In this document: piece by piece, positions 1-64,000 of the stretch
How the letters are laid out: each line of letters begins with the position of its first letter
Numbering within the stretch: the stretch's first letter is position 1
NCBI GenBank assembly: GCA_025456205.1
Contig: JALOLA010000001.1
Span: forward strand, 1-64,000
Length of the DNA: 64,000 nt
Source of the DNA: Acidobacteriota bacterium
GTDB taxonomy: Bacteria; Acidobacteriota; Aminicenantia; UBA2199
Direction: 5' to 3'
The notes under the pieces: model-generated
Told to the model about the DNA's origin: nothing
What the model saw: only the letters and a program-made list of their open reading frames with translations
The model's database searches: none
Translations under genes and position numbers: made by a program

Positions 1-25
1 TTTTCGATTATCCTTACCCCGACGA

Positions 26-100
26 GCGGGAATAGCTCAGCGGTAGAGCGCCACCTTGCCAAGGTGGATGTCGCGGGTTCAAATCCCGTTTCCCGCTCCA
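26..100 (+). tRNA. tRNA-Gly (anticodon GCC)
   Basis: Full cloverleaf. The acceptor stem GCGGGAA pairs with TTCCCGC, the anticodon arm CCACC/GGTGG closes a seven-base loop with anticodon GCC at 58-60, and the T arm carries GGTTCAAATCC. The discriminator base is T at 97 and CCA at 98-100 is encoded. It lies two bases upstream of tRNA-Cys, so the two are probably co-transcribed. Confidence 0.96.
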
Positions 101-102
101 TT

Positions 103-174
103 GGCGGCGTAGCCAAGTGGTAAGGCAGCGCTCTGCAAAAGCGCTATTCATCGGTTCAAATCCGGTCGCCGCCT
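103..174 (+). tRNA. tRNA-Cys (anticodon GCA)
   Basis: Cloverleaf with acceptor stem GGCGGCG/CGCCGCC, anticodon arm GCGCT/AGCGC and anticodon GCA at 135-137, and T-loop GGTTCAAATCC. The discriminator is T174. CCA is not encoded, unlike the adjacent tRNA-Gly. It ends three bases before the stop codon of the convergent M16-like gene. Confidence 0.96.
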
Positions 175-177
175 CTT

Positions 178-1590
178 TCAATCCATGGATAATTCGAGGG
201 CTTCCGTTTTCAATAATCTCAGGCTGTTGACGATCAGGTTGGCGTTTCCTACCAGGACCACGATCCCTTTTTCCCGGCTGCCGGACTTGTGCCGGGAGCC
301 CATCTGCTCGTCCAGGGCCTGCTGCACGCGGCCGAAGCTCACTTCCTGAAACAGCTCGGGTCCGGGCCGCGGCGGCGGCGGCGTCCCCCGTTCCGTGAAG
401 CGGTCGATCTCCGCCTGCAGGCCATGATCGTAGCGGCTGGTCTCCACCATGGCCTTGCCGACGTAGTAATTCAACGCGTCGAGGTATTCCTTTCTTTCGA
501 TGGGGCGGATGGCGAAGCGCTTGCGCTCCTGCTCGACCAGCAGCAGGAAATTTTCCAGGTCGTTGTAATTCAAGCGCAGGGAATTGCAGAACATGGTGAA
601 ATCCTTCAGGAAAACGGCCTCGCTATTGACCTTGTAGCCCCCCATCATGAACTGGTTCCTTTCGGACTGGTAGATGCGGCCCCCGGGGAAGCCGAAGAGG
701 GAATGATTGCCGATGGCAAAGGGCAGGTAGGCGGGGTCGCCGGCCGGCGGGGCGGTGTCGAACCAGTAGACCATGGGCAGCTCTGGAGAGTTGACGTTCA
801 GGATGAAGATCTTGCGGCCGACGTTGAGCGGGGCGTCCTCCTTTCTGGGCCGCGCCTGCCGCGCCGGGGGCTGCGGCAGGTCCTTTTCGATCATGCCCAG
901 GATGAAATAGGGATTGATCTTCCCCTTCAGGATCAGCAGGGCGTTGTCGGGGCGGAACGTACGCAGCAGGAACGACCGCAACTGGGCCATGTTGATGCCG
1001 TTGAGGATGTCCTGCAGCAGGAAGCCCTGGCTGAAATAAAAATTGCCGGTCAGCTGCTGGTAGGCCAGCAGCTGGGCGATCTCCTTTTTCCAGTCCCGGC
1101 CCCTCATGAACAGCGGCCAGAAATTCTCCTTGCTGCGGTTGAACTTGTTGAGGTGGAAAGACTGGTAGGTGAAGATCTCCTTGAGCAGCTTCGAGAAGGA
1201 AGCCAGGCGGTCGGGGAGAAAATTCATGCTGATCTTCACGTACTCCGGGTTCTGCTCGACCTGGAAATCGTTGCCCTGACGCTGCAGCATGTCCATCAGG
1301 TTGGACGGCGGCGAGTTCAGCGAGCGCTCGAACATGTTCATGACCGCCAGCTGGGCGATGGCCAGGGACGAATAGTTCTGCACGTTGCCGTCGAGGTAGA
1401 TCAGCAGCTGGGCGTGAACGAACGGCAGGTCATTGTCCTGCAGCACCTTGACGGCCAGCCCCTTGGACGTCGAGAACGAGAACAGCCGGGTCTCCGCCTT
1501 CAACCCGCGGCCGGCGGCCAGGAGCAACAGCATGCCGCCCAGCAGGCAGCCGGAAAGGCGCAGCGCGGATCTTCTATTCGCCATAGACAT
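178..1590 (-). CDS. exported M16-fold protein, no zinc motif
   Basis: Protein of 470 residues with an N-terminal hydrophobic signal segment (about residues 10-31) and the two-half layout of M16 (pitrilysin/insulinase) family subunits. The region where an active M16 enzyme carries HxxEH contains no such motif; the helix after the LLIYLDG strand reads [12 protein letters not shown]. It is therefore predicted to be a non-catalytic partner, like the regulatory subunit of mitochondrial processing peptidase or of bacterial two-gene M16 pairs. Its start overlaps the end of the upstream M16-like gene by 17 bases, so the two are translationally linked and probably form a periplasmic heterodimer. What the complex does is not evident. 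The family call rests on overall pattern and on the partner gene. Confidence 0.7.
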
Positions 1591-2881
1591 TGAGGATGAC
1601 CTGGTTTTCCTTCAGCAGGTATTTCTTGGCGCTTTCCAGGATATCATAGCTCGTGATCCTGCGCAGGCGCCGCAGCTGGACATCAAAGAAATTAAGCTCA
1701 TTGAACATGTGATAGAACTCGCCGATGCGCACGCAGCGGTCATCCAGGGCCACCATGCCCTTCAGGAAATCGATCTCCATCAGGGAGCGGACCGCCCGCA
1801 GGTCGTTGTTGCCGAGGGGAACGCCGCCCAGGGCCTGGAACTCCCTTTCCACGACGTACTTGGCCTTCTCGAGATTGATGCGCTTGGCGCTGGAGATCTG
1901 GATCGTCAGGCAGTTGGCCTCCATGTAGTCGGTAAAGCCGCTTTCGATCTCGACGTCCAGGCTGTTCACGGTGTTGAGAACGTGTTCCAGGCGGCCGCTG
2001 CGCGGATCGGTCAGGTAATAGCGCAGGAAATCAAAATACATGAAATTATAGCCGATCTTGGCCGGGGCCTTGATGCCATAGACGACAAAGCTCTTTTTCA
2101 GGCCCGGCACCACCCAGTTCTTGGAAACATGGCTCTTGCGCTGGTCCTGGGCGCTGAAGACCGGGTTGGCCGTCCGCCGCCCCGGCGGGATATTCTGAAA
2201 GAACTCGTTGATCCCGGCCCGCAATTCGTTGGCGTCGAACTTGCCGGCGATGATCAGCAGGATGTTCCCCAGGTTCTGGAAGTATTGGTAGTTCTCGCGG
2301 ATGCGGTCGTTGCTCAGGGAGCGGAGCTTGCCCAGGTCGCCATAGAGGGGCAGCTCGTAGGCCGAACCTTCGAAAACCTTGGTGCTGACCCAGGTCTGGG
2401 CCTTGAAGGACTGGCTCGTTTCCAGCAGGCGGTTGAGGCGGGCGTAGATCTGGTTCTTGTGGTAGTCGATGTTCGCGTCGTTCAGGCGCAGGCTTTTCAG
2501 GCGCTCGCTCTCCAGCCACAGGGCCAGCTTGATCTCCTGGGCCGGAAGCATGTCGTAAAAAACGGCATTGTCATAGTTCACGCGGCCGCTGACCACCCCG
2601 CCCAGTTTGTTGATGAACAGGACATGGTCGAACGGCTCGAGGTTGCGATTGCCGTCGAACATCAGGTATTGGTACAGGTACGAGATGCCGCGGCCGTCGA
2701 CCGGCTCCTGGCGGGCGCCGCGCATATGATAGACGCAGACGGCGGCGGCCTGGGTGCCGCTGCTGGGGGCCAGGATCACTTTCAGCCCGTTGGGCAGTTC
2801 GAACGAGGAAATGGTGAGCGACTGCGCGGAGAGGGAGACGACCTGGGCGGCCAGGAAGCAAAAAAAGAGCCGTGCCTTCAT
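1574..2881 (-). CDS. exported M16-family peptidase homologue with degenerate HxxEH
   Basis: 435 residues, cleavable signal peptide (MKARLFFCFLAAQVVSLSA). The N-terminal M16 domain is clear: a FELPNGLKVILAPS strand, then GRGISYLYQYLMFDGN where active enzymes have G-HFLEHMMFxGT. The zinc and catalytic residues H, E and H are replaced by Y68, Q71 and Y72, so it should not bind zinc or cleave peptides. The C-terminal M16 half follows. The downstream partner gene, overlapping by 17 bases, also lacks the motif. A TTGACT-N17-TACAAT promoter lies nine bases before the ATG, giving a very short leader. Possible roles are a chaperone, a scaffold or an outer-membrane-associated complex; only the loss of catalysis can be read from the sequence. 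Confidence 0.82.
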   Translation of the reverse strand: MKARLFFCFLAAQVVSLSAQSLTISSFELPNGLKVILAPSSGTQAAAVCVYHMRGARQEPVDGRGISYLYQYLMFDGNRNLEPFDHVLFINKLGGVVSGRVNYDNAVFYDMLPAQEIKLALWLESERLKSLRLNDANIDYHKNQIYARLNRLLETSQSFKAQTWVSTKVFEGSAYELPLYGDLGKLRSLSNDRIRENYQYFQNLGNILLIIAGKFDANELRAGINEFFQNIPPGRRTANPVFSAQDQRKSHVSKNWVVPGLKKSFVVYGIKAPAKIGYNFMYFDFLRYYLTDPRSGRLEHVLNTVNSLDVEIESGFTDYMEANCLTIQISSAKRINLEKAKYVVEREFQALGGVPLGNNDLRAVRSLMEIDFLKGMVALDDRCVRIGEFYHMFNELNFFDVQLRRLRRITSYDILESAKKYLLKENQVILNVYGE

Positions 2882-2890
2882 AACGATTTC

Positions 2891-2919
2891 ATTGTACCGG
2901 GGAACGGGAATTTAGTCAA
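2891..2919 (-). promoter_or_regulatory. sigma-70-type promoter for the M16-like pair
   Basis: Read on the minus strand: TTGACT (2919-2914), 17-base spacer, TACAAT (2896-2891). The predicted start is only about three bases before the ATG at 2881, and no Shine-Dalgarno is visible. It is back-to-back with the promoter at 2952-2981. Confidence 0.65.
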
Positions 2920-2951
2920 ATCCGGGCAAATACCGGCGCCACCGCCGTCTA

Positions 2952-2981
2952 TTGACATTGGCGAAGGTTTTTAATTATAAT
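2952..2981 (+). promoter_or_regulatory. near-consensus sigma-70-type promoter for the TPR gene
   Basis: Perfect TTGACA at 2952-2957 and perfect TATAAT at 2976-2981 with an 18-base spacer. A GGAGGA ribosome site precedes the ATG at 3018. This is the closest match to consensus in the window, suggesting strong constitutive expression. Confidence 0.8.
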
Positions 2982-3017
2982 GAAATTTAAAAAGGAAGCC
3001 GTGCGGAGGACACAACG

Positions 3018-4025
3018 ATGAAAAAAACACTGGTCTTTATCGTCATGCTCATTGCGCTCAGTTTGTCCATGCTCTTCGCCCTGGACAAGGAGCAGGTCGA
3101 CTCCTGGACCGCCCTGGTCGGAGAAAAGGACCTGCAGGTCAAAATGCAGAAACTGGAAGCTTATTACAATAAATACGGCGCCAGGGAAGACCGTTATTCC
3201 ATGTACATGTACATCCACCTGGCCCAGACCACCTACATGCTGCAGCAATATGACAAGACCATCCAGTTCGGGGAAAAGGCCCTGACCTACAAGGAGATCG
3301 ACGCCAGCAACAAGCTGCCGCTCTACCTGTACTTGGCCAACTCCTACAACCTGACCAAAAAAGACCTGGACAAGGCCTACGATTACGCCGAGCAGATGAT
3401 CGTTCTCGCCAATTCACTGCGCAGCGAGACCCAGAGCAACTCCGCCATCGACATCAACTTCACCGCGCCGGCGCTGCGCATCCAGGTCCAGCTGCTGGCG
3501 CTCAAGGCCAATGACCCGCAGAGCGCGGATACCGCCTTCAAAAAATCGCTGGAAGCGTACCAACTTGACAAATCAGAAAAATCGGCCAACTTCGTGCTGA
3601 AATTGAGCGAGCACCTGCTCAAGATGAACAAGACCGAGGACGCCATCCGCGGCCTGGAAGCCATCAACCAGGACAAGCCCAACTATGAATACCACAAGCT
3701 GCTGGGTACATGGTATGCGCGCCTCAAGAACAACGTCAAGGCCATCGAGAACTTCAAGGCCTCCTACGGATTGAAGAAGAGCGCCCAGGTGGCGTACAAC
3801 CTGGGCATCCTGCTGAACCAGAACCAGGAGATCGACACCGCCCTCGAGTACCTGGCCGAATCCCACCTTCTGAATGATGAAAAGTACTCCCCCGAGGCCT
3901 TCAAGCTGTTCGAGCACCTTGTTTTCTTCGAAAAAACGAAAGGCCAGCCCCAGCCCGAGCAGGAAAAAGTGTACAACGAGATCCTGACCGCGGCCAAGGC
4001 CCGCCTGGGCATCACTCTGCCCTGA
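3018..4025 (+). CDS. exported tetratricopeptide-repeat protein
   Basis: 335 residues. The signal peptide covers about residues 1-21 (MKKTLVFIVMLIALSLSMLFA) with no lipobox cysteine. The rest is helical, with TPR-like repeats such as AEQMIVLANSLRSE, YHKLLGTWYARLKN and VAYNLGILLNQNQEIDTALEYL, so it is likely a periplasmic protein-interaction scaffold. No enzymatic domain is visible. A GGAGGA ribosome site and a near-perfect promoter upstream suggest high expression as a single-gene unit. The partner is unknown; the divergent M16-like pair is the nearest candidate, but adjacency alone supports that. Confidence 0.8.
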   Translation: MKKTLVFIVMLIALSLSMLFALDKEQVDSWTALVGEKDLQVKMQKLEAYYNKYGAREDRYSMYMYIHLAQTTYMLQQYDKTIQFGEKALTYKEIDASNKLPLYLYLANSYNLTKKDLDKAYDYAEQMIVLANSLRSETQSNSAIDINFTAPALRIQVQLLALKANDPQSADTAFKKSLEAYQLDKSEKSANFVLKLSEHLLKMNKTEDAIRGLEAINQDKPNYEYHKLLGTWYARLKNNVKAIENFKASYGLKKSAQVAYNLGILLNQNQEIDTALEYLAESHLLNDEKYSPEAFKLFEHLVFFEKTKGQPQPEQEKVYNEILTAAKARLGITLP

Positions 4026-4153
4026 CCGGGCACGAGGCGTCTGGAACTCCGGGCCGCGGATTCCCTTTTCTAAAAGAGAGGAAATCCTATGATTTTTAAT
4101 CCACTCACAAATTTATGCAGTAGTTGACCAAGCAGGCAATTGATCTGGTAGGA

Positions 4154-4301
4154 CTCAAGCACCAAGTTCCAAGCACCAAACTCCAAACAAGTACCAAATT
4201 CCAATGACCAAATGACCAAAACGAAGAAAAGACACTTGAAATAGCTTTTTAGTTTGGGACATTGAATTTATTTGGGATTTGGTGCTTGGTGCCTGGAATT
4301 T
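4154..4301. repeat. AT-rich imperfect palindromic element in a 365-base gene gap
   Basis: The gap 4026-4390 has no plausible gene. It holds a low-GC block unlike its surroundings. The left arm (about 4155-4205) contains repeated CAAGCACCAA, CCAAGCACCAAA and ACCAAATTCCAA; the right arm (about 4253-4301) contains the complementary TTTGGGA, GGTGCTTGGTGCC and GGAATTT. Within the left arm the unit also repeats directly with a period of about 10-12 bases. This resembles a non-coding, MITE-like dispersed element that could fold into a long hairpin. No transposase is present. Whether it is multicopy needs the whole genome. Confidence 0.6.
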
Positions 4302-4390
4302 TCTCCCATCCCTCGCTCTTCTGGCCCCAACTTTATCCTTGCTAACCCAAATCCATGCCCGAATTTACGCGAGGAAGCGATTTTGTTTGT

Positions 4391-5434
4391 TTAGGCCCCG
4401 AGCAGGATTTGGCGCTGGTTCCCGACCCGGCAGGTGACGTTCTGCCGGTCCCAGTATTCAAAAAGGACGATCAGGTATTTGCGGCTGTAGGCGGTCAGGG
4501 CGCGCAGGTCGTCGAAGGTCATGATGTCGCCCTGGTTGCGCTTGAATTTTTTCAGGCGGTTGATCAGCTTGGCGTATTCCTCGCTGAAAATGAAATAGCG
4601 CTCGTCCAGCTGCAGGAACTTTTCCTCGTTGACCATGTACCACAGCGCGTCGTTGATCTGCTTGAGGGTATAGGCGGTATTTTTCTGCACGTTCTCGAAG
4701 GTGAAGACCGGCAGCTTGTTCGCCCGCAGCACTCGCTCGATGTCGGCGATGCGCGTCTTTTCCTCCTCGCTCAACGGCAGCTGGGAGAAGATCAGCGCCT
4801 GGGGCATGATGCGGCAGGGGAATTCTTGGCTGCTCTTTTTCAGCAGGTACTTGAAGAAGACCGATTCCTGGGGAACCTTGACGGCCTTTTCCAGCTGGGC
4901 GAACTTGACGGTCCGCTCGCGGCTTGCATAGGCCGCGCGCAGGACCTTCTCCATGGCGGCGAGGCTCTGCAGGAAGTGGTCCCAGGAAGTGACGAACAGG
5001 TAGTTGAGGTTGATCACCTTCGCCTGCCGGGCCAGCTCCAGCTGGGTCAGCATGTCGACGGCCTGCCGCCGTTCCAGCGAAAAGAAGTACAGCAGGCCCT
5101 CCATTTCCAGGAAGTTCTCGACGGCCAGCAGCGCCGGCACAACCTCGCGGAAATCCTTTTCCTCGATACCGGCGAGGAGCTCGCCCAGACGCTTCATCTT
5201 TCTCTGGTTGTATTGCGAGAGGACGGGCAGCAGCACCGTAAAGCCGCCGCGCACGTTCTTGAAGTCGATCCTCTGGCGGAAGGTGAGCTCGACCTGGCTC
5301 ATGAAGTGGACCGTGAAAAGGTCGCCGCTGATTCTGCGGAAGCTTGCGGCCAGGCTTGCGCCGCCGAGCTGGATGCTCCCCTGGAAACTATCCTGGGAAT
5401 GGGCGAGCCGGACGAAATAGGCGTTGAACCTCAT
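4391..5434 (-). CDS. SelB C-terminal-like protein without a GTPase domain
   Basis: 347 residues. The last ~40 residues (DLRALTAYSRKYLIVLFEY then WDRQNVTCRVGNQRQIL) match the final winged helix of the selenocysteine elongation factor SelB, which in SelB binds the SECIS hairpin. The middle looks like the preceding SelB winged helices. The N-terminal ~70 residues (RISGDLFTVHFMSQVELTFRQ, then RGGFTVLLPV) resemble the end of SelB beta-barrel domain III. Full SelB is about 600-650 residues; the GTPase and domain II are absent, and an in-frame TGA lies two codons before the ATG (5441-5443). It could be a decayed selB, a split gene whose GTPase is elsewhere, or a stand-alone nucleic-acid-binding protein. 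It lies 64 bases downstream of the GT2 gene and may share its transcript. Confidence 0.6.
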   Translation of the reverse strand: MRFNAYFVRLAHSQDSFQGSIQLGGASLAASFRRISGDLFTVHFMSQVELTFRQRIDFKNVRGGFTVLLPVLSQYNQRKMKRLGELLAGIEEKDFREVVPALLAVENFLEMEGLLYFFSLERRQAVDMLTQLELARQAKVINLNYLFVTSWDHFLQSLAAMEKVLRAAYASRERTVKFAQLEKAVKVPQESVFFKYLLKKSSQEFPCRIMPQALIFSQLPLSEEEKTRIADIERVLRANKLPVFTFENVQKNTAYTLKQINDALWYMVNEEKFLQLDERYFIFSEEYAKLINRLKKFKRNQGDIMTFDDLRALTAYSRKYLIVLFEYWDRQNVTCRVGNQRQILLGA

Positions 5435-5498
5435 GGCCTTTCAAAACGGCCGGGGCGGGGACGGCAGCGGCTTGGGCGCGGGCATGTTCGAGCCGGGA

Positions 5499-6998
5499 TC
5501 AGCCGGCGATGCTGACGCTGGCCTTCTTGACCGGCAGCCGGTTCTTCAGGAGGGTCGAGAGCGAAAGGAAGGAGATGTACAGGTAGCCGTACTGGAACAT
5601 CAGCAGGAAAGGCAGGGTCAGCCAGATGCCCTCGGAGATGCAGGTGATCACAGCGAAGGTGAAATAGAAGCCGAGGACAAGCTCGGTTGCGGTGATGAAG
5701 AGGTTCTTGTTGCCCTTGTATTTTTTTGACGCCCAGTGGTCGTTCTTTTTCTCGATGCCGAACTTGGGGGTGCGCACGAACTCCGATTCCTTGTTCATCA
5801 GGGCTTCCACGACGGCGAACGAGTTGTTGATCGACAGCCCGATGCCCAGCCCCATGAGCAGGGGGAGGTAGCGGAAGGTGACGGTCCAGTTGGAATAAAG
5901 CTCCTTCTGCGAGACGATGTAGAACGCCCCGACGGAAGCGGTGGCCATGAGGAAGAGGGGAACGTCGTAAATGAACATCTGTCCCCAGTTCATGTCCCGG
6001 CGCATCAGGACCACCGGCAGGATGGAGACCGACAGCGGCACCATCAGCAGGTAGGCGAAGTTGGCCGCCAAGTGGAAGAAGGCTTCGCTCTTCACCCGCC
6101 ACGGCAGGCGCGCCCGGAAGATCGTGGGCAGGAGCTTCTTGGCCGTCTGGATGGAACCCTTGGCCCAGCGGTGCTGTTGCGCCTTGAAGGCCACGACATC
6201 CGCGGGCAGCTCGGCCGGGACGGAGAAATCGGGGAGGTAGACGAACTGCCAGCCCTTCATCTGCGTGCGGTAGCTCAGGTCCAGGTCCTCGGTCAGGGTG
6301 TCGTGCTGCCAGCCGCCGCCGTCGATGATGGCGGCCTTGCGCCAGATGCCGGCCGTGCCGTTGAAATTGAAGAAGCGGCCGGAGCGGTTGCGCGCCGTAT
6401 GCTCGATGACGAAATGGCCGTCGAGGAAGATCGACTGCAGGTTGGTGATCAGCGAAAAATTGCGGTTCAGGTGGCTCCAGCGCATCTGCACCATGCCGAT
6501 GTTGGGCGTGGTGAAGAAATGGATGGTGTTGGCCAGGAAGTGCTTGTGGGGGATGAAGTCGGCGTCGAAGACGGCGATGAATTCGCCCTTGGCCACCTTC
6601 ATGCCTTCCTCCAGGGCGCCGGCCTTGTAGCCCTTGCGGTTCTGGCGGTGCAGGTAGGAAATATCGAGCCCCTGCGCCTTGTACTGCTCGACGCAGCGCG
6701 ACGCGATGGCCACGGTCTCGTCGGTGGAGTCGTCCAGGACCTGGATCTCCAGGAGCTCGCGGGGATAGTCCATTTTCACCACGGCATCGATCAGGCGCTT
6801 GGCCACGTACATCTCGTTGTACATGGGCAACTGGATGGTCACCCGCGGCAGCTTCTCGAAGCGGCCCGCCGGCAGGGGCGCGGCCTTCTTGTTCTTATAA
6901 TAAAGATAAACCATGAAATAGCGGTGGGCGCCGAAAACGGCCAGGATTGAAAGCACCACAAAATAAAGCACGACCACAAATTCGTTTAGGTTTTCCAT
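5499..6998 (-). CDS. membrane-bound family 2 glycosyltransferase (processive, cellulose-synthase-like)
   Basis: 499 residues. An N-terminal membrane helix (about 5-35) is followed by a cytoplasmic GT-A domain with all processive GT2 signatures: IQLPMYNE near 55, DDSTDET from Asp89, DAD at 145-147, TED at 236-238 and QQHRW at 274-278. Several membrane helices follow (about 310-370 and 420-490). This layout is that of cellulose synthase, mannan or beta-glucan synthases and ceramide-glucosyltransferase relatives, which polymerise or transfer a nucleotide sugar and may extrude the product. The substrate cannot be read from the sequence. There is no BcsB- or PilZ-like gene beside it. Its ribosome site is GGGGAG, and the SelB-like gene follows. 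Confidence 0.88.
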   Translation of the reverse strand: MENLNEFVVVLYFVVLSILAVFGAHRYFMVYLYYKNKKAAPLPAGRFEKLPRVTIQLPMYNEMYVAKRLIDAVVKMDYPRELLEIQVLDDSTDETVAIASRCVEQYKAQGLDISYLHRQNRKGYKAGALEEGMKVAKGEFIAVFDADFIPHKHFLANTIHFFTTPNIGMVQMRWSHLNRNFSLITNLQSIFLDGHFVIEHTARNRSGRFFNFNGTAGIWRKAAIIDGGGWQHDTLTEDLDLSYRTQMKGWQFVYLPDFSVPAELPADVVAFKAQQHRWAKGSIQTAKKLLPTIFRARLPWRVKSEAFFHLAANFAYLLMVPLSVSILPVVLMRRDMNWGQMFIYDVPLFLMATASVGAFYIVSQKELYSNWTVTFRYLPLLMGLGIGLSINNSFAVVEALMNKESEFVRTPKFGIEKKNDHWASKKYKGNKNLFITATELVLGFYFTFAVITCISEGIWLTLPFLLMFQYGYLYISFLSLSTLLKNRLPVKKASVSIAG

Positions 6999-7084
6999 TT
7001 GCTCCCCATAGGATCACGACCGAAGTGGGGATTATACAACAAAAACCGGCAGGCTTCAAGTGGGCGGAAGGAAAATGGCGAAAA

Positions 7085-7158
7085 TCGGGGTGAGAGGATT
7101 CGAACCTCCGGCCTTTCCGACCCGAACGGAACGCGCTACCAGTCTGCGCTACACCCCG
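7085..7158 (-). tRNA. tRNA-Pro (anticodon CGG)
   Basis: On the minus strand the acceptor stem CGGGGTG pairs with CACCCCG, the anticodon stem TTCCG/CGGAA encloses the loop TTCGGGT (anticodon CGG, complement of 7122-7124), and the T arm contains GGTTCGAATCC. The discriminator A is at 7085. CCA is not encoded. Confidence 0.95.
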
Positions 7159-7210
7159 CGACCGCTGAAAGGGCATTGTACCATAAACGGCGGGGTTTGT
7201 GAACCCGCCT

Positions 7211-7239
7211 TTGCGTCGGGCCCCGGGAACGGATATAAT
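7211..7239 (+). promoter_or_regulatory. sigma-70-type promoter for purH
   Basis: TTGCGT (7211-7216), 17-base spacer, TATAAT (7234-7239). Transcription should start near 7246, which excludes the upstream in-frame ATG at 7199 and supports a start at 7262 (or 7256). Confidence 0.65.
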
Positions 7240-7261
7240 GCAGGTCACGGAGGGCATGAAC

Positions 7262-8782
7262 ATGAAGCGGGCTTTGATCAGCGTCTATCACAAGTCAACG
7301 ATCGACGGCATCGCCGCCGCCCTGCACAAGGCCGGCTGGGAGATCGTCTCCACCGGCGGCACGGCCGCCTACCTCAAGGGCAGGAACATCCCGGTCAGCG
7401 ACGTGTCGGGCATCACGAATTTCCCCGAGATCCTCGACGGCCGGGTCAAGACGCTGCACCCGCTGATCTTCGGGCCCATCCTCGCCAGGAACACCTCCGC
7501 GCACCTGCGCCAGCTGGAGGAATTCCGCGCCCCGAAGATCGACCTGGTCATCATCAACTTCTACCCGTTCGAGGCCGCCCTGGAAAAAAGATCCGCGGAC
7601 CTGGACGCCATGCTGGAGAACATCGACATCGGGGGTCCGGCCATGGTCCGCGCCGCGGCCAAGAATTTCAAGGACACCATCGTGCTCATCGACGAGAAGG
7701 ACTTCGGGACGATCACGGCCTTCATCGCCGGCGGCGCCGAGGTGCCGCTGGACGTGCGCAAGTCCCTGGCGCAAAAAGCCTTTGCCTATACTTCATTCTA
7801 TGACTCGCTGGTGGCCGCATACCTAGGGCAGGGGGCAGGCGTTCCCCCCGACTACATGACCATCGGCGGCCGCAGGGTGCAGGCCCTGCGCTACGGCGAG
7901 AACCCCCACCAGTCGGCCTTCCTGGCCATCGGCGACCGCAGCTCGCCATTCGCGGCCATCGACCAGCTGCATGGCAAGGAGCTGTCCTTCAACAACATCC
8001 TCGACCTGGCCATGATGTACGAGTTGCTCAACGACTTCCAGGGCAAGAAACACTTCGCGGCGATCGTCAAGCACCAGAACCCTTGCGGGGCCGCCGCGGC
8101 CCCCGCGCAGCTGGCGGCCTTCCGGGCGGCATTCGCCGGCGATCCGCGTTCCGCGTACGGGGGCATCGTCGGTTTAAACCACCGCCTCGAAGCCGAAGCT
8201 GCCGCCGCCATGGGCGAGATCTTTTTCGAGGTGATCATCGCGCCTGATTTCAGCGAAGAAGCCCTGAAGACTTTGCGCCGAAAAAAGAACCTGCGACTGA
8301 TCCGCATGCCGGCCGGCTACGTGGAAAAGGCCGATTTCAAGACCATTCCGGGCGGGTTTGTCTATCAAAGCCGCGACACCGTCGCCTTCGACGTCGACAC
8401 CTTCGAGCTTAAAGCCGGCAAGCCCCTGGGCAAGAAGGAGAAGGCCGACGTCGAATTCGGCTGGAAGATCATCAAATACGTGAAATCGAACGGCATCGCC
8501 ATCGTCAAGAACCTGCAGCTCATCGGCGTGGGGGCCGGTCAGGCCAGCCGCATCGACTCGGTCGAACTGGCCATCCACAAAAGCCGGTCGCCGGTTTCGG
8601 GGGCGGTCCTGCTGTCCGACGCTTTCTTTCCATTCCCGGACTCGATCGAGCTCGCCGCCAGGCACAAGATCGCCGTCGTCGTCGAGACCGGCGGCTCGGT
8701 CAAGGACCCCGATGTCATCCTGACCGCGCAAAAACTGAACGTCTCCCTGCTGTTCTCCGGCATCCGCCATTTCAGGCATTGA
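7262..8782 (+). CDS. purH: bifunctional AICAR transformylase / IMP cyclohydrolase
   Basis: 506 residues from the preferred ATG, close to the family's ~510-530. It catalyses the last two steps of purine synthesis: formylation of AICAR and ring closure to IMP. The N-terminal MGS-like cyclohydrolase domain opens with MKRALISVYHKS and contains STGGTAAYL and GRVKTLHP. The C-terminal transformylase domain has RYGENPHQSA, VKHQNPCGAA with the catalytic Lys-His pair, SAYGGIVG and LLSDAFFPFPDSIELA. The GGAGGG ribosome site (7249-7254) is seven bases before ATG 7262 and only one base before ATG 7256, so 7262 is preferred. It has its own promoter, apart from other pur genes. The GT2 gene 34 bases downstream may be co-transcribed. 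Confidence 0.97.
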   Translation: MKRALISVYHKSTIDGIAAALHKAGWEIVSTGGTAAYLKGRNIPVSDVSGITNFPEILDGRVKTLHPLIFGPILARNTSAHLRQLEEFRAPKIDLVIINFYPFEAALEKRSADLDAMLENIDIGGPAMVRAAAKNFKDTIVLIDEKDFGTITAFIAGGAEVPLDVRKSLAQKAFAYTSFYDSLVAAYLGQGAGVPPDYMTIGGRRVQALRYGENPHQSAFLAIGDRSSPFAAIDQLHGKELSFNNILDLAMMYELLNDFQGKKHFAAIVKHQNPCGAAAAPAQLAAFRAAFAGDPRSAYGGIVGLNHRLEAEAAAAMGEIFFEVIIAPDFSEEALKTLRRKKNLRLIRMPAGYVEKADFKTIPGGFVYQSRDTVAFDVDTFELKAGKPLGKKEKADVEFGWKIIKYVKSNGIAIVKNLQLIGVGAGQASRIDSVELAIHKSRSPVSGAVLLSDAFFPFPDSIELAARHKIAVVVETGGSVKDPDVILTAQKLNVSLLFSGIRHFRH

Positions 8783-8816
8783 AGCGGCCGCAGAAATGGG
8801 GCCGGGAAGGAGCGAC

Positions 8817-9503
8817 ATGAAGATATCGGCGGTGATCATCACCTACAACGAAGAGGACCGCCTGCCCGACGCCCTGGCCAGCCTGCGGGAAGTGGCCGAC
8901 GAAATCGTCGTGGTCGACTCCCATTCGACCGATCGCACCGTGGAGATCGCCCGGGAGGCCGGGGCCAGGGTCATGCAGAACCGCTTCGAGGATTACGGCC
9001 AGCAAAAGAATTTTGCCATGGCCCAGGCCGGCCATGAATGGGTGCTCAACCTGGATGCCGACGAGCGGGTCTCCCCGGATCTGCAGCGCGCCATCGCCGG
9101 GCTGAAGGAAAAGGATGTTCCGACCGGCATCGCCGCCTTCGCCATCAAGCGCAAGACCTACTACCTGGGGCGCTGGATCCGTCATTCGGGGTGGTATCCC
9201 GACCGCAAGGTGCGCCTCTTCCGCAAAGACGCCGCCGCCTGGCAGGGGCGGGTCCATGAACGCCTCGATGTGCGGGGCGCCGTAGCCCGTCTGGACGGCG
9301 CCATCCTGCACTTCACCTACCGCGACATCCTGCGCCTGGCCATCCTGCCGCCCGTCACTTTCCTACGCCACTACGTATGGAGGCTGGGCGTGCTCGACGG
9401 CTACCCGGGGCTGGTCATCGCCACGGTCCAATCCTGGGGAACGGCCATGAAATACCTGAAAGCCATCGCTTTTAAGCGCCGCAACACCGGAACGCAAGCC
9501 TGA
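8817..9503 (+). CDS. family 2 glycosyltransferase, LPS-core (WaaE-like) type
   Basis: 229 residues. A typical GT2 start (ISAVIITYNEEDRLPDAL) is followed by the nucleotide-binding VVVDSHSTDRT, NLDADERVS as the DxD-like metal site, and a C-terminal block SGWYPDRKVRLFRK and WQGRVHERL, which marks the WaaE/KdtX-type lipopolysaccharide core transferases. No membrane-spanning segment stands out, although the C-terminal ~50 residues are amphipathic. It probably adds a sugar to lipid A core or a related glycan at the inner face of the membrane. The start ATG follows GGGAAGGAG; an upstream in-frame ATG at 8796 lacks a ribosome site. Sugar donor and acceptor are unknown. Confidence 0.85.
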   Translation: MKISAVIITYNEEDRLPDALASLREVADEIVVVDSHSTDRTVEIAREAGARVMQNRFEDYGQQKNFAMAQAGHEWVLNLDADERVSPDLQRAIAGLKEKDVPTGIAAFAIKRKTYYLGRWIRHSGWYPDRKVRLFRKDAAAWQGRVHERLDVRGAVARLDGAILHFTYRDILRLAILPPVTFLRHYVWRLGVLDGYPGLVIATVQSWGTAMKYLKAIAFKRRNTGTQA

Positions 9504-9504
9504 G

Positions 9505-9533
9505 TTGCCAAAAGCTCCGATCCGGTCTACAAT
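9505..9533 (+). promoter_or_regulatory. promoter predicting a leaderless transcript
   Basis: TTGCCA (9505-9510), 17-base spacer, TACAAT (9528-9533). The -10 box ends six bases before the ATG at 9540, so transcription should begin at or next to the start codon. No Shine-Dalgarno is present. Confidence 0.6.
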
Positions 9534-9539
9534 AAGAGC

Positions 9540-9761
9540 ATGAGCCAAGCCAAAAAATGCAACACCAACCCGACGGCCAAGTGGATCCGCGTCATCGTTT
9601 CCCTGGGAGTCATCGCCGCCGGCATCTATTATAAGAACTGGATCGGCCTGCTGGGCATCGTTACCCTCTTGAGCGCCTTTACTGGCTCCTGCTCCCACTC
9701 CCTGCAGTTCCGCGGCCTGCGCGAATTCAGGATCAAGCGCAACGGCGGCGATGGGGAATAG
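9540..9761 (+). CDS. small DUF2892-type inner-membrane protein
   Basis: 73 residues. Two hydrophobic segments (about 16-31 and 33-47) are separated by YYKNW, followed by FTGSCSHSLQFRG, the pattern of the YgaP membrane-anchor (DUF2892) family in which a short helical hairpin ends with a cysteine-containing CPxY-like motif. The usual CPLY is changed to CSHSLQ. Function is unknown; in other bacteria the domain is sometimes fused to rhodanese. It appears leaderless: the -10 box ends six bases before ATG and no ribosome site is seen. The product is short, but codon use and motif support a real gene. Confidence 0.75.
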   Translation: MSQAKKCNTNPTAKWIRVIVSLGVIAAGIYYKNWIGLLGIVTLLSAFTGSCSHSLQFRGLREFRIKRNGGDGE

Positions 9762-9793
9762 CCCGCCTACCCCCCCCTTCCCGGCCGGCGGGC

Positions 9794-9822
9794 TTGACCT
9801 TTTTAACGATATGTGATATCAT
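9794..9822 (+). promoter_or_regulatory. sigma-70-type promoter for the lytic transglycosylase
   Basis: TTGACC (9794-9799), 17-base spacer, TATCAT (9817-9822). Transcription is expected near 9829, about 25 bases before the ATG at 9854, with GAAAGGAA as ribosome site. Confidence 0.65.
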
Positions 9823-9853
9823 TCGCTTGCTTCACTGAATCGAAAGGAAAAAA

Positions 9854-10462
9854 ATGAATCCCCCAAAGAATTTTCGCGGCATCGTATTGTTTTTTATGGG
9901 CTTGTCGGGGCTCTTTCTGGCCTGCGCCATCGTGCTGTCGGCCCGGCAGACCGAAAGCCGCAGGACCATCGCCTCGCTGCAGAAAACCGTCCTGTCGCTC
10001 AATGAAGCCCTCAATACCCATCAGGCCGCCATCGCCAGGACCGACTTCTACCGCTTCCAGGAGAACGTGTACCGCCTGCATGCGCCTGACTTCACCCGCA
10101 TCGCCGGTTCGGTTTTCTCCCTGAGCCGCAAGCACGGCTTCAATCCCTATTTGGTCATGGCCATCATCTTCGTGGAAAGCCGCTTTGACCGCCGCGCCGT
10201 TTCCGGCAAGGGGGCCTGCGGCCTGATGCAGGTGAACGTCCCCGTCTGGAAGGACGCGCTGAACATCGACCGCAGGAAGATCTTCCAGATCGACTACAAC
10301 ATCGAGCTGGGTCTCACCATCCTGAAGGGCTACCTCATGGAGACCCGCGGCGACATCATCCGCGCCCTGATCCTCTACAATAACGGCTACAACTACACCG
10401 GCAACGATTTTCACGAAAAGGTCCTCGCTTCGCGTTTCTATCGGCACGCGGACATCGGCTGA
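9854..10462 (+). CDS. membrane-anchored lytic murein transglycosylase (SLT domain)
   Basis: 202 residues. A single N-terminal hydrophobic segment (about 9-29, uncleaved anchor or signal) is followed by a short helical linker and an SLT (lysozyme-like) domain from about residue 88. The catalytic glutamate is Glu108 in IIFVESRFD. The other family motifs GACGLMQVN and ALILYNNGYNYTG are present. It should cleave the MurNAc-GlcNAc bond of peptidoglycan from the periplasmic face, releasing 1,6-anhydro ends. It sits directly upstream of the alpha-2-macroglobulin gene; in proteobacteria that protein is usually paired with a peptidoglycan synthase (PbpC), so pairing with a lytic enzyme is notable. A hairpin with a T run downstream probably ends its transcript. 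Confidence 0.9.
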   Translation: MNPPKNFRGIVLFFMGLSGLFLACAIVLSARQTESRRTIASLQKTVLSLNEALNTHQAAIARTDFYRFQENVYRLHAPDFTRIAGSVFSLSRKHGFNPYLVMAIIFVESRFDRRAVSGKGACGLMQVNVPVWKDALNIDRRKIFQIDYNIELGLTILKGYLMETRGDIIRALILYNNGYNYTGNDFHEKVLASRFYRHADIG

Positions 10463-10490
10463 TCCCTCCCGCCCCGTGGCCGGCCGGGGG

Positions 10491-10519
10491 TTGTAAAATC
10501 CGCTCATCTTCATCATAAT
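10491..10519 (+). promoter_or_regulatory. sigma-70-type promoter for the alpha-2-macroglobulin gene
   Basis: TTGTAA (10491-10496), 17-base spacer, CATAAT (10514-10519). The predicted start (near 10526) falls inside the hairpin at 10520-10540, leaving a leader of about 85 bases before ATG 10611. Confidence 0.45.
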
Positions 10520-10549
10520 CCTGCCGGATGAAACGGCAGGTCGCTTTTT
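10520..10549 (+). terminator. Rho-independent terminator after the lytic transglycosylase
   Basis: CCTGCCG (10520-10526) pairs perfectly with CGGCAGG (10534-10540) around a seven-base loop. TCGC and then TTTTT (10545-10549) follow. It lies 57 bases past the stop codon of the transglycosylase and overlaps the predicted start region of the next promoter. Confidence 0.6.
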
Positions 10550-10610
10550 GCCAGTTTTCAGGAAGAAGCCGTCTAACCCGCTTGGCATCCCCGAAACGCA
10601 GGAGGCGAAA

Positions 10611-13600
10611 ATGAAAATTGCACTCTCCATCGTGACCATCGTGCTGGCGGTGTTCCTGGCCGCGGCCGTCGCCCAGGTGCCGGAAAAGAACGATCTGAAG
10701 GCGACCTACACCCTTTCCGGCGTCCTGCAGGACCTGGAGAACAAAGAGCTGACCGTCACTTTTTCCGATGACATGCTGCCGCTGGGCGGCAAGCGCGACG
10801 GCGCCTCCCTGATCCGGATCACGCCCTCAATCAAGGGCGAATTCTCCTGGCGCGGCAACCGCACCCTGGCCTTCAAGCCCGCGCCGCGCTTCCGCTATTC
10901 CACCACCTACACGGCAGCGATCCCGGCCGGGACGCGCTCGCTGGCCGGCAAGACGCTGCCCAGGGGGGTGCGTTGGCAATGGAGCACGCCCCTGGCCTAC
11001 CCCGTCGAGGTCAAGGCCGGCGCCCAGGAATATTTCTCGGACCTGGCTCCCGGGCAAAAGCTGCATTTCCAGGTCTGGGTGCGTGACGCCCTGGTCCTGC
11101 GCTTCAACCAGCCGGTCCCTGCCGCCGGCGCCGGCGATCTCGCTGTCCTCAGGGAAGCGAAAAGCGGGGTTGGGGTCGAACTGCTCGCCTTCCAGAAAGC
11201 CGGGAACGAGATCGAGTTCCGCCACGCCCAGGACCTGAAAAGGGGCACCGTTTACGAGTTCATCCTGAAGAAAGGATTCCGCGGCAGCGAAGGAGCGACC
11301 GGCACCCAAAAAGATTTCTCCTTTTCATTCGCGACCGTACCGGCATTCATATATACCGGCAAAAAACCATTGACCCTCTTCCCCGACGAACCCCGCCTCT
11401 GGCTCACTTTTTCCAACCCGCTGGCCGAATTCGATCCCGGCCTCATCAAGGTTTTCAAGATCTCGGGCAAGGACAGGTTGCCGCTGGCGGTGCGCAGCGA
11501 GTCCCGACACTACGATAACGAAGCCCTTTTCCTGAGCATCGACGGCCACCTGGCCTCAGGCGACGCGCTGCTCATCCAGATCCAGCGGGCGCTGGCCAAT
11601 ATTTATAAGGAACCGCTCCCGGCGAGCCTGGAGCTGGAAGCCCGGGTCTGCTCCAGCCGGTCCCCGCGCATCGACTTCTCCATGCAGGGAAAAACGATCT
11701 CCCTGGCCACAAAGAGCCTGAAAAAGGCCGGTTTGCGGATGTTCAAGCTGAAACCCGGATTCTTCGCCATGCTGGAGCAGCGCGCCTTCGGCCTCCTGCA
11801 GCGGCAGAACTTCGCCGCGGAGTTCGTTGAGAAAGAGCTGCGGCAGACCCTGGATGACCTGCCGGAAAAGGAAAAGACCCACGTGCTGGCGGCTAGCGAG
11901 CTCGGCCACCCCCTCGGATTCTTCGCCTTCCTGGTCCAGCGCTACGAACCGTATAACTCTTGCGCTGATATCGGCCTGATGCGGCTGCCGGCGTTCAATC
12001 CCCCCGTGCTGGAGGTTTTTCACCGCCGCAACATGGACATGGTCATCAAGGCGGGCAGGGAGCAGACGCTGTTCTGGCTGTACGACAACCGCAGCGGCAA
12101 AAACCTTGGAAAATTGCCGCTGTTCATCAAGGGCCATGACAGGGAAACGCAGCCGATCGGCGAATCGGCGGCGAATGGCGTGCTGCTCAGCGCCAGGGGG
12201 CTGAGGGAGGCGGACCTGGTCCTGGCCAGAAAGCCGGTTGACGGCGACATGGCCCTGGCCCATATCAGCCATGACCCGCCGCTGGACAGGGAGGTCAGGA
12301 TCAGCGTGTTCAGCGAGCGGGATTTTTACCGGCCCGGCGACACGGTCCATATCGCCGGCGTCATCAAGGAATACGCCTCGGGAAAGGTCTCTTCTCCCAA
12401 GGCCGCAACGGCCGCGCTGGTGATCACCGGCCCCGACCGGCAACAGGTCAAGGCGGACACGCTGCGCCTTGACCCGCTCGGCGGCTTCCGCTACGAATTC
12501 AAGTCGGACCCTGACGGCAAGAAAGGGAATTACCAGGTCGCCGTCAAGTTCACGGACACGCAGAACTGGCAGGGCCAGCACGGCATCACCATCGATCACT
12601 ACCAGCCGAACACCATGGAGGTGACGATCTCGGGCATGGCGGAACGTTACCTGCCTGCAGACATGTTCCGCCCGCTGGTCCGCGGCTCCTACCTGTCCGG
12701 CAACCCCATGGCCGGCGATGAGCTCGCCTATTCGCTCACCCTGGCGCACACATATGAGAAGGTGTTCGCCTCCGCCGCCCTGGAGCGCTACCGCTTCAGC
12801 CTCGACCCGGACCTGGCGCGCAGGGACCCGCCGCAGCAGGGCGGGAGCAAGCTGGACGCGGAAGGCGGCCATACGCTCGGCATTCCCATGAGCCGGTTCA
12901 AGGACACCAACTTCGCGGCCAAGCTCGGGTTTTCCGCGACCGGAAAATCGGCGGAGGGCAAGGAGTTCACCTCCCGGGCCCAGTCGCTCTTCTTCCCGGG
13001 AAAGCTCCTGGCCGGCATCCATATCGGCTATTACCAGGACCGGAAGGAGGAGATCGAGGCCGAGCTGGCCCTGGTCGATCATCAGGGCAAGCCCGCTGCC
13101 GGCGAAATCCGCGTCACCCTGTACCGGGAATATCATGAAGGCCATAAGCGCAAGCTGAAGAAGATAGGGGAGGCGGAAGACCTCTTCGTTGACAAGAACC
13201 GGACCTACGCCTTCCGCGTCCCGGAGGCAGGCCACTACATCCTGCGCTGCGATGCCTCCGACGCGGAAGACCGCATGGTTTCCACTTCCAGCGGTTTCTT
13301 CGCCTGGGGCTACGGCTACTCCGAGGCAACCGACAGGCTGCGCATCGAATCCGTCCAGACCTCCATCCATACCGGGGAGACGCTGAAGTGCTTCATCCAT
13401 TCCCCGCGGGAGGGCCAGGCGCTGGTGACCATCGAGCGCGGCAAGGTCCTCGATTCCCGGGTCATGGCGCTGCAGAAGATGACGCCGCTCGATATCCCCG
13501 TTAAAAAAGATTATTTTCCGGCAATGCGCGTCAGCGTCATCGCCATGTACGAAAACAATGTTTCGGAGGAGACGGCCAGGGACTTCCAGGTCGAGGACAA

Positions 13601-16361
13601 GGGCAAGGCCCTGCGCGTCAGCCTGGAATTCCCCACTGAGATCAAGCCGGCCAGCAACGCCAAAGTCAGGATCAAGGTGAGCGATTGGCAAAATAATGGT
13701 ATGGCGGCGAAGCTCTTCGTCTATGCCGTGGACGAGGGCAACCTCTCGCTGCGGAATTACCGGACCCCGGACCCGCACGATTTCTTCTATTATCGCGGTT
13801 CGTTGCGGAATAGCGCGCTCCGCACCTATTATTCAAAAAACTACACCCGCTGGACCTTCGCGCGCCCCACCATGGACATCGACCTGCCACAGCCGGCCAT
13901 TTACGGCTGCGTCTTCAAGCCCGACGCCACGCCCCTGGCCGGTGCGATCGTCACCCTGGAAGACGAAAACCATCAAAAACTGAAGAGCGCGACGACCAGC
14001 GCCCAGGGTTACTACCGGTTCAGCGGGATGCCCGGGGGCCGTTACGCGATCAAGGCCGAGGCCCGCGGCTTTCATCCGTTCCTCTGGTCCGACATCTACT
14101 TTGACGGCAGCCGCCACCGCCCCTGCGACATAGCCCTGTTGCCGTCCGCCGGCGGCGGCTACTGGGATCCTGCGGATGAGTTCGGCCCGGAAGGCCGGAT
14201 CGCGGGCGGGGTCATGCCCGCCCCCATGGCCGCGGAGATGAAAAGCATGGCGCGCATGAAGGAGGAAGGGGCGGCGGACGGGATCACCGGCGGTGTCATC
14301 GGCGGGGTCCTCGGCGGAGTCGAGGCCGCCACAGCTGGCATCCGCGTGCGCAGCGACTTCAGGGAGGTCCTTTTCTTCAAGACCGTCGAGACCGACGGGG
14401 CGGGAAACGCCACGGTCGATATCGCAAGCTCTGACCAGCTTTCCACCTATCGCATCATGGCCGTGGCCTACAGCGAAGACAGCTTCGGGGCGGCGGAAAA
14501 GAAGATCATGGTCAGCAAAGACCTGCTCATCTCCGAGGCTATGCCCGAGTTCGCCCGCCAGGGCGACGAATTCAGCGCCGGCGCCCAGCTCAGCAACCGC
14601 ACCAGCCAGAAGCTCGCGGTGACCCTGCTGGCCAAGCCGCAGGGGGGGATCGCTCTCGGCGGCGCCGAGCGGATCGAGCGCGTCCTGGACGCGCGCGGCA
14701 ACAGCCTCTTCCAGTTTCCTTTCCGGGCCGATCGCGTCGGAACGGCCAGGGTCGAATTCTTCGCCTTGAGCGCTGCCGACAGGGACGGCCTCGAAAAAAA
14801 ACTCTTCGTAGGCGATCGCCTGGTGCGGGAGACACTGCTCGATTTCGCCAGCGGCAATGGAATTCGCAAGCGCATCGAACCGCAGGCGGGGGTGGAGAAC
14901 CAGTCCATCCGGGTCCGGGTAGACCCTTCGCTGCTCACGCCGGCGGTGTCCATCGCCAAAAAACTAGTTTTTTATCCGTACGAATGCCTCGAACAGCGGG
15001 CGTCCAAGGTAATGCCCTTCCTGGCCTTCAGCCCGCAGCTGGCTGAACGCCTCGAGCTGGGCCTCGACCGGGCGCAGATCCGTGCCGCCGTCGACGGCTA
15101 CATCCAGGTCATCCCCGAGTTCATGAACGCGCAGGGAGCGCTCTCCTATTACCGCGGCGGCCAGTATCCGTCCGACTACCTGACCGCCTATGTCCTCTGG
15201 AGCCTGCACCTGGCCCGGCAGCGCGACCACAAGGTGGACCCGCGGCTGATGCAGAAGCTGTCGTCGTACCTGCAGCGTTCCGCCCTGGACAGGACCTGCG
15301 CCGCTTTTTACCAGTTCGTCCTGAGCCTGGGCAAGGGGGCCGACGGCATAAAACTGAAAAAACTGGCCGCAGAAAGGGACGGCCTGCCCCTCCCCGCCAG
15401 GGTCTTCCTCTATCGCGCCATGCACAACCAGGGCATCGGCAAGGACCTTCTGTCCTTAATGCTGGCCGAGTTCAACAACAGCCTGCAGGTCGAGGCCGAC
15501 TTCGCTTATTTCGATGCCGGCGAATTCACCTACCAGCGCGACTTCCCTTTCTACTCCTCGCGCTTCGCCACGGCGCTGCTTGTTCAGGCTGTTCTCGAGG
15601 TCGAGGGCGGCCATGTACTGGCCGAGCGCATCATGCGCTGGCTGCTCGAGGCCGAGCCCCATTGCTGGAACACGACCCAGACCAACTTCTGGGTCCTGTG
15701 CGCCATGGACGAGTACCTGAGGAAAGTGGAAAAAACGATCGCGAGCAGGGCCGAGATCGACCTGCTCGGCGAGAAGTCCGCCCAGGAGTTCACCGGCAGC
15801 CGCGACAGCCTGCAGGTCCAGAAAAAGCTTGCGGACAGAAAAGAGCCGGTCGACTTCACTGTCCAGGCCGATCAACCCGTCTACGTCACCAGCGAGCTGA
15901 CCTGGCAATTGGCGCGGGCCGGAAAGAAAAGCCGCGGCATCGACATCCAGCGCAACGTCTACAACGAAAAAGGAGAAGCGGTCAGCGACTTCCAGCGCGG
16001 CCAGGTATATATGGTGGAACTGCTGGTCAAGTCCGACAAGGAGGTCCCCTACGGCGTGGTGGACGAGCCCCTGGCCGCCGGCTTCGAGCTCCTGCGCCAG
16101 GACATCGCCAGCACCCGCGCCCTGAAGGAATTCAACAGCAAATACAGCGGCATGTATCATTCGCCCTGGGCGCGCCAGGAGAACGCCGCCGACCGCCTCG
16201 TTTTCTACACCTACTCCATGCAGGGGCCGTTGCGCTTCATTTATTTCATCAAGGCCATGTATGCGGGCCGTTTCACCTGGATGCCCACCATGGCCCAGGG
16301 CATGTACCACCCGCAGTATTTCGGCCGCACGGCGATCCAGACGATCGAGGTCAGGGAGTAG
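10611..16361 (+). CDS. bacterial alpha-2-macroglobulin with thioester and embedded CarboxypepD_reg domain
   Basis: 1916 residues from the ATG that follows AGGAGG. The signal peptide is MKIALSIVTIVLAVFLAAAVAQ with no lipobox cysteine, so it is predicted soluble and periplasmic rather than a lipoprotein. N-terminal macroglobulin-like beta domains fill about 30-1090. An Ig-like carboxypeptidase-regulatory domain follows (about 1097-1175, PLAGAIVTLEDENHQK, GYYRFSGMPGGRYAIKAEA). A glycine-rich flexible stretch with GGV repeats (about 1225-1240) may serve as bait region. The A2M domain starts near 1249 (FREVLFFKTVETDGAGNA). The thioester motif is CLEQ at 1459-1462, followed by the helical complement-like domain. 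Such proteins trap proteases covalently after bait cleavage. The -10/hairpin region upstream suggests its own transcript. A short remnant of a second copy lies at 18385-18426. Confidence 0.93.
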   Translation: MKIALSIVTIVLAVFLAAAVAQVPEKNDLKATYTLSGVLQDLENKELTVTFSDDMLPLGGKRDGASLIRITPSIKGEFSWRGNRTLAFKPAPRFRYSTTYTAAIPAGTRSLAGKTLPRGVRWQWSTPLAYPVEVKAGAQEYFSDLAPGQKLHFQVWVRDALVLRFNQPVPAAGAGDLAVLREAKSGVGVELLAFQKAGNEIEFRHAQDLKRGTVYEFILKKGFRGSEGATGTQKDFSFSFATVPAFIYTGKKPLTLFPDEPRLWLTFSNPLAEFDPGLIKVFKISGKDRLPLAVRSESRHYDNEALFLSIDGHLASGDALLIQIQRALANIYKEPLPASLELEARVCSSRSPRIDFSMQGKTISLATKSLKKAGLRMFKLKPGFFAMLEQRAFGLLQRQNFAAEFVEKELRQTLDDLPEKEKTHVLAASELGHPLGFFAFLVQRYEPYNSCADIGLMRLPAFNPPVLEVFHRRNMDMVIKAGREQTLFWLYDNRSGKNLGKLPLFIKGHDRETQPIGESAANGVLLSARGLREADLVLARKPVDGDMALAHISHDPPLDREVRISVFSERDFYRPGDTVHIAGVIKEYASGKVSSPKAATAALVITGPDRQQVKADTLRLDPLGGFRYEFKSDPDGKKGNYQVAVKFTDTQNWQGQHGITIDHYQPNTMEVTISGMAERYLPADMFRPLVRGSYLSGNPMAGDELAYSLTLAHTYEKVFASAALERYRFSLDPDLARRDPPQQGGSKLDAEGGHTLGIPMSRFKDTNFAAKLGFSATGKSAEGKEFTSRAQSLFFPGKLLAGIHIGYYQDRKEEIEAELALVDHQGKPAAGEIRVTLYREYHEGHKRKLKKIGEAEDLFVDKNRTYAFRVPEAGHYILRCDASDAEDRMVSTSSGFFAWGYGYSEATDRLRIESVQTSIHTGETLKCFIHSPREGQALVTIERGKVLDSRVMALQKMTPLDIPVKKDYFPAMRVSVIAMYENNVSEETARDFQVEDKGKALRVSLEFPTEIKPASNAKVRIKVSDWQNNGMAAKLFVYAVDEGNLSLRNYRTPDPHDFFYYRGSLRNSALRTYYSKNYTRWTFARPTMDIDLPQPAIYGCVFKPDATPLAGAIVTLEDENHQKLKSATTSAQGYYRFSGMPGGRYAIKAEARGFHPFLWSDIYFDGSRHRPCDIALLPSAGGGYWDPADEFGPEGRIAGGVMPAPMAAEMKSMARMKEEGAADGITGGVIGGVLGGVEAATAGIRVRSDFREVLFFKTVETDGAGNATVDIASSDQLSTYRIMAVAYSEDSFGAAEKKIMVSKDLLISEAMPEFARQGDEFSAGAQLSNRTSQKLAVTLLAKPQGGIALGGAERIERVLDARGNSLFQFPFRADRVGTARVEFFALSAADRDGLEKKLFVGDRLVRETLLDFASGNGIRKRIEPQAGVENQSIRVRVDPSLLTPAVSIAKKLVFYPYECLEQRASKVMPFLAFSPQLAERLELGLDRAQIRAAVDGYIQVIPEFMNAQGALSYYRGGQYPSDYLTAYVLWSLHLARQRDHKVDPRLMQKLSSYLQRSALDRTCAAFYQFVLSLGKGADGIKLKKLAAERDGLPLPARVFLYRAMHNQGIGKDLLSLMLAEFNNSLQVEADFAYFDAGEFTYQRDFPFYSSRFATALLVQAVLEVEGGHVLAERIMRWLLEAEPHCWNTTQTNFWVLCAMDEYLRKVEKTIASRAEIDLLGEKSAQEFTGSRDSLQVQKKLADRKEPVDFTVQADQPVYVTSELTWQLARAGKKSRGIDIQRNVYNEKGEAVSDFQRGQVYMVELLVKSDKEVPYGVVDEPLAAGFELLRQDIASTRALKEFNSKYSGMYHSPWARQENAADRLVFYTYSMQGPLRFIYFIKAMYAGRFTWMPTMAQGMYHPQYFGRTAIQTIEVRE

Positions 16362-16399
16362 CCGGAAGCCGACGGATCGTTTGTCACTGCGCTCCGGCG

Positions 16400-18274
16400 T
16401 CAGGTGGCCATGCCCGGACGCCAGCTGCGCGGGGCGGTCATGGCTTCGACGCTGAGGGCCTCGTCGAGTTTCCTGGCGTCCAGGTAGCCCTTTTCCAAAA
16501 CGATCTCCCGCACCGGGCGTCCCGTCAGCAGGGCCAGTTGTGCCACCTCAGTGCAGCGTTCGTAGCCAATGGCCGGCAGGAGGGCGGTGACGATGCCGAT
16601 GCTGTTTTCCACCAGCTTGCGGCAATGTTCGGTATTGGCGGTGATCCCGCGCAGGCACTTGTCGGCGAGCACGTGCACCGCCGCGGTGAGCATGCGCAGG
16701 CTGGTGGCCAGCGCGAAGGTCAGAACCGGCTCCATGACGTTCAGCTGCAGCTGTCCCGCTTCGGCGGCCAACGTCAGGGTCAGGTCGTTGCCGATGACCT
16801 GAAAGGCCACCTGATTGACCACTTCGGGAATGACGGGGTTGACCTTGCCCGGCATGATGCTGCTGCCGGGCTGCATGGCCGGCAGGTTGATCTCGTGCAG
16901 TCCGCAGCGCGGGCCGCTGCTGAGCAGCCGCAGGTCGTTGCACATCTTGCTGATCTTGACCGCGGTGCGCTTGAGCGCGCCGCTGAAGAGCACGAATGCG
17001 CCGGTATCGGGCGTGGCCTCAATGAGGTTGGCCGCCAGGCTGACGTCGAAGCCGCTGATGCGCTGCAGCTCGTTCACTACCTCCCGGCTGAAGCCGGGAT
17101 CGGCGCAGATGCCTGTGCCGATGGCAGTGGCCCCCATGTTCACCTCCAAAAAGAAGCGGGAGATCTCACGCAAGCGCTCGATGTCCTCGCCCGTGGTGAT
17201 GGCATAGGCCTCGAATTCCTGGCCCAGGGTCATGGGGACCGCGTCCTGGAGCTGGGTGCGGCCCATTTTGATCGCCTGGCTGAATTCGGCGCCCTTGGCG
17301 TGCAGCACGCCTTTCATCTTTTCCAGGGCTGCCAGCAGGTCCTGGCTCTGTTGATGAACCGCCAGCCGTACCGCGGTCGGGTAGACGTCGTTGGTGCTCT
17401 GCCCCAGGTTGACGTGGTCGTTGGGGTGGCAGTGGACGTACTCGCCCCTTTCCCGGCCGAGGATCTCCAGGGCCCGGTTGGCGATGACCTCGTTGGCGTT
17501 CATGTTGCTGGAGGTCCCGGCGCCGCCCTGGATCATGTCCACCGGGAAATGGCCGTGCCAATGGCCGTCGATGATCTCCTGGCAGGCCTGGTCGATGGCT
17601 CCGGCGATAGCGCCGTCAAGAAGACCCAGGCGATGATTGGCCCGGGCGGCGGCCTGCTTGACCATGGCCAGGCTGCGCACCAGCACCGGAAAGTGGCTCA
17701 GGGGGACGCCGGTGATGGGGAAGTTGTGCAACGCCCGCAGGGTCTGGACGCCGAACAGGGCGTCGCTGGGGACATCGAGGCGGCCGATCAGGTCCCCCTC
17801 CGAGCGGGTGCGGCCGCTGGCATAGGCCTGCTCTCGGCCGCTGCGCCCGCTGCCGGTGAACAGCAAGCGCCGGTGCAGGACATTGGCCACCTTGGTCAGG
17901 ATGTGGATCGCGGCGTTCCCGTTCTCTTCCAGCTTGGCCAGGACGACCTCCCTCGGCAGCTCGTAGAGCAGGGCCGCCGTCAAGGTATGGGCCGACGCCA
18001 TATGGAGAGCGGGGGTCAGAAATGCCTGTTCGCCGATCGCGTCCCCGGCTCCGAGGATGATCAGACGCTCGGGGCCCGATCCGCTGTCGCGGAGGATCTC
18101 CACCCGGCCTTCGGCGATGACGAAGCAGGCGCGGCGGGGCTCGCCCTGCCGGAAAAGGGGCGTTCCCGCGGGCACGCGCCGGGGTTGGGCCGCACCGGCC
18201 ACCAGATCCAGATCTCCTTCGTCGAGATCACGGAATATTTCGCAGCGACGCAGGGTCTCTTTCATCGCTTCCAT
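16400..18274 (-). CDS. aspA: aspartate ammonia-lyase fused to an N-terminal cyclic-nucleotide-binding-type domain
   Basis: 624 residues; ordinary aspartases have about 470. Residues 1 to ~130 form a CRP-like cNMP-binding fold (CEIFRDLDEGDLDLVA, GTPLFRQGEPRRACFVIAEG, LGAGDAIGEQAFL). The rest is an aspartase/fumarase: GGAGTSSNMNANEVIANRA, HPNDHVNLGQSTNDVYPTA and, near residue 468, GSSIMPGKVNPVIPEVVNQ, which favours aspartase over fumarase. It would interconvert aspartate with fumarate and ammonia. In the phosphate cassette the usual Arg after the Gly-Glu is missing (LTPALHMASAH), so the ligand may not be cAMP. The domain is presumably an allosteric or localising module. The start follows GGGAGGTG. 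The gene faces the alpha-2-macroglobulin gene. Confidence 0.9.
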   Translation of the reverse strand: MEAMKETLRRCEIFRDLDEGDLDLVAGAAQPRRVPAGTPLFRQGEPRRACFVIAEGRVEILRDSGSGPERLIILGAGDAIGEQAFLTPALHMASAHTLTAALLYELPREVVLAKLEENGNAAIHILTKVANVLHRRLLFTGSGRSGREQAYASGRTRSEGDLIGRLDVPSDALFGVQTLRALHNFPITGVPLSHFPVLVRSLAMVKQAAARANHRLGLLDGAIAGAIDQACQEIIDGHWHGHFPVDMIQGGAGTSSNMNANEVIANRALEILGRERGEYVHCHPNDHVNLGQSTNDVYPTAVRLAVHQQSQDLLAALEKMKGVLHAKGAEFSQAIKMGRTQLQDAVPMTLGQEFEAYAITTGEDIERLREISRFFLEVNMGATAIGTGICADPGFSREVVNELQRISGFDVSLAANLIEATPDTGAFVLFSGALKRTAVKISKMCNDLRLLSSGPRCGLHEINLPAMQPGSSIMPGKVNPVIPEVVNQVAFQVIGNDLTLTLAAEAGQLQLNVMEPVLTFALATSLRMLTAAVHVLADKCLRGITANTEHCRKLVENSIGIVTALLPAIGYERCTEVAQLALLTGRPVREIVLEKGYLDARKLDEALSVEAMTAPRSWRPGMAT

Positions 18275-18384
18275 GGGTTCACCTCCCGTCCATGACAGGC
18301 CTCAAGATCATACCACAAAACCGAAGCAGCCCTGGCTCCGGCTGGATGCGGATCGTCTGCCTGGAAGTTTACTGACCGCATTGT

Positions 18385-18426
18385 CTCGGCCGCACGGCCA
18401 TTCAGACGGTCGAGGTCAGGAAGTAA
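18385..18426 (+). pseudogene. remnant of the 3' end of a second alpha-2-macroglobulin gene
   Basis: Read in frame on the plus strand these 42 bases encode LGRTAIQTVEVRK and a stop. They align without gaps to the last 42 bases of the alpha-2-macroglobulin gene (16320-16361, FGRTAIQTIEVRE and stop) with 36 matches by eye. Most differences are silent or conservative, as expected from coding divergence rather than chance. No more of the gene is recognisable upstream. The end of the membrane-protein gene on the other strand overlaps it. Confidence 0.65.
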
Positions 18427-19234
18427 GCAGGGGAGCGAGTTTCTCGCAAAGGGCGGCGTCGGGCTCATGCCCTTTGGTCTCGGCCAGCAGGGCGGCGCTG
18501 ACTCCGGCCAGGGCCAGCGGCGAGATAAATGCCTGGTGCAGCGTCCAGGCGATGACCAGGGCCAGGACAAGCCCGAGCGCCGGGGGCGCGCCGGCACTGC
18601 TGAAAATGAACCAGTTGGCCAGGGCCAGGAACAGGAAAAGCAGCGCCAGGCCGGCAAGCGAAAACGCCGACCAGCTTCTCATCAGGCGCCGGGCCTGGTT
18701 CCCATGCCGCCAGTAGAGCGCCACCCCCTCCCGTATCGCCGCTGCCGGCTCGCCGCCACGGGCGAAGGCCAAGGAAAAAATGGCCGCGCTGAATGCCGCC
18801 TCGGCCCGCCAGCGGAAAATTCCGGGCGTGGCGATGGCGGCCGGCTCGCTTTCCCCGCCCGAACCCACGAATGCCTGGCGCGCACGGCGGTTCCAGCGGG
18901 CCCAGCTGGGATATGCCGGGAAAAAGCGCCGGACCTCGGACCCGGCCTGGGCGGGAGCCATCCCGGCGAACATGGCAAGCATGAGGGCGCGGCGGCGGTA
19001 GAGGAAGAAGCGCTGCCAGGCCAGGATGGTCAGCCATCCTCCCAGCAGGATCGATGCCGCCAGGATCGGAGCCGCGGCGGAAGCCGTGATCCGCGCCAGA
19101 TGCAAGAGAACCAGGACCAATCCAAATTCAAGGAGGATCAGCAGTCCTCCGAAAACCAGGGCCGCCGCATAAAATAAGTATGCAGGAAACGCCCCGGAGA
19201 GCGCAGCGAGCGCTTCCTTGAAATTCAGGTCCAT
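18416..19234 (-). CDS. polytopic membrane protein, unknown function
   Basis: 272 residues with four to five predicted membrane helices: about 16-43, 50-70, a weaker one near 145-160, 195-215 and 222-248. The arginine-rich loop after helix 2 (FFLYRRRALML) suggests an inner-membrane protein with a cytoplasmic loop. I recognise no domain; the layout resembles DUF4013-like or glycerophosphoryl-diester-associated membrane proteins only in a general way. The 3' end runs into the alpha-2-macroglobulin remnant at 18385-18426, so its C-terminus (LAPLLTS) may be newly acquired. Whether it belongs to the upstream acid/CoA operon is unclear; a GC hairpin separates them. Confidence 0.6.
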   Translation of the reverse strand: MDLNFKEALAALSGAFPAYLFYAAALVFGGLLILLEFGLVLVLLHLARITASAAAPILAASILLGGWLTILAWQRFFLYRRRALMLAMFAGMAPAQAGSEVRRFFPAYPSWARWNRRARQAFVGSGGESEPAAIATPGIFRWRAEAAFSAAIFSLAFARGGEPAAAIREGVALYWRHGNQARRLMRSWSAFSLAGLALLFLFLALANWFIFSSAGAPPALGLVLALVIAWTLHQAFISPLALAGVSAALLAETKGHEPDAALCEKLAPLLTS

Positions 19235-19256
19235 GATCCACCCGCGCCCCCCCTTT

Positions 19257-19280
19257 GGCCCGGCCGGCGCGGGCCGGGCC
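19257..19280. repeat. nine-base GC inverted repeat (hairpin) between leuD-like gene and membrane gene
   Basis: GGCCCGGCC (19257-19265), six-base loop, GGCCGGGCC (19272-19280): a perfect nine-pair stem made only of G and C. Neither strand has a following T run, so it is not a classic intrinsic terminator. It may stabilise the 3' end of the acid/CoA operon mRNA. Confidence 0.5.
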
Positions 19281-19305
19281 CGGGGAGAACGATGGCGGGC
19301 GAAGC

Positions 19306-19800
19306 TCAGCGCTTGCCCTTGAGCAGGAGCTGGCGCGCGAAGGGGATCAGGCCGCCGGCGTCGATGATGGCCTGCCGGGCCTTGGGCAGGGCAATGATCG
19401 GGAAGCTCTTGCCCGAGGTCTTGTTGATCACCTGGTCGCTGGTGATCTCCAGCTCGTCGCCCTCGCTGGCCTCAATGGCCGGGCAGATCACCATCTTGAG
19501 CCCGAGGTTGATGGCGTTCTGCAGGAAGATGCGCGAAAAGTTGCGGGCGATCACCACGAAGTCGGGCCCTTTCAGGCACGAGGCGGCCTGCTCGCGGGAT
19601 GAGCCGCAGCCGAAATTCTTGCCGGCCACGATGATGCTCTGCGGCGGGAACTCCTTTTTCTTTATCTTGGCGTTGAAATCAGGATAATCGACGAAGGCGT
19701 ACTGCGGGGTCTCGGTCGGCAGGACCGTGGCCATGAAGCGGCCCGGGTAGATGATGTCGGTGGAGACGTCGTCCCCTACTTTAAAAACGACTTTGGCCAT
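19306..19800 (-). CDS. aconitase-family dehydratase small subunit (LeuD-like)
   Basis: 164 residues, the short stand-alone swivel domain of the isopropylmalate isomerase/homoaconitase family (archaeal and methanogen-like LeuD/HacB size). Recognisable are DDVSTDIIYPGRFM, GKNFGCGSSREQA with the substrate-binding serines and arginine, and FVVIARNFSRIFLQNAINLG. It forms the active site together with the LeuC-like subunit encoded one base upstream (stop of that gene at 19802). The substrate cannot be fixed by sequence: isopropylmalate, homocitrate/homoaconitate, citramalate/citraconate and citrate are all used by the family. Its operon contains no leuA, but has an Icd-like dehydrogenase, an HMG-CoA-lyase-like enzyme and a CoA transferase, so ordinary leucine synthesis is not the obvious role. 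Confidence 0.88.
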   Translation of the reverse strand: MAKVVFKVGDDVSTDIIYPGRFMATVLPTETPQYAFVDYPDFNAKIKKKEFPPQSIIVAGKNFGCGSSREQAASCLKGPDFVVIARNFSRIFLQNAINLGLKMVICPAIEASEGDELEITSDQVINKTSGKSFPIIALPKARQAIIDAGGLIPFARQLLLKGKR

Positions 19801-19801
19801 G

Positions 19802-21094
19802 TTACTCTCCTTTCTTTCTCGGGTCGGTGATGACGCCGGTGATGGCGCTGGCGGCGGCCACGGCCGGCGAGCAGAGGTAGACCTCGGCGTTGGGGTTGCC
19901 CATGCGCCCCTTGAAGTTGCGGTTGGTGGTGGCCAGGGCGACGTCGCCGTCGGCCAGGGCGCCCTGGTGCACGCCCAGGCAGGGGCCGCAGCCCGAGTTC
20001 ATGACCACGGCGCCGGCCTCCATGAAGGTGGCGACATAGCCCTTTTTCAGGGCCTGCAGGTAGATGCGCGTCGAAGCCGGGAAGATGAGCATGCGCGTGC
20101 CTTTGGCCACCTTCTTGCCCTTGAGGATCTTGGCGGCGATGGCCAGATCGTCGAGGCGGCCGTTGGTGCAGGAGCCGATGACGATCTGGTTGAGCTTGAC
20201 GCCCAGGACCTGCTTGATCGGCTTGACGTTGTCCACGGTGTGCGGGCAGGCGATCTGCGGCTGCAGCTTGGAGACATTGATGGTGATCACCTGGTCGTAT
20301 GCCGCGTCGGCGTCAGGGCCGAAAAGCTCGGGGACCTCCGCCACGCCGGCTTCGTCCTTTAAATAGCGCAGCGTTTCGGCGTCGGGGGGGACGATGCCTG
20401 AAGTGGCCCCGGCCTCGACCGTCATGTTGCAGATCACCAACCGGCCGGAGGTCGACATGCTATCGATGGCCGGGCCGTGGAACTCAATGACCTTGAAGTT
20501 GGCCCCCTCGGCGGTCAGCTTGCCGACCAGGTGCAGGATGAGGTCCTTGGGCGCGACGTGGCGCTTGAACTTGCCCTCGCAGACCACCTTGATGGTACCT
20601 GGCACCTCGACGTTCAGCACCCTGCCCAATGCCCAGACCGCGGCCATCTCGGTGGCGCCGATGCCGAAGGAGAAGGCGCCCAGGGCGCCATGGCTGGTGG
20701 TGTGGCTGTCGGTGCCGACGACGACGCTTCCCGGTTGCACGTAGCCGAACTCGGGCAGGATCTGGTGGCAGATGCCGCCGCTGTCGCCGCGGATGTCATG
20801 GAACTTGGCAATGCCCTGCTTGGCCACGAAATCGCGGATCTTCTTCTGGTTGCCGGCCGTCTTCGAGCTCTCGGCCGGGACGCGATGGTCGAAGATGATG
20901 GCGATCTTGCTCGGGTCCCACACCTTGGCCTCGAGCCCCGTGTCCTGGTAGATCTCGTTGAACTGGTTGATGACCAGGGCGCCGTTCTCGTGCGACATGG
21001 CCAGGTCGACCCTGGGCTCGAGCACGTCGCCCGCTTTCACCGCGGCCTGGCCCGTAGCCCTGGCCAGTATCTTTTCAACCATTGTCATTCCCAT
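19802..21094 (-). CDS. aconitase-family dehydratase large subunit (LeuC/homoaconitase-like)
   Basis: 430 residues, close to the 420-residue archaeal/thermophile type. The three cysteine ligands of the labile [4Fe-4S] cluster lie in GSCTNGRLDD and NSGCGPCLG. Other family motifs are IFDHRVPAES, GDSGGICHQILPE and VVGTDSHTTSHGALGAF. It performs reversible dehydration/hydration of a 2- or 3-hydroxy acid with the small subunit downstream. The ribosome site AAGGAGGAATT precedes ATG 21094. In context it could isomerise citramalate and methylmalate, or homocitrate, for the dehydrogenase at the head of the operon. Aconitase activity on citrate is an alternative. Confidence 0.9.
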   Translation of the reverse strand: MGMTMVEKILARATGQAAVKAGDVLEPRVDLAMSHENGALVINQFNEIYQDTGLEAKVWDPSKIAIIFDHRVPAESSKTAGNQKKIRDFVAKQGIAKFHDIRGDSGGICHQILPEFGYVQPGSVVVGTDSHTTSHGALGAFSFGIGATEMAAVWALGRVLNVEVPGTIKVVCEGKFKRHVAPKDLILHLVGKLTAEGANFKVIEFHGPAIDSMSTSGRLVICNMTVEAGATSGIVPPDAETLRYLKDEAGVAEVPELFGPDADAAYDQVITINVSKLQPQIACPHTVDNVKPIKQVLGVKLNQIVIGSCTNGRLDDLAIAAKILKGKKVAKGTRMLIFPASTRIYLQALKKGYVATFMEAGAVVMNSGCGPCLGVHQGALADGDVALATTNRNFKGRMGNPNAEVYLCSPAVAAASAITGVITDPRKKGE

Positions 21095-21122
21095 GATAAT
21101 TCCTCCTTTTTATTGACGGCGC

Positions 21123-22316
21123 TCAGATCGCGCCTTTTTCCCTTAAAGCACTGATATCTTCTTCCTTATAGCCCAGCCCTTTCAGGATCTCGCCGGTGTG
21201 CGCCGAAAGCCTTGGCGGCGGCGCATCGATCTGGGCCGGCGTCTTGGAAAACTTGGCGGTCAGGTTGAAAAGCTTGATGTCGCCGATGCCCGGTTCCTTG
21301 ACCGTGGCGATCACTTGCCGGTGCTCGCTCTGGGGCTGGAGCAGCGCCTTCTCCAGGCCGTAAATGTCGCCGGTGGGGATGCCCTTGTCGTTCAGCACGT
21401 CCACCCAGTTCGCGGTGGGTTGCTGCAGGAGCTTTTCCTCCAGCAGCGGGGTGAGCTGCTTGCGGTTGGCCTTGCGCGTGTCGCGCTCCTGAAAGCGCGA
21501 ATCGGTCTTCAGCTCCGGCACCCCCAGGGCGTCGGCCAGGTCCTCCCACTGCTTCTGCTGGTTGGCGGCGATGTTGACGTAGCCGTCCTGGGTGCGGAAA
21601 GAGCCCGAGGGGGCAGCGGTGAAGTTGTCGTTGCCCATCAGCACCGGCTGCTGGTTGCCGATGAGCAGGTTGGCTGCCACCCAGCCCATCAGGGGCATGA
21701 TCGAGTCGAGCATGGCGATATCGATGAACTGCCCCTCGCCGCTGCGCTCGCGGTGGAACAGGGCGGCCATGATGGCGAAGGCGGCGTTGAGGCCGCCCAC
21801 CGTGTCGCAGACCGGGAAGCCGGCGCGCAGGGGATTGAGCCGCTCGTCGCCGTTGACGGCCATGACGCCGCTCAGTCCCTGGATGATCTGGTCGTAGGCC
21901 GGCTTGAAGGCGTCGGGACCGGTCTGGCCGAAGCCGGAGATGGCGCAATAAACGATCTTGGGGTTGATCGCGCAGATCTTTTCATAAGAGAAGCCGAGCT
22001 TGCCCATGACCCCCGGCCGGAAATTCTCCACCACCACGTCGGCCGTCTTGAGCAGCTTGCGGAAGATCTCCTTGCCCTCCTCGAACTTCAGGTTGAGGGT
22101 CAATGACTTCTTGTTGGCGTTCTGGGCCAGGAAACTGGTTCCCATCAGCTGCTTGTTGAGGGGGTTGACGTTGCCCAGCTTGCGGGCCAGGTCGCCGCCA
22201 TCGGGATTCTCGATCTTGATCACCTCGGCCCCGAGCAACGCCAGGTGCATGGTGGCAAAGGGGCCGGATAGGACGTTGGTCAGGTCAAGGACCCTGATCT
22301 TTTCCAGTAATTTCAT
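21123..22316 (-). CDS. family III (CaiB/BaiF) CoA transferase
   Basis: 397 residues, usual size for the family. Visible are the N-terminal RVLDLTNVLSGPFATMHLALLGAEVIKIENPDGGD, VENFRPGVMGKLGFSYE, and GEGQFIDIAMLDSIMPL, which contains the conserved acidic region around the catalytic aspartate. It should move CoA between two carboxylic acids, probably with succinyl-CoA or acetyl-CoA as donor. In several bacteria a CaiB/BaiF transferase lies beside an HMG-CoA-lyase-like gene for activation and cleavage of citramalate or related acids, the same arrangement as here (lyase gene 15 bases upstream). The substrate assignment is inference. Confidence 0.9.
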   Translation of the reverse strand: MKLLEKIRVLDLTNVLSGPFATMHLALLGAEVIKIENPDGGDLARKLGNVNPLNKQLMGTSFLAQNANKKSLTLNLKFEEGKEIFRKLLKTADVVVENFRPGVMGKLGFSYEKICAINPKIVYCAISGFGQTGPDAFKPAYDQIIQGLSGVMAVNGDERLNPLRAGFPVCDTVGGLNAAFAIMAALFHRERSGEGQFIDIAMLDSIMPLMGWVAANLLIGNQQPVLMGNDNFTAAPSGSFRTQDGYVNIAANQQKQWEDLADALGVPELKTDSRFQERDTRKANRKQLTPLLEEKLLQQPTANWVDVLNDKGIPTGDIYGLEKALLQPQSEHRQVIATVKEPGIGDIKLFNLTAKFSKTPAQIDAPPPRLSAHTGEILKGLGYKEEDISALREKGAI

Positions 22317-22331
22317 GATGGTTCTCCTATA

Positions 22332-23249
22332 TCACGCTTTCTTGAAATGGACGATCGACCCCGCCTTGAGGATAAAGCCGGGCAGCTCGCGGCCGAAAAA
22401 GCCGCCCAGGTCGCGGGCGGTTTCCAGAAGCTTGTCCAGGTCGATGGTTGTGGCCAGACCCTGGCGCTGCAGCGAATGGACCAGGTCCTCGCTGCAGACA
22501 TTGCCGGCCGCCACCTTGGTGAACGGGCAGCCGCCCAGGCCGCCCAGGGCCGATTCGAAATATTTCACGCCGGTCCTCAGCGCGGCATAGCCGTTGGCGA
22601 GGCCCAGGCCGTAGGTGTTGTGGAAATGGCAGGCCAGTTCGACCCCGGGGTCGCGCTTCAGGATCTCGGCGTACAGGGATTCGACCTGGGGCGGGTAGGC
22701 GTGGCCGGCGGTGTCGGCCAGGCTGATGTTGCGGATGCCCGCGGCCAGGTACTTGTCCACGATCGCCAGCACCTGCTCCGCCGGGATGGGGCCCTCAAAG
22801 CCGCAACCGAACGCCGACTGGATGGAGACCTGGATGCGCTTCTGCGCCTTCATGGCCGCCTGGGCCATGGCAATGATCTGGCCGACGGCCTCATCGCTGC
22901 CCTTGCCCGTGTTCTTGCGGCTGTGGGTGTCGCTGGCCGATACGCCCATGCAAAACATGTCGACCCCGCAGGCCATGCCGCGCTCGAGCCCTTTTTCGTT
23001 CAGCACCAGTCCGGAAAGGACGACCCCGGCCGGCTTTTTCCCATCCTGGCTGAAATGGGCGAACAGCTTGTCGGTGTCGGCCATCTGCGGCACCTTCTCG
23101 GGGTTCACGAACGACCCGAGCTGGATCATGTCGATCCCGGCCGCCAGCAACCCCTCGACCCAGGCGATCTTCTTTTCCAGGGGCACGACCTGCTTCTCGA
23201 TCTGCAGCCCGTCGCGCAATCCCACTTCGTGGACCTTGATCTCATTCAT
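22332..23249 (-). CDS. HMG-CoA-lyase-like enzyme (DRE-TIM metallolyase)
   Basis: 305 residues from the ATG with a GGGAGA ribosome site, the size of hydroxymethylglutaryl-CoA lyase. The signatures are EVGLRDGLQIEK (catalytic Arg-Asp), SFVNPEKVPQMAD, CHFHNTYGLGLAN (metal histidines) and GGCPFTKVAAGNVCSEDL, the flexible loop with the catalytic cysteine that separates lyases from the LeuA-type synthases. It should split a 3-hydroxy-3-methylacyl-CoA such as HMG-CoA (to acetyl-CoA and acetoacetate) or citramalyl-CoA (to acetyl-CoA and pyruvate). Its neighbours, a CoA transferase that could make the acyl-CoA and a LeuCD-like dehydratase, favour a branched C5-C6 dicarboxylate. The substrate is not proven. 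Confidence 0.87.
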   Translation of the reverse strand: MNEIKVHEVGLRDGLQIEKQVVPLEKKIAWVEGLLAAGIDMIQLGSFVNPEKVPQMADTDKLFAHFSQDGKKPAGVVLSGLVLNEKGLERGMACGVDMFCMGVSASDTHSRKNTGKGSDEAVGQIIAMAQAAMKAQKRIQVSIQSAFGCGFEGPIPAEQVLAIVDKYLAAGIRNISLADTAGHAYPPQVESLYAEILKRDPGVELACHFHNTYGLGLANGYAALRTGVKYFESALGGLGGCPFTKVAAGNVCSEDLVHSLQRQGLATTIDLDKLLETARDLGGFFGRELPGFILKAGSIVHFKKA

Positions 23250-23297
23250 AGGGTGTTCTCCCATTTGCTTCAAGCGCTTGCCGTTTCCGGTACCGGT

Positions 23298-24443
23298 CTA
23301 TAACTTGGCGGCGATCGCCTCGGCCATTTCCAGCGTCGTGTTGCTGCCTCCCATATCATACGTGCGCACCTTGCCTTCCTTGATGACCGTGGCCACGGCA
23401 TTCTCGACCCTGGCGCCCATCTCCTTTTCACCCAGCCAGTCGAGCATCATCTTGGCCGCCAGGATGGTGGCGATGGGATTGGTCTTGTACTGGCCGGCAT
23501 ATTTGGGGGCCGAGCCGTGGGTGGGCTCGAACACGGCCAGCTTGTCGCCGATGTTGCCCGAGCAACCGAAGCCCAGGCCGCCCACCATCTGGGCGCAGAG
23601 ATCGGAGACGATGTCGCCGAACATATTGGTGGCCACCAGCACCGAGTAGTTCTTGGGGTTCTTCAGCAGCCACATGCAGATGGCATCAATATTGGCATCG
23701 TCCATCTGGATGCCCGGGAAGTCCTTGGCCACTTCCTTGCCGATGTCCAGGAACAGGCCCTCGGTGGCGCGCACGACATTCGCCTTGTGGATGATGGTGA
23801 CCTTGGGATAACCGTGCTTCTTCGCGTACTCGAAAGCGGCACGGATGATGCGCTCAGAGCCCTTGCGGGTGTTGATCTTGCAGGTGATGGCATACTGGTC
23901 CAGGGGGACGTCCTTGAAGGCGGCGAAACCCTTGGCGTTCTTCAGCAGCACGTCCTTGACTTCCTGGGGAACGGGGCTGAACTCCACCCCGGCATACAGG
24001 TCCTCGGTGTTCTCGCGGAAGACCACGAGATCGATCCCTTCCTTGTAATTGATGGGATTGCCCGGATATGCCTTGCAGGGGCGCAGGCAGGTCCAGAGGT
24101 CGAACAACTGGCGCATGCGCACGATCGGCGAGCGGTAGACCAGCCCCTTGCCCTTCAGCTCCGGGACCAGCTCGGCCTCGGCCGCCTTGACCGGCTTCGA
24201 GGTGATGGCGCCGAACATGGAGGCATCAACGCTCTTCAGAAGATCGATGGTGCGCTGCGGAAAGGACTCGCCTTCCTTGCACCAGAACTCCCATCCGATG
24301 TCACCATGAATGTACTCGGCGTTGAATTTGAGTTTGTCCAGGACAATTCTGGCCGCCTCCATCACTTCCTTGCCGATGCCGTCACCCGGAAGCCAGGCGA
24401 TCTTGTACTTCTTGCCTTGTGCTTTTTCACCTGAAACACTCAT
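23298..24443 (-). CDS. isocitrate/isopropylmalate-type decarboxylating dehydrogenase (Icd-like)
   Basis: 381 residues from the ATG behind AAGGAGG. The family is clear from KIAWLPGDGIGKEVMEAA, LRPCKAYPGNP, VVFRENTEDLYAGVEF, KANVVRATEGLF, NMFGDIVSDLCAQMVGGLG and FEPTHGSAPKYAG. The substrate-loop block VRMRQLFDLWTCLRPCK and the ENTEDLYAGVEF motif look closer to isocitrate dehydrogenase than to LeuB. E. coli Icd has a serine at the phosphorylation site, whereas here the matching stretch carries ITSKPVKAAEAEL. It oxidatively decarboxylates a 2-hydroxy acid to a 2-oxo acid using NAD or NADP. It heads the five-gene operon and has its own promoter. Isocitrate, homoisocitrate and methylmalate remain possible. 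Confidence 0.88.
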   Translation of the reverse strand: MSVSGEKAQGKKYKIAWLPGDGIGKEVMEAARIVLDKLKFNAEYIHGDIGWEFWCKEGESFPQRTIDLLKSVDASMFGAITSKPVKAAEAELVPELKGKGLVYRSPIVRMRQLFDLWTCLRPCKAYPGNPINYKEGIDLVVFRENTEDLYAGVEFSPVPQEVKDVLLKNAKGFAAFKDVPLDQYAITCKINTRKGSERIIRAAFEYAKKHGYPKVTIIHKANVVRATEGLFLDIGKEVAKDFPGIQMDDANIDAICMWLLKNPKNYSVLVATNMFGDIVSDLCAQMVGGLGFGCSGNIGDKLAVFEPTHGSAPKYAGQYKTNPIATILAAKMMLDWLGEKEMGARVENAVATVIKEGKVRTYDMGGSNTTLEMAEAIAAKL

Positions 24444-24476
24444 ATATTCCTCCTTATTAGACAGTAATGCAAGGTT

Positions 24477-24505
24477 TGTATAGCATATAAACAAATCTCC
24501 GTCAA
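24477..24505 (-). promoter_or_regulatory. sigma-70-type promoter of the acid/CoA operon
   Basis: On the minus strand TTGACG (24505-24500), 17-base spacer, TATACA (24482-24477), about 33 bases before ATG 24443. It probably drives all five genes down to 19306. Confidence 0.65.
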
Positions 24506-24549
24506 TCAAAGGACCGACCCGTTGCTGGCGGCGAAAAAACCGCGGGAAT

Positions 24550-24578
24550 TTGCCTTCGCGCGGGGCATTTGCTACAAT
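24550..24578 (+). promoter_or_regulatory. sigma-70-type promoter for rimO-pgpA
   Basis: TTGCCT (24550-24555), 17-base spacer, TACAAT (24573-24578). Transcription near 24585 excludes the in-frame ATG at 24569 as a start and supports ATG 24608. Confidence 0.6.
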
Positions 24579-24607
24579 GGCAATGGAACCAAATAAACGC
24601 TTCCCCC

Positions 24608-25936
24608 ATGAAGAAAAAGCAGAAAAATGCCCTGTGCCGCGCCGCCTTCGTCAGCCTGGGCTGCTTCAAGAACACCGTCGACAGCGAAGTGCTGGCCGGA
24701 ATGCTGCGCGAGCGGGGGATGACGATCGTCTGCGAATATGAGGACCCCGACTGGCTGTTGATCAACACCTGCGGCTTCATCCGCGACGCCAAGGAAGAGA
24801 GCATCGAGGAGATCCTCTCCGCCCTGGAGAAAAGGGAGAGGGGGAGCATCCGTAAAGTGGCGGTATTCGGCTGCCTGATCCAGCGCTATCACCGGGAACT
24901 GTCGGCCACCTTCGCCACCGCCGACATCCTCTGGGGGGTCAACGACGTCGAGGCGCTGGCCGACGCCGTCGCCGCCGACCGGCCGCAGCCCTATCCCGAC
25001 CGGCAGCTTTTTCTCTACAACGACCGGCATGAGCGGGCGACGTTCACCACCGCCAACTCCACCTTCATCAAGATCTCCGAAGGCTGCAACATGCCCTGCA
25101 GCTTCTGCGCCATCCCGCAGATCCGCGGACCGTTCCGCTCGCGCACGATCCTGTCCATCCTGCGCGAGGCCGAAGCGCTGAAAAAAAAGGGCGTTGTGGA
25201 ACTGAACCTCATTTCCCAGAACTCCACTTATTTCGGCAGGGACCGCGCACCGCGCTCGCAGCTGCCTGAGCTGCTGAAGGAGTTGTCCGCCCTGGGATTC
25301 GCCTGGCTGCGCGTCCTCTACCTCATGCCGGAAGAGGTGACTCCCGAGATCATCGAAGGCTTCGGCCGCCCGTCGGTGCTGCCGTACTTCGACCTGCCGT
25401 TCCAGCACGTTGCGGCAGCGGTATTGAAAAAAATGAACCGCGGCGGCGGCTACGCCAGGAACCTGCGCCTGGTACGGGATATCCGCGCCCGCTTTCCCGG
25501 CGCCGTCCTGCGCAGCACATTCATCGTCGGCTTCCCAGGCGAGAGCGCGGCGGATTTTAGGCAGTTGCTCGATTTCGCCGGCGAGTCAGGCCTGGAGCGC
25601 ATCGGCGCCTTCGTGTATTCTCCCGAGGAGAACACGGCCAGCTTCGACCTGCCCGGGCGGACGAAACCGCGCACCGGCGCCGACAGGAAGCGTCTGCTGC
25701 TGGACGTTTCGGAACGCAACCTGAAGAAATTCAACAAGGGCCTGGTCGGCAAGACCCTCGATTTCCTGCCCCTGGCGCCCTGGACCAGCCGCAGTACCAT
25801 CGGCCGCGTCTGGGCCCAGGCCCCTGAAGTCGACGGGCACTGCGAAGCGGCCACCGCCTTCATTGAAGGGCGGCCCATGTTTCCCATACGGATCAGCGGC
25901 GTCCGGGGCGAGATGCTGCGCGGGGAGAAGAAATGA
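24608..25936 (+). CDS. rimO: ribosomal protein S12 methylthiotransferase
   Basis: 442 residues, the family's usual size. The N-terminal UPF0004 domain supplies three cysteine ligands (SLGCFKNTVDSE, NTCGFI, FGCLIQRY). The radical-SAM core carries SEGCNMPCSFCAIPQIRG (CxxxCxxC). A C-terminal TRAM-like domain follows. The GCFKNTVDSE stretch is typical of RimO, not MiaB. It adds a methylthio group to the conserved aspartate of ribosomal protein S12 using S-adenosylmethionine and two iron-sulfur clusters. No Shine-Dalgarno is evident before ATG 24608, but the promoter position supports that start. Its stop overlaps the pgpA start by four bases. Confidence 0.93.
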   Translation: MKKKQKNALCRAAFVSLGCFKNTVDSEVLAGMLRERGMTIVCEYEDPDWLLINTCGFIRDAKEESIEEILSALEKRERGSIRKVAVFGCLIQRYHRELSATFATADILWGVNDVEALADAVAADRPQPYPDRQLFLYNDRHERATFTTANSTFIKISEGCNMPCSFCAIPQIRGPFRSRTILSILREAEALKKKGVVELNLISQNSTYFGRDRAPRSQLPELLKELSALGFAWLRVLYLMPEEVTPEIIEGFGRPSVLPYFDLPFQHVAAAVLKKMNRGGGYARNLRLVRDIRARFPGAVLRSTFIVGFPGESAADFRQLLDFAGESGLERIGAFVYSPEENTASFDLPGRTKPRTGADRKRLLLDVSERNLKKFNKGLVGKTLDFLPLAPWTSRSTIGRVWAQAPEVDGHCEAATAFIEGRPMFPIRISGVRGEMLRGEKK

Positions 25937-26391
25937 GAAAAATCTGGATCGCCATCGCCACCTTCTTCGGCTGCGGCTACCTGCCCGTGGCCCCCGGGAC
26001 CTGGGCGTCACTGCTGACCGTGCTCATCGTCTATTTCACGCCGTTGGCCCACGCGCCGCTCGGCGTCCTGGTCCTGGTCAGCGCCGTCGTTTTTGTCGTC
26101 GGCATCCCGGCCGCTTCCGCCAGCGAAGCGCATTTCGCCGCCAGGGACCCGCGGCCGGTCGTGATCGACGAAGTGGCCGGGCAGCTGGTCAGCCTCTGGC
26201 TTCTGCCGCACCAGCCCGGCTATTTCATCGGCGCTTTTTTCCTTTTCCGCTTTTTCGATATTTTCAAGCCCTTCCCGGTGAACCGCAGCGAAGCCCTGCC
26301 GCGCGGGCTCGGCATCATGGTCGATGACGTGCTGGCCGGGGCATACGCCATGGCGGTCCTGTTGCTGGCCCGCCACTTTATCTTCAGCTAG
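25933..26391 (+). CDS. pgpA: phosphatidylglycerophosphatase A
   Basis: 152 residues with the PgpA pattern: CGYLPVAPGTWASL near the N-terminus, then VVIDEVAGQLVSLW with the catalytic acidic residues, FFLFRFFDIFKPFPVN, and IMVDDVLAGAYA. Three to four membrane helices place it in the inner membrane, where it removes the phosphate of phosphatidylglycerophosphate to make phosphatidylglycerol. It overlaps rimO by ATGA and is translationally coupled to it. Confidence 0.93.
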   Translation: MRKIWIAIATFFGCGYLPVAPGTWASLLTVLIVYFTPLAHAPLGVLVLVSAVVFVVGIPAASASEAHFAARDPRPVVIDEVAGQLVSLWLLPHQPGYFIGAFFLFRFFDIFKPFPVNRSEALPRGLGIMVDDVLAGAYAMAVLLLARHFIFS

Positions 26392-26441
26392 AATTTGCGC
26401 CGCCTTCGGCGGCGATGCCGCTGGACCGCCGGGCACGGCAA

Positions 26442-26470
26442 TTGCATTCCGCCGCGAAAAAGTGTAAAAT
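26442..26470 (+). promoter_or_regulatory. sigma-70-type promoter for rpmB
   Basis: TTGCAT (26442-26447), 17-base spacer, TAAAAT (26465-26470). The ribosome site AAGGAGG precedes ATG 26503. Confidence 0.65.
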
Positions 26471-26502
26471 AGTGGTCACGCTCAAACAAGGAGGCCTCGG
26501 CC

Positions 26503-26694
26503 ATGGCAAAAATATGCGATATATGCGGAAAGAAACCGGTATACGGCCACAATGTCAGCCATTCCCATAAATTGACCAACCGCCGCTGGGAACCCAACCT
26601 GCAGAAGGTCAAGGTCGTGGTCGATGGCAAGACGCAAACGCTGCGCGTATGCACCGCATGCATCCGTTCCGGCAAGGTACAGAAAGCAGTCTGA
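26503..26694 (+). CDS. rpmB: 50S ribosomal protein L28
   Basis: 63 residues, the short L28 form. KICDICGKKPVYGHNVSHS, the block HKLTNRRWEPNLQKV, and RVCTACIRSGKV are diagnostic. The two CxxC pairs (CDIC, CTAC) identify the zinc-binding version of L28. It has its own promoter and a strong ribosome site. The 3' end overlaps the LOG-family reading frame by 46 bases if that gene starts at its first ATG. Confidence 0.96.
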   Translation: MAKICDICGKKPVYGHNVSHSHKLTNRRWEPNLQKVKVVVDGKTQTLRVCTACIRSGKVQKAV

Positions 26695-27197
26695 CCGCTC
26701 CTTCCGGATTGAAAACCCAACCTGCGAGCATCCCGTCCTTTAGCAAGAGGATCGGCCTCATCGGCGGCAGCGCTCCCTCGCCCCGCCATTTGCGCATCGC
26801 CGAGGAGATGGGCCGCCGCATCGCGGAGAGCGGCTTCACCCTGGTCAACGGCGGCCTGAGAGGGGTGATGGAGGCGTCGGCGCGCGGCGCCAAGGCCGGC
26901 GGGGGCTGGGTCATCGGCATCCTGCCGGGAAAGACCGCCCTGGATGCCAATCCCTTCACCGACATCGCCGTGCCCACCGGGCTGGGCTACCTGCGCAACG
27001 CCCTGGTGGTGTTGAATTCCGATGTCTTGGTGGCCATCGCCGGCGCCTACGGCACGCTCTCCGAGATCGCCTACACCCAGATCTACGGCCGCAAGGTCTT
27101 CGGCATCGAGACCTGGGACATCCCCGGCGTGATTCCGGCCTCATCCGCCCAGGACGCCATGGACCGGATCAACGCGTTCCTGCGCGGACAGATATAG
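26649..27197 (+). CDS. LOG-family protein (TIGR00725 type), start uncertain
   Basis: Up to 182 residues. The Rossmann-like LOG fold is clear: RIGLIGGSAPSPRH, LVNGGLRGVMEASARGAKAGGG, VIGILPG and AIAGAYGTLSEIAYT. In the TIGR00725 branch the lysine-decarboxylase-like PGGxGTxxE motif is altered to AGAYGTLSE. LOG enzymes release cytokinin-type bases from nucleoside monophosphates; bacterial members of this branch have no settled role. The first in-frame ATG (26649) lies inside rpmB and has no ribosome site. The fold itself only begins about 33 codons later, so a non-ATG start such as TTG at 26709 is possible. truA follows 14 bases on. Confidence 0.82.
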   Translation: MHRMHPFRQGTESSLTAPSGLKTQPASIPSFSKRIGLIGGSAPSPRHLRIAEEMGRRIAESGFTLVNGGLRGVMEASARGAKAGGGWVIGILPGKTALDANPFTDIAVPTGLGYLRNALVVLNSDVLVAIAGAYGTLSEIAYTQIYGRKVFGIETWDIPGVIPASSAQDAMDRINAFLRGQI

Positions 27198-27211
27198 CGG
27201 GACGAGCCCCG

Positions 27212-27979
27212 ATGACCAACAACTATCGCGTGGTTGTCCATTTCGATGGCACCGAGTATTACGGCTGGCAGTTCCAGACCGCCGATTACCCGACCATCCA
27301 GGCGGAGCTGATCCGCGTGCTGAAGATCATCGCCAAGAAGCAGGTCCTGGTCACCGGCAGCTCGCGCACCGACGCCGGCGTCCATTCCAGCGGCCTGACC
27401 GCAAATTTTCACCTGCCGGTGGCCATCGAGCCCGACTCCCTGAAGCGGGCGCTGAACTCGCTGCTGCCCAGGGACATCCGCATCATGGAATGCGCCGTGA
27501 TGGACAAGTCGTTCAATGCCCGCTTCGGCGCCGTCAGCAAGACCTATGTCTACCGCATATTCACCGGCCAGGTGCAGTCGCCCTTCAACCAGCGCTTCGC
27601 CCTGCACCTGCCTTTTCCGCTCGACCTCAAGGCCATGCGCCGGGCCGCCCGCCACTTCGTCGGCCAGAAGGATTATTCCTCTTTCACCTCCGACGAGCCC
27701 GGGAAAAAAAGGCTGCGCGAGGTGGACCGGTTCCAGATGAAGGTCAAGGGCGAGGAGATCACCTTCACCGTGCGCGGCAAGAGCTTCCTGCGCTACATGG
27801 TGCGCAACATGGTCGGCACCCTGATCGATGTCGGCCGCGGCAAGATCGCCGCCGGCGACATCCCCGCCATCTTCGCGGCCAAGGACCGGCGCCGGGCCGG
27901 GCAAACGGCGCCGGCCAAAGGGCTGACGCTGGTGAAGGTCGAATACGCCCCGCAGGAAGCGGAAAGCGCGCAGGGATAG
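27212..27979 (+). CDS. truA: tRNA pseudouridine(38-40) synthase
   Basis: 255 residues. NYRVVVHFDGTEYYGWQ, VTGSSRTDAGVHSSG with catalytic Asp54, FNARFGAVSKTYVYRI and FLRYMVRNMVGTLIDVGRG are the four TruA blocks. It isomerises uridines 38-40 in the anticodon stem-loop of tRNAs. The C-terminal block is complete, and the length is normal. It probably shares a transcript with rpmB and the LOG gene. A short hairpin with six T follows at 28001. Confidence 0.95.
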   Translation: MTNNYRVVVHFDGTEYYGWQFQTADYPTIQAELIRVLKIIAKKQVLVTGSSRTDAGVHSSGLTANFHLPVAIEPDSLKRALNSLLPRDIRIMECAVMDKSFNARFGAVSKTYVYRIFTGQVQSPFNQRFALHLPFPLDLKAMRRAARHFVGQKDYSSFTSDEPGKKRLREVDRFQMKVKGEEITFTVRGKSFLRYMVRNMVGTLIDVGRGKIAAGDIPAIFAAKDRRRAGQTAPAKGLTLVKVEYAPQEAESAQG

Positions 27980-27999
27980 GAGCCGGTGCCGGCGAGGCG

Positions 28000-29487
28000 T
28001 CAGCCCCCGGCTGGTTTTTTCAACAAGTAGTCACGCATGGCAGCGGCAGCTTTTTTACCATCGCCCATGGCCAGGATGACGGTAGCGCCGCCGCGAACGA
28101 TATCACCGCCGGCGAATATGTCCGGCACGGCGGTCTGCATGGTCGCCTCATCGACGACGATCGTTCCCCACTTGCTGACCTCCAGCCCGCGGATCGACCG
28201 CGGAATGAGCGGGTTGGGATCGGTGCCCACGCCGACGACCACGGTGTCCACGTCGATCAGGTAATCCGAACCCGCGATCACCACCGGCCGCCGCCTTCCC
28301 GAATCATCGGCCGCTCCCAGGCCCATTTTCTGCACCTTCATCTGCTGCACCCGGCCTTCGTTGTCGGCGATGTACTCGATGGGATTGGTCAAGGTCAGGA
28401 ACTCGACCCCTTCCTCCTTGGCATGGTGCACTTCCTCGATGCGCGCGGGCATTTCCTGCTCGCTGCGGCGATAGACGATCATCGCCTTCTCGGCCCCCAA
28501 GCGGACGGCGGTGCGCACGGAGTCCATCGCCGTGTTGCCCCCGCCGATGACCGCCACGCGCTTGCCGCGCACGATCGGCGTGTCATAGCTGGGGAACTGA
28601 TAGGCCTTCATCAAGTTGACGCGGGTGAGGTATTCGTTGGAGGAATAGATGCCGATGGCGTTCTCGCCCGGGACATGCATGAATTTCGGCAGCCCGGCCC
28701 CGCTGCCGATAAAGAAGCCCTGGTAGCCCTGCTCGCGCATGTCCTCGATGGTGATGGTCTTGCCGACGATCACGTTCCGTTCAAAGGTCACGCCGAGGGC
28801 CTCCAGGTAGGCGATCTCCGAGCGCACGATGCTCTTGGGCAAGCGGAACTCGGGAATGCCGTAGCTTAAAACGCCGGCCAATTCGTGCAACGCCTCGAAA
28901 ACGGTCACCCGGTATCCCCATTTCGCCATCTGCCCGGCGAAGGTCAGGCTGGCCGGGCCCGAGCCGACGGCGGCAACGCGGACCGGGCTCCGGTTCTCGA
29001 TCGCCGGGACGACGACGTCGCCGGCCAGGCGCTCGCAATCCGAGGCGAACCGTTCCAGGTAGCCGATAGCCACCGGCGGCTTCTTCATCTTCTGGTAAAC
29101 GCAGTTGGCCTCGCACTGCACCTCCTGGGGACAGACCCGGCCGCAGACGGCGGGCAGGGCGTTGGTCTCCTTCAGTTTCCTGGCCGCGGCCAGGAAGTCG
29201 CCCTTCTCGATCAGCTTGATGAAGCCGGGGATGTTGATGTTCACCGGGCAGCCGGATATGCAGGTCGGCGCGGCACAGTCGAGGCAGCGCTTCGCCTCCC
29301 TGACCGCCATTTCCTCGCTCAAGCCGGTATTGACCTCGCGGAAGCCCGCGCTTCTCTCCCGTGCATCCAGCTCGGGCATCCTGACGCGGGGCAGGGCGCT
29401 CCTTTCCTTGGCGCTGAGGCTGGCACGCAATTCATTCCGCCATTCCTGGCCCCTGTCAGCGTGCAAATCCTGGGGATCGACCGGCAT
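28000..29487 (-). CDS. nfnB: NADH-dependent ferredoxin:NADP oxidoreductase large subunit (NfnB/GltD-like)
   Basis: 495 residues. The N-terminal iron-sulfur domain has CLDCAAPTCISGCPVNINIPG and NALPAVCGRVCPQEVQCEANC. An FAD domain (VAAVGSGPASLTFAGQMAKWG) and an NAD(P) domain (VAVIGGGNTAMDSVRTAVRLG) follow, ending in VFAGGDIVRGGATVILAMG. Alone it resembles the glutamate-synthase small subunit (GltD). The gene 12 bases upstream, however, encodes the NfnA-type partner, and no glutamate-synthase large subunit is nearby. Together they make the flavin-based electron-bifurcating complex that couples NADH and reduced ferredoxin to NADP reduction. The first ~65 residues are a GltD-like N-terminal extension. 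Confidence 0.88.
   Translation of the reverse strand: MPVDPQDLHADRGQEWRNELRASLSAKERSALPRVRMPELDARERSAGFREVNTGLSEEMAVREAKRCLDCAAPTCISGCPVNINIPGFIKLIEKGDFLAAARKLKETNALPAVCGRVCPQEVQCEANCVYQKMKKPPVAIGYLERFASDCERLAGDVVVPAIENRSPVRVAAVGSGPASLTFAGQMAKWGYRVTVFEALHELAGVLSYGIPEFRLPKSIVRSEIAYLEALGVTFERNVIVGKTITIEDMREQGYQGFFIGSGAGLPKFMHVPGENAIGIYSSNEYLTRVNLMKAYQFPSYDTPIVRGKRVAVIGGGNTAMDSVRTAVRLGAEKAMIVYRRSEQEMPARIEEVHHAKEEGVEFLTLTNPIEYIADNEGRVQQMKVQKMGLGAADDSGRRRPVVIAGSDYLIDVDTVVVGVGTDPNPLIPRSIRGLEVSKWGTIVVDEATMQTAVPDIFAGGDIVRGGATVILAMGDGKKAAAAMRDYLLKKPAGG
28001..28020 (+). terminator. possible intrinsic terminator of truA inside the nfnB 3' end
   Basis: CAGCC/GGCTG five-pair stem with a CCC loop (28001-28013), then G and six T (28015-28020). 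It overlaps the final codons of the convergent nfnB. The stem is short, so strength is doubtful. Confidence 0.4.
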
Positions 29488-29499
29488 GGTGCGTCTCCT

Positions 29500-30327
29500 T
29501 TACGACAACGATTTCAAATAGCCGTCGAACGAAAGCTTTTCTTCCGCCTTGTAGGTGTTGAGCCGCTGGATCATCTCGTCATAATCGATCTGGTGGGCGT
29601 CGAACTCGGGACCATCGACGCAGACGAACTTGGTTTTGCCGCCCACCGATACCCGGCAGGCGCCGCACATGCCGGTGCCGTCCACCATGATGGTGTTCAA
29701 GCTGGCGATGGTCGGGACCTCGTAGCGCTTGGTCAGCAGGGCGGTGAACTTCATCATCACCGCCGGCCCGATGGCCACGGCCAGGTGAACGGGCTCGCGC
29801 TTGAGCACGTCCTCGATGCCGACGGTGATCACCCCCTTTCTGCCGTACGAGCCGTCATCGGTCATGATGATCGTCTCGTCGGCGAACGCCGCCATCTCTT
29901 TTTCCAGGATCAGGAGCTCGCGGTTGCGGGCTCCCAGGACGGCGATCAGCCTGTTGCCCGCCTGCTTGAATGCGCGGGCGATGGGGTAGAGGGGGGCGAT
30001 GCCCACGCCGCCGCCGCAGGCCAGCACCGTTCCGAGCTTCTCGACATGGGTCGGCCGACCCAGGGGCCCCGACACGTCCGCCAGTGCATCCCCGGGGTTC
30101 AGGCCGGTGATCTTGCAGGAGGAGGTGCCGACCCTCTGGATGATCAGGGTGATGGTGCCCCTCTCGCGGTCGGCATCGGCGATGGTCAGGGGGATCCTCT
30201 CCCCCTTTTCGTCGGTGCGCACGATGACGAACTGTCCCGGGCACTGCTTGCGGGCGATCGCCTGGGCCTCGACCACCAGCTTTACGACGTTTTCCGACAG
30301 CAGTTCTTTCTCAACGACCTTGTTCAT
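29500..30327 (-). CDS. nfnA: NADH-dependent ferredoxin:NADP oxidoreductase small subunit (NfnA-like)
   Basis: 275 residues from the ATG behind GGAGGG; a longer in-frame extension upstream lies in AT-rich non-coding DNA and has no ribosome site. It is a ferredoxin-reductase-fold protein: FAD-binding half (GQFVIVRTDEKGERIPLTIAD), NAD-binding half (VLACGGGVGIAPLYPIARA) and a C-terminal [2Fe-2S] site. The cluster ligands appear to be Asp216, Cys221, Cys224 and Cys236 (VDGTGMCGACRVSV, FVCVDGPEF), the Asp-plus-three-Cys set typical of NfnA. It would bind NAD(H) and form the bifurcating complex with NfnB downstream. It lies back to back with the sigma-54-controlled redox operon. Confidence 0.87.
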   Translation of the reverse strand: MNKVVEKELLSENVVKLVVEAQAIARKQCPGQFVIVRTDEKGERIPLTIADADRERGTITLIIQRVGTSSCKITGLNPGDALADVSGPLGRPTHVEKLGTVLACGGGVGIAPLYPIARAFKQAGNRLIAVLGARNRELLILEKEMAAFADETIIMTDDGSYGRKGVITVGIEDVLKREPVHLAVAIGPAVMMKFTALLTKRYEVPTIASLNTIMVDGTGMCGACRVSVGGKTKFVCVDGPEFDAHQIDYDEMIQRLNTYKAEEKLSFDGYLKSLS

Positions 30328-30520
30328 GGCGTCGCCCTCCAGGAGGAATAAGAGTAGCAAAGTGCGCAGGCATATACAAACGGAAACGGCACTGCCGGAA
30401 ATCTTTTCAAGACCAAGAGGCCTCCTTCCAAAGACAATGATTTTAAAACAAAATGTAAATAAAATATATATAAAAAAATTTGCCTGTCGAAACCATGGCC
30501 CCACAAGGCTTTTGATTTAT

Positions 30521-30592
30521 AGTGTAAGCGGCAAATATTGTTACACTTGCAAATAATCCATCAATATAGCCGATTAACGACCACAAGTGTAA
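30521..30592. promoter_or_regulatory. inverted-repeat upstream activator sites for the sigma-54 promoter
   Basis: The gap 30328-30738 (411 bases) carries no gene and is AT-rich between about 30430 and 30600. It contains AGTGTAA (30521-30527) and its exact reverse complement TTACACT (30541-30547), centres 20 bases apart. A third copy AGTGTAA sits at 30586-30592. The longer arms AATATTGTTACACTTG (30534-30549) and CAAGTGTAAAATATT (30584-30598) are also nearly complementary. They lie about 75-145 bases upstream of the -24 box, the usual range for sigma-54 activator sites. Confidence 0.55.
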
Positions 30593-30666
30593 AATATTGA
30601 TGCGGTGTCCGCCTCGCACCGGCCCGTGGTTGCGCGCAGAACCCTTGCCTGGGCCGTATTCCATAT

Positions 30667-30684
30667 TTGGCACGCCATATGCTT
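30667..30684 (+). promoter_or_regulatory. sigma-54 (-24/-12) promoter of the redox/sensor operon
   Basis: TTGGCACGCCATATGCTT: the invariant GG (30669-30670) and GC (30681-30682) are exactly ten bases apart, and TGGCACG matches the -24 consensus fully. Transcription should begin near 30694, 45 bases before the first gene. A sigma-54 activator with GAFTGA is encoded at 39947-41314. Confidence 0.78.
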
Positions 30685-30738
30685 ATAAGGTAATGGGGAC
30701 AAAAATGAAACCCGAGAATAAACGAAAAGGAGAATAAA

Positions 30739-31749
30739 ATGAACGAAAAGAAAGTGTTGTTGATCGACGATGAGGTTTCCCTGCAGCGCAGCCTGTCCCT
30801 GGGGCTGCTGCAAAAAGGATATGAAACCGAATCCTGCGAAAGCGGCATGTGCGGCCTGAAGGCGCTGGAGCGCATCAAGAACAAGCAGGCCCCCTTCCAG
30901 TACGTGGTCGTCGACCTGCGCCTTCCCGACATCGACGGCATCAACCTGCTCAAGGTGATCAAGTTTAATTACCCCGAGCTGCCCGTGGTGGTGATCACCG
31001 GCTATGGCAACGAAACGACCGAGGCCAACGCCCGGTCCGAGAAGGCCGACGCCTACCTGGAAAAGCCGTTCACCGCCGAAGAGCTGAGCGCCATCCTCGC
31101 GGATATCCCCCTGAAGAAAGCGGCTCCCGAGGTCGCAACGGAGGAGATCGCCGAACCCTCCGGCGCAAGCTCGGTGAGCGCCTACGTCCTGCTGAACTTC
31201 AGCGACACGGCTGACCTGGCCGCGGTCTACCAGGACCTGTACTTCATGGACCAGGTGCTGTACTGCGACGCCATCAAGGGAGATTTCGACCTGGCCCTGC
31301 TGCTGCAGGCGGGGACCCTGGCCGACATCCGCGCCACGGTGGACAACAAGATCAAGACGCTCCCCGGAGTGAAGGAGGCCGTGTTCCTGCCCGTGGATCC
31401 GCCGCAGCTGCCCGAGGGCGTCGCCAACATCATCGGCACGTTTGACAAGGCCCTGGGGCGGGAGAAGGGAAATCCCGACGCGGCCAACAACGCCAATTTC
31501 CAGAAGAGTGCGTCCTCCTATGTCTTCCTGGAGATCGAGAAGGACAAGCTGGAGCAGATCTATCCCACCCTGTACATCAACGACCAGGTCGTCTCCTGCG
31601 ACTGCAGCGCCGGCAGGTATGACATCGTGCTGCTGATGCAGGGAGCGAGCTTCGCCGAGATCGACCGCAACATCCTGGCCAAGATCAAGCCACTGGACGG
31701 CGTGCTGCGCATCAAGGAAATGCCCATCATCAAGCTATTTGAAATGTAA
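30739..31749 (+). CDS. receiver-domain protein with two AsnC-type ligand-binding domains
   Basis: 336 residues. A complete CheY-like receiver occupies 1-122: Asp10/Asp11 acidic pair, phosphorylation site Asp59 in VVVDLRLPDIDG, Thr87 and Lys109. It is joined by a Pro/Ala/Glu-rich linker to two tandem repeats (about 146-220 and 262-336). Each repeat resembles the Lrp/AsnC effector (RAM) domain: YVLLNFSDTADLAAVYQDLY with QVLYCDAIKGDFDLALLLQ, and YVFLEIEKDKLEQIYPTLYI with QVVSCDCSAGRYDIVLLMQ. There is no DNA-binding domain. RAM domains bind amino acids or small metabolites and oligomerise, so it may tune the adjacent kinase or enzyme complex rather than transcription. It is first in the operon behind the sigma-54 promoter, with an AAGGAG ribosome site. 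Confidence 0.82.
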   Translation: MNEKKVLLIDDEVSLQRSLSLGLLQKGYETESCESGMCGLKALERIKNKQAPFQYVVVDLRLPDIDGINLLKVIKFNYPELPVVVITGYGNETTEANARSEKADAYLEKPFTAEELSAILADIPLKKAAPEVATEEIAEPSGASSVSAYVLLNFSDTADLAAVYQDLYFMDQVLYCDAIKGDFDLALLLQAGTLADIRATVDNKIKTLPGVKEAVFLPVDPPQLPEGVANIIGTFDKALGREKGNPDAANNANFQKSASSYVFLEIEKDKLEQIYPTLYINDQVVSCDCSAGRYDIVLLMQGASFAEIDRNILAKIKPLDGVLRIKEMPIIKLFEM

Positions 31750-31767
31750 GCTGAAATATAAGATAAT
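31739..31767 (+). promoter_or_regulatory. internal promoter predicting a leaderless nuoE-like mRNA
   Basis: TTGAAA (31739-31744), 17-base spacer, GATAAT (31762-31767), then exactly six bases to ATG 31774. It overlaps the end of the preceding gene, and no Shine-Dalgarno is present. It would give basal expression independent of sigma-54. Confidence 0.5.
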
Positions 31768-31773
31768 GGGTGC

Positions 31774-32292
31774 ATGACACCCAATGACAAACTGAAAGCG
31801 CAGCAGAAGAAGAACGGGCTGGCCGGCTTCAAGGTTGACCTCTGGAGCTATGAGGGGGAAAAGGGAGCCCTGATCCCCCTCTTGCAGGCGGCCCAGGACA
31901 CGTACGGCTTCATTCCCGCCAGCGCCATCGACCAGATCAGCGAGATCGTGGGCATCCCGGCAGCCGAGATCTACGGCGTGATCACGTTCTACTCGCAGTT
32001 CCGCCTGAAGCCGCTGGGGAAATTCCTGATCAAGATCTGCGACGGCACCGCCTGCCACGTCAACGGCTCCGAGCGCATCGCCGGCGTGATCGAGGACGAG
32101 CTGCAGATCAGCGGCAACGACACCACCGAGGACGGGCTCTTCACCCTGCAGAAGGTCGCCTGCCTCGGTTGCTGCTCGCTCTCGCCGGTGATCATGATCA
32201 ACGACGAGACCTACGGCCGCCTGACGCCGAAGAAAGTCCAGCAATTGCTGAAAGAATACAAAGCCAAGGCCCAGAACCCCCAAACCGCCTGA
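31774..32292 (+). CDS. NuoE/HydC-like [2Fe-2S] subunit
   Basis: 172 residues with the thioredoxin-like [2Fe-2S] ferredoxin fold of complex I subunit NuoE and of the small subunit of NAD-linked hydrogenases and formate dehydrogenases. The four ligands lie in CDGTACHVNG (Cx4C) and CLGCCSLSPV (Cx3C). The N-terminal helical part (ALIPLLQAAQDTYGFIPASAID) is also typical. Together with the NuoF-like protein it forms the NADH-oxidising module. The 24-base gap to the previous gene holds a likely leaderless promoter. Confidence 0.93.
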   Translation: MTPNDKLKAQQKKNGLAGFKVDLWSYEGEKGALIPLLQAAQDTYGFIPASAIDQISEIVGIPAAEIYGVITFYSQFRLKPLGKFLIKICDGTACHVNGSERIAGVIEDELQISGNDTTEDGLFTLQKVACLGCCSLSPVIMINDETYGRLTPKKVQQLLKEYKAKAQNPQTA

Positions 32293-32310
32293 GCACGCAA
32301 GGAGAAGCAC

Positions 32311-34077
32311 ATGAAGACCATCAAAGTAGGACTCGGCACGTGCGGAGTTTCTGCTGGCGGCGAGAAGGTCTATGCCGCCCTGAAAGAGGAGATCGCCAGG
32401 GAGCAGCTCCAGGTCCGGCTGGTGGAAACCGGGTGCATGGGCAACTGTTACCAGGAGGTCCTCGTTGAGGTCATCGACGAAAAGGGCCGCGACTACATGT
32501 ATGGCAACGTGACGCCGGACAAGGTCAAAAGGATCCTGGACGAGCAGGTGCGCCAGGACAAGCCCATCGGCGAGTGGATCGTCAAGGGGCTCGATCCCGC
32601 TCGCGAGGACACGTTCTTCGCCAAGCAGAAGCGCATTGTCCTGCGCAACTGCGGCATCATCGATCCCGACTCCATCGAGGAATACATCGCCAGCGGCGGC
32701 TACCAGGCCATCCAGAAGGTGCTGAAGGAATACGCTCCCGAGCAGGTCATTGAGATCATACTCCAGTCCGGGCTGCGCGGCCGCGGCGGGGCGGGATTCC
32801 TGACCGGCATGAAGTGGCGCTTCTGCCGCCAGGCCGCCGGCGACAAGAAATACATCATCTGCAACGCCGACGAGGGTGACCCGGGCGCCTTCATGGACCG
32901 CAGCACCCTGGAGGGCGACCCGCATACGGTGCTGGAAGGCATGATGATCGGCGCTTACGCCTGCGGCGCTGACGAAGCCTACATCTACTGCCGCGCCGAA
33001 TATCCCATGGCCGTGCGCCGGCTGCGGCACTCCATCCGCAAAGCCACGGAGATGGGGTTCCTGGGCGAGGGCATTTTCCACTCGAAAATGAACCTGAGGA
33101 TCAAGATCAAGGAGGGGGCCGGCGCCTTTGTCTGCGGCGAGGAGACCGCCCTGATCGCCTCCATCGAGGGGCAGCGCGGCATGCCGCGCTTCCGGCCTCC
33201 TTTCCCCGCGCAAAAGGGCCTGTGGGGCAAGCCGACCAATATCAACAATGTCGAGACCTATGCCAACGTCCCCTGGATCATCCTGAACGGCGCCGGGGCC
33301 TTTGCCGCCATGGGCACCGAGAACAGCAAGGGCACGAAGGTCTTTGCGCTGGCCGGCAAGATCGCCCGCGGCGGCCTGGTCGAGGTCCCCATGGGCCTGA
33401 CCATCAATGAGATCATCTATGACATCGGCGGCGGCATCCGCGACGGCAAGAAATTCAAGGCCGTGCAGATGGGCGGCCCCTCGGGCGGCTGCATCCCGGC
33501 CGGCATGGGCGACCTGCAGATCGACTACCAGAAGATCAACCAGACCGGGGCCATCATGGGCTCGGGAGGCATGGTGGTCATGGACGAGACCACCTGCATG
33601 GTGGAAATGGCCAAGTTCTTCCTGCGCTTCACCCAGGACGAGAGCTGCGGCAAGTGCACATTCTGCCGTATCGGCACCAAACGCATGCTGGAGATCCTGG
33701 AGCGTATCACCGATGGCCGCGGCCGCCAGGGCGACATCGAGCTGCTGGAGGACCTCGCCGACAAGATCCGCAACAACACGATCTGCGGCCTGGGCCAGAC
33801 GGCGCCCAACCCGGTCCTGACCACGCTGAAGTATTTCCGCGAGGAATACGAAACCCATATCCGCGACAAGAAATGCCCGGCGCACAGCTGCGCCCCGCTC
33901 CTGACCTTCACCATCCTGCCGGACCAGTGCACCGGCTGCACCCTCTGCGCCCGGGTCTGCCCGGCCAAGGCCATCAGCGGCGAGAAGAAACAGGCGCACC
34001 ACATCGACCAGGCCGCCTGCATCAAATGCGGCAAGTGTTTCGAGACTTGTAATTTCAAGGCCATCATCAAGGACTGA
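32311..34077 (+). CDS. NuoF/HydB-like NADH-oxidising flavoprotein with extra iron-sulfur domains
   Basis: 588 residues, longer than NuoF (~440) because of added domains at both ends, as in HydB of NAD-linked, often bifurcating hydrogenases. Residues 1 to ~90 form a thioredoxin-like [2Fe-2S] domain (GLGTCGVSAGGEKVY, ETGCMGNCYQE). The core carries the FMN/NADH site (GLRGRGGAGFLTGMKW, CNADEGDPGAFMDRS, GAGAFVCGEETALIASIEG), an SLBB domain and the N3-type [4Fe-4S] site SCGKCTFCRIG. The C-terminal ferredoxin domain holds two [4Fe-4S] sites (CTGCTLCARVCPAKAI, CIKCGKCFETC). The ribosome site is AAGGAGA, and the next gene follows 12 bases on. It should pass electrons between NAD(H), ferredoxin and the large fused subunit. 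Confidence 0.94.
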   Translation: MKTIKVGLGTCGVSAGGEKVYAALKEEIAREQLQVRLVETGCMGNCYQEVLVEVIDEKGRDYMYGNVTPDKVKRILDEQVRQDKPIGEWIVKGLDPAREDTFFAKQKRIVLRNCGIIDPDSIEEYIASGGYQAIQKVLKEYAPEQVIEIILQSGLRGRGGAGFLTGMKWRFCRQAAGDKKYIICNADEGDPGAFMDRSTLEGDPHTVLEGMMIGAYACGADEAYIYCRAEYPMAVRRLRHSIRKATEMGFLGEGIFHSKMNLRIKIKEGAGAFVCGEETALIASIEGQRGMPRFRPPFPAQKGLWGKPTNINNVETYANVPWIILNGAGAFAAMGTENSKGTKVFALAGKIARGGLVEVPMGLTINEIIYDIGGGIRDGKKFKAVQMGGPSGGCIPAGMGDLQIDYQKINQTGAIMGSGGMVVMDETTCMVEMAKFFLRFTQDESCGKCTFCRIGTKRMLEILERITDGRGRQGDIELLEDLADKIRNNTICGLGQTAPNPVLTTLKYFREEYETHIRDKKCPAHSCAPLLTFTILPDQCTGCTLCARVCPAKAISGEKKQAHHIDQAACIKCGKCFETCNFKAIIKD

Positions 34078-34089
34078 GAGGAAGCAGCC

Positions 34090-37000
34090 ATGGACCAAAT
34101 CACGCTCACCATCGACGGCAAGCCAGTGACCGCCCGCCCGGACCAGACCATCCTGGACGTGATCCGCGAGAACCGCATCGCCGAGATCCCCACCCTGTGC
34201 CACGAGCCCAAGCTGCCGCCCTACGGCTCCTGCTACCTCTGCGTAGTGGAGGTCGAGGGCGTCAAGAAGCTGATCCCTTCCTGCTCCAGCCCGGTGGCCG
34301 ACAAGATGGTCGTGCACACCGACAACCCGCGCATCCGCGAGGCCAGGAAGACGGCGCTGGAGCTATTGCTGTCGAACCACTACGCCGATTGCCTGGCCCC
34401 CTGCCAGCAGACCTGCCCGGCCGGCGTCGACGTCCAGGGCTATATCGCCCTGATCGCCATGGGCAAGCCCCAAGAGGCCGTGCGCCTGATCAAGCAAACC
34501 AACCCCCTGCCCCTGGTCTGCGGCCGCGTCTGCGTGCGCGAGTGCGAGGTCGCCTGCCGCCGCAACCGCGTCGACGAGCGCGTGGGCATCGACTACCTGA
34601 AGCGCTACGCCACCGACATCGACATCGAGGACCCATGGACCCCCGCTGTCCCTGCCGCCAACGGCAAGAAAGTCGCCATCGTCGGCGGCGGTCCCGCGGG
34701 ACTGACCTGCGCCTATTACCTGGTGCTGAAGGGGTATGCCGTCACCCTGTTCGAGAAATCGCCGCACCTGGGCGGCATGCTGCGCTACGGCATTCCCGAG
34801 TACCGCCTGCCCAAGGAGCTGCTGGACAAGGAGATCTCCTGGATCACGAACCTGGGGGTGACCGTAAAGACGCATTCCGCCCTGGGCAAGGATTTCTCGA
34901 TCGCTGACCTGAAGCAACAGGGATTCGATGCCGTCTATCTCGCCTTCGGCGCCCAGAAGGCCAAGGGCATGCGCCTGCCCGGAGAGGATGAGATCCAGGG
35001 CGTCATCGGCGGCATCGACTTTCTCTGGCAGCTGCAGTGCGAAGCCAAGCCCGAGATCTACGGCAACGTGGTGGTTGTCGGCGGCGGCAACACCGCCCTC
35101 GACGCCGCCCGCACCGCCCGCAGGCTGGGCGCCGCCAACGTCACCCTTCTCTACCGCCGCACGCGCAACGAAATGCCAGCCCATCCCATGGAGATCGACG
35201 CCGCCCTCGAGGAAGGCGTGGAGCTGATCCTGCTCTCGGCCCCGACAGAGCTGGTGGCGGAGAACGGCCGGCTCAAGGCCCTGACCTGCATCCGCATGGA
35301 GCTGGGCGAGCCCGACGCCAGCGGCCGGCGCAGCCCCGTGCCGAAAGCGGGCTCCGAGTACAGCCTGCCCTGCGATTTCGTGATCTCGGCCATCGGCCAG
35401 GACGTCGACCTCTGCGGCTTGCAGAAGGACCCGCAGTTGAAGTCGACGCGGCACAACACCCTGGTCTTCAGCGAAGATACGTTCGAAACCACTCTCCCCG
35501 GCGTGTTCACCGGCGGCGACATGGCCACCGGGCCGGCCGTGGCCATCGACGCCATCGCCCACGGCAAGATCGCGGCCAATGCCATCGACCACTTCGTGCG
35601 CACGGGCAAGGCCCAGGGCAAGCCTGAGGAATTCATCAGCCGCAAGGAGGCCTTCGGAGACATCCCCGACAGTGATTTTTCCGATTTTGCCAGGCTGCAA
35701 AAGGAAAAAATGCCGGAGCTCCCCGCCGCCGAGCGGGCCAAGACATTCGACGAGGTCGAGCTCGGCTTCAGCGGCGAACAGGCCGACAACGAAAGTGCGC
35801 GCTGCCTGGAGTGCGGCTGCTCGGCCTATTTCGACTGCGACCTGCGCAAGCATGCCGTGGACTTCGGGGTGGACATCAGCAAGTTCGTGGGCGAGGTGAG
35901 GAAATACAAGGTGGACAAGGCCCACCCCTTCATCACCCTCGACCCCAACAAATGCATCGCCTGCGGCCGCTGCGTGCGCACCTGCTCGGAGATATTGCGC
36001 GTCTCGGCCCTGGGCTTCGTTTACCGCGGCTTTCGATCAGTGATGCGGCCCTCCATGGAAAAGAAGCTGCTGGAGACCAACTGCATCTCCTGCGGCAATT
36101 GCATCGCCGCCTGCCCCACCGGCGCCATCGCCGAGAAGCTGCCTTTCGCCAAGCCCGGCCCCTGGGCCGGCACGAAGCATTCAGCCATCTGCCATTTCTG
36201 TTCCGTGGGCTGCGAGCTGCATTACAAAGTCTACGGCCCCGACGCCTACGCAGTTCTGGGGACCGCCGATGCCGCTCACAACAAGGGCTACCTGTGCCAC
36301 AAGGGCCGTTTCGGCTATCGCTACATGCTGGACGACCAGCGCCTGCGCGCCCCGCTGGTCAAGGGCAAGGCCGGCCTGCAGAAGGCCTCTTGGGACGAAG
36401 CGCTCGACCTGGCCGCCGCAAAGATCCAGGCCCTGGTCAAGAAGCACGGGCCGGAGGCCGTGGCCGTCTTCGCCTCGCCCAGGCTGGCCAACGAAGAACT
36501 GTACCAGCTGCAGAAATGGGTGCGCACCGGCTTCAAGAGCAACATGATCGGCAGCTTCACCCACCTGCTGCAGGGCAACGACCTCGACGCGCTGGACGAC
36601 ATGCTCGGCCTGACCGCCTCCACCACGACCATGGACGAATTCCAGAAAGCCGACGTCATCATGGTGGTCAATGCCGAGCTGACCGAGAACAACCTGGTGG
36701 CCGAGCTCAAGATCAAGGAAGCGATGAAGAAAGGGACGCGCCTGTTGTCCGTGAACTCATCGGAGAATCCCCTGAGCCGCATCGCCGACCTTTGGCTCGA
36801 TCCCAAGCGCGGGACCAACACCGCCCTGCTGGCCGGCCTGGCCAGCGCCCTGATCAAGAAGGGCCGGCTCGACAAGGCCTTCGTCGACGCGCGCACGGAA
36901 AACTTCCCCGCCTTCCAGGCGGCGATCCATGCGATCGCCGGCGACCCGGTGGTCGCCTTGACGGGCATCCAGGCCGATAAATTCGACCGCGCCGTCGACA

Positions 37001-37842
37001 TGCTGGCCGGTGCGGCCAACATCATTGTCGTCTACGGCATGGACCAGTTCCTGGAAAAATCCCGCGATGACATCAAGGCCCTGGGCAACCTGCTGCTGCT
37101 CCTGGGCAAGACGGGGCAGCCCGGCAATGGGCTGGTCCTGGTCCGCGACTACGCCAACGCGCAAGGCCTGCTGGACATGGGGGTCGACAGCCGCTACCTC
37201 CCCGGCCTCGTGCGCCCGGGCCAGAAGGCGGTCGAGCGTTTGCAGTCCTTGTGGGACGTGCCCCTGCAGCGGATCTTCAAGCCCGTCGACCTGGAAGCCC
37301 GGCTGAAAAAAGGCGACGTCAAGGCCCTGCTGGTGTTCGGCGAAGACCCGCTGGCGTCCGCCGCGGCGGGCCGCCTGCTGGCCAAGGTGAAATTCAAGCT
37401 GGTGGTCGACCTCTTCCTGACCGCCAGCGCCGCCGAGGCCGATGTGGTCCTGCCCCTGTCGACTCCCCTGGAGAGCACCGGCACCTTCACCGCCTGCGAT
37501 CGCCGCGTACAGCGCAGCGGCGCCCTCGTGCCGCCGGCTTCCGGGAAGGTTAACCTGGAGATCATCCAGCTGCTGGCGGAAAAACTGGGCATGGCTCTGA
37601 AACCCGCCTCCCCGGAGGCGATCCTTGCCGAGATCGGCGCGGCCAACCCCTATTACGCGGAGGTGGCCCCGGGCGGCTTCTGGGGCAATGACCTGTTCCG
37701 CGCGGCCTTCGCCACGGACAGCGGCAAGGCGCGATTCCTGCCCATCGCCATCGCGGCGGCGACCTGCCCGCTGGAAAAGCAACCGCTGCTGTCCAGCGAG
37801 AACTACATGCAACTGAAAATCAAGAACAAATTGGTGCTATAA
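34090..37842 (+). CDS. NuoG-type / GltD-type / molybdopterin-type fused oxidoreductase
   Basis: 1250 residues. (1) NuoG-like [2Fe-2S] domain, Cys37, 48, 51 and 65. (2) GltD-type iron-sulfur segment, Cys101-109 and Cys144-156. (3) GltD/NfnB-like FAD and NAD(P) domains (IVGGGPAGL near 200, VVGGGNTALDAART near 325, GVFTGGDMATGPAVAI). (4) Two [4Fe-4S] motifs, CIACGRCVRTC near 621 and CISCGNCIAACPTGAI. (5) A MopB domain from about 700 with CHFCSVGC and YLCHKGRFGYRY, as in formate dehydrogenase and NuoG. Where formate dehydrogenases have Cys or Sec before His, this protein reads SFTHLLQG, so the molybdenum ligand seems absent and formate oxidation is doubtful. It is the large subunit of a NuoEF-linked, probably bifurcating complex. 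Confidence 0.88.
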   Translation: MDQITLTIDGKPVTARPDQTILDVIRENRIAEIPTLCHEPKLPPYGSCYLCVVEVEGVKKLIPSCSSPVADKMVVHTDNPRIREARKTALELLLSNHYADCLAPCQQTCPAGVDVQGYIALIAMGKPQEAVRLIKQTNPLPLVCGRVCVRECEVACRRNRVDERVGIDYLKRYATDIDIEDPWTPAVPAANGKKVAIVGGGPAGLTCAYYLVLKGYAVTLFEKSPHLGGMLRYGIPEYRLPKELLDKEISWITNLGVTVKTHSALGKDFSIADLKQQGFDAVYLAFGAQKAKGMRLPGEDEIQGVIGGIDFLWQLQCEAKPEIYGNVVVVGGGNTALDAARTARRLGAANVTLLYRRTRNEMPAHPMEIDAALEEGVELILLSAPTELVAENGRLKALTCIRMELGEPDASGRRSPVPKAGSEYSLPCDFVISAIGQDVDLCGLQKDPQLKSTRHNTLVFSEDTFETTLPGVFTGGDMATGPAVAIDAIAHGKIAANAIDHFVRTGKAQGKPEEFISRKEAFGDIPDSDFSDFARLQKEKMPELPAAERAKTFDEVELGFSGEQADNESARCLECGCSAYFDCDLRKHAVDFGVDISKFVGEVRKYKVDKAHPFITLDPNKCIACGRCVRTCSEILRVSALGFVYRGFRSVMRPSMEKKLLETNCISCGNCIAACPTGAIAEKLPFAKPGPWAGTKHSAICHFCSVGCELHYKVYGPDAYAVLGTADAAHNKGYLCHKGRFGYRYMLDDQRLRAPLVKGKAGLQKASWDEALDLAAAKIQALVKKHGPEAVAVFASPRLANEELYQLQKWVRTGFKSNMIGSFTHLLQGNDLDALDDMLGLTASTTTMDEFQKADVIMVVNAELTENNLVAELKIKEAMKKGTRLLSVNSSENPLSRIADLWLDPKRGTNTALLAGLASALIKKGRLDKAFVDARTENFPAFQAAIHAIAGDPVVALTGIQADKFDRAVDMLAGAANIIVVYGMDQFLEKSRDDIKALGNLLLLLGKTGQPGNGLVLVRDYANAQGLLDMGVDSRYLPGLVRPGQKAVERLQSLWDVPLQRIFKPVDLEARLKKGDVKALLVFGEDPLASAAAGRLLAKVKFKLVVDLFLTASAAEADVVLPLSTPLESTGTFTACDRRVQRSGALVPPASGKVNLEIIQLLAEKLGMALKPASPEAILAEIGAANPYYAEVAPGGFWGNDLFRAAFATDSGKARFLPIAIAAATCPLEKQPLLSSENYMQLKIKNKLVL

Positions 37843-37868
37843 TACCCCTGTTGAAACAGAGGGCATTC

Positions 37869-39950
37869 ATGGTGAAGAAAACGGTCCAGCGCAAAGAGTG
37901 CATCGAGTGCGCCCACAAGCTTGAGCTCGACCTCAAGGAGCGGATCAAGGAACTTGAATGCCTTTACTTCGTCAGCTCGCGGATCGAATCGGGAAAAAGC
38001 CTGGGGCAGATCCTGGAAAGCACCGCGGCCAGCCTGGCCCGGGGTTTCCAATTCCCCGAGCTGGCCTGCGCCGCCATTGTTCTGGACCAGGTCCAATATC
38101 CTCCCGGGGCGACGGCGTGCCAGAAGGTCACGTCCGCCCTTCAGGCCGACATCGTGGTCAACGGCCAATGCCGGGGCTACGTCAAGGTCGGCTATGTGAA
38201 GGAAAGCACTTTCCTTGAAGAGGAGAAAAGGCTCATCAAGGAGATCGGCCGCATGATCTCCAAGGCGGTGGAGAAGCATGAGTTGCAGCTGGAGCTCAAG
38301 AAGTATGTCGGCAACCTGAAGGACCTGGTCAAGGCCAAGACCCGGGAGCTGGAAAAATCCACCAAACGCTTCGAGGACCTTTTCGAGAACGCCCCGGACG
38401 GCATCGTCATCTCTGAGCTCAACGGTGACATCCTGAAGGCCAACCGCGCGTTCTACCGCATGCTTCACTACCCCGAGGACGGTTCGGTCAAGCTGAATTT
38501 CGTGCGCGACAAGCTCTACGCCAATATTCCCCGCATCCGTCCCTATATTTTTAAAAAACTGAAGGAAAAAGGGTTTTTTGAGGGCATGGAGATGAGCCTG
38601 ATCGATTCGCGGGGCAAGCAGTGCCCGGTCATCGGCTCGTTCATCTATGTCGACTTCGACGGGCGGCGCTGCATCGAGGAAGTGTACAAGGACATCCGGC
38701 TGCGCAAGGAGCTGGAGCGCAAGCTGATCGAGCAGAACGAAAACCTGGAAAAGACCATACTGAAAAGGACGGCCGACCTGGAGAACCAGAAAAACCTGCT
38801 GGTCAAAAAGAACGCGGAGCTCGTCTCGCTCACCGAAAAACTCAACGAAAGCAAGAACAAGCTGCAGACCCTGTTCGACGCCATCACCGACCAGGTCGTC
38901 ATGATCGACCGCGAATTCAACATCAAGATGGCCAACCGCAAGGAGGGGGCCGACAGCGGCAAGTGCTACAACAAGATATTCAACCGCGAGCGGCCCTGCG
39001 CAGCATGCCCGGGCGCCATGGTATTCCAGCAGAAGCGCTCCATCACCATGGAGGAAAAGTACGGCGACGAGTACTACCTGCTGCAGGCCTACCCGATCTT
39101 CGACGACCAGGGCGAGGTGGAGGGGGTGCTCGAGTTCTCGCGACAGATCACCCAGCAGAAGAACATGGAGCTGCAGCTCATGCAGACCGACAAGCTGGCT
39201 TCGCTGGGCCAGCTGGTCTCGGGCATCGCCCACGAGATCAACAATCCCAACACCTTTATCCGCGGCAACGTGTCGATCATCCAGGAGGCGATGCGCGATA
39301 TCCTGCCCATCCTGGACGAGTACGCCGGCAACGACAGGAACCTGCAGATCGCCCGCTTGAACTACGACGTGTTCCGCAGCAACGTTTTGGTCCTGCTGGA
39401 GGACATGGCGCAGGGCGCCAACCGCATCAAGACCATCGTCGACGGCCTGCGCAAGTTCGCCAAGCGCGATGACGGGGTGCTGAACGACGAGGTGGACCTT
39501 AACGAGATCATCCAAAGCTGCCTGAGGCTGGTGGCCAACCAGATCGGCCGCAAGGCCAAGGTCAGGCTGGAGCTGGATGCGGGCATCCCCAAGGTCAGGG
39601 GCAACTTCCAGCGCCTGGAGCAGGTGGTGGTCAACATCCTGATCAACGCCTCCCAGGCCATTGATAAAAAAATGGGCGACATCGTCATCCAGACGGCGCA
39701 CCTGGAAAAGGAAGGGGAAAACCTGCTGCGCATCAGCGACGACGGCAAAGGCATCGATGAAAAGACCATGAAGCAGATATTCGATCCATTTTTCACGACC
39801 AAGCGCAACCAGGGGGGGACCGGCCTCGGGCTTTCCATCGCCTACGGTATCATCAAGGAGCACAAGGGGCGGATCGAAGTGGAGAGCAAGCCCGGAGCCG
39901 GCACGACGTTCTCGGTGCGCATCCCGATAACGACGAAGGAATCATCATGA
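37869..39950 (+). CDS. soluble GAF-PAS-PAS sensor histidine kinase
   Basis: 693 residues from the ATG behind AGAGGG; an in-frame TTG at 37851 is less likely. There is no membrane segment, so it senses a cytoplasmic signal. Order: an N-terminal CxxC (RKECIECAHK), a GAF-like domain (about 20-130), a PAS domain (FEDLFENAPDGIVISELNGDI), a coiled coil, a second PAS with a cysteine cluster (GKCYNKIFNRERPCAACPG), which may bind a metal, haem or sense redox, then the HisKA helix with His455 (VSGIAHEINNPNTFIRGN) and an HATPase domain (NILINASQAIDKK, GTGLGLSIAYGIIKEHKG). It overlaps the NtrC-type regulator by four bases, its cognate partner by position. The GAF is similar to that of the broken ATP-grasp gene at 50634. 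Confidence 0.92.
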   Translation: MVKKTVQRKECIECAHKLELDLKERIKELECLYFVSSRIESGKSLGQILESTAASLARGFQFPELACAAIVLDQVQYPPGATACQKVTSALQADIVVNGQCRGYVKVGYVKESTFLEEEKRLIKEIGRMISKAVEKHELQLELKKYVGNLKDLVKAKTRELEKSTKRFEDLFENAPDGIVISELNGDILKANRAFYRMLHYPEDGSVKLNFVRDKLYANIPRIRPYIFKKLKEKGFFEGMEMSLIDSRGKQCPVIGSFIYVDFDGRRCIEEVYKDIRLRKELERKLIEQNENLEKTILKRTADLENQKNLLVKKNAELVSLTEKLNESKNKLQTLFDAITDQVVMIDREFNIKMANRKEGADSGKCYNKIFNRERPCAACPGAMVFQQKRSITMEEKYGDEYYLLQAYPIFDDQGEVEGVLEFSRQITQQKNMELQLMQTDKLASLGQLVSGIAHEINNPNTFIRGNVSIIQEAMRDILPILDEYAGNDRNLQIARLNYDVFRSNVLVLLEDMAQGANRIKTIVDGLRKFAKRDDGVLNDEVDLNEIIQSCLRLVANQIGRKAKVRLELDAGIPKVRGNFQRLEQVVVNILINASQAIDKKMGDIVIQTAHLEKEGENLLRISDDGKGIDEKTMKQIFDPFFTTKRNQGGTGLGLSIAYGIIKEHKGRIEVESKPGAGTTFSVRIPITTKESS

Positions 39951-41314
39951 AAAAAATTCTGGCCATCGACGACGATCAGGCGGTCCTGAATTACCTGAAC
40001 ATCTTGCTTCTGCAGACCGGCGCCTATAAGATCGCCACCCTGGTCAACAGCGCGAAGGCCTTTCATGAGCTGAAAGCCAGCAATTACGACCTGCTGCTCC
40101 TGGACATGGACATGCCCGACGTCAGCGGCCTGGACATCCTGCGCTTTATCAAGGAAAAGGGCATCGACATCGAGACCATCGTCCTGACCGGGGTCGAGGA
40201 CGTCGAACTGGCCGTCTCGGCCATGAAGCTCGGCGCTTTCGATTATCTCACCAAGCCGGTGGACAACGATCAGCTGCTGAAGGTCATCACCACCGTCCTG
40301 GAAACCCGCAAGGCGCGTGGGGCGACCGCGGCCGAGGCCCATGTGTCCCGTGAGCAGTTGCAGTTCAGGGAGGCCTTCCAGGACATCATCACCCAGAACG
40401 CCGAGATGATCGCCATGTTCCAGATGGTCGAGAAAATGGCCCAGCCCGACAACAGCATCCTGATCTGGGGAGAAAGCGGCACCGGCAAGGAGCTGATCGC
40501 CAAGGCCATCCACCGCATCAGCCGCCGGCGCGACGAGAACTTCGTCGCTGTGAACGCCGGGACCTTCGCCAACGAGCTCTTTTCCTCGGAGTTCTTCGGC
40601 CACGACAAGGGGGCCTTTACCGGCGCCAGCGCCGCCAAAAAGGGGTTTTTGGAGGCGGCGGACAGGGGAACGCTGTTCCTCGACGAGATCGGCGAGCTGG
40701 CTCTGCCCATCCAGGTGAAGCTGCTGCGCGTCCTGCAGGAAGGGGAGTTCTTCCGGCTGGGATCGACCCGGAACCAGAAAGTCGACGTGCGCATCATCGC
40801 CGCCACCAACAAGGACCTGCTGAGCGAGATGAAAAAGGGAAATTTCCGCAAGGACCTTTTCTACCGCCTGAACATGAGCTCGGTCTACCTGCTGCCGCTG
40901 CGCGAGCGCAAAGGGGACATCCCGCTGTTGTGCCAGCATTTCCTGGCGAAATACAACGAGCAGAACCAGAAGAGCATCCAGAAAATTTCGGACCCGGCCC
41001 TGCGTCTCCTGAACCGCTACGAGTACCCCGGGAACGTCCGTGAGCTGATGAACATCATCAACAGCGCCGTCATCATCGAGTCGGGAACGGAGCTGCACAA
41101 GAAATCACTGCCCCATTATTTCCTCGAGAGCTCCGCCATACAGGAAACGACGCCATCGGGCCGGCCGCTGCAGACCCTGAACGAGATGGAAAAGGAGCAG
41201 ATCCGGAATGTCATGGCCCATACCGGCGGGAACAAGAGCCAGGCGGCGAAGATCCTGGGCATTTCCCGGGTCAACCTGCTGGCGAAGATCAAGAAATACC
41301 AGCTGCCGGGCTAG
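39947..41314 (+). CDS. NtrC-family sigma-54-dependent response regulator
   Basis: 455 residues with the full NtrC layout. The receiver has phosphorylation Asp53 ([13 protein letters not shown]). The AAA+ domain has Walker A GESGTGKE (175-182), the sigma-54-contacting GAFTGA loop (222-227) and [12 protein letters not shown] Fis-type helix-turn-helix lies at the C-terminus ([19 protein letters not shown]). Phosphorylation by the kinase encoded directly upstream should trigger ring assembly and open-complex formation at sigma-54 promoters. The only sigma-54 promoter I found in the window is at the head of this same gene set, with a matching inverted repeat upstream, so autoregulation is the simplest reading. 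It is the last gene before a terminator-like hairpin. Confidence 0.95.
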
Positions 41315-41340
41315 CGGGCCGGCGCCGCTCAGGTTTTTTT
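41313..41340 (+). terminator. likely intrinsic terminator of the redox/sensor operon
   Basis: AGCGG (41313-41317) pairs with CCGCT (41325-41329) around a seven-base loop. CAGG and then seven T (41334-41340) follow. The four-base gap before the T run weakens the call. It overlaps the stop of the convergent glycosyltransferase. Confidence 0.45.
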
Positions 41341-42510
41341 GTCCAGGCGGGAAATGATCCCCAGGTACTTGGCCTCGATGACCTCCCAGTCATAGTTCTC
41401 CCGGAAGAACTTTTCCCCGTTGGCGCCCAGCTGCTCGCGCAGGCGACGATCGTTGCTCAGAGCCAGGAAGGCGCCGCGGAATTCTTCGTAGTCGGAGTAC
41501 CACAGCCCGGCGTGGCTGCGCCGGCACTGGCCGCGCAACACCTCGGTGCGGCCGTTGGCCAGGACCGGCTTGCCGACGGCCCAGGCCTCCAGCGCGACCA
41601 TGGAGAGCGACTCGTACTGCGACGGCATGGCCAGGAACTCCGCGCCCCGCAGCAGGTCGAACTTTTCCCTGTTCTCCTGAAATCCGACATGGATGATGTC
41701 GGGATTGTCCGGGACCGGCACATGGGCCTTGCCGACCAGCACCAATTTCAGATCGATTCCGGCCTCCGCCTTCAGGCGCAGGTAGAAATCGAACAACTCC
41801 GGCACCCCCTTGTTCTCGTCCAGGCGGCCGATATAGATGAAATAGCGCCCGGCGATCCCCAGCCGCTTCAGCGTAGGCCGCGGGTCGGCCCACCCGGGGA
41901 TCTCGGAACCGACGCCGACCACGGCGCCGGGCACGGCATGGTTGCCGGAAACGCGCTGGATCAGCTCCATCTCCTCGGGCGAATTGTAAACGATCGCCGC
42001 CGGCAGGTTGAAGAAATCCTGGAACAGGCTGAGGTAGATCACCTGGTCGTGCTCGGCCGTCGGCACCAGGATGGCCTTGCCATTGAATTTCCTTACCCCG
42101 TGAAAGGAATGGTAGTAGCGATAAGAGAAGAAAATGAAATAGGCGAACTCCGCCTGCCGCTGCTCCAACTCACGCAGCAGGTCGGGGACCAGCGGCCCCT
42201 CCTCCTCCAGCCAGCGCATCTCGTCGGCCAGAACGTGCTCCTCATGGAAGATATGCAGCTGCAGGCGCCCGAAAATCTCGGGATCGCGAGGTTTTTTCAC
42301 GCGAAAGCGATTGACCGGGATACCGTTCAGTTCTTCCCGCCCCTCCGCGTAGCAGTGGGCCCAGGTGACGTAGTCGTGGGCGGTGGTCGTGAACACCTCG
42401 ACGGCGAAATGCCGGCTCAGCTTCTCGGCGATCAGGCGGGCGTGGTACTCGGCCCCGCCGTTGATCTCCAAGCCATAGCGCTGCACGACAATGGCGATCT
42501 TCCTGGGCAT
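41329..42510 (-). CDS. family 4-type (GT-B) glycosyltransferase
   Basis: 393 residues. A GT-B protein with the N-terminal Rossmann start KIAIVVQRYGLEINGGAEYHARLIAEKL split around the glycine loop, and a C-terminal nucleotide-sugar half with YFIYIGRLDENKGVPELFDFYLRL. The retaining-enzyme EX7E motif is ESLSMVALEAWAVGKPV. It probably adds a hexose in surface-glycan assembly; donor and acceptor are unknown. Its neighbours, a manC-like gene and an inositol-phosphatase-like gene, suggest a sugar-nucleotide context. ATG 42510 lies six bases behind a TATAAT box and no ribosome site is seen, so the mRNA is predicted leaderless. An in-frame ATG six codons upstream would fall within the -10 region. Confidence 0.88.
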   Translation of the reverse strand: MPRKIAIVVQRYGLEINGGAEYHARLIAEKLSRHFAVEVFTTTAHDYVTWAHCYAEGREELNGIPVNRFRVKKPRDPEIFGRLQLHIFHEEHVLADEMRWLEEEGPLVPDLLRELEQRQAEFAYFIFFSYRYYHSFHGVRKFNGKAILVPTAEHDQVIYLSLFQDFFNLPAAIVYNSPEEMELIQRVSGNHAVPGAVVGVGSEIPGWADPRPTLKRLGIAGRYFIYIGRLDENKGVPELFDFYLRLKAEAGIDLKLVLVGKAHVPVPDNPDIIHVGFQENREKFDLLRGAEFLAMPSQYESLSMVALEAWAVGKPVLANGRTEVLRGQCRRSHAGLWYSDYEEFRGAFLALSNDRRLREQLGANGEKFFRENYDWEVIEAKYLGIISRLDKKT

Positions 42511-42516
42511 GGGGGT

Positions 42517-42544
42517 ATTATAGTACAACCCCGGAGGTTTGCAA
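42517..42544 (-). promoter_or_regulatory. promoter predicting a leaderless glycosyltransferase mRNA
   Basis: On the minus strand TTGCAA (42544-42539), 16-base spacer, perfect TATAAT (42522-42517), then six bases (ACCCCC) to ATG 42510. Confidence 0.65.
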
Positions 42545-42563
42545 CCGGAGCGGGAAGCCGGAT

Positions 42564-42592
42564 TTGAACTCAGGCCGCAGGTCTGCTAGATT
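42564..42592 (+). promoter_or_regulatory. sigma-70-type promoter for the inositol-phosphatase-like gene
   Basis: TTGAAC (42564-42569), 17-base spacer, TAGATT (42587-42592), ten bases before ATG 42603. The leader would be only about four bases. Confidence 0.5.
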
Positions 42593-42602
42593 GGTTGACA
42601 GG

Positions 42603-43403
42603 ATGAAAACCAAGATCGAGCAATACCTGCGGACCGCAGTGCGGGCGGCACAAAAGGCGGGCGACGCGATCCGCAGCGGGTTCCGCAACCTGAGCACCGG
42701 CGACGTCGAGGTGAAGGGAACGAACGATTTCGTCACCCGCATCGATCGCGAAGCCGAGGCGGCCATCGCGGAGATCATTCTGAAGGAATTTCCCGGCCAT
42801 CGCATCCTGGCCGAGGAGAGCGGCGACTCCGCCGCGGCCAGCGAATTCCTTTGGGTCATCGACCCTTTGGACGGCACGACCAACTTCATCCACGGCATTC
42901 CCCATTTCGCCGTCTCGCTGGCGCTGCTCGAAAATGAGCGGGTGGTTTTCGGCCTGATCTACGATCCGCTTTCCGGGGATCGCTTTCATGCGGGCCTGGG
43001 GCGGGGCGCATTCCTGAACGACCGGCCGATCGCGGTCAGCCGGACACGAACGATCGCCACCTCCCTGGGCGCCACCGGTTTTCCCTTCAAGGCGCCCGAG
43101 CAGCGGCCGGCATACGCCCGGGCTTTCAAGGCCATGATGGGCAAGTGCAAGGACATGCGCCGCTGCGGCTCGGCGGCGCTGGACCTGGCCTACACCGCCT
43201 GCGGCCGCTACGACTTCTTCTGGGAAGCGCACCTGCTGCCCTGGGACTTCATGGCCGGCAAGCTCATCGTCGAGGAGGCGGGCGGCCGCTCCGGTGACTT
43301 CGCCGGCAAGGAGCTGGGGATCGGCGCAAGCACGGTCCTTGCCGCCAACCAAAAGCTATATCCACACTTGCTGAAAGAGTTTAAAAAGCACTTTGCCAAA
43401 TAA
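42603..43403 (+). CDS. suhB: inositol monophosphatase-family phosphatase
   Basis: 266 residues, normal for the family. Metal-site motifs are ILAEESG (conserved Glu), WVIDPLDGTTNFIHGIPHF, and HLLPWDFMAGKLIVEEAGG near the C-terminus. These magnesium-dependent, lithium-sensitive enzymes dephosphorylate inositol-1-phosphate and related sugar phosphates, and SuhB also acts in rRNA antitermination. Which role applies here is unknown. ATG 42603 is preferred over an in-frame TTG 13 codons upstream, because that TTG is part of the -35 box. It is divergent from the glycosyltransferase. Confidence 0.9.
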   Translation: MKTKIEQYLRTAVRAAQKAGDAIRSGFRNLSTGDVEVKGTNDFVTRIDREAEAAIAEIILKEFPGHRILAEESGDSAAASEFLWVIDPLDGTTNFIHGIPHFAVSLALLENERVVFGLIYDPLSGDRFHAGLGRGAFLNDRPIAVSRTRTIATSLGATGFPFKAPEQRPAYARAFKAMMGKCKDMRRCGSAALDLAYTACGRYDFFWEAHLLPWDFMAGKLIVEEAGGRSGDFAGKELGIGASTVLAANQKLYPHLLKEFKKHFAK

Positions 43404-43410
43404 TGCCGCT

Positions 43411-43773
43411 TCACTCGTCGCGGTGAACGGTCCGCGGCGAAAAGGCCGGCAGGCAGACGGCGACGTATTCTGCGCCCTCGGGCCCGGGCGAGCTGTAGCG
43501 CACCCACTCGCCGGCGGAAGCCATGATCGCCTCCCCGGCGCGGACGTCATGCGTTCCTTCCCGCGTCTCCACCTGCAGCGTCCCCTTCAGCACGACGGTG
43601 TATTCGTCGAACTCGGGCTTCTGCCCCGGCTCTGCCCAGCCCGAGGGGCTGCGCATCACGGCGATGCTGGCCCGGCCGTCCTGGGAATTGACCAGGCCGA
43701 AGTATTCCTCGATGATCTTTTTCTTGTTCCCCGCCGCCTCGACGATCGTCGGCCCACTGATTTTTCTGATCAT
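43411..43773 (-). CDS. small cupin-domain protein
   Basis: 120 residues from the ATG preceded by GGAGG; an upstream ATG at 43818 has no ribosome site. A single beta-barrel cupin: FDEYTVVLKGTLQVETREGTHDVRAGEAIMASAGEWVRYSSP. The usual metal-binding HxH of motif 1 is replaced (EFDEYTVV), and motif 2 lacks the histidine, so a metal-dependent activity is doubtful. Small cupins of this kind (EutQ/acetate-related or sugar-related) are often sensors or isomerases, but nothing here decides. It converges on the inositol-phosphatase gene with a seven-base gap. Confidence 0.78.
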   Translation of the reverse strand: MIRKISGPTIVEAAGNKKKIIEEYFGLVNSQDGRASIAVMRSPSGWAEPGQKPEFDEYTVVLKGTLQVETREGTHDVRAGEAIMASAGEWVRYSSPGPEGAEYVAVCLPAFSPRTVHRDE

Positions 43774-43862
43774 GTTTCCTCCGGGAGAGCGCGGACGCCC
43801 CAGGGGAAAATAGCACACGCGGTGGGCGCGGACAAGCCCCGCAAGGCGAAAAAAGAACCGAT

Positions 43863-43891
43863 TTGTCTTGCAACCGGAGTTGTGATAGTTT
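43863..43891 (+). promoter_or_regulatory. promoter predicting a leaderless manC-like mRNA
   Basis: TTGTCT (43863-43868), 17-base spacer, TAGTTT (43886-43891), then six bases (TACGCC) to ATG 43898. No Shine-Dalgarno. Confidence 0.5.
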
Positions 43892-43897
43892 TACGCC

Positions 43898-44989
43898 ATG
43901 AAAAGAAACCATTTCGCGTTGATCATGGCCGGGGGACAGGGGACGCGCTTCTGGCCCTGGAGCACGGCCGAAAAACCCAAGCAGTTCCTGGCGGTCATCG
44001 GCCAGCAGCCGCTCATCACCCAGACCTACCGCCGCCTGCGCAAATTCATCCCGGCGGGCAATATTTTCGTCATCGCCGACCGTAAATACCTGCCCGCCGT
44101 CCGCGAGTGCCTGCCCGGGTTCCCGCGCCGCAACTTCATCGCCGAGCCGGCGCCGCGCAACACCGCCCCGGCCTTGATCCAGGCCAACATCCATCTGTCG
44201 CGCCTCGACCCCGAAGCCCGCCTGCTCGTGGTCCCCGCCGACCACTACATCGCCGACGAGCAGGTTTTCGCCTCCCAATTGGCGGCCGCCCTCGAACATG
44301 CGGAGAATCGCTGCGTCATCACCGCCGGCATCAAGCCCAGCGAGCCCCACACCGGATACGGCTATATCCAGTTCGTCGAGAACAAGAACAAGGGCCAGTT
44401 CTACCCGGTGAAGCAGTTCAAGGAAAAGCCCGACCACAAAACAGCCACGGAATACCTGGAAAAGGGAAATTTTTATTGGAATTCTGGGATGTTCATCTAT
44501 AAATTGGCTTTTTTTAAGGAATTCATTAAAAAATACGCCCCGTATTACAACCGGCAATACGCAAAACTCGAGCGTTCCCACGCTCAACCTGGAGAATTCG
44601 CCAGGATCTACAAATCGATCACTCCCGAATCGATCGATTATGCCCTGATGGAGAAAATGCAGGAAGCGGTCATGTTCAAGGCTGAATTCTCCTGGAACGA
44701 CGTCGGATCATGGTCTTCCGTCTATGAAATGAATGAAAAAGACTCCCGGGGCAATGTGAGCCGCGGCCGGGCCATCGCCATCGATGCGCGGAATTCGCTT
44801 ATCTTTTCCTCCGGGAAAAAACCGCTGGCCTTGATCGGCCTGGAGCGCGTCGCGGTGATCGATACCGCGAACGGTATCCTGGTGGCGCCCATCGACAAGC
44901 TGCAGCAGGTCAAGCGGGTCATCGATATCCTGAAAAAGGAAAAACCCCGCTCGCAGCCTAAAAGAAAAGGAAAAGCGGCAGCAGGATGA
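43898..44989 (+). CDS. manC: mannose-1-phosphate guanylyltransferase
   Basis: 363 residues, the single-domain form without the phosphomannose-isomerase cupin. Diagnostic blocks are LIMAGGQGTRFWPWSTAEKPKQF (nucleotide loop and lysine), AEPAPRNTAPALI, VVPADHYIADE, PHTGYGYIQ, FYWNSGMFIYK and FSWNDVGSWSSV. It makes GDP-mannose from mannose-1-phosphate and GTP for glycans or for GDP-fucose/rhamnose. The C-terminal tail is lysine- and arginine-rich. The gene appears leaderless. Its last 32 bases overlap the convergent membrane-protein gene. Confidence 0.93.
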   Translation: MKRNHFALIMAGGQGTRFWPWSTAEKPKQFLAVIGQQPLITQTYRRLRKFIPAGNIFVIADRKYLPAVRECLPGFPRRNFIAEPAPRNTAPALIQANIHLSRLDPEARLLVVPADHYIADEQVFASQLAAALEHAENRCVITAGIKPSEPHTGYGYIQFVENKNKGQFYPVKQFKEKPDHKTATEYLEKGNFYWNSGMFIYKLAFFKEFIKKYAPYYNRQYAKLERSHAQPGEFARIYKSITPESIDYALMEKMQEAVMFKAEFSWNDVGSWSSVYEMNEKDSRGNVSRGRAIAIDARNSLIFSSGKKPLALIGLERVAVIDTANGILVAPIDKLQQVKRVIDILKKEKPRSQPKRKGKAAAG

Positions 44990-45917
44990 AGAACCAGACG
45001 ATCCACCTGCCGTTGGCCGGCATCTCGCTGTTCTTCCAGCGCAACATCCCGTAGACAGCAGAGGCCAGGAAGAGCAGGGCCAGCGCCACGGCGAGCGCCT
45101 TGACCCAGGGCTCGGCCAATTCGACGTTCAGGGCGCGGAACAGCGGCGCCAGGGGAACAGTGACGAAAAGCCTCTGGAAATCGAAAAGGAAGAACATCCC
45201 GGCATAATAGAAGAAAGCCGCGGCCATGCCCGCACCGAGCGTGGCGATCAGGATGACGATCAGCGCCAGCGGCAGATAAAAATAGACCAGGTAAGGGAAT
45301 TTTACGAAGCGCGTCCCCTCTTCCTGCTTAAGGATGAAAGACCCGGTAATCCCCTGGCCCTGACCGCCTGCGCCCGGGTCTTTTTTGCCCAGGACCCCGG
45401 CCCAGGAGCTGCCGGCAATGGAACCGCCATAATTTTTTACAACGACCGCCTGCCCCTGGCGCAGCAGGAAGATCCCCGCCGGTAGAAGCGTGATGCGGCT
45501 GGCGCCGGAGGGGAGCGCGACCAGGAGCGGACCCAGGTCGAAAAAATCTCCTTCCAGCCCGTTGTTCCAGACCATGAACTCCGCCGGGTGGAACAGGTCG
45601 AAGTATGCGAACACGCGGCCCTGCGGCGCCGCGTTCGGCAGGCGCTGCGCCGCGTCGATATTCTCCCGGTTCAGCGGCGCAAAGCCGAGAAAAGTATATT
45701 CGGGGGTGCCATAGGCGGGTTTCGCCGCGAGTTCCTGGCGCGTGACGCTCCAGATCATGAAAACATTCAGAAAATGAGCGGCCAGAAGGGCCATGAGCAG
45801 CAGCGGCAGGCGCGACAACGGACTGAGATCGATCTTGCGATCTTCTCCCTGGTAGATAGACCCCTGCTCGGGGTTGCCGGTCTTCACGGTCCCTGGCTGG
45901 GAGCCGGCCGGGATCAA
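44958..45917 (-). CDS. membrane protein of unknown function
   Basis: 319 residues if translation starts at the TTG that overlaps the stop of the upstream gene (TTGA); that start is uncertain and no strong ribosome site is seen. One N-terminal membrane helix (about 35-60) is followed by a periplasmic-type soluble region of about 140 residues and three to four C-terminal helices (about 205-230, 232-255, 270-290 and 300-318). No domain is recognised. It is coupled to the exported chalcone-isomerase-like gene upstream and may assist it in the envelope. The 3' end overlaps manC by 32 bases. Confidence 0.6.
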   Translation of the reverse strand: MIPAGSQPGTVKTGNPEQGSIYQGEDRKIDLSPLSRLPLLLMALLAAHFLNVFMIWSVTRQELAAKPAYGTPEYTFLGFAPLNRENIDAAQRLPNAAPQGRVFAYFDLFHPAEFMVWNNGLEGDFFDLGPLLVALPSGASRITLLPAGIFLLRQGQAVVVKNYGGSIAGSSWAGVLGKKDPGAGGQGQGITGSFILKQEEGTRFVKFPYLVYFYLPLALIVILIATLGAGMAAAFFYYAGMFFLFDFQRLFVTVPLAPLFRALNVELAEPWVKALAVALALLFLASAVYGMLRWKNSEMPANGRWIVWFFILLPLFLFF

Positions 45918-46474
45918 AGCCCCAGGAGGCCGCTTTTGAACTTTTCTCCCGGTCCCGGCTTTTTGCCGATCCAGCAGGCAAAAAGGGCGTCGGCAAAGGC
46001 CTTGTCGCCGAGGGTCCCCTTCACTTTCCCCTTGACCTTGACCTCGGTCCCGACGCCTGGCCTGTAAGTGAACTCCAGCTTGTCGCCATCTTTCAGGTTT
46101 TCCATCAAGGCGGCCAGGGCGTCGAACTGGCTCTTCAGCTGCTTCGAATAGCCCGGCGTGTTGGCTTCCAGGCCGTCATACCAGGCCTCGTTCACCTGGT
46201 TGGGGCTGACGCTGCGCAGGAAATGCATGACCGTGCAGCGCGGACCGTCGGCGGCCAGGACCTTTTCGCCGCTCTGCTCCCTGGCGGCGAGATAGAGGCC
46301 GGCCACATACACCTTGAACACGACCTTCTTGCGCAGGGCCATGCCGTTCAACACAAGCTTCTGGCCGTCCAGGTCCATTGTATCGGGAAGGGTGACCCCT
46401 GCCAGGGTGCCGGCGACGATGGGAACAGCGAACAGACAAACCAGCAGCAAAGCGAACCATTTGTGTCGTGCCAT
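45914..46474 (-). CDS. exported chalcone-isomerase-like protein
   Basis: 186 residues from the ATG after GGAGGAG; the frame is open further upstream, but that part lies in the promoter. The signal peptide covers roughly residues 1-24 (MARHKWFALLLVCLFAVPIV). The body matches the bacterial chalcone-isomerase-like fold: QKLVLNGMALRKKVVFKVYV, AGLYLAARE, MHFLRSVSPNQVNEAWYDGLEAN and ADALFACWIG near the end. Bacterial members are usually periplasmic and of unknown role, since no flavonoid pathway is present; lipid or fatty-acid binding is known for some relatives. It has a strong promoter and is first of a two-gene unit. Confidence 0.83.
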   Translation of the reverse strand: MARHKWFALLLVCLFAVPIVAGTLAGVTLPDTMDLDGQKLVLNGMALRKKVVFKVYVAGLYLAAREQSGEKVLAADGPRCTVMHFLRSVSPNQVNEAWYDGLEANTPGYSKQLKSQFDALAALMENLKDGDKLEFTYRPGVGTEVKVKGKVKGTLGDKAFADALFACWIGKKPGPGEKFKSGLLGL

Positions 46475-46498
46475 TTTTCTCCTCCTTTGACGCCAACC

Positions 46499-46527
46499 AT
46501 CATATAATGTTAAAAAAAAATTGTCAA
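46499..46527 (-). promoter_or_regulatory. strong sigma-70-type promoter for the chalcone-isomerase-like gene
   Basis: On the minus strand a perfect TTGACA (46527-46522), a 17-base spacer containing nine T in a row, and TATGAT (46504-46499). Start near 46492. Confidence 0.75.
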
Positions 46528-46544
46528 AGGAGGGTGCCGGCCGT

Positions 46545-46573
46545 TTTTCACGCCGCGGCAAATATTATATAAT
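46545..46573 (+). promoter_or_regulatory. sigma-70-type promoter for clpB
   Basis: TTTTCA (46545-46550), 17-base spacer, perfect TATAAT (46568-46573), 21 bases before ATG 46595. No CIRCE (GAGTGCTAA) or CtsR-type operator is visible, so heat control, if any, is by another route. Confidence 0.6.
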
Positions 46574-46594
46574 AACGGCCTCAGGGAGGCGCAC

Positions 46595-49159
<2,565 letters not shown>

Positions 49160-49177
49160 GCGCCGGGAACGCCGGTG

Positions 49178-49198
49178 CCGGCGCGCGCCGGATTTTTA
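49178..49198 (+). terminator. intrinsic terminator after clpB
   Basis: CCGGC (49178-49182) pairs with GCCGG (49187-49191) around GCGC. A and then TTTTT follow. It lies 18 bases past the clpB stop. Confidence 0.55.
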
Positions 49199-49216
49199 TT
49201 GTTACAGAGTAAACTA

Positions 49217-49246
49217 TTTACAAAAATCCCGCAAACATGGTAAAAT
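49217..49246 (+). promoter_or_regulatory. sigma-70-type promoter for gdhA
   Basis: TTTACA (49217-49222), 18-base spacer, TAAAAT (49241-49246). Ribosome site AAGGAGGT before ATG 49282. Confidence 0.6.
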
Positions 49247-49281
49247 ACAGGCAGCCAAAAACAACCAAGGAGGTAACCCAA

Positions 49282-50568
49282 ATGGCTGATAAATCATTCA
49301 ACGCTTTCAAAATGGCCCAGTCCCAATTCGACAATGTCGCCGAGAAGCTCGATCTCGACCAGGCCACCCGCGACCTGCTGCGCAACCCGATCCGCGAGTT
49401 CCACTTTTCCATCCCGGTCAAGATGGACGACGGCACCGTCAAGGTCTTCCAGGGCTTTCGCGTGCAGCACAACGACTCGCGCGGCCCCTGCAAGGGCGGC
49501 ATCCGCTTCCACCCCCAGGAAACCATCGACACCGTGAAGGCCCTGGCCACCTGGATGACCTGGAAGTGCGCGGTCGTCGACATCCCGCTGGGCGGCGGCA
49601 AGGGCGGCGTCATCTGCGACCCGCACAACCTTTCCATGCGCGAGCAGGAGCAGATCTGCCGCGGCTGGGTGCGCCAGGTCGTGCGCAACGTCGGCCCGCT
49701 GCAGGACGTTCCGGCCCCCGACGTCATGACCAACGCCCAGCACATGATCTGGATGATGGACGAGTACGAGACGCTGACCGGGGCCAAGTACCCCGGCTTC
49801 ATCACCGGCAAGCCGGTGGGCATGGGCGGGTCGCTGGGACGCACGGAAGCCACCGGCTTCGGCGTCATCTACACCGTGCGCGAGGCACTGAACGAGCTGG
49901 GCATCGACATCAAGAAAACGACCGCCGCCTTCCAGGGCTTCGGCAACGTTTCGCAATACGCCGTCAAGCTCTACCAGGAATACGGCGGCACGGCCGTCTG
50001 CGTCTCCTGCTGGGACCAGAAGGAAAGCAAGTCCTACACGTTCATCAAGAAGAGCGGCATCGACCTGGAGCAGCTGCTGGGCATCACCGACAAGTTCGGC
50101 GGCATCGACAAGGCCAAGGCCAAGGAACTGGGCTATGAAGTGGCCGACGCCGAGGCCTGGATCCAGCAGGATGTCGACATCCTGGTGCCCGCCGCCCTGG
50201 AGAACCAGATCAACGCCGAGACCGTGAAGAAGATCTCCGCCAGGGTGAAGCTGGTCGCCGAGGGCGCCAATGGCCCGACCACTCCCGAGGCCGACGAAGT
50301 GTTCACGAAGAAGAACATCTTCGTCATCCCCGATTTCCTGGCCAACGCCGGCGGGGTCACCTGCAGCTATTTCGAACAGGTCCAGTGCAACATGAACTAC
50401 TTCTGGACCAAGGAAGAGGTCCTGAGCAAGCTCGACAACATCATGACCTCGGCTTTCCATGCCGTCTACGGCCTGGCCAAGCAGAAAAAAGTGTACATGC
50501 GCGACGCCGCCTACATGATCGCCGTCAACCGCGTCGCCCAGGCCTGCAAGCTGAGAGGCTGGGTGTAA
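49282..50568 (+). CDS. gdhA: glutamate dehydrogenase
   Basis: 428 residues, hexameric ~420-residue type. The start is the ATG after AAGGAGGT; an in-frame ATG at 49237 lies inside the promoter. The glutamate-binding block is KGGIRFHPQETIDTVKALA, and the catalytic region is VDIPLGGGKGGVICDP with its active-site lysine, followed by APDVMTNAQHMIWMMDEY. The Rossmann domain has AAFQGFGNVSQYAV. It interconverts glutamate and 2-oxoglutarate plus ammonia. The usual NAD-specific acidic residue at the end of the second strand cannot be fixed by eye, so coenzyme preference is open. With the aspartase at 16.4 kb it fits amino-acid fermentation. Confidence 0.96.
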   Translation: MADKSFNAFKMAQSQFDNVAEKLDLDQATRDLLRNPIREFHFSIPVKMDDGTVKVFQGFRVQHNDSRGPCKGGIRFHPQETIDTVKALATWMTWKCAVVDIPLGGGKGGVICDPHNLSMREQEQICRGWVRQVVRNVGPLQDVPAPDVMTNAQHMIWMMDEYETLTGAKYPGFITGKPVGMGGSLGRTEATGFGVIYTVREALNELGIDIKKTTAAFQGFGNVSQYAVKLYQEYGGTAVCVSCWDQKESKSYTFIKKSGIDLEQLLGITDKFGGIDKAKAKELGYEVADAEAWIQQDVDILVPAALENQINAETVKKISARVKLVAEGANGPTTPEADEVFTKKNIFVIPDFLANAGGVTCSYFEQVQCNMNYFWTKEEVLSKLDNIMTSAFHAVYGLAKQKKVYMRDAAYMIAVNRVAQACKLRGWV

Positions 50569-50585
50569 GCGCTGAGCGAAACCTG

Positions 50586-50613
50586 GGGGGCGCCCGGCGG
50601 CGCCCCCTTTTTT
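50586..50613 (+). terminator. strong Rho-independent terminator after gdhA
   Basis: GGGGGCGCC (50586-50594) pairs perfectly with GGCGCCCCC (50599-50607) around a CGGC loop. Six T follow (50608-50613). It is the best terminator in the window. Confidence 0.93.
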
Positions 50614-50633
50614 ATTTGCGAACAGGGGGGACG

Positions 50634-51681
50634 ATGGACAAGCCGCAAAATTCTATCGACAAGCTGCTGCACGACATGCGCGAGAGGGCCAAGGAGCTCA
50701 ACTGCCTCTACCAGGTCGAGGAGCTGCTGACCCGGACCAATCAGCCCCTCTCCGAGATCTTCACCCAGATGATCCAGGTCATACCCAGCGGCTACCAATT
50801 CCCCGATATTTGCCAAGTGCGTATCGAATACGACAACCAAACGTATGTCAGCCCCGACTTCATCGATTCCTCCCGCTCCCAGAGCGCCGATATCAGGGTC
50901 GAGGACAAGGTCGTCGGCCGCATTGAAGTCTCCTACACCAACGACGTTCCCCAGACCGAGAACAGCTACTTCCTCAAGGACGAGCACAAGCTGCTGCAAA
51001 CCGTGGCCGAGCGCATCGGCCGCACCATCCTGCACCTGAAGCTGGAGCAGGTATCGCGGGAATGGCAGACCGCCCAGAAGGATCTCAGCGACAAGAACAA
51101 GAAGGAATGGATGGTGATCGTCGATTTGCTGCGGCGCACTGACCAGAACCTCTACATCCACCTCAGCCGCAAGATGATCTACCATCTCTTCTGGAACGGC
51201 GTCATGGAGGCCCAGGCGCTGCTCAAGTCGCTGAGCAAGGACCCGGGCGCGGCCCAGACCGAGCTCAGCGACGACATGAACCGTCCCAGCCAGAAAAAGT
51301 CGCAGCTGGAGCTGCTGGAGCTCAGCGACAAGACCTTCCGCATCGCGGCCCGCTACCTCACCGACAAGGAGATCCTGGGCTGTATTCAGAAATGGATCCA
51401 GGAGGACAAGGCCAGCTTCCTGAGCAAGGCCATCAACAACATCGACATGCCGCTGGTCGACATCATCAACGCCATCACCCACTACCACTACATTTCCGGC
51501 GGCAACTACGAGCTGTCGCCGCCGATGGAAAAGGGCCTGCGCGTCTCGCTGATCCGCCGCTTCTTTTCCGACCAGCTGGAGTTCATCAACATCGCCAAGA
51601 ACCACATCGAGGTGCGCCACTTCTACGACCTGGTGCAGCGCATCATCTATCCCGCCAACGGCTATGGCCGGCTGGGCCGAC
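50634..51681 (+). pseudogene. 5' part of a broken GAF + PEP-synthase-like ATP-grasp gene
   Basis: ATG 50634 follows GGGGGGACG. The readable ~349 residues hold an N-terminal GAF-like sensor domain (about 15-125; KELNCLYQVEELLTRTNQ, YQFPDICQVRIEYDNQ, SADIRVEDKVVGRIEVSY), a helical linker and the run-up to an ATP-grasp domain ([19 protein letters not shown]). Relatives then continue with GGKxxGL, the nucleotide-binding loop. Here the frame instead runs into out-of-frame sequence ([11 protein letters not shown]) and stays open only by chance to 52196. The correct protein resumes in the +1 frame at [14 protein letters not shown]. About 25 residues including the GGK loop appear deleted together with a frame change. 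It may be a true pseudogene, a recent mutation or an assembly error. Confidence 0.75.
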
Positions 51682-53745
51682 CTGCGTTTCCCCAAGACCT
51701 GGTACATCACCACCGACGCCATCATGAGCTTCCTCAGCTACAACAACCTGGAGGAGGTGAACGAGCAGAAATACAAGGAGATCGACCAGATCCGTTTGGA
51801 ATACCAGAACGTAATCCAGCTGCTGAAGAACTCCCACTTTCCCATCGAGATCATCAAGGGGCTGTCCATGGCCCTCGACGACCTGGGCGACAAGCCGCTG
51901 ATCGTGCGCAGCTCGAGCCTCCTCGAGGACCGCATGGGCACGGCGTTCTCCGGGAAATACAAGAGCCTGTTCCTGGCCAACCAGGGGACGAAGCAGGAAA
52001 AGCTGGACGCGCTGACCGACGCCATCGCCGAGGTCTATGGCTCCATCTTCGGCCCCGATCCCATCGAGTACCGCGCCGAGCGCGGGCTGCTCGACTTCCA
52101 CGAGGAGATGGGCATCATGATCCAGGAAGTGGTCGGCCAGCAGGTGGGCGATTATTATTTCCCGGCCTTCGCCGGCGTCGCTTTCAGCAACAATGAGTTC
52201 CGCTGGTCGTCGCGCATCAAGCGCGAGGACGGCCTGGCGCGCATCGTCCCCGGCCTGGGCACGCGCGCCGTCGACCGCGTCAGCGACGACTACCCGATCC
52301 TCATCTCGCCCGGGGTGCCCAACCTGCGCGTCAACGTCACCGCCGAGGAGACGATGCGCTATTCCCCAAAGCGCATCGACGTCATCAACCTGAAGACCTG
52401 CACCTTCGAGACCAAGGAGATCCCCGTTCTTCTGGCGGAGTGCGGCGAGGAATACCCCGCGATCGAGAAGATCGTGTCCATGTACGAGGACGACCACATC
52501 TATGCCCCCTCGGCGCTGAACATCGACTTTTCCAAGCGCAACCTGTTCGTCACCTTCGAGGGGCTGATCGCGCGCACGCCCTTCGTCAAGCAGCTGCAGA
52601 CGATCCTCAAGACCCTGCAGGAGAAGATGAACACCCCCGTGGACATCGAGTTCGCCCACAACGGCAAGAACCTCTACTTGCTGCAGTGCCGGCCACAGAG
52701 CTCGACCGCCGGCAACGTGGCCAGCCCCATCCCCAAGGACATCGCCGAAGAGCGTATCGTTTTCTCCGCCAACCGCTACATATCCAACGGCAAGCTGCCC
52801 GACATCACGCACATCGTCTACGTCGATCCGGAGAAGTACAGCCAGCTGGAGCGCAGCGAGGACATGCTCGAGATCGGGCGCGTGGTCGGCAAGCTGAACA
52901 GCCTTCTGCCCAAGCGCCAGTTCGTGCTGATGGGGCCGGGCCGCTGGGGCAGTCGCGGCGACATCAAACTGGGCGTTCCGGTCACCTATTCCGATTTCAA
53001 CAACACCGCCGTCCTCATCGAGATCGCCCGCAAGAAGGGCAACTATGTCCCGGAGCTTTCCTTCGGCACGCACTTCTTCCAGGACCTGGTCGAGGCCTCG
53101 ATCCGCTACCTGCCGCTCTATCCCGACGACCCCGGCATCGAGTTCAACGAGAAGTTCCTGCTGGGATCGAAGAACTACCTGGCCGATATCCTGCCGGAAT
53201 CAGCGGCCCTGGCCGACACCGTCCATGTGATCGACGTCCCGCACGCCACCAACGGCAAGGTCCTGCGCGTGGCGATGAACGCCGACCTGGGCGAAGCACT
53301 CGGCTATATCGCCACGCCGGTTTCGCCCGCCGCCAATACCGAGGAGAAGAACGAGCCCGCCGAGACTCCCAGCGAGGACCACTGGCACTGGCGGCTGCGC
53401 ATGGCGGAGCGCATCGCCAGCCAGCTCGACGGCCGGCGCTTCGGGGTCAAGGCCGTGTACGTGTTCGGCTCCACCAAGAACGCCACCGCCGGCCCGGGCA
53501 GCGACATCGATCTGCTGATCCACTTCCAGGGCAGCGAGGCGCAGAAGCAGCAGTTGGTCCTGTGGCTGGAGGGCTGGAGCCTATGCCTGGCCGAGATCAA
53601 CTTCTCGCGCACCGGCTACCAGGCCAGCGGCCTGATCGACTACCACCTGCTCACCGACGCGGACATTGAGAATAAAACCAGCTACGCGGTCAAGATCGGC
53701 GCCGTCACCGACGCCGCCCGGCCGCTGCCCCTGAAGAATAGCTAG
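51664..53745 (+). pseudogene. 3' part of the broken gene: PEP/pyruvate-binding ATP-grasp, GPGRWGS domain, nucleotidyltransferase
   Basis: From [20 protein letters not shown] onward about 690 residues are intact. The ATP-grasp domain of the PEP-synthase/PPDK N-terminal type has [40 protein letters not shown] and [13 protein letters not shown] second domain reads [25 protein letters not shown] and [17 protein letters not shown], shared with the protein at 54588-57590. The C-terminal domain (about 555-650) is a Pol-beta-type minimal nucleotidyltransferase: [22 protein letters not shown]. The phospho-histidine and PEP-binding domains of true PEP synthase are absent. The ATG at 51664 is probably not a natural start. 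The long undamaged frame suggests the break is recent or artefactual. Confidence 0.75.
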
Positions 53746-53755
53746 CCGCGCCCCT

Positions 53756-54595
53756 TCACAGCAGGCGCCGGGTCGCCCGGCCAGGATTTTGCGGGTCGAA
53801 GCCGATCACGGCCAGCTCCGGGCCGTCGTGCGCCGCAGAAAAGCAAAACGTCTTGCCGATCCTTTCCTGCCACGACCCGGTCAGGCGGGTGGACTCATGC
53901 ACATGCCCGTGCAGGGTGATGAGCGGCTGCCGATCCTCGATGAAGCGCCGGATGGCGATGCTGCCCACGTGCACGTCCATGGGGGCGCCATCCACCTGCC
54001 GGCCGTCAAGGGCCGCCCGGTCCAGTCGGGTCTGGTAGGGCGGGGAATGAAAAAGAAAGATCGCCCCCTGCAGCGGGTCGGCGCCGGCCAGCGCCTCCAG
54101 GTCTTCCTGGATGGTCGGAAATCCCTTCTCCTCCCCGGCGACTTCGCTGCTGAAGCGGCCGTCCTCGGGGGCGACGCAGCCCGGATCGACGAAGCGGGAC
54201 ACGTCGTAGCGCTCCCAATCCTTGAGCAGGAACGGGGTGGGGGGCACGCAGGCGTAGCCATAGACCGCGTAGGGCCCCCAGGCCACCCTGCGATTATGAA
54301 CATACTGCCACAATCCCTCTTTTTCATGGCGGATCAGAACCGCTTCCTCGCGGCGCGGATCATCGTTGCCCAGGATCAGGAAAACCCGCGGGTATTCACC
54401 GCCCATTTCCCGGCGCAGCCGGCTCAGCGCGGGCAGCAGGAACCCGGCGCTGAAGTCCGGGGCGCCAGCGGGCAGCAGGTCGCCGCCCAGGAATACCGCT
54501 TGCGGCCGCTCGGCGCGCAGCAGCGAAAAAAGCGTTTGATAGCGGCTTTCGCGGCCATGCAGGTCGCTGGCGAACAGGAACGGTCCGTCAGCCAT
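53756..54595 (-). CDS. calcineurin-type metallophosphoesterase
   Basis: 279 residues. The metal-binding motifs of the calcineurin superfamily occur in order: FASDLHGRESRY (D-x-H), FLGGDLLPAG (GD), ILGNDDPR in place of GNH(D/E), FLFHSPPY and LHGHVHEST. The fold resembles YfcE/MJ0936 and Rv0805-type phosphodiesterases, which act on cyclic nucleotides or phosphodiesters, but the substrate is unknown. The start overlaps the end of the receiver/ATP-grasp gene by eight bases, so it is translationally coupled and last of a three-gene operon. That setting suggests it reverses or clears a product of the ATP-grasp or HD-GYP proteins, an inference. Confidence 0.85.
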   Translation of the reverse strand: MADGPFLFASDLHGRESRYQTLFSLLRAERPQAVFLGGDLLPAGAPDFSAGFLLPALSRLRREMGGEYPRVFLILGNDDPRREEAVLIRHEKEGLWQYVHNRRVAWGPYAVYGYACVPPTPFLLKDWERYDVSRFVDPGCVAPEDGRFSSEVAGEEKGFPTIQEDLEALAGADPLQGAIFLFHSPPYQTRLDRAALDGRQVDGAPMDVHVGSIAIRRFIEDRQPLITLHGHVHESTRLTGSWQERIGKTFCFSAAHDGPELAVIGFDPQNPGRATRRLL

Positions 54596-57590
54596 TCCTT
54601 GCGCCGCCGGCCGCGTCCCCGGGCTTCAAAATGACCCCCTGGCTCTTGCGCCCGTCGATCATCACCGTCAGCGGCTCCGCCAGCCGGACATGCCGCAGAT
54701 GCTCGGTCTCGGCAACGGCGGGCAGGGACTCCAGCCAGGGCCAGTCGATGAAGCCATGGGCGCGATCCAGGGGGACCGTGAAATAGCCGATGCGCAGCGA
54801 GGTCATGTTCTGGAAGAAATGCGACCCTTGAGAGGGGTCGACGTTCATGTTGGGCTGGCAGGCCTCGATCACGACCTTGACGCCGCTGATCTGGCTCCAC
54901 TTGACCGGGATGCCCAGCCAGGGATCGGTGCTGCCCCAGCGCCCGGGGCCGATAAGCACATAGGGCAGGTCCGCGGCGCGCAGCTGCGCGTTGAGTTGGT
55001 CGACTTCGCCGGCGATCTGCGGGCTGCGGCCGGCGTCGAAGGCGGCCGGCTTGACGAAAACGATATCGCGCAGGACCTGGTTGACGCCGTTGCCCAGGAC
55101 CCGGTCGCTGAAGCAGAAGGCCGCCGCGCGCAGGCTCTCGTCCAGCTCCACCTTGACCAGCTCGTCCTGCACCACCAGCGGGCGGACCTGCAGCAGGCTG
55201 AAGCGGGCAGGGAAGACGTCCTGGCTGTCGAGGGCCACCGCGAACTCGGCCTCAACGGCGCAGTTCATCGCCTCGCTGCTCAGCTGCAGCAGGTCGCCGA
55301 CAATGCCCGCCAGCGGGAACACCCCGTTCTTCAGGATGTGAGCGAAATTGACGATGCGCGGCCCGGGGAAGCTGACGCCGTCATAGACGGCATCGTTCTC
55401 CCGCGAATAGGTGGAGGCCAGGTATTCCAGCACTCCGTCCTTCTCCGCCTTTTCCAGCCCGTACTTGACCAGGTACTGGTCCTCCTCCAGGAAGGCGATC
55501 GAGTCCTGGCGGCGCATGGCGATGGCATAAAAATCGCGCTGCGAGAACTGGAACATCTCCTTGATCGAGGTGAACTGCGGCAGGATGCCGGCGAAGGCCG
55601 GGGTGAAGCGCAACGATACCCCGCCGTCAACGATGGTCTTGCCCAGGCCCAGGGCGACGTTGACCACCCCGTCCTCGGGCCTGGCCTGGCCGACGGGATA
55701 ATAGTTATAGGAGCGGGCCACTCCGGAAAAATCGGGATAAAAGCACTCGGCGTGGGCCTGGCCCACCACCGGCTGGATGACGACGGCCATCTTTTCGTCC
55801 TCGACGCGGTGCGGCGTGCTGCCGATATAGGACTTGGCCTGGCGGAAGAAGGTCGAGGCATAGACGAACTTGATGGCGTTGACCAGGTTGAGGAAGCGGA
55901 TGTCGTCGCTGACCTGGTCGTTGGGCAGCATCTTGGTGGCATAGATGCCGGCGAACGGCTGGTACAGGGAATCCTCCAGCAGGCTCGAGGAGCGCACCGC
56001 CAGCGGGACCCTGACGTTGCGGATGAAGTCGCGCAGGTCGCCGACGAACCTGCCCGGCAGGCTGGCCTTGATGAACAGGTTGGCCATGTGGCTGTCGGAA
56101 TGATCCATGACGGCCTGTGGCAGCAGGTCGTTCTCGCGCATGAAGTCGTCAAAGACGTCGGTGCCCAACACCAGGGTGCGGGGAATGGATACCGTCACGC
56201 CCGGGTATTTCGCGGGATCGAAGTGGCGGGCCAGGATGCGGTCCATGAAGGCCAGGCCGCGGGCCTTGCCGCCGATGGAGCCGCTGCCGATGATGCTGAA
56301 CTGGGAGTATTCCTCATGAAAGAACCGCGAGTAGGGGACAATGGAGCCGCGCCGGCTGGCGGTCCGGGAGTCCATGATCAATTTTTTCAAAAGCGGGCCC
56401 GGCTCGGTGCCCGGCGATGCCGCGCCGGCGAAGGCCTGCTGCACGGAATCGGCCAGGGCGAACTCGGTGCGGGCGCGCAGCCAGCGGTCCAGGTCGCAAT
56501 TGGCCAGGGCCTCCTGCAGCGCGGCAACGGGCAGGTCCGCGGCTTCACCGAGCAGCTGGCTGAGGTTGGCGACGCGCGTCCCGCCCTCCGTTCCAGGCAG
56601 CAGCAGGTCGCCGAAGCCGAAATGGCTGGAGAGGAACAGCTTCAGGTCGCGCAGCAGGGTCGGCGAATTCTTCGACAGGAAGGGAATGCCGGCGCTCGCG
56701 GCCATTTCCTCCGCCCCGGCGTCGCTCGATTGCAGCAGGATGGGCAGGTGGGGCCGGCGCTCCCGCACCATCTCCACGAAGCGGATCCCCGCCAGCGCAT
56801 CGACGATCCCGCCGCGCGGAAAGCTGGCGTCGGTGATGATGCCCAGCAGCTCCCCCTGGAACTGGGCGAAGATCGCCTCGGCTTCCTCGTGGCTCGTGGC
56901 CAGGTGGACGCGCGGCCGGGCGTTGCGGCGCAGGAGCCGCTGCGAGTAGGTGAGATCCTCTTTCAGCAGTCCCTCGGTCAACTCGCGCAGCACGGAGAAG
57001 ATCAGCGGCAGATAGGAGGAATAGAAGTCGATGGAGTCCTCGATCAGCAGGATGTTCTGTACGCCGACCAACTGCGTGTCGCTGGCGGCGTTCTTGCGGT
57101 CCTCGATGAACTGGATGATCCCCAGCAGAACGTGGCCGTCGCCCTGCCAGACGAAGATGCGCTCCAGGGCGCTGCCGTCGTCCATCTGCAGCAGGCGCTG
57201 CAGTTCCGGTGTGTTGTAGGCCAGCCCGACCACCGGCAGGCCGGGGTCGATCGCTTTCACCTGGCGGCCGAAGGTAAAGGGATCCATGTCGCCGAGACGC
57301 ATGACCGCCACCACCAGGTCGAACTTCTCCTCGCGCAGGCGCTGCAGGGCCTGCTCGCCGCCGCTGACGCGGACAAAACTGGGGACATAGCCCACGTGCC
57401 ACAACTGGTAGGTCTGCAGCAGCAGGTCCTGCAGGCGCCCGTCCTCCTCCAGCATGAAATAGTCATAGAGGCTGGCCACCAGCAGGAATTTCTTGACCTT
57501 GTAGGGCATCAGGCGGCCGATCTTGTCCAGGGAGGGGCCGGCGGCGATGGACAGGCCGTCACGGGCGACCGGCGGCTCAATTGTCGCCAT
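54588..57590 (-). CDS. receiver-like + PEP/pyruvate-binding ATP-grasp signalling protein
   Basis: 1000 residues. Residues ~30-165 form a pseudo-receiver (KKFLLVASLYDYFMLEED, FDLVVAVMRLGDMDP) without the phosphorylatable Asp. A second receiver-like domain (about 175-330) keeps plausible acidic residues (ILLIEDSIDFY, LLGIITDASFPRGG) and a lysine (FLSKNSP). The ATP-grasp of the PEP-synthase N-terminal type spans ~430-830: [50 protein letters not shown]. The last part (~880-960) has VLIGPGRWGSTDPWLGIPVKWS and SQGSHFFQNMTS. The phospho-histidine and C-terminal PEP-binding domains are missing, so it is not PEP synthase. It overlaps the HD-GYP gene by 14 bases and the phosphoesterase gene by eight. 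Substrate unknown. Confidence 0.82.
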   Translation of the reverse strand: MATIEPPVARDGLSIAAGPSLDKIGRLMPYKVKKFLLVASLYDYFMLEEDGRLQDLLLQTYQLWHVGYVPSFVRVSGGEQALQRLREEKFDLVVAVMRLGDMDPFTFGRQVKAIDPGLPVVGLAYNTPELQRLLQMDDGSALERIFVWQGDGHVLLGIIQFIEDRKNAASDTQLVGVQNILLIEDSIDFYSSYLPLIFSVLRELTEGLLKEDLTYSQRLLRRNARPRVHLATSHEEAEAIFAQFQGELLGIITDASFPRGGIVDALAGIRFVEMVRERRPHLPILLQSSDAGAEEMAASAGIPFLSKNSPTLLRDLKLFLSSHFGFGDLLLPGTEGGTRVANLSQLLGEAADLPVAALQEALANCDLDRWLRARTEFALADSVQQAFAGAASPGTEPGPLLKKLIMDSRTASRRGSIVPYSRFFHEEYSQFSIIGSGSIGGKARGLAFMDRILARHFDPAKYPGVTVSIPRTLVLGTDVFDDFMRENDLLPQAVMDHSDSHMANLFIKASLPGRFVGDLRDFIRNVRVPLAVRSSSLLEDSLYQPFAGIYATKMLPNDQVSDDIRFLNLVNAIKFVYASTFFRQAKSYIGSTPHRVEDEKMAVVIQPVVGQAHAECFYPDFSGVARSYNYYPVGQARPEDGVVNVALGLGKTIVDGGVSLRFTPAFAGILPQFTSIKEMFQFSQRDFYAIAMRRQDSIAFLEEDQYLVKYGLEKAEKDGVLEYLASTYSRENDAVYDGVSFPGPRIVNFAHILKNGVFPLAGIVGDLLQLSSEAMNCAVEAEFAVALDSQDVFPARFSLLQVRPLVVQDELVKVELDESLRAAAFCFSDRVLGNGVNQVLRDIVFVKPAAFDAGRSPQIAGEVDQLNAQLRAADLPYVLIGPGRWGSTDPWLGIPVKWSQISGVKVVIEACQPNMNVDPSQGSHFFQNMTSLRIGYFTVPLDRAHGFIDWPWLESLPAVAETEHLRHVRLAEPLTVMIDGRKSQGVILKPGDAAGGARNG

Positions 57591-58791
57591 ACTTTTCCTT
57601 GATCGCCCGGATCACGTCGTAGATCGAGAGGAACACGTCGACCAGGTCGGGATCGAACTGCCTGCCCCGCTGCCCGCGGATATAGTCCAGCACCTTCTCC
57701 TCGGCCCAGCACTCCTTGTAGGCCCGCTGCGAGGAGAGGGCGTCGTAGACGTCGGAAAGGGCGACGATCCTGGCGAACAGGGGGATCTCTTCTCCCTTCT
57801 TTCCCGGCCCGGGCTGCCAGTCGTCGGCGCTCACGTCGTCGACCTTTCCCGGGTAGCCGCTGCCGTCCCATTTCTCGTGGTGGTTGAGGGCGATCTCGGC
57901 GGCCATGTCGTCCCAGTCCGAGGTGGAGTTCCTGAACAGGCGAGCGCCCAGGATCACGTGCTTCTGCATCTGCATGAATTCGCCGGGGTCGAGGGGCCCG
58001 CGTTTTTTCAGCAGCGTGTCCGAGATCGCCACCTTGCCGACGTCGTGCAGCATGGCGGCGATGCGCAGGATGTCCCGGACGTTCTTGATCTCGCCCTCGG
58101 GAACGCCGTGGTTGGCCGCCCAGCGGGAATAGATCTCGATCGAATAGGCCCCGACGCGGTTGACGTGGGCCCCCGTCTCTTCGGGGTCGCGCAGCTCGGC
58201 GATGCCGATCATGCGCAGGATGATCTCGCGCGTCATCTTCGCCTTTTCGATGCTGCCGGCCGCGTGGTTGGCGAAATAGGCCACCACCAGCTCGTCGTCG
58301 CCGCGGAAGGGGACCGTCTGCCCGTTCTCGTCCAAAGCGTTGATGATCTGCATGACCCCGATCAGCCGGTTCTGGCTGGCCATCAGGGGAACGGTCAGCA
58401 CCGAGCGCGTCCGGTAGGCGGCGGTCTCGTCGAACGAGCGGTTGAAGCCGTAGGGCACGGCGTCGCCCAGGCTGTAGGCGTCGGCGATGATCAGCGGCTT
58501 GCGGGTCATGGCCACGTATCCGGCCATGGACTTGTCATTGACGGCGATCTCATGGTTCTGGTACAGGAACTTCACCCCGCTTTCCTTGCGCATCAGGGTG
58601 TCGTTCTGCACGTAATTGATGCGCAGCTTTCGGTTTTCCAACAGGTAGATGGAGCCGGCGTCGGCCCGGGAAAAACGCCGCGCCTCGAGCAGGACCCGGT
58701 CCAGAAGGGAATCGATGTCCTTGATGCGGTTGAGATCCTCGGTGATCTTCAGTATCGCCGCAACCCTGTTTTTTGTTAAGCCGCTGACCAT
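57577..58791 (-). CDS. GAF + HD-GYP cyclic-di-nucleotide phosphodiesterase
   Basis: 404 residues from ATG 58791; upstream frame is promoter. The N-terminal GAF domain covers about 15-190 (SLLDRVLLEARRFSRADAGSIYLL, YRTRSVLTVPLMASQNRLIGVMQ). The C-terminal HD-GYP domain has all signatures: AELRDPEETGAHVNRV, AMLHDVGKVAISDTLLKK, HHEKWDGSGYPG and ALSDVYDALSS. HD-GYP proteins hydrolyse cyclic di-GMP or cGAMP. There is no membrane segment and no receiver domain, so the GAF senses an internal ligand. Its stop overlaps the start of the receiver/ATP-grasp gene by 14 bases (ATGGCGACAATTGA), and it is first in the three-gene operon. Confidence 0.92.
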   Translation of the reverse strand: MVSGLTKNRVAAILKITEDLNRIKDIDSLLDRVLLEARRFSRADAGSIYLLENRKLRINYVQNDTLMRKESGVKFLYQNHEIAVNDKSMAGYVAMTRKPLIIADAYSLGDAVPYGFNRSFDETAAYRTRSVLTVPLMASQNRLIGVMQIINALDENGQTVPFRGDDELVVAYFANHAAGSIEKAKMTREIILRMIGIAELRDPEETGAHVNRVGAYSIEIYSRWAANHGVPEGEIKNVRDILRIAAMLHDVGKVAISDTLLKKRGPLDPGEFMQMQKHVILGARLFRNSTSDWDDMAAEIALNHHEKWDGSGYPGKVDDVSADDWQPGPGKKGEEIPLFARIVALSDVYDALSSQRAYKECWAEEKVLDYIRGQRGRQFDPDLVDVFLSIYDVIRAIKEKYGDN

Positions 58792-58806
58792 GATGCTTTC
58801 GCCGCC

Positions 58807-58835
58807 ATTATACGATTCCGCCCAGGCAGCGTCAA
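58807..58835 (-). promoter_or_regulatory. sigma-70-type promoter of the HD-GYP/ATP-grasp/phosphoesterase operon
   Basis: On the minus strand TTGACG (58835-58830), 17-base spacer, perfect TATAAT (58812-58807). Start near 58800, leaving a nine-base leader before ATG 58791. Confidence 0.7.
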
Positions 58836-58889
58836 CAGCGCCGGGCATCGCAAAACCGCACCCCCCTGTCCCGGGAGCGTTGTTTGCGT

Positions 58890-58895
58890 TACAAT
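58890..58895 (+). promoter_or_regulatory. -10 box predicting a leaderless tatD mRNA
   Basis: TACAAT followed by exactly six bases (GCGGCC) and ATG 58902. No Shine-Dalgarno and no good -35 box are visible, so this is the weakest of the five leaderless cases. Confidence 0.4.
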
Positions 58896-58901
58896 GCGGC
58901 C

Positions 58902-59678
58902 ATGGGCCACGCCGGTTACATTGATTTTCACTGCCACCTGGACGATCCCTGCTTCGACGGGGAGCGCTGGCGCATCATCGACCAATGTTTCTCCTCGGGG
59001 TTCAGCAGCCTGGTCACCGTGGCCGACGCCTATGACGAAAATTCGCTGGCGCGCACGGCGGAGATCCTCGATTACCACGGCGCCATGGCCGCCGTTGCCG
59101 GGGCCCATCCCCACGGGGCGGACGGCTACGGCCCGGCGGTCGAGAAACAGCTGCTCGCCTTCCTCGACCGCCGTCCTGTCCTGGCGCTGGGCGAGGTCGG
59201 GCTGGATTTCCATTACGACCTGGCGAAACGCGAAAACCAGGAGGCCGCGTTCCGGCGCCAGGTCGCCATCGCGCGCGAGCGCGCCCTGCCCCTGGTCATC
59301 CATTCACGGCAAGCGGAAGCGCGGGTGCTGGAGATCCTGAACCTGGAGCGTTTCGCCGCACCGGTCGTGTTCCACTGCTACACCGGGGACGCGGCCGACG
59401 CGGCCGAGATCTGCGCCCGGGGATATTTCCTCTCGTTCTCCGGCATCATCACCTTCAAGAAAGCGGAAGCGCTGCGTGCCATCGTCGCGGCAACGCCGCT
59501 CGACCGGCTGCTCAGCGAGACTGATTCCCCCTACCTGGCGCCGGAGCCCGAGCGGGGCAGGACCAATACGCCTCTCGCCGTCATGCGGGTGGCGCAAAAG
59601 ATCGCAGAGATCAAGAATACCGATATATCTGTTTTATTGACAGGGATCGCCGGCAACTTCCAGCGCTTGCGCCCCTGA
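58902..59678 (+). CDS. TatD-family metal-dependent deoxyribonuclease/hydrolase
   Basis: 258 residues. The TIM-barrel hydrolase motifs are YIDFHCHLDDPCF (HxH), LALGEVGLDFHYD (metal Glu), LVIHSRQAEARVLEIL, VVFHCYTGDAADA and LLSETDSPYLAPEP (catalytic Asp). TatD proteins are 3'-5' exonucleases in DNA repair and possibly D-amino-acyl or other hydrolases; the exact substrate is open. The start chosen is ATG 58902; an in-frame TTG six codons upstream overlaps the -10 box. It ends immediately before the gyrA stop on the other strand. Confidence 0.92.
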   Translation: MGHAGYIDFHCHLDDPCFDGERWRIIDQCFSSGFSSLVTVADAYDENSLARTAEILDYHGAMAAVAGAHPHGADGYGPAVEKQLLAFLDRRPVLALGEVGLDFHYDLAKRENQEAAFRRQVAIARERALPLVIHSRQAEARVLEILNLERFAAPVVFHCYTGDAADAAEICARGYFLSFSGIITFKKAEALRAIVAATPLDRLLSETDSPYLAPEPERGRTNTPLAVMRVAQKIAEIKNTDISVLLTGIAGNFQRLRP

Positions 59679-62138
59679 TCACTTCTCTTCCTGCTTCACC
59701 TTCTCTATGGCCACCACCCGGTCGCCGGGCTTGAGGTTGACCAGGCGCACGCCCTGGGTGGCCCGTCCCTTGGAGCGCAGCTCCGCGGTGTCCTGCTTGT
59801 TCAGGATGCCCTTCTCCGAACAGAGGATGATCTCGCTGTCCTCGTCATTGAGGGTGACCAGGCCGATGACCTTGCCCAGCTTCTCGGTGATCTTGATGTT
59901 GATCAGCCCCTTGCCGCCGCGGTTCTGCAGGCGGTAGAGCGACAGGTCGGACTTCTTGCCGATGCCGTTCTCGGTGACGGTCAGGATATACTTGTCGTTC
60001 TCGACGATCACGTCGGCCCCGACCACGCAGTCGCCCTTGCCCAGCTTGATGGCGGTGACGCCGCGGGCCCCGCGCCCCATGGGCCGGACGTTCTTCTCGT
60101 TGAACTTCAGCGCCTTGCCCAGGTAGGTGCCCAGGATCACGTCGTTCTCGCCCGAAGTGATCACCGCCTCCAACAGCAGGTCGTCGGCGGGAACTTCGGC
60201 GGCGATGATGCCGTTGTTGCGCGGGTGGGAAAACTCGGCCAGCGAGGTCTTCTTCACGTACCCCTGCTTGGAGAACAGCATGACGTACCTGTCCTCGGGG
60301 AATTCCCTGACATTGATGACCGAGCAGACGCGCTCCTCGGGCCCGATGCCGATCAGGCGGTTGATGGGCTTGCCGCGCCCGGCGCTGTCCGCCTCGGGAA
60401 TGTCGTAGACCTTGATCCAGAACATGCGCCCCTTTTCGGTAAAGGCCAGGATATAGGCATGGGCGGAAGCGACGAACACCCGGGAGATGACATCCTCCTC
60501 CTTGAGGCCGATGCCTTTCTTGCCCATGGTGCCGCGGTTCATGCTGCGATAGGAGCTGAGGGTCGTGCGCTTGATGTAGCTGTTGCGCGTATAGGAGATG
60601 ACGAAGTCCTCGTCCTTGATCATGTCCTCGATCTTGAATTCCGACAGCTGCTTCTCGACGATCACGGTGCGGCGCTTGTCGGCGAACTGCTCCTTGACCT
60701 TGCGCAGCTCCTCCTTGATCAGGTTCAGCATCATGCGCTCGCTGGCCAGCAGCTCCTTGAGGTAGTTGATCAGCTTGATCAGGTCGATGTACTCGTTCTC
60801 CAGCTTCTCGATCTCGAGCCCGGTCAGCCGGTACAGCTGCATGTCGAGGATGGCATCGGCCTGGACGGCGGTCAGCTTGATCTTCTCCATCAGGCCGGCT
60901 TTGGCCTCGGGGCGGTTTTTCGAGCCGCGGATGATCTTGATCACCAGGTCGAGCTTGCCCAGGGCGATCTTGAGGCCCTCGATGATGTGGGCCCGCTTCT
61001 CGGCCTTGTCCAGCTCGAAGAGCGAGCGGCGGCGGATGATCTCCTTGCGGTGGCCGAGGAAGTAGTTGAAATACTCGACCAGGTTGAACTGCTTGGGCTG
61101 CTGGTTGACGATGGCCAGCAGGATGATGGAATAGCTCGTCTGCAGTTGGGTGTGCTTGAACAGCGTGTTGAGGATGACTTCCGGGATCTCGTCCTTCTTG
61201 ATCTCGATGACGATGCGCAGGCCGTCGCGGTCCGACTCGTCGCGCAGGTCGGAGATGCCTTCCAGCCGCTTGGTCTTCACCAGCTCGGCGATGTTCTCCA
61301 GGATCTTGGACTTGTTGGTCTGGTAGGGGATCTCGGTGACCACGATCTTCTGCCGCCCCTTGTTGTCGGTCTCGACCACGGCCTTGGCGCGCACGACGAA
61401 GCCGCCCTTGCCGGTCTCGTAGGCGGCCTTGATCATGTTCTGGCCGAAAATGAAGCCGCCGGTCGGGAAGTCCGGCCCGGGCATGATCTGCATCAGCTCG
61501 CTGACGCTGGCGTCGCGGTTGTCGACGAAATGGGTGAAGGCGTCGATCAGTTCGCCCAGGTTGTGCGGGGGGATGGAGGTGGCCATGCCCACGGCGATGC
61601 CCGATGTGCCGTTCAGGAGCAGGGTGGGCAGCAGGGCGGGCAGGATCGCCGGCTCGGTCAGCGACCCGTCGTAGTTGGGGACGAAGTCGACCGTGCCCTT
61701 GTCCAGGTCGTTGAGCATTTCATTGGTGATCTTCTGCAGGCGGGCCTCGGTGTAGCGCATGGCCGCCGGCGAGTCGCCGTCGATGGAGCCGAAGTTGCCC
61801 TGGCCGTCGACCAGGGTATAGCGCAGCGAGAACTCCTGGGCCATGCGCACGATGGTGTCGTAGATGGCGGCGTCGCCGTGCGGATGGTACTTGCCCATCA
61901 CGTCGCCGACGATGCGCGCCGACTTCTTGTAGGGCTGGTTGAAATGCGAGCCGGTCTGGTGCATCGAATAAAGGCAGCGGCGATGAACGGGCTTCAGCCC
62001 GTCGCGGATGTCGGGGATGGCCCGGCCGATGATGACGCTCATCGAGTAGTCGAGATACGAGGTCTTCATCTCGTTTTCGATCGCGACTTCCTCGATCGCC
62101 GTCGTTCTGGATTCTTTTTCCTTGGTTTTTTCGTCCAT
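59679..62138 (-). CDS. gyrA: DNA gyrase subunit A
   Basis: 819 residues from the ATG behind AAAGGAA; the frame is open further upstream into gyrB. The breakage-reunion domain has the [21 protein letters not shown] start and RYTEARL with the catalytic tyrosine. The C-terminal beta-pinwheel carries the GyrA box QNRGGKG, which separates gyrase from topoisomerase IV. In the quinolone region ([18 protein letters not shown]) the position of E. coli Ser83 is Ala90, while Asp94 (E. coli Asp87) is kept. It introduces negative supercoils with GyrB. It is 11 bases downstream of gyrB in the same operon. Confidence 0.97.
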
Positions 62139-62149
62139 GGCGGGTTCCT

Positions 62150-64000
62150 TTAGATGTCGAGATTGCGCACGTTCAGGGCGTTCTGCTGGATGAAGTCCTT
62201 GCGCTTGGCGGCGTCGTTGCCCATCAGGGTGTCGAATATCTCTTCGCACTCATGGAAGTCGTTCACCGCGACCTGCAGCAGCGTGCGGTGCTCGGGGTCC
62301 ATGGTGGTCTCCCACAGCTGCTCGGGGTTCATTTCACCGAGGCCCTTGTAGCGCTGGATGGTCAGCCCTTTCTTCAGCCGTTCGAACAGGAAGGCCACCA
62401 GCTCCTTGCGGTTTTCCTGGACAAAACTCTCCTTGCCGACCTCGATGAAGTAGGGCGGGGGCGGGAAGTCGCCGAGCTTGACATAGACTTCCTTGATGTC
62501 GGAGAATTCCGGCCCGGTCAGGAAGCTGTGGTCGATGACCCGGCGGGTGCTGACCCCGTTCAGCTCGAACTCGATCTCCAGGGTATAGGCATTGTATTCC
62601 TTGTCGAACTTGGTCTCCACGCTGCGGCAGAGGTCGTCCTTCTGCAGGGCTAGTGACATCAGCTTGACCTTGCCCTTGTCCTGGAAATCATTCTCGCTCT
62701 CGATGATCTCGATGAGCTTCTTCGTGAGCTTGCGGGGCATGCCGCGCTTCTCGAGGTTGCCCATCAGCAGGTTCTTCTTGTGCACCAGCTTGATGAACTT
62801 CACCAGCTTCTGCCCTTTCAGCAGCTCGCCGCTGAAATCCTTTTTATAGAAGGCGACTTCGTCGCCGATCTTGGCAAAGAGGTAGTTCTCCAGCTCTTTT
62901 TCATTCTTCAGGTAGACCTTGGCCTGCCCCTTCTTGATCAGGTACAGCGGGGGCTGGGCCAGGTACAGGTAGCCCTTCTCGATCAGCGACTGCATCTGGC
63001 GGAAGAAAAAGGTCATGATCAGGGTGCGGATGTGCGAGCCGTCGACGTCGGCGTCGGTCATGATCACGATCTTGTGGTAGCGCAGCTTCTCGATGTCGTA
63101 CGTTTCCTTGCCGATGCCCACGCCCAGGGCGGCGACCATCTTCTTGATCTCCTCGTTCTCCAGCATCTTGGTGGCCGAGGCTTTCTCCACGTTGAGGATC
63201 TTGCCTTTCAGCGGCAGGATGGCCTGGAAGCGCCGGTCGCGGCCCTGCTTGGCGGAGCCGCCGGCCGAGTCGCCTTCCACAATGTACAGCTCGCTGTCCT
63301 CGGGGTTCTTGGACTGGCAGTCGGCCAGCTTGCCGGGCAGCGTGGTGTTTTCCAGCAGGTTCGATTTGCGCACCAGGTCCTTGGCTTTCTTGGAGGCCTC
63401 GCGGGCCCTGGCCGCCAGCAGCACCTTGTTGATGATGGCGCGGGCGACCGGGAGGTTCTCGTCGAAGTAATCCCCCAGCTTCTTGTTGACGAAGGACTCG
63501 ACGATGCCCTTGACGTCGGAGTTCCCCAGCTTGGCCTTGGTCTGGCCTTCGAACTGCGGGTCCTTGATGCGGATGGAGACGACGGCGGTCAGCCCCTCGC
63601 GGACGTCGTCGCCGGAAAAGACGTCCTTGAAATCCTTCAGCAGATTGTTGGCCTGGGCGACATTGTTGATCGTGCGCGTGATGCCCGACTTGAAGCCGGA
63701 GAGATGGGTGCCGCCCTCGACGGTATTGATGTTGTTGACGAAGGAGAAGAGGGTCTCGTTGTACGACTCCACGTACTGGAAGGCGATCTCGATCTCGATG
63801 TCGTCCTTCTTGGTGGCCAGGAAGATCGGCGTGTTATGGACGCGCGCCTTGGAGCCCACCAGGTATTTCACGTATTCGACGATGCCGCCCTTGTAATAAA
63901 AAACTTCCTTCTTGTCGACGCGCTCGTCGCTGAGAACGATCGTCAGCCCCTGGTTCAGGAAGGCCAGCTCCTTCAGCCGCCTCGCCAGTACGCCGTAATT
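62150..64000 (-). CDS. gyrB: DNA gyrase subunit B, 5' end beyond the window
   Basis: 616 codons are visible, and the frame is still open at the right edge ([18 protein letters not shown] are the first residues), so the N-terminal ATPase start is missing. The visible part includes the end of the ATPase/transducer domain ([35 protein letters not shown]), the TOPRIM domain ([33 protein letters not shown] split by the metal-site acidic residues, [16 protein letters not shown]) and the C-terminal tail [27 protein letters not shown]. There is an insertion-like charged region between TOPRIM and tail (about 150 residues), as in many gram-negative GyrB proteins. gyrA follows 11 bases on. Confidence 0.97.

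Follow-up and report, generated by a model that had tools for sequence, protein, structure and literature searches.

The locus and its protein

An open reading frame that starts with ATG and encodes 347 residues occupies nt 4391–5434 on the minus strand of the window, by which we mean the whole stretch of 64,000 nucleotides analysed. The relatives of its genome and the matching contigs belong to Candidatus Aminicenantes. The features of the locus are as follows.

3018..4025 (+), convergent gene for a TPR protein, conserved at 26 loci of the family (Pfam and locus comparison)
4391..5434 (-), stand-alone SelB C-terminal half, domain III and winged helices WH1–WH4, 347 aa (Pfam, phmmer, AlphaFold model, Foldseek, hhalign)
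4394..4585 (-), winged helix 4, residues 284–347, corresponding to the SECIS-binding domain of SelB (Pfam SelB-wing_3; the best-conserved part)
4478..4483 (-), codons of R318-K319, part of the SRK(Y) motif (R606-K607 in the alignment with M. thermoacetica SelB)
4586..4783 (-), winged helix 3, residues 218–283 (AF2 model, Foldseek)
4784..4984 (-), winged helix 2, residues 151–217 (AF2 model, hhalign; SelB-wing_2 in orthologues)
4985..5206 (-), linker helix and winged helix 1, residues 77–150 (AF2 model, hhalign)
5207..5434 (-), degenerate beta-barrel resembling domain III of SelB/EF-Tu, residues 1–76, about 75 aa (AF2 model, Foldseek, hhalign)
5441..5443 (-), in-frame TGA two codons 5′ of the start (upstream stop, no Sec codon)
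5499..6998 (-), GT2 glycosyltransferase, co-directional 5′ neighbour (Pfam)

Pfam SelB-wing_3 matches residues 298–342, the last winged helix, with E=1.3e-10, and the same search gave no match of the protein to the GTPase domain PF00009. In phmmer against solved structures the best matches were C-terminal fragments of M. thermoacetica SelB (1LVA, E=3e-5, residues 194–343). Alignment of a profile of 24 orthologues to one of 17 Acidobacteriota SelBs by hhalign reached a probability of 100 and E=1e-45 over SelB positions 319–645; the N-terminal domain III part taken alone is weak (E=2e-4). The AlphaFold2 model built from the 24-orthologue alignment has a pLDDT of 92 and consists of a small beta-barrel (residues 1–70) followed by four winged helices (77–343). 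The top Foldseek matches to this model in the PDB are SelB structures, namely the ribosome complex 5LZB, whole SelB 4ZU9, and C-terminal fragments, with the SECIS-bound fragment 1WSU at TM 0.86 by target length. The barrel was placed on domain III of eIF2-gamma and EF-Tu.

The Foldseek matches and the profile alignment to SelB 319–645 demonstrate that the 347-residue protein is SelB from domain III onward, without the GTPase domain and without domain II. Domain III is seen in the model, degenerate and weak by sequence alone, and the four C-terminal winged helices with the SECIS-binding motif of WH4 are present. The preliminary description, which had read the gene as an orphan C-terminal half of SelB lacking the GTPase, is thus borne out by Pfam, phmmer, hhalign, and the AlphaFold model with Foldseek; the predicted fold does contain the SelB winged helices. 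By membership the protein is not a SelB, since the GTPase was looked for and is absent. Against TIGR00475, the NCBIfam model for selB, it scores 19.4 bits, short of the 242 bits set as the cut-off for the full-length family.

The protein shares with domain IV of bacterial SelB (WH1–WH4; PDB 1LVA, 1WSU, 2PJP, 2UWM, 2PLY) the fold, the order of the four winged helices, and the preceding domain III. Unlike bacterial SelB, it has no GTPase domain or domain II and stands in a genome without Sec machinery, and it cannot deliver Sec-tRNA.

The start lies two codons after an in-frame TGA, as had been described; AAG and GCC separate the TGA (5441–5443) from the ATG. A role of this TGA as a Sec codon is excluded by the lack of tRNA-Sec in the genome and of the TGA itself in some congeners. 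No SelB GTPase was found upstream of the TGA in the same frame in the relatives examined. The gap 5′ of the gene aligns poorly, with no clearly conserved element among the upstream regions of relatives compared, and an Rfam search of the window returned tRNAs only.

The upstream glycosyltransferase noted before is a real GT2 enzyme, 64 nt from the short gene, and adjoins it only in the window's genus. A functional tie between the two was dropped, the neighbourhood being confined to the genus. The space separating the TPR gene from the short gene contains, at nt 4140–4320, a long imperfect inverted repeat of the CCAAATTCCAA/TTGGGATTTGG type, seen by eye; it resembles a repeat element.

Selenocysteine machinery and conservation of the short gene

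In the window's genome (87% complete), searches for full or GTPase-only selB, selA, selD, and tRNA-Sec, the genes singled out in the preliminary description, all came back empty: selA and tRNA-Sec were not found, selD had no match above the cut-off, and no gene for a SelB-type GTPase rose above the general EF-Tu/IF-2/EF-G background. Five of 60 relatives hold selA above the cut-off, and the same five carry selB above the cut-off. Rfam matches to tRNA-Sec that lie just above the cut-off in relatives were identified by ARAGORN as tRNA-Ser(TGA) at all six loci tested, and true tRNA-Sec occurs in G059 and G019. The short gene is also present in genomes of 98–100% estimated completeness that have no selA above the cut-off. 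It had been proposed that selB is split, so that a GTPase encoded elsewhere would pair with the short half for selenocysteine insertion. The domain content alone agrees with this; the missing selA, selD, tRNA-Sec, and SelB-type GTPase, together with the near-complete genomes, make it extremely improbable.

Of 118 Aminicenantia genomes, 114 have a match. Matches in 64 of the 64 class genomes with a completeness of 90% or more, and in every one of the 49 genera, confirm the conservation in relatives that the preliminary description had raised. Nearly all matching class genomes carry the short form; G046 has a full SelB only and G050 a fragment only. About 20 loci within the class read as full-length SelB; for most of them, the genome contains the short gene as well. 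In Acidobacteriota outside Aminicenantia, nearly all matches fall within frames of 620–800 aa, that is, full SelB, and the restriction of the short form to Aminicenantia is shown only within the phylum.

The gene is exactly 1044 nt in 13 congeners. Among congeners, the median pairwise dN/dS is about 0.18 overall, 0.22 for domain III, and 0.12 for WH4, ratios that are rough because synonymous sites are near saturation. The gene is under purifying selection, strongest in WH4. A decaying selB pseudogene, another of the readings first offered, would account for the lost N-terminus and the vanished Sec machinery. It is contradicted by the constant length, the dN/dS, the near-universal presence in the class, and the coexistence of the short gene with full-length SelB in several genomes, and we give it practically no credence. 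The short form belongs to the conserved core genes of a class whose members are mostly without selenocysteine.

Gene order and origin of the short form

Across the class the short gene belongs to an operon of the order valS-birA-pantothenate kinase-unknown-rnr-(pgi)-short gene, in which valS, birA, and the pantothenate kinase were named by eye from the sequence. In families f3–f9, f62, f63, and f64 it lies directly behind rnr or rnr-pgi, often with a 4-nt overlap. This arrangement would suit a cofactor or substrate adaptor of RNase R. An rnr orthologue was looked for in f1, the window's family, and is absent; the short gene, conserved in f1 as well, lies at a different locus. Since f1 keeps the gene without rnr, an RNase R partnership is not its general role, and we consider such an adaptor improbable.

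Other observations were made at these loci. A convergent gene for a protein of 700–750 aa with a lysine/glutamate-rich tail (L085:9638-11887, and cluster 4 at other loci) is a conserved neighbour of the short gene in most families, f1 being an exception; no Pfam family matches this protein above the cut-off. At L095:9801-10133 (G053) and on the minus strand of L097 at about 9265–9340 (G036), the last 16–24 codons of the short gene are repeated directly behind it, twice in G053 and once in G036. The repeats have the same stop position and many synonymous differences, and are separated by short palindromes (CAGTCCTAACCCTCAT...ATGAGGGTTAGGG). They have the appearance of small elements which, on insertion at the 3′ end of the gene, supply it with a recoded substitute for that end.

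The position next to glucose-6-phosphate isomerase (pgi) recurs outside the class. Full-length selB lies 10–63 nt behind pgi in three genomes from other classes of the phylum (G078, G140, G082). In Aminicenantia families f2, f3, f5, and f6 it is the short gene that follows pgi, at a distance of 6–17 nt or with a 4-nt overlap. In other Acidobacteriota, full-length selB directly behind pgi was observed at L103, L106, and L108. Full-length SelBs of other Acidobacteriota, those of L103, L106, and L108 among them, have the most similar winged-helix region and, like the short gene, adjoin pgi in some genomes; unlike the short form, they are 620–670 aa with a GTPase. In G048 (L101:5988-8657), pgi and the SelB C-terminal half are fused in one frame of 889 aa. 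The two parts of this fusion are joined by a charged low-complexity linker, and related genomes have them as separate genes.

The short forms make up a size series of about 470 aa with domain II, 347–375 aa, and about 258–273 aa with WH1–4 only. In family f5 (467–471 aa) a degenerate domain II is retained; the profile alignment extends over SelB 209–646, and Foldseek aligns the f5 form with EF-Tu across some 185 columns (E=2e-7). The forms of family f9, of about 258–273 aa, contain WH1–4 only. In the tree, the short forms fall in one clade (93/89) and the full SelBs of the class in another (88/93), with moderate support and some long branches. The short forms and the out-of-class SelBs have IPLLE and R341 in common, in contrast to A323 and H341 in most in-class SelBs. 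Against the short-form profile, the winged-helix region of out-of-class full SelBs scores up to 174 bits, versus 38–103 bits for in-class SelBs.

Descent of the short form from SelB is clear, and the simplest history is in-place truncation of an ancestral full-length selB, the in-class full SelBs having arrived either by transfer or by an older duplication. The ancestral selB would have lost its GTPase domain as the Aminicenantia lineage gave up selenocysteine. Domain II would then have been shed stepwise, and in one family domain III too, leaving the four winged helices to persist as a core gene throughout the class.

The WH4 motif and the predicted role

The motif SRK(Y)...E..D....T.R....R of WH4 is common to bacterial SelB and the short form. 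Among the short forms, R318 is conserved at 97%, K319 at 94%, E326 at 100%, D329 at 97%, T334 at 100%, R336 at 94%, and R341 at 97%, as in SelB, and the net charge of WH4 is +4.5 versus +4.9 in SelB. In the alignment, R318-K319 correspond to R606-K607 of M. thermoacetica SelB, numbered by counting from residue 377 of 1LVA, and R606 presumably contacts the SECIS. Judged from these residues, the RNA-recognition motif of SelB is retained in the short forms; some of the conserved residues may be partly structural.

To our knowledge, the only role described for the winged helices of SelB is that of an mRNA-binding arm on the GTPase that delivers Sec-tRNA. The 347-residue protein would, by analogy, work like this arm. 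WH4 would grip a structured (hairpin) RNA as SelB does the SECIS, with neither tRNA nor GTP, and the protein would act as a constitutive binder of RNA hairpins that controls the translation of one or more mRNAs, or their stability.

The preliminary description had also raised recruitment of the SECIS-binding module for another RNA or for DNA. Recruitment is the reading that survives, and RNA is favoured as the predicted target because the RNA-recognition motif of WH4 is retained. Winged helices are a common DNA-binding fold, and the protein is basic (pI 9.5), as a transcription regulator built from such domains might be. A DNA-binding regulator is nevertheless unlikely, for the RNA-site motif of SelB in WH4 is nearly unchanged and the gene occurs throughout the class with no constant neighbour gene and no divergent promoter arrangement.

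The main rival to a hairpin-specific protein is a ribosome-associated factor, whose winged helices would still sit close to where mRNA enters the 30S subunit, like those of ribosome-bound SelB, and exert a general effect on decoding, stalling, or rescue. All four winged helices are retained, including those without SECIS contact in SelB, and even the family with WH1–4 only still has all four; domain III persists in most families, and the best structural match is 5LZB, SelB on the ribosome. Conservation nevertheless peaks in WH4, the mRNA-binding domain, and we regard a general ribosome factor as possible at perhaps one chance in a few.

The best overall explanation is that the short gene probably encodes a SelB-derived, GTPase-free, and selenocysteine-independent protein of the class that is predicted to bind RNA hairpins. 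The class-wide retention of the RNA-gripping half suggests that the module acquired a new role connected with RNA. More tentatively, and with somewhat less than even confidence, this GTPase-free SelB descendant could be a regulator with SECIS-like hairpin targets of its own, a SECIS-binding protein that has outlived selenocysteine.

A counterpart exists in the archaeal aSelBL, or 'EF-Pyl', which keeps the GTPase part of SelB and lacks the C-terminal SECIS-recognition extension, and which occurs in archaea mostly without selenocysteine (PMC3037878). Both are SelB descendants in organisms mostly without selenocysteine. The two differ as mirror images, in that the short form keeps only the C-terminal extension and domain III.

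A partial search of the literature turned up no earlier description of a SelB C-terminal protein standing alone. The intermediate forms in Aminicenantia show the successive loss of N-terminal domains alongside an unchanging WH4. If the short form binds RNA, it would allow the recognition specificity of the SelB arm to be studied in an independent system, and would constitute a family of RNA-binding regulators now annotated as SelB or left unnamed.
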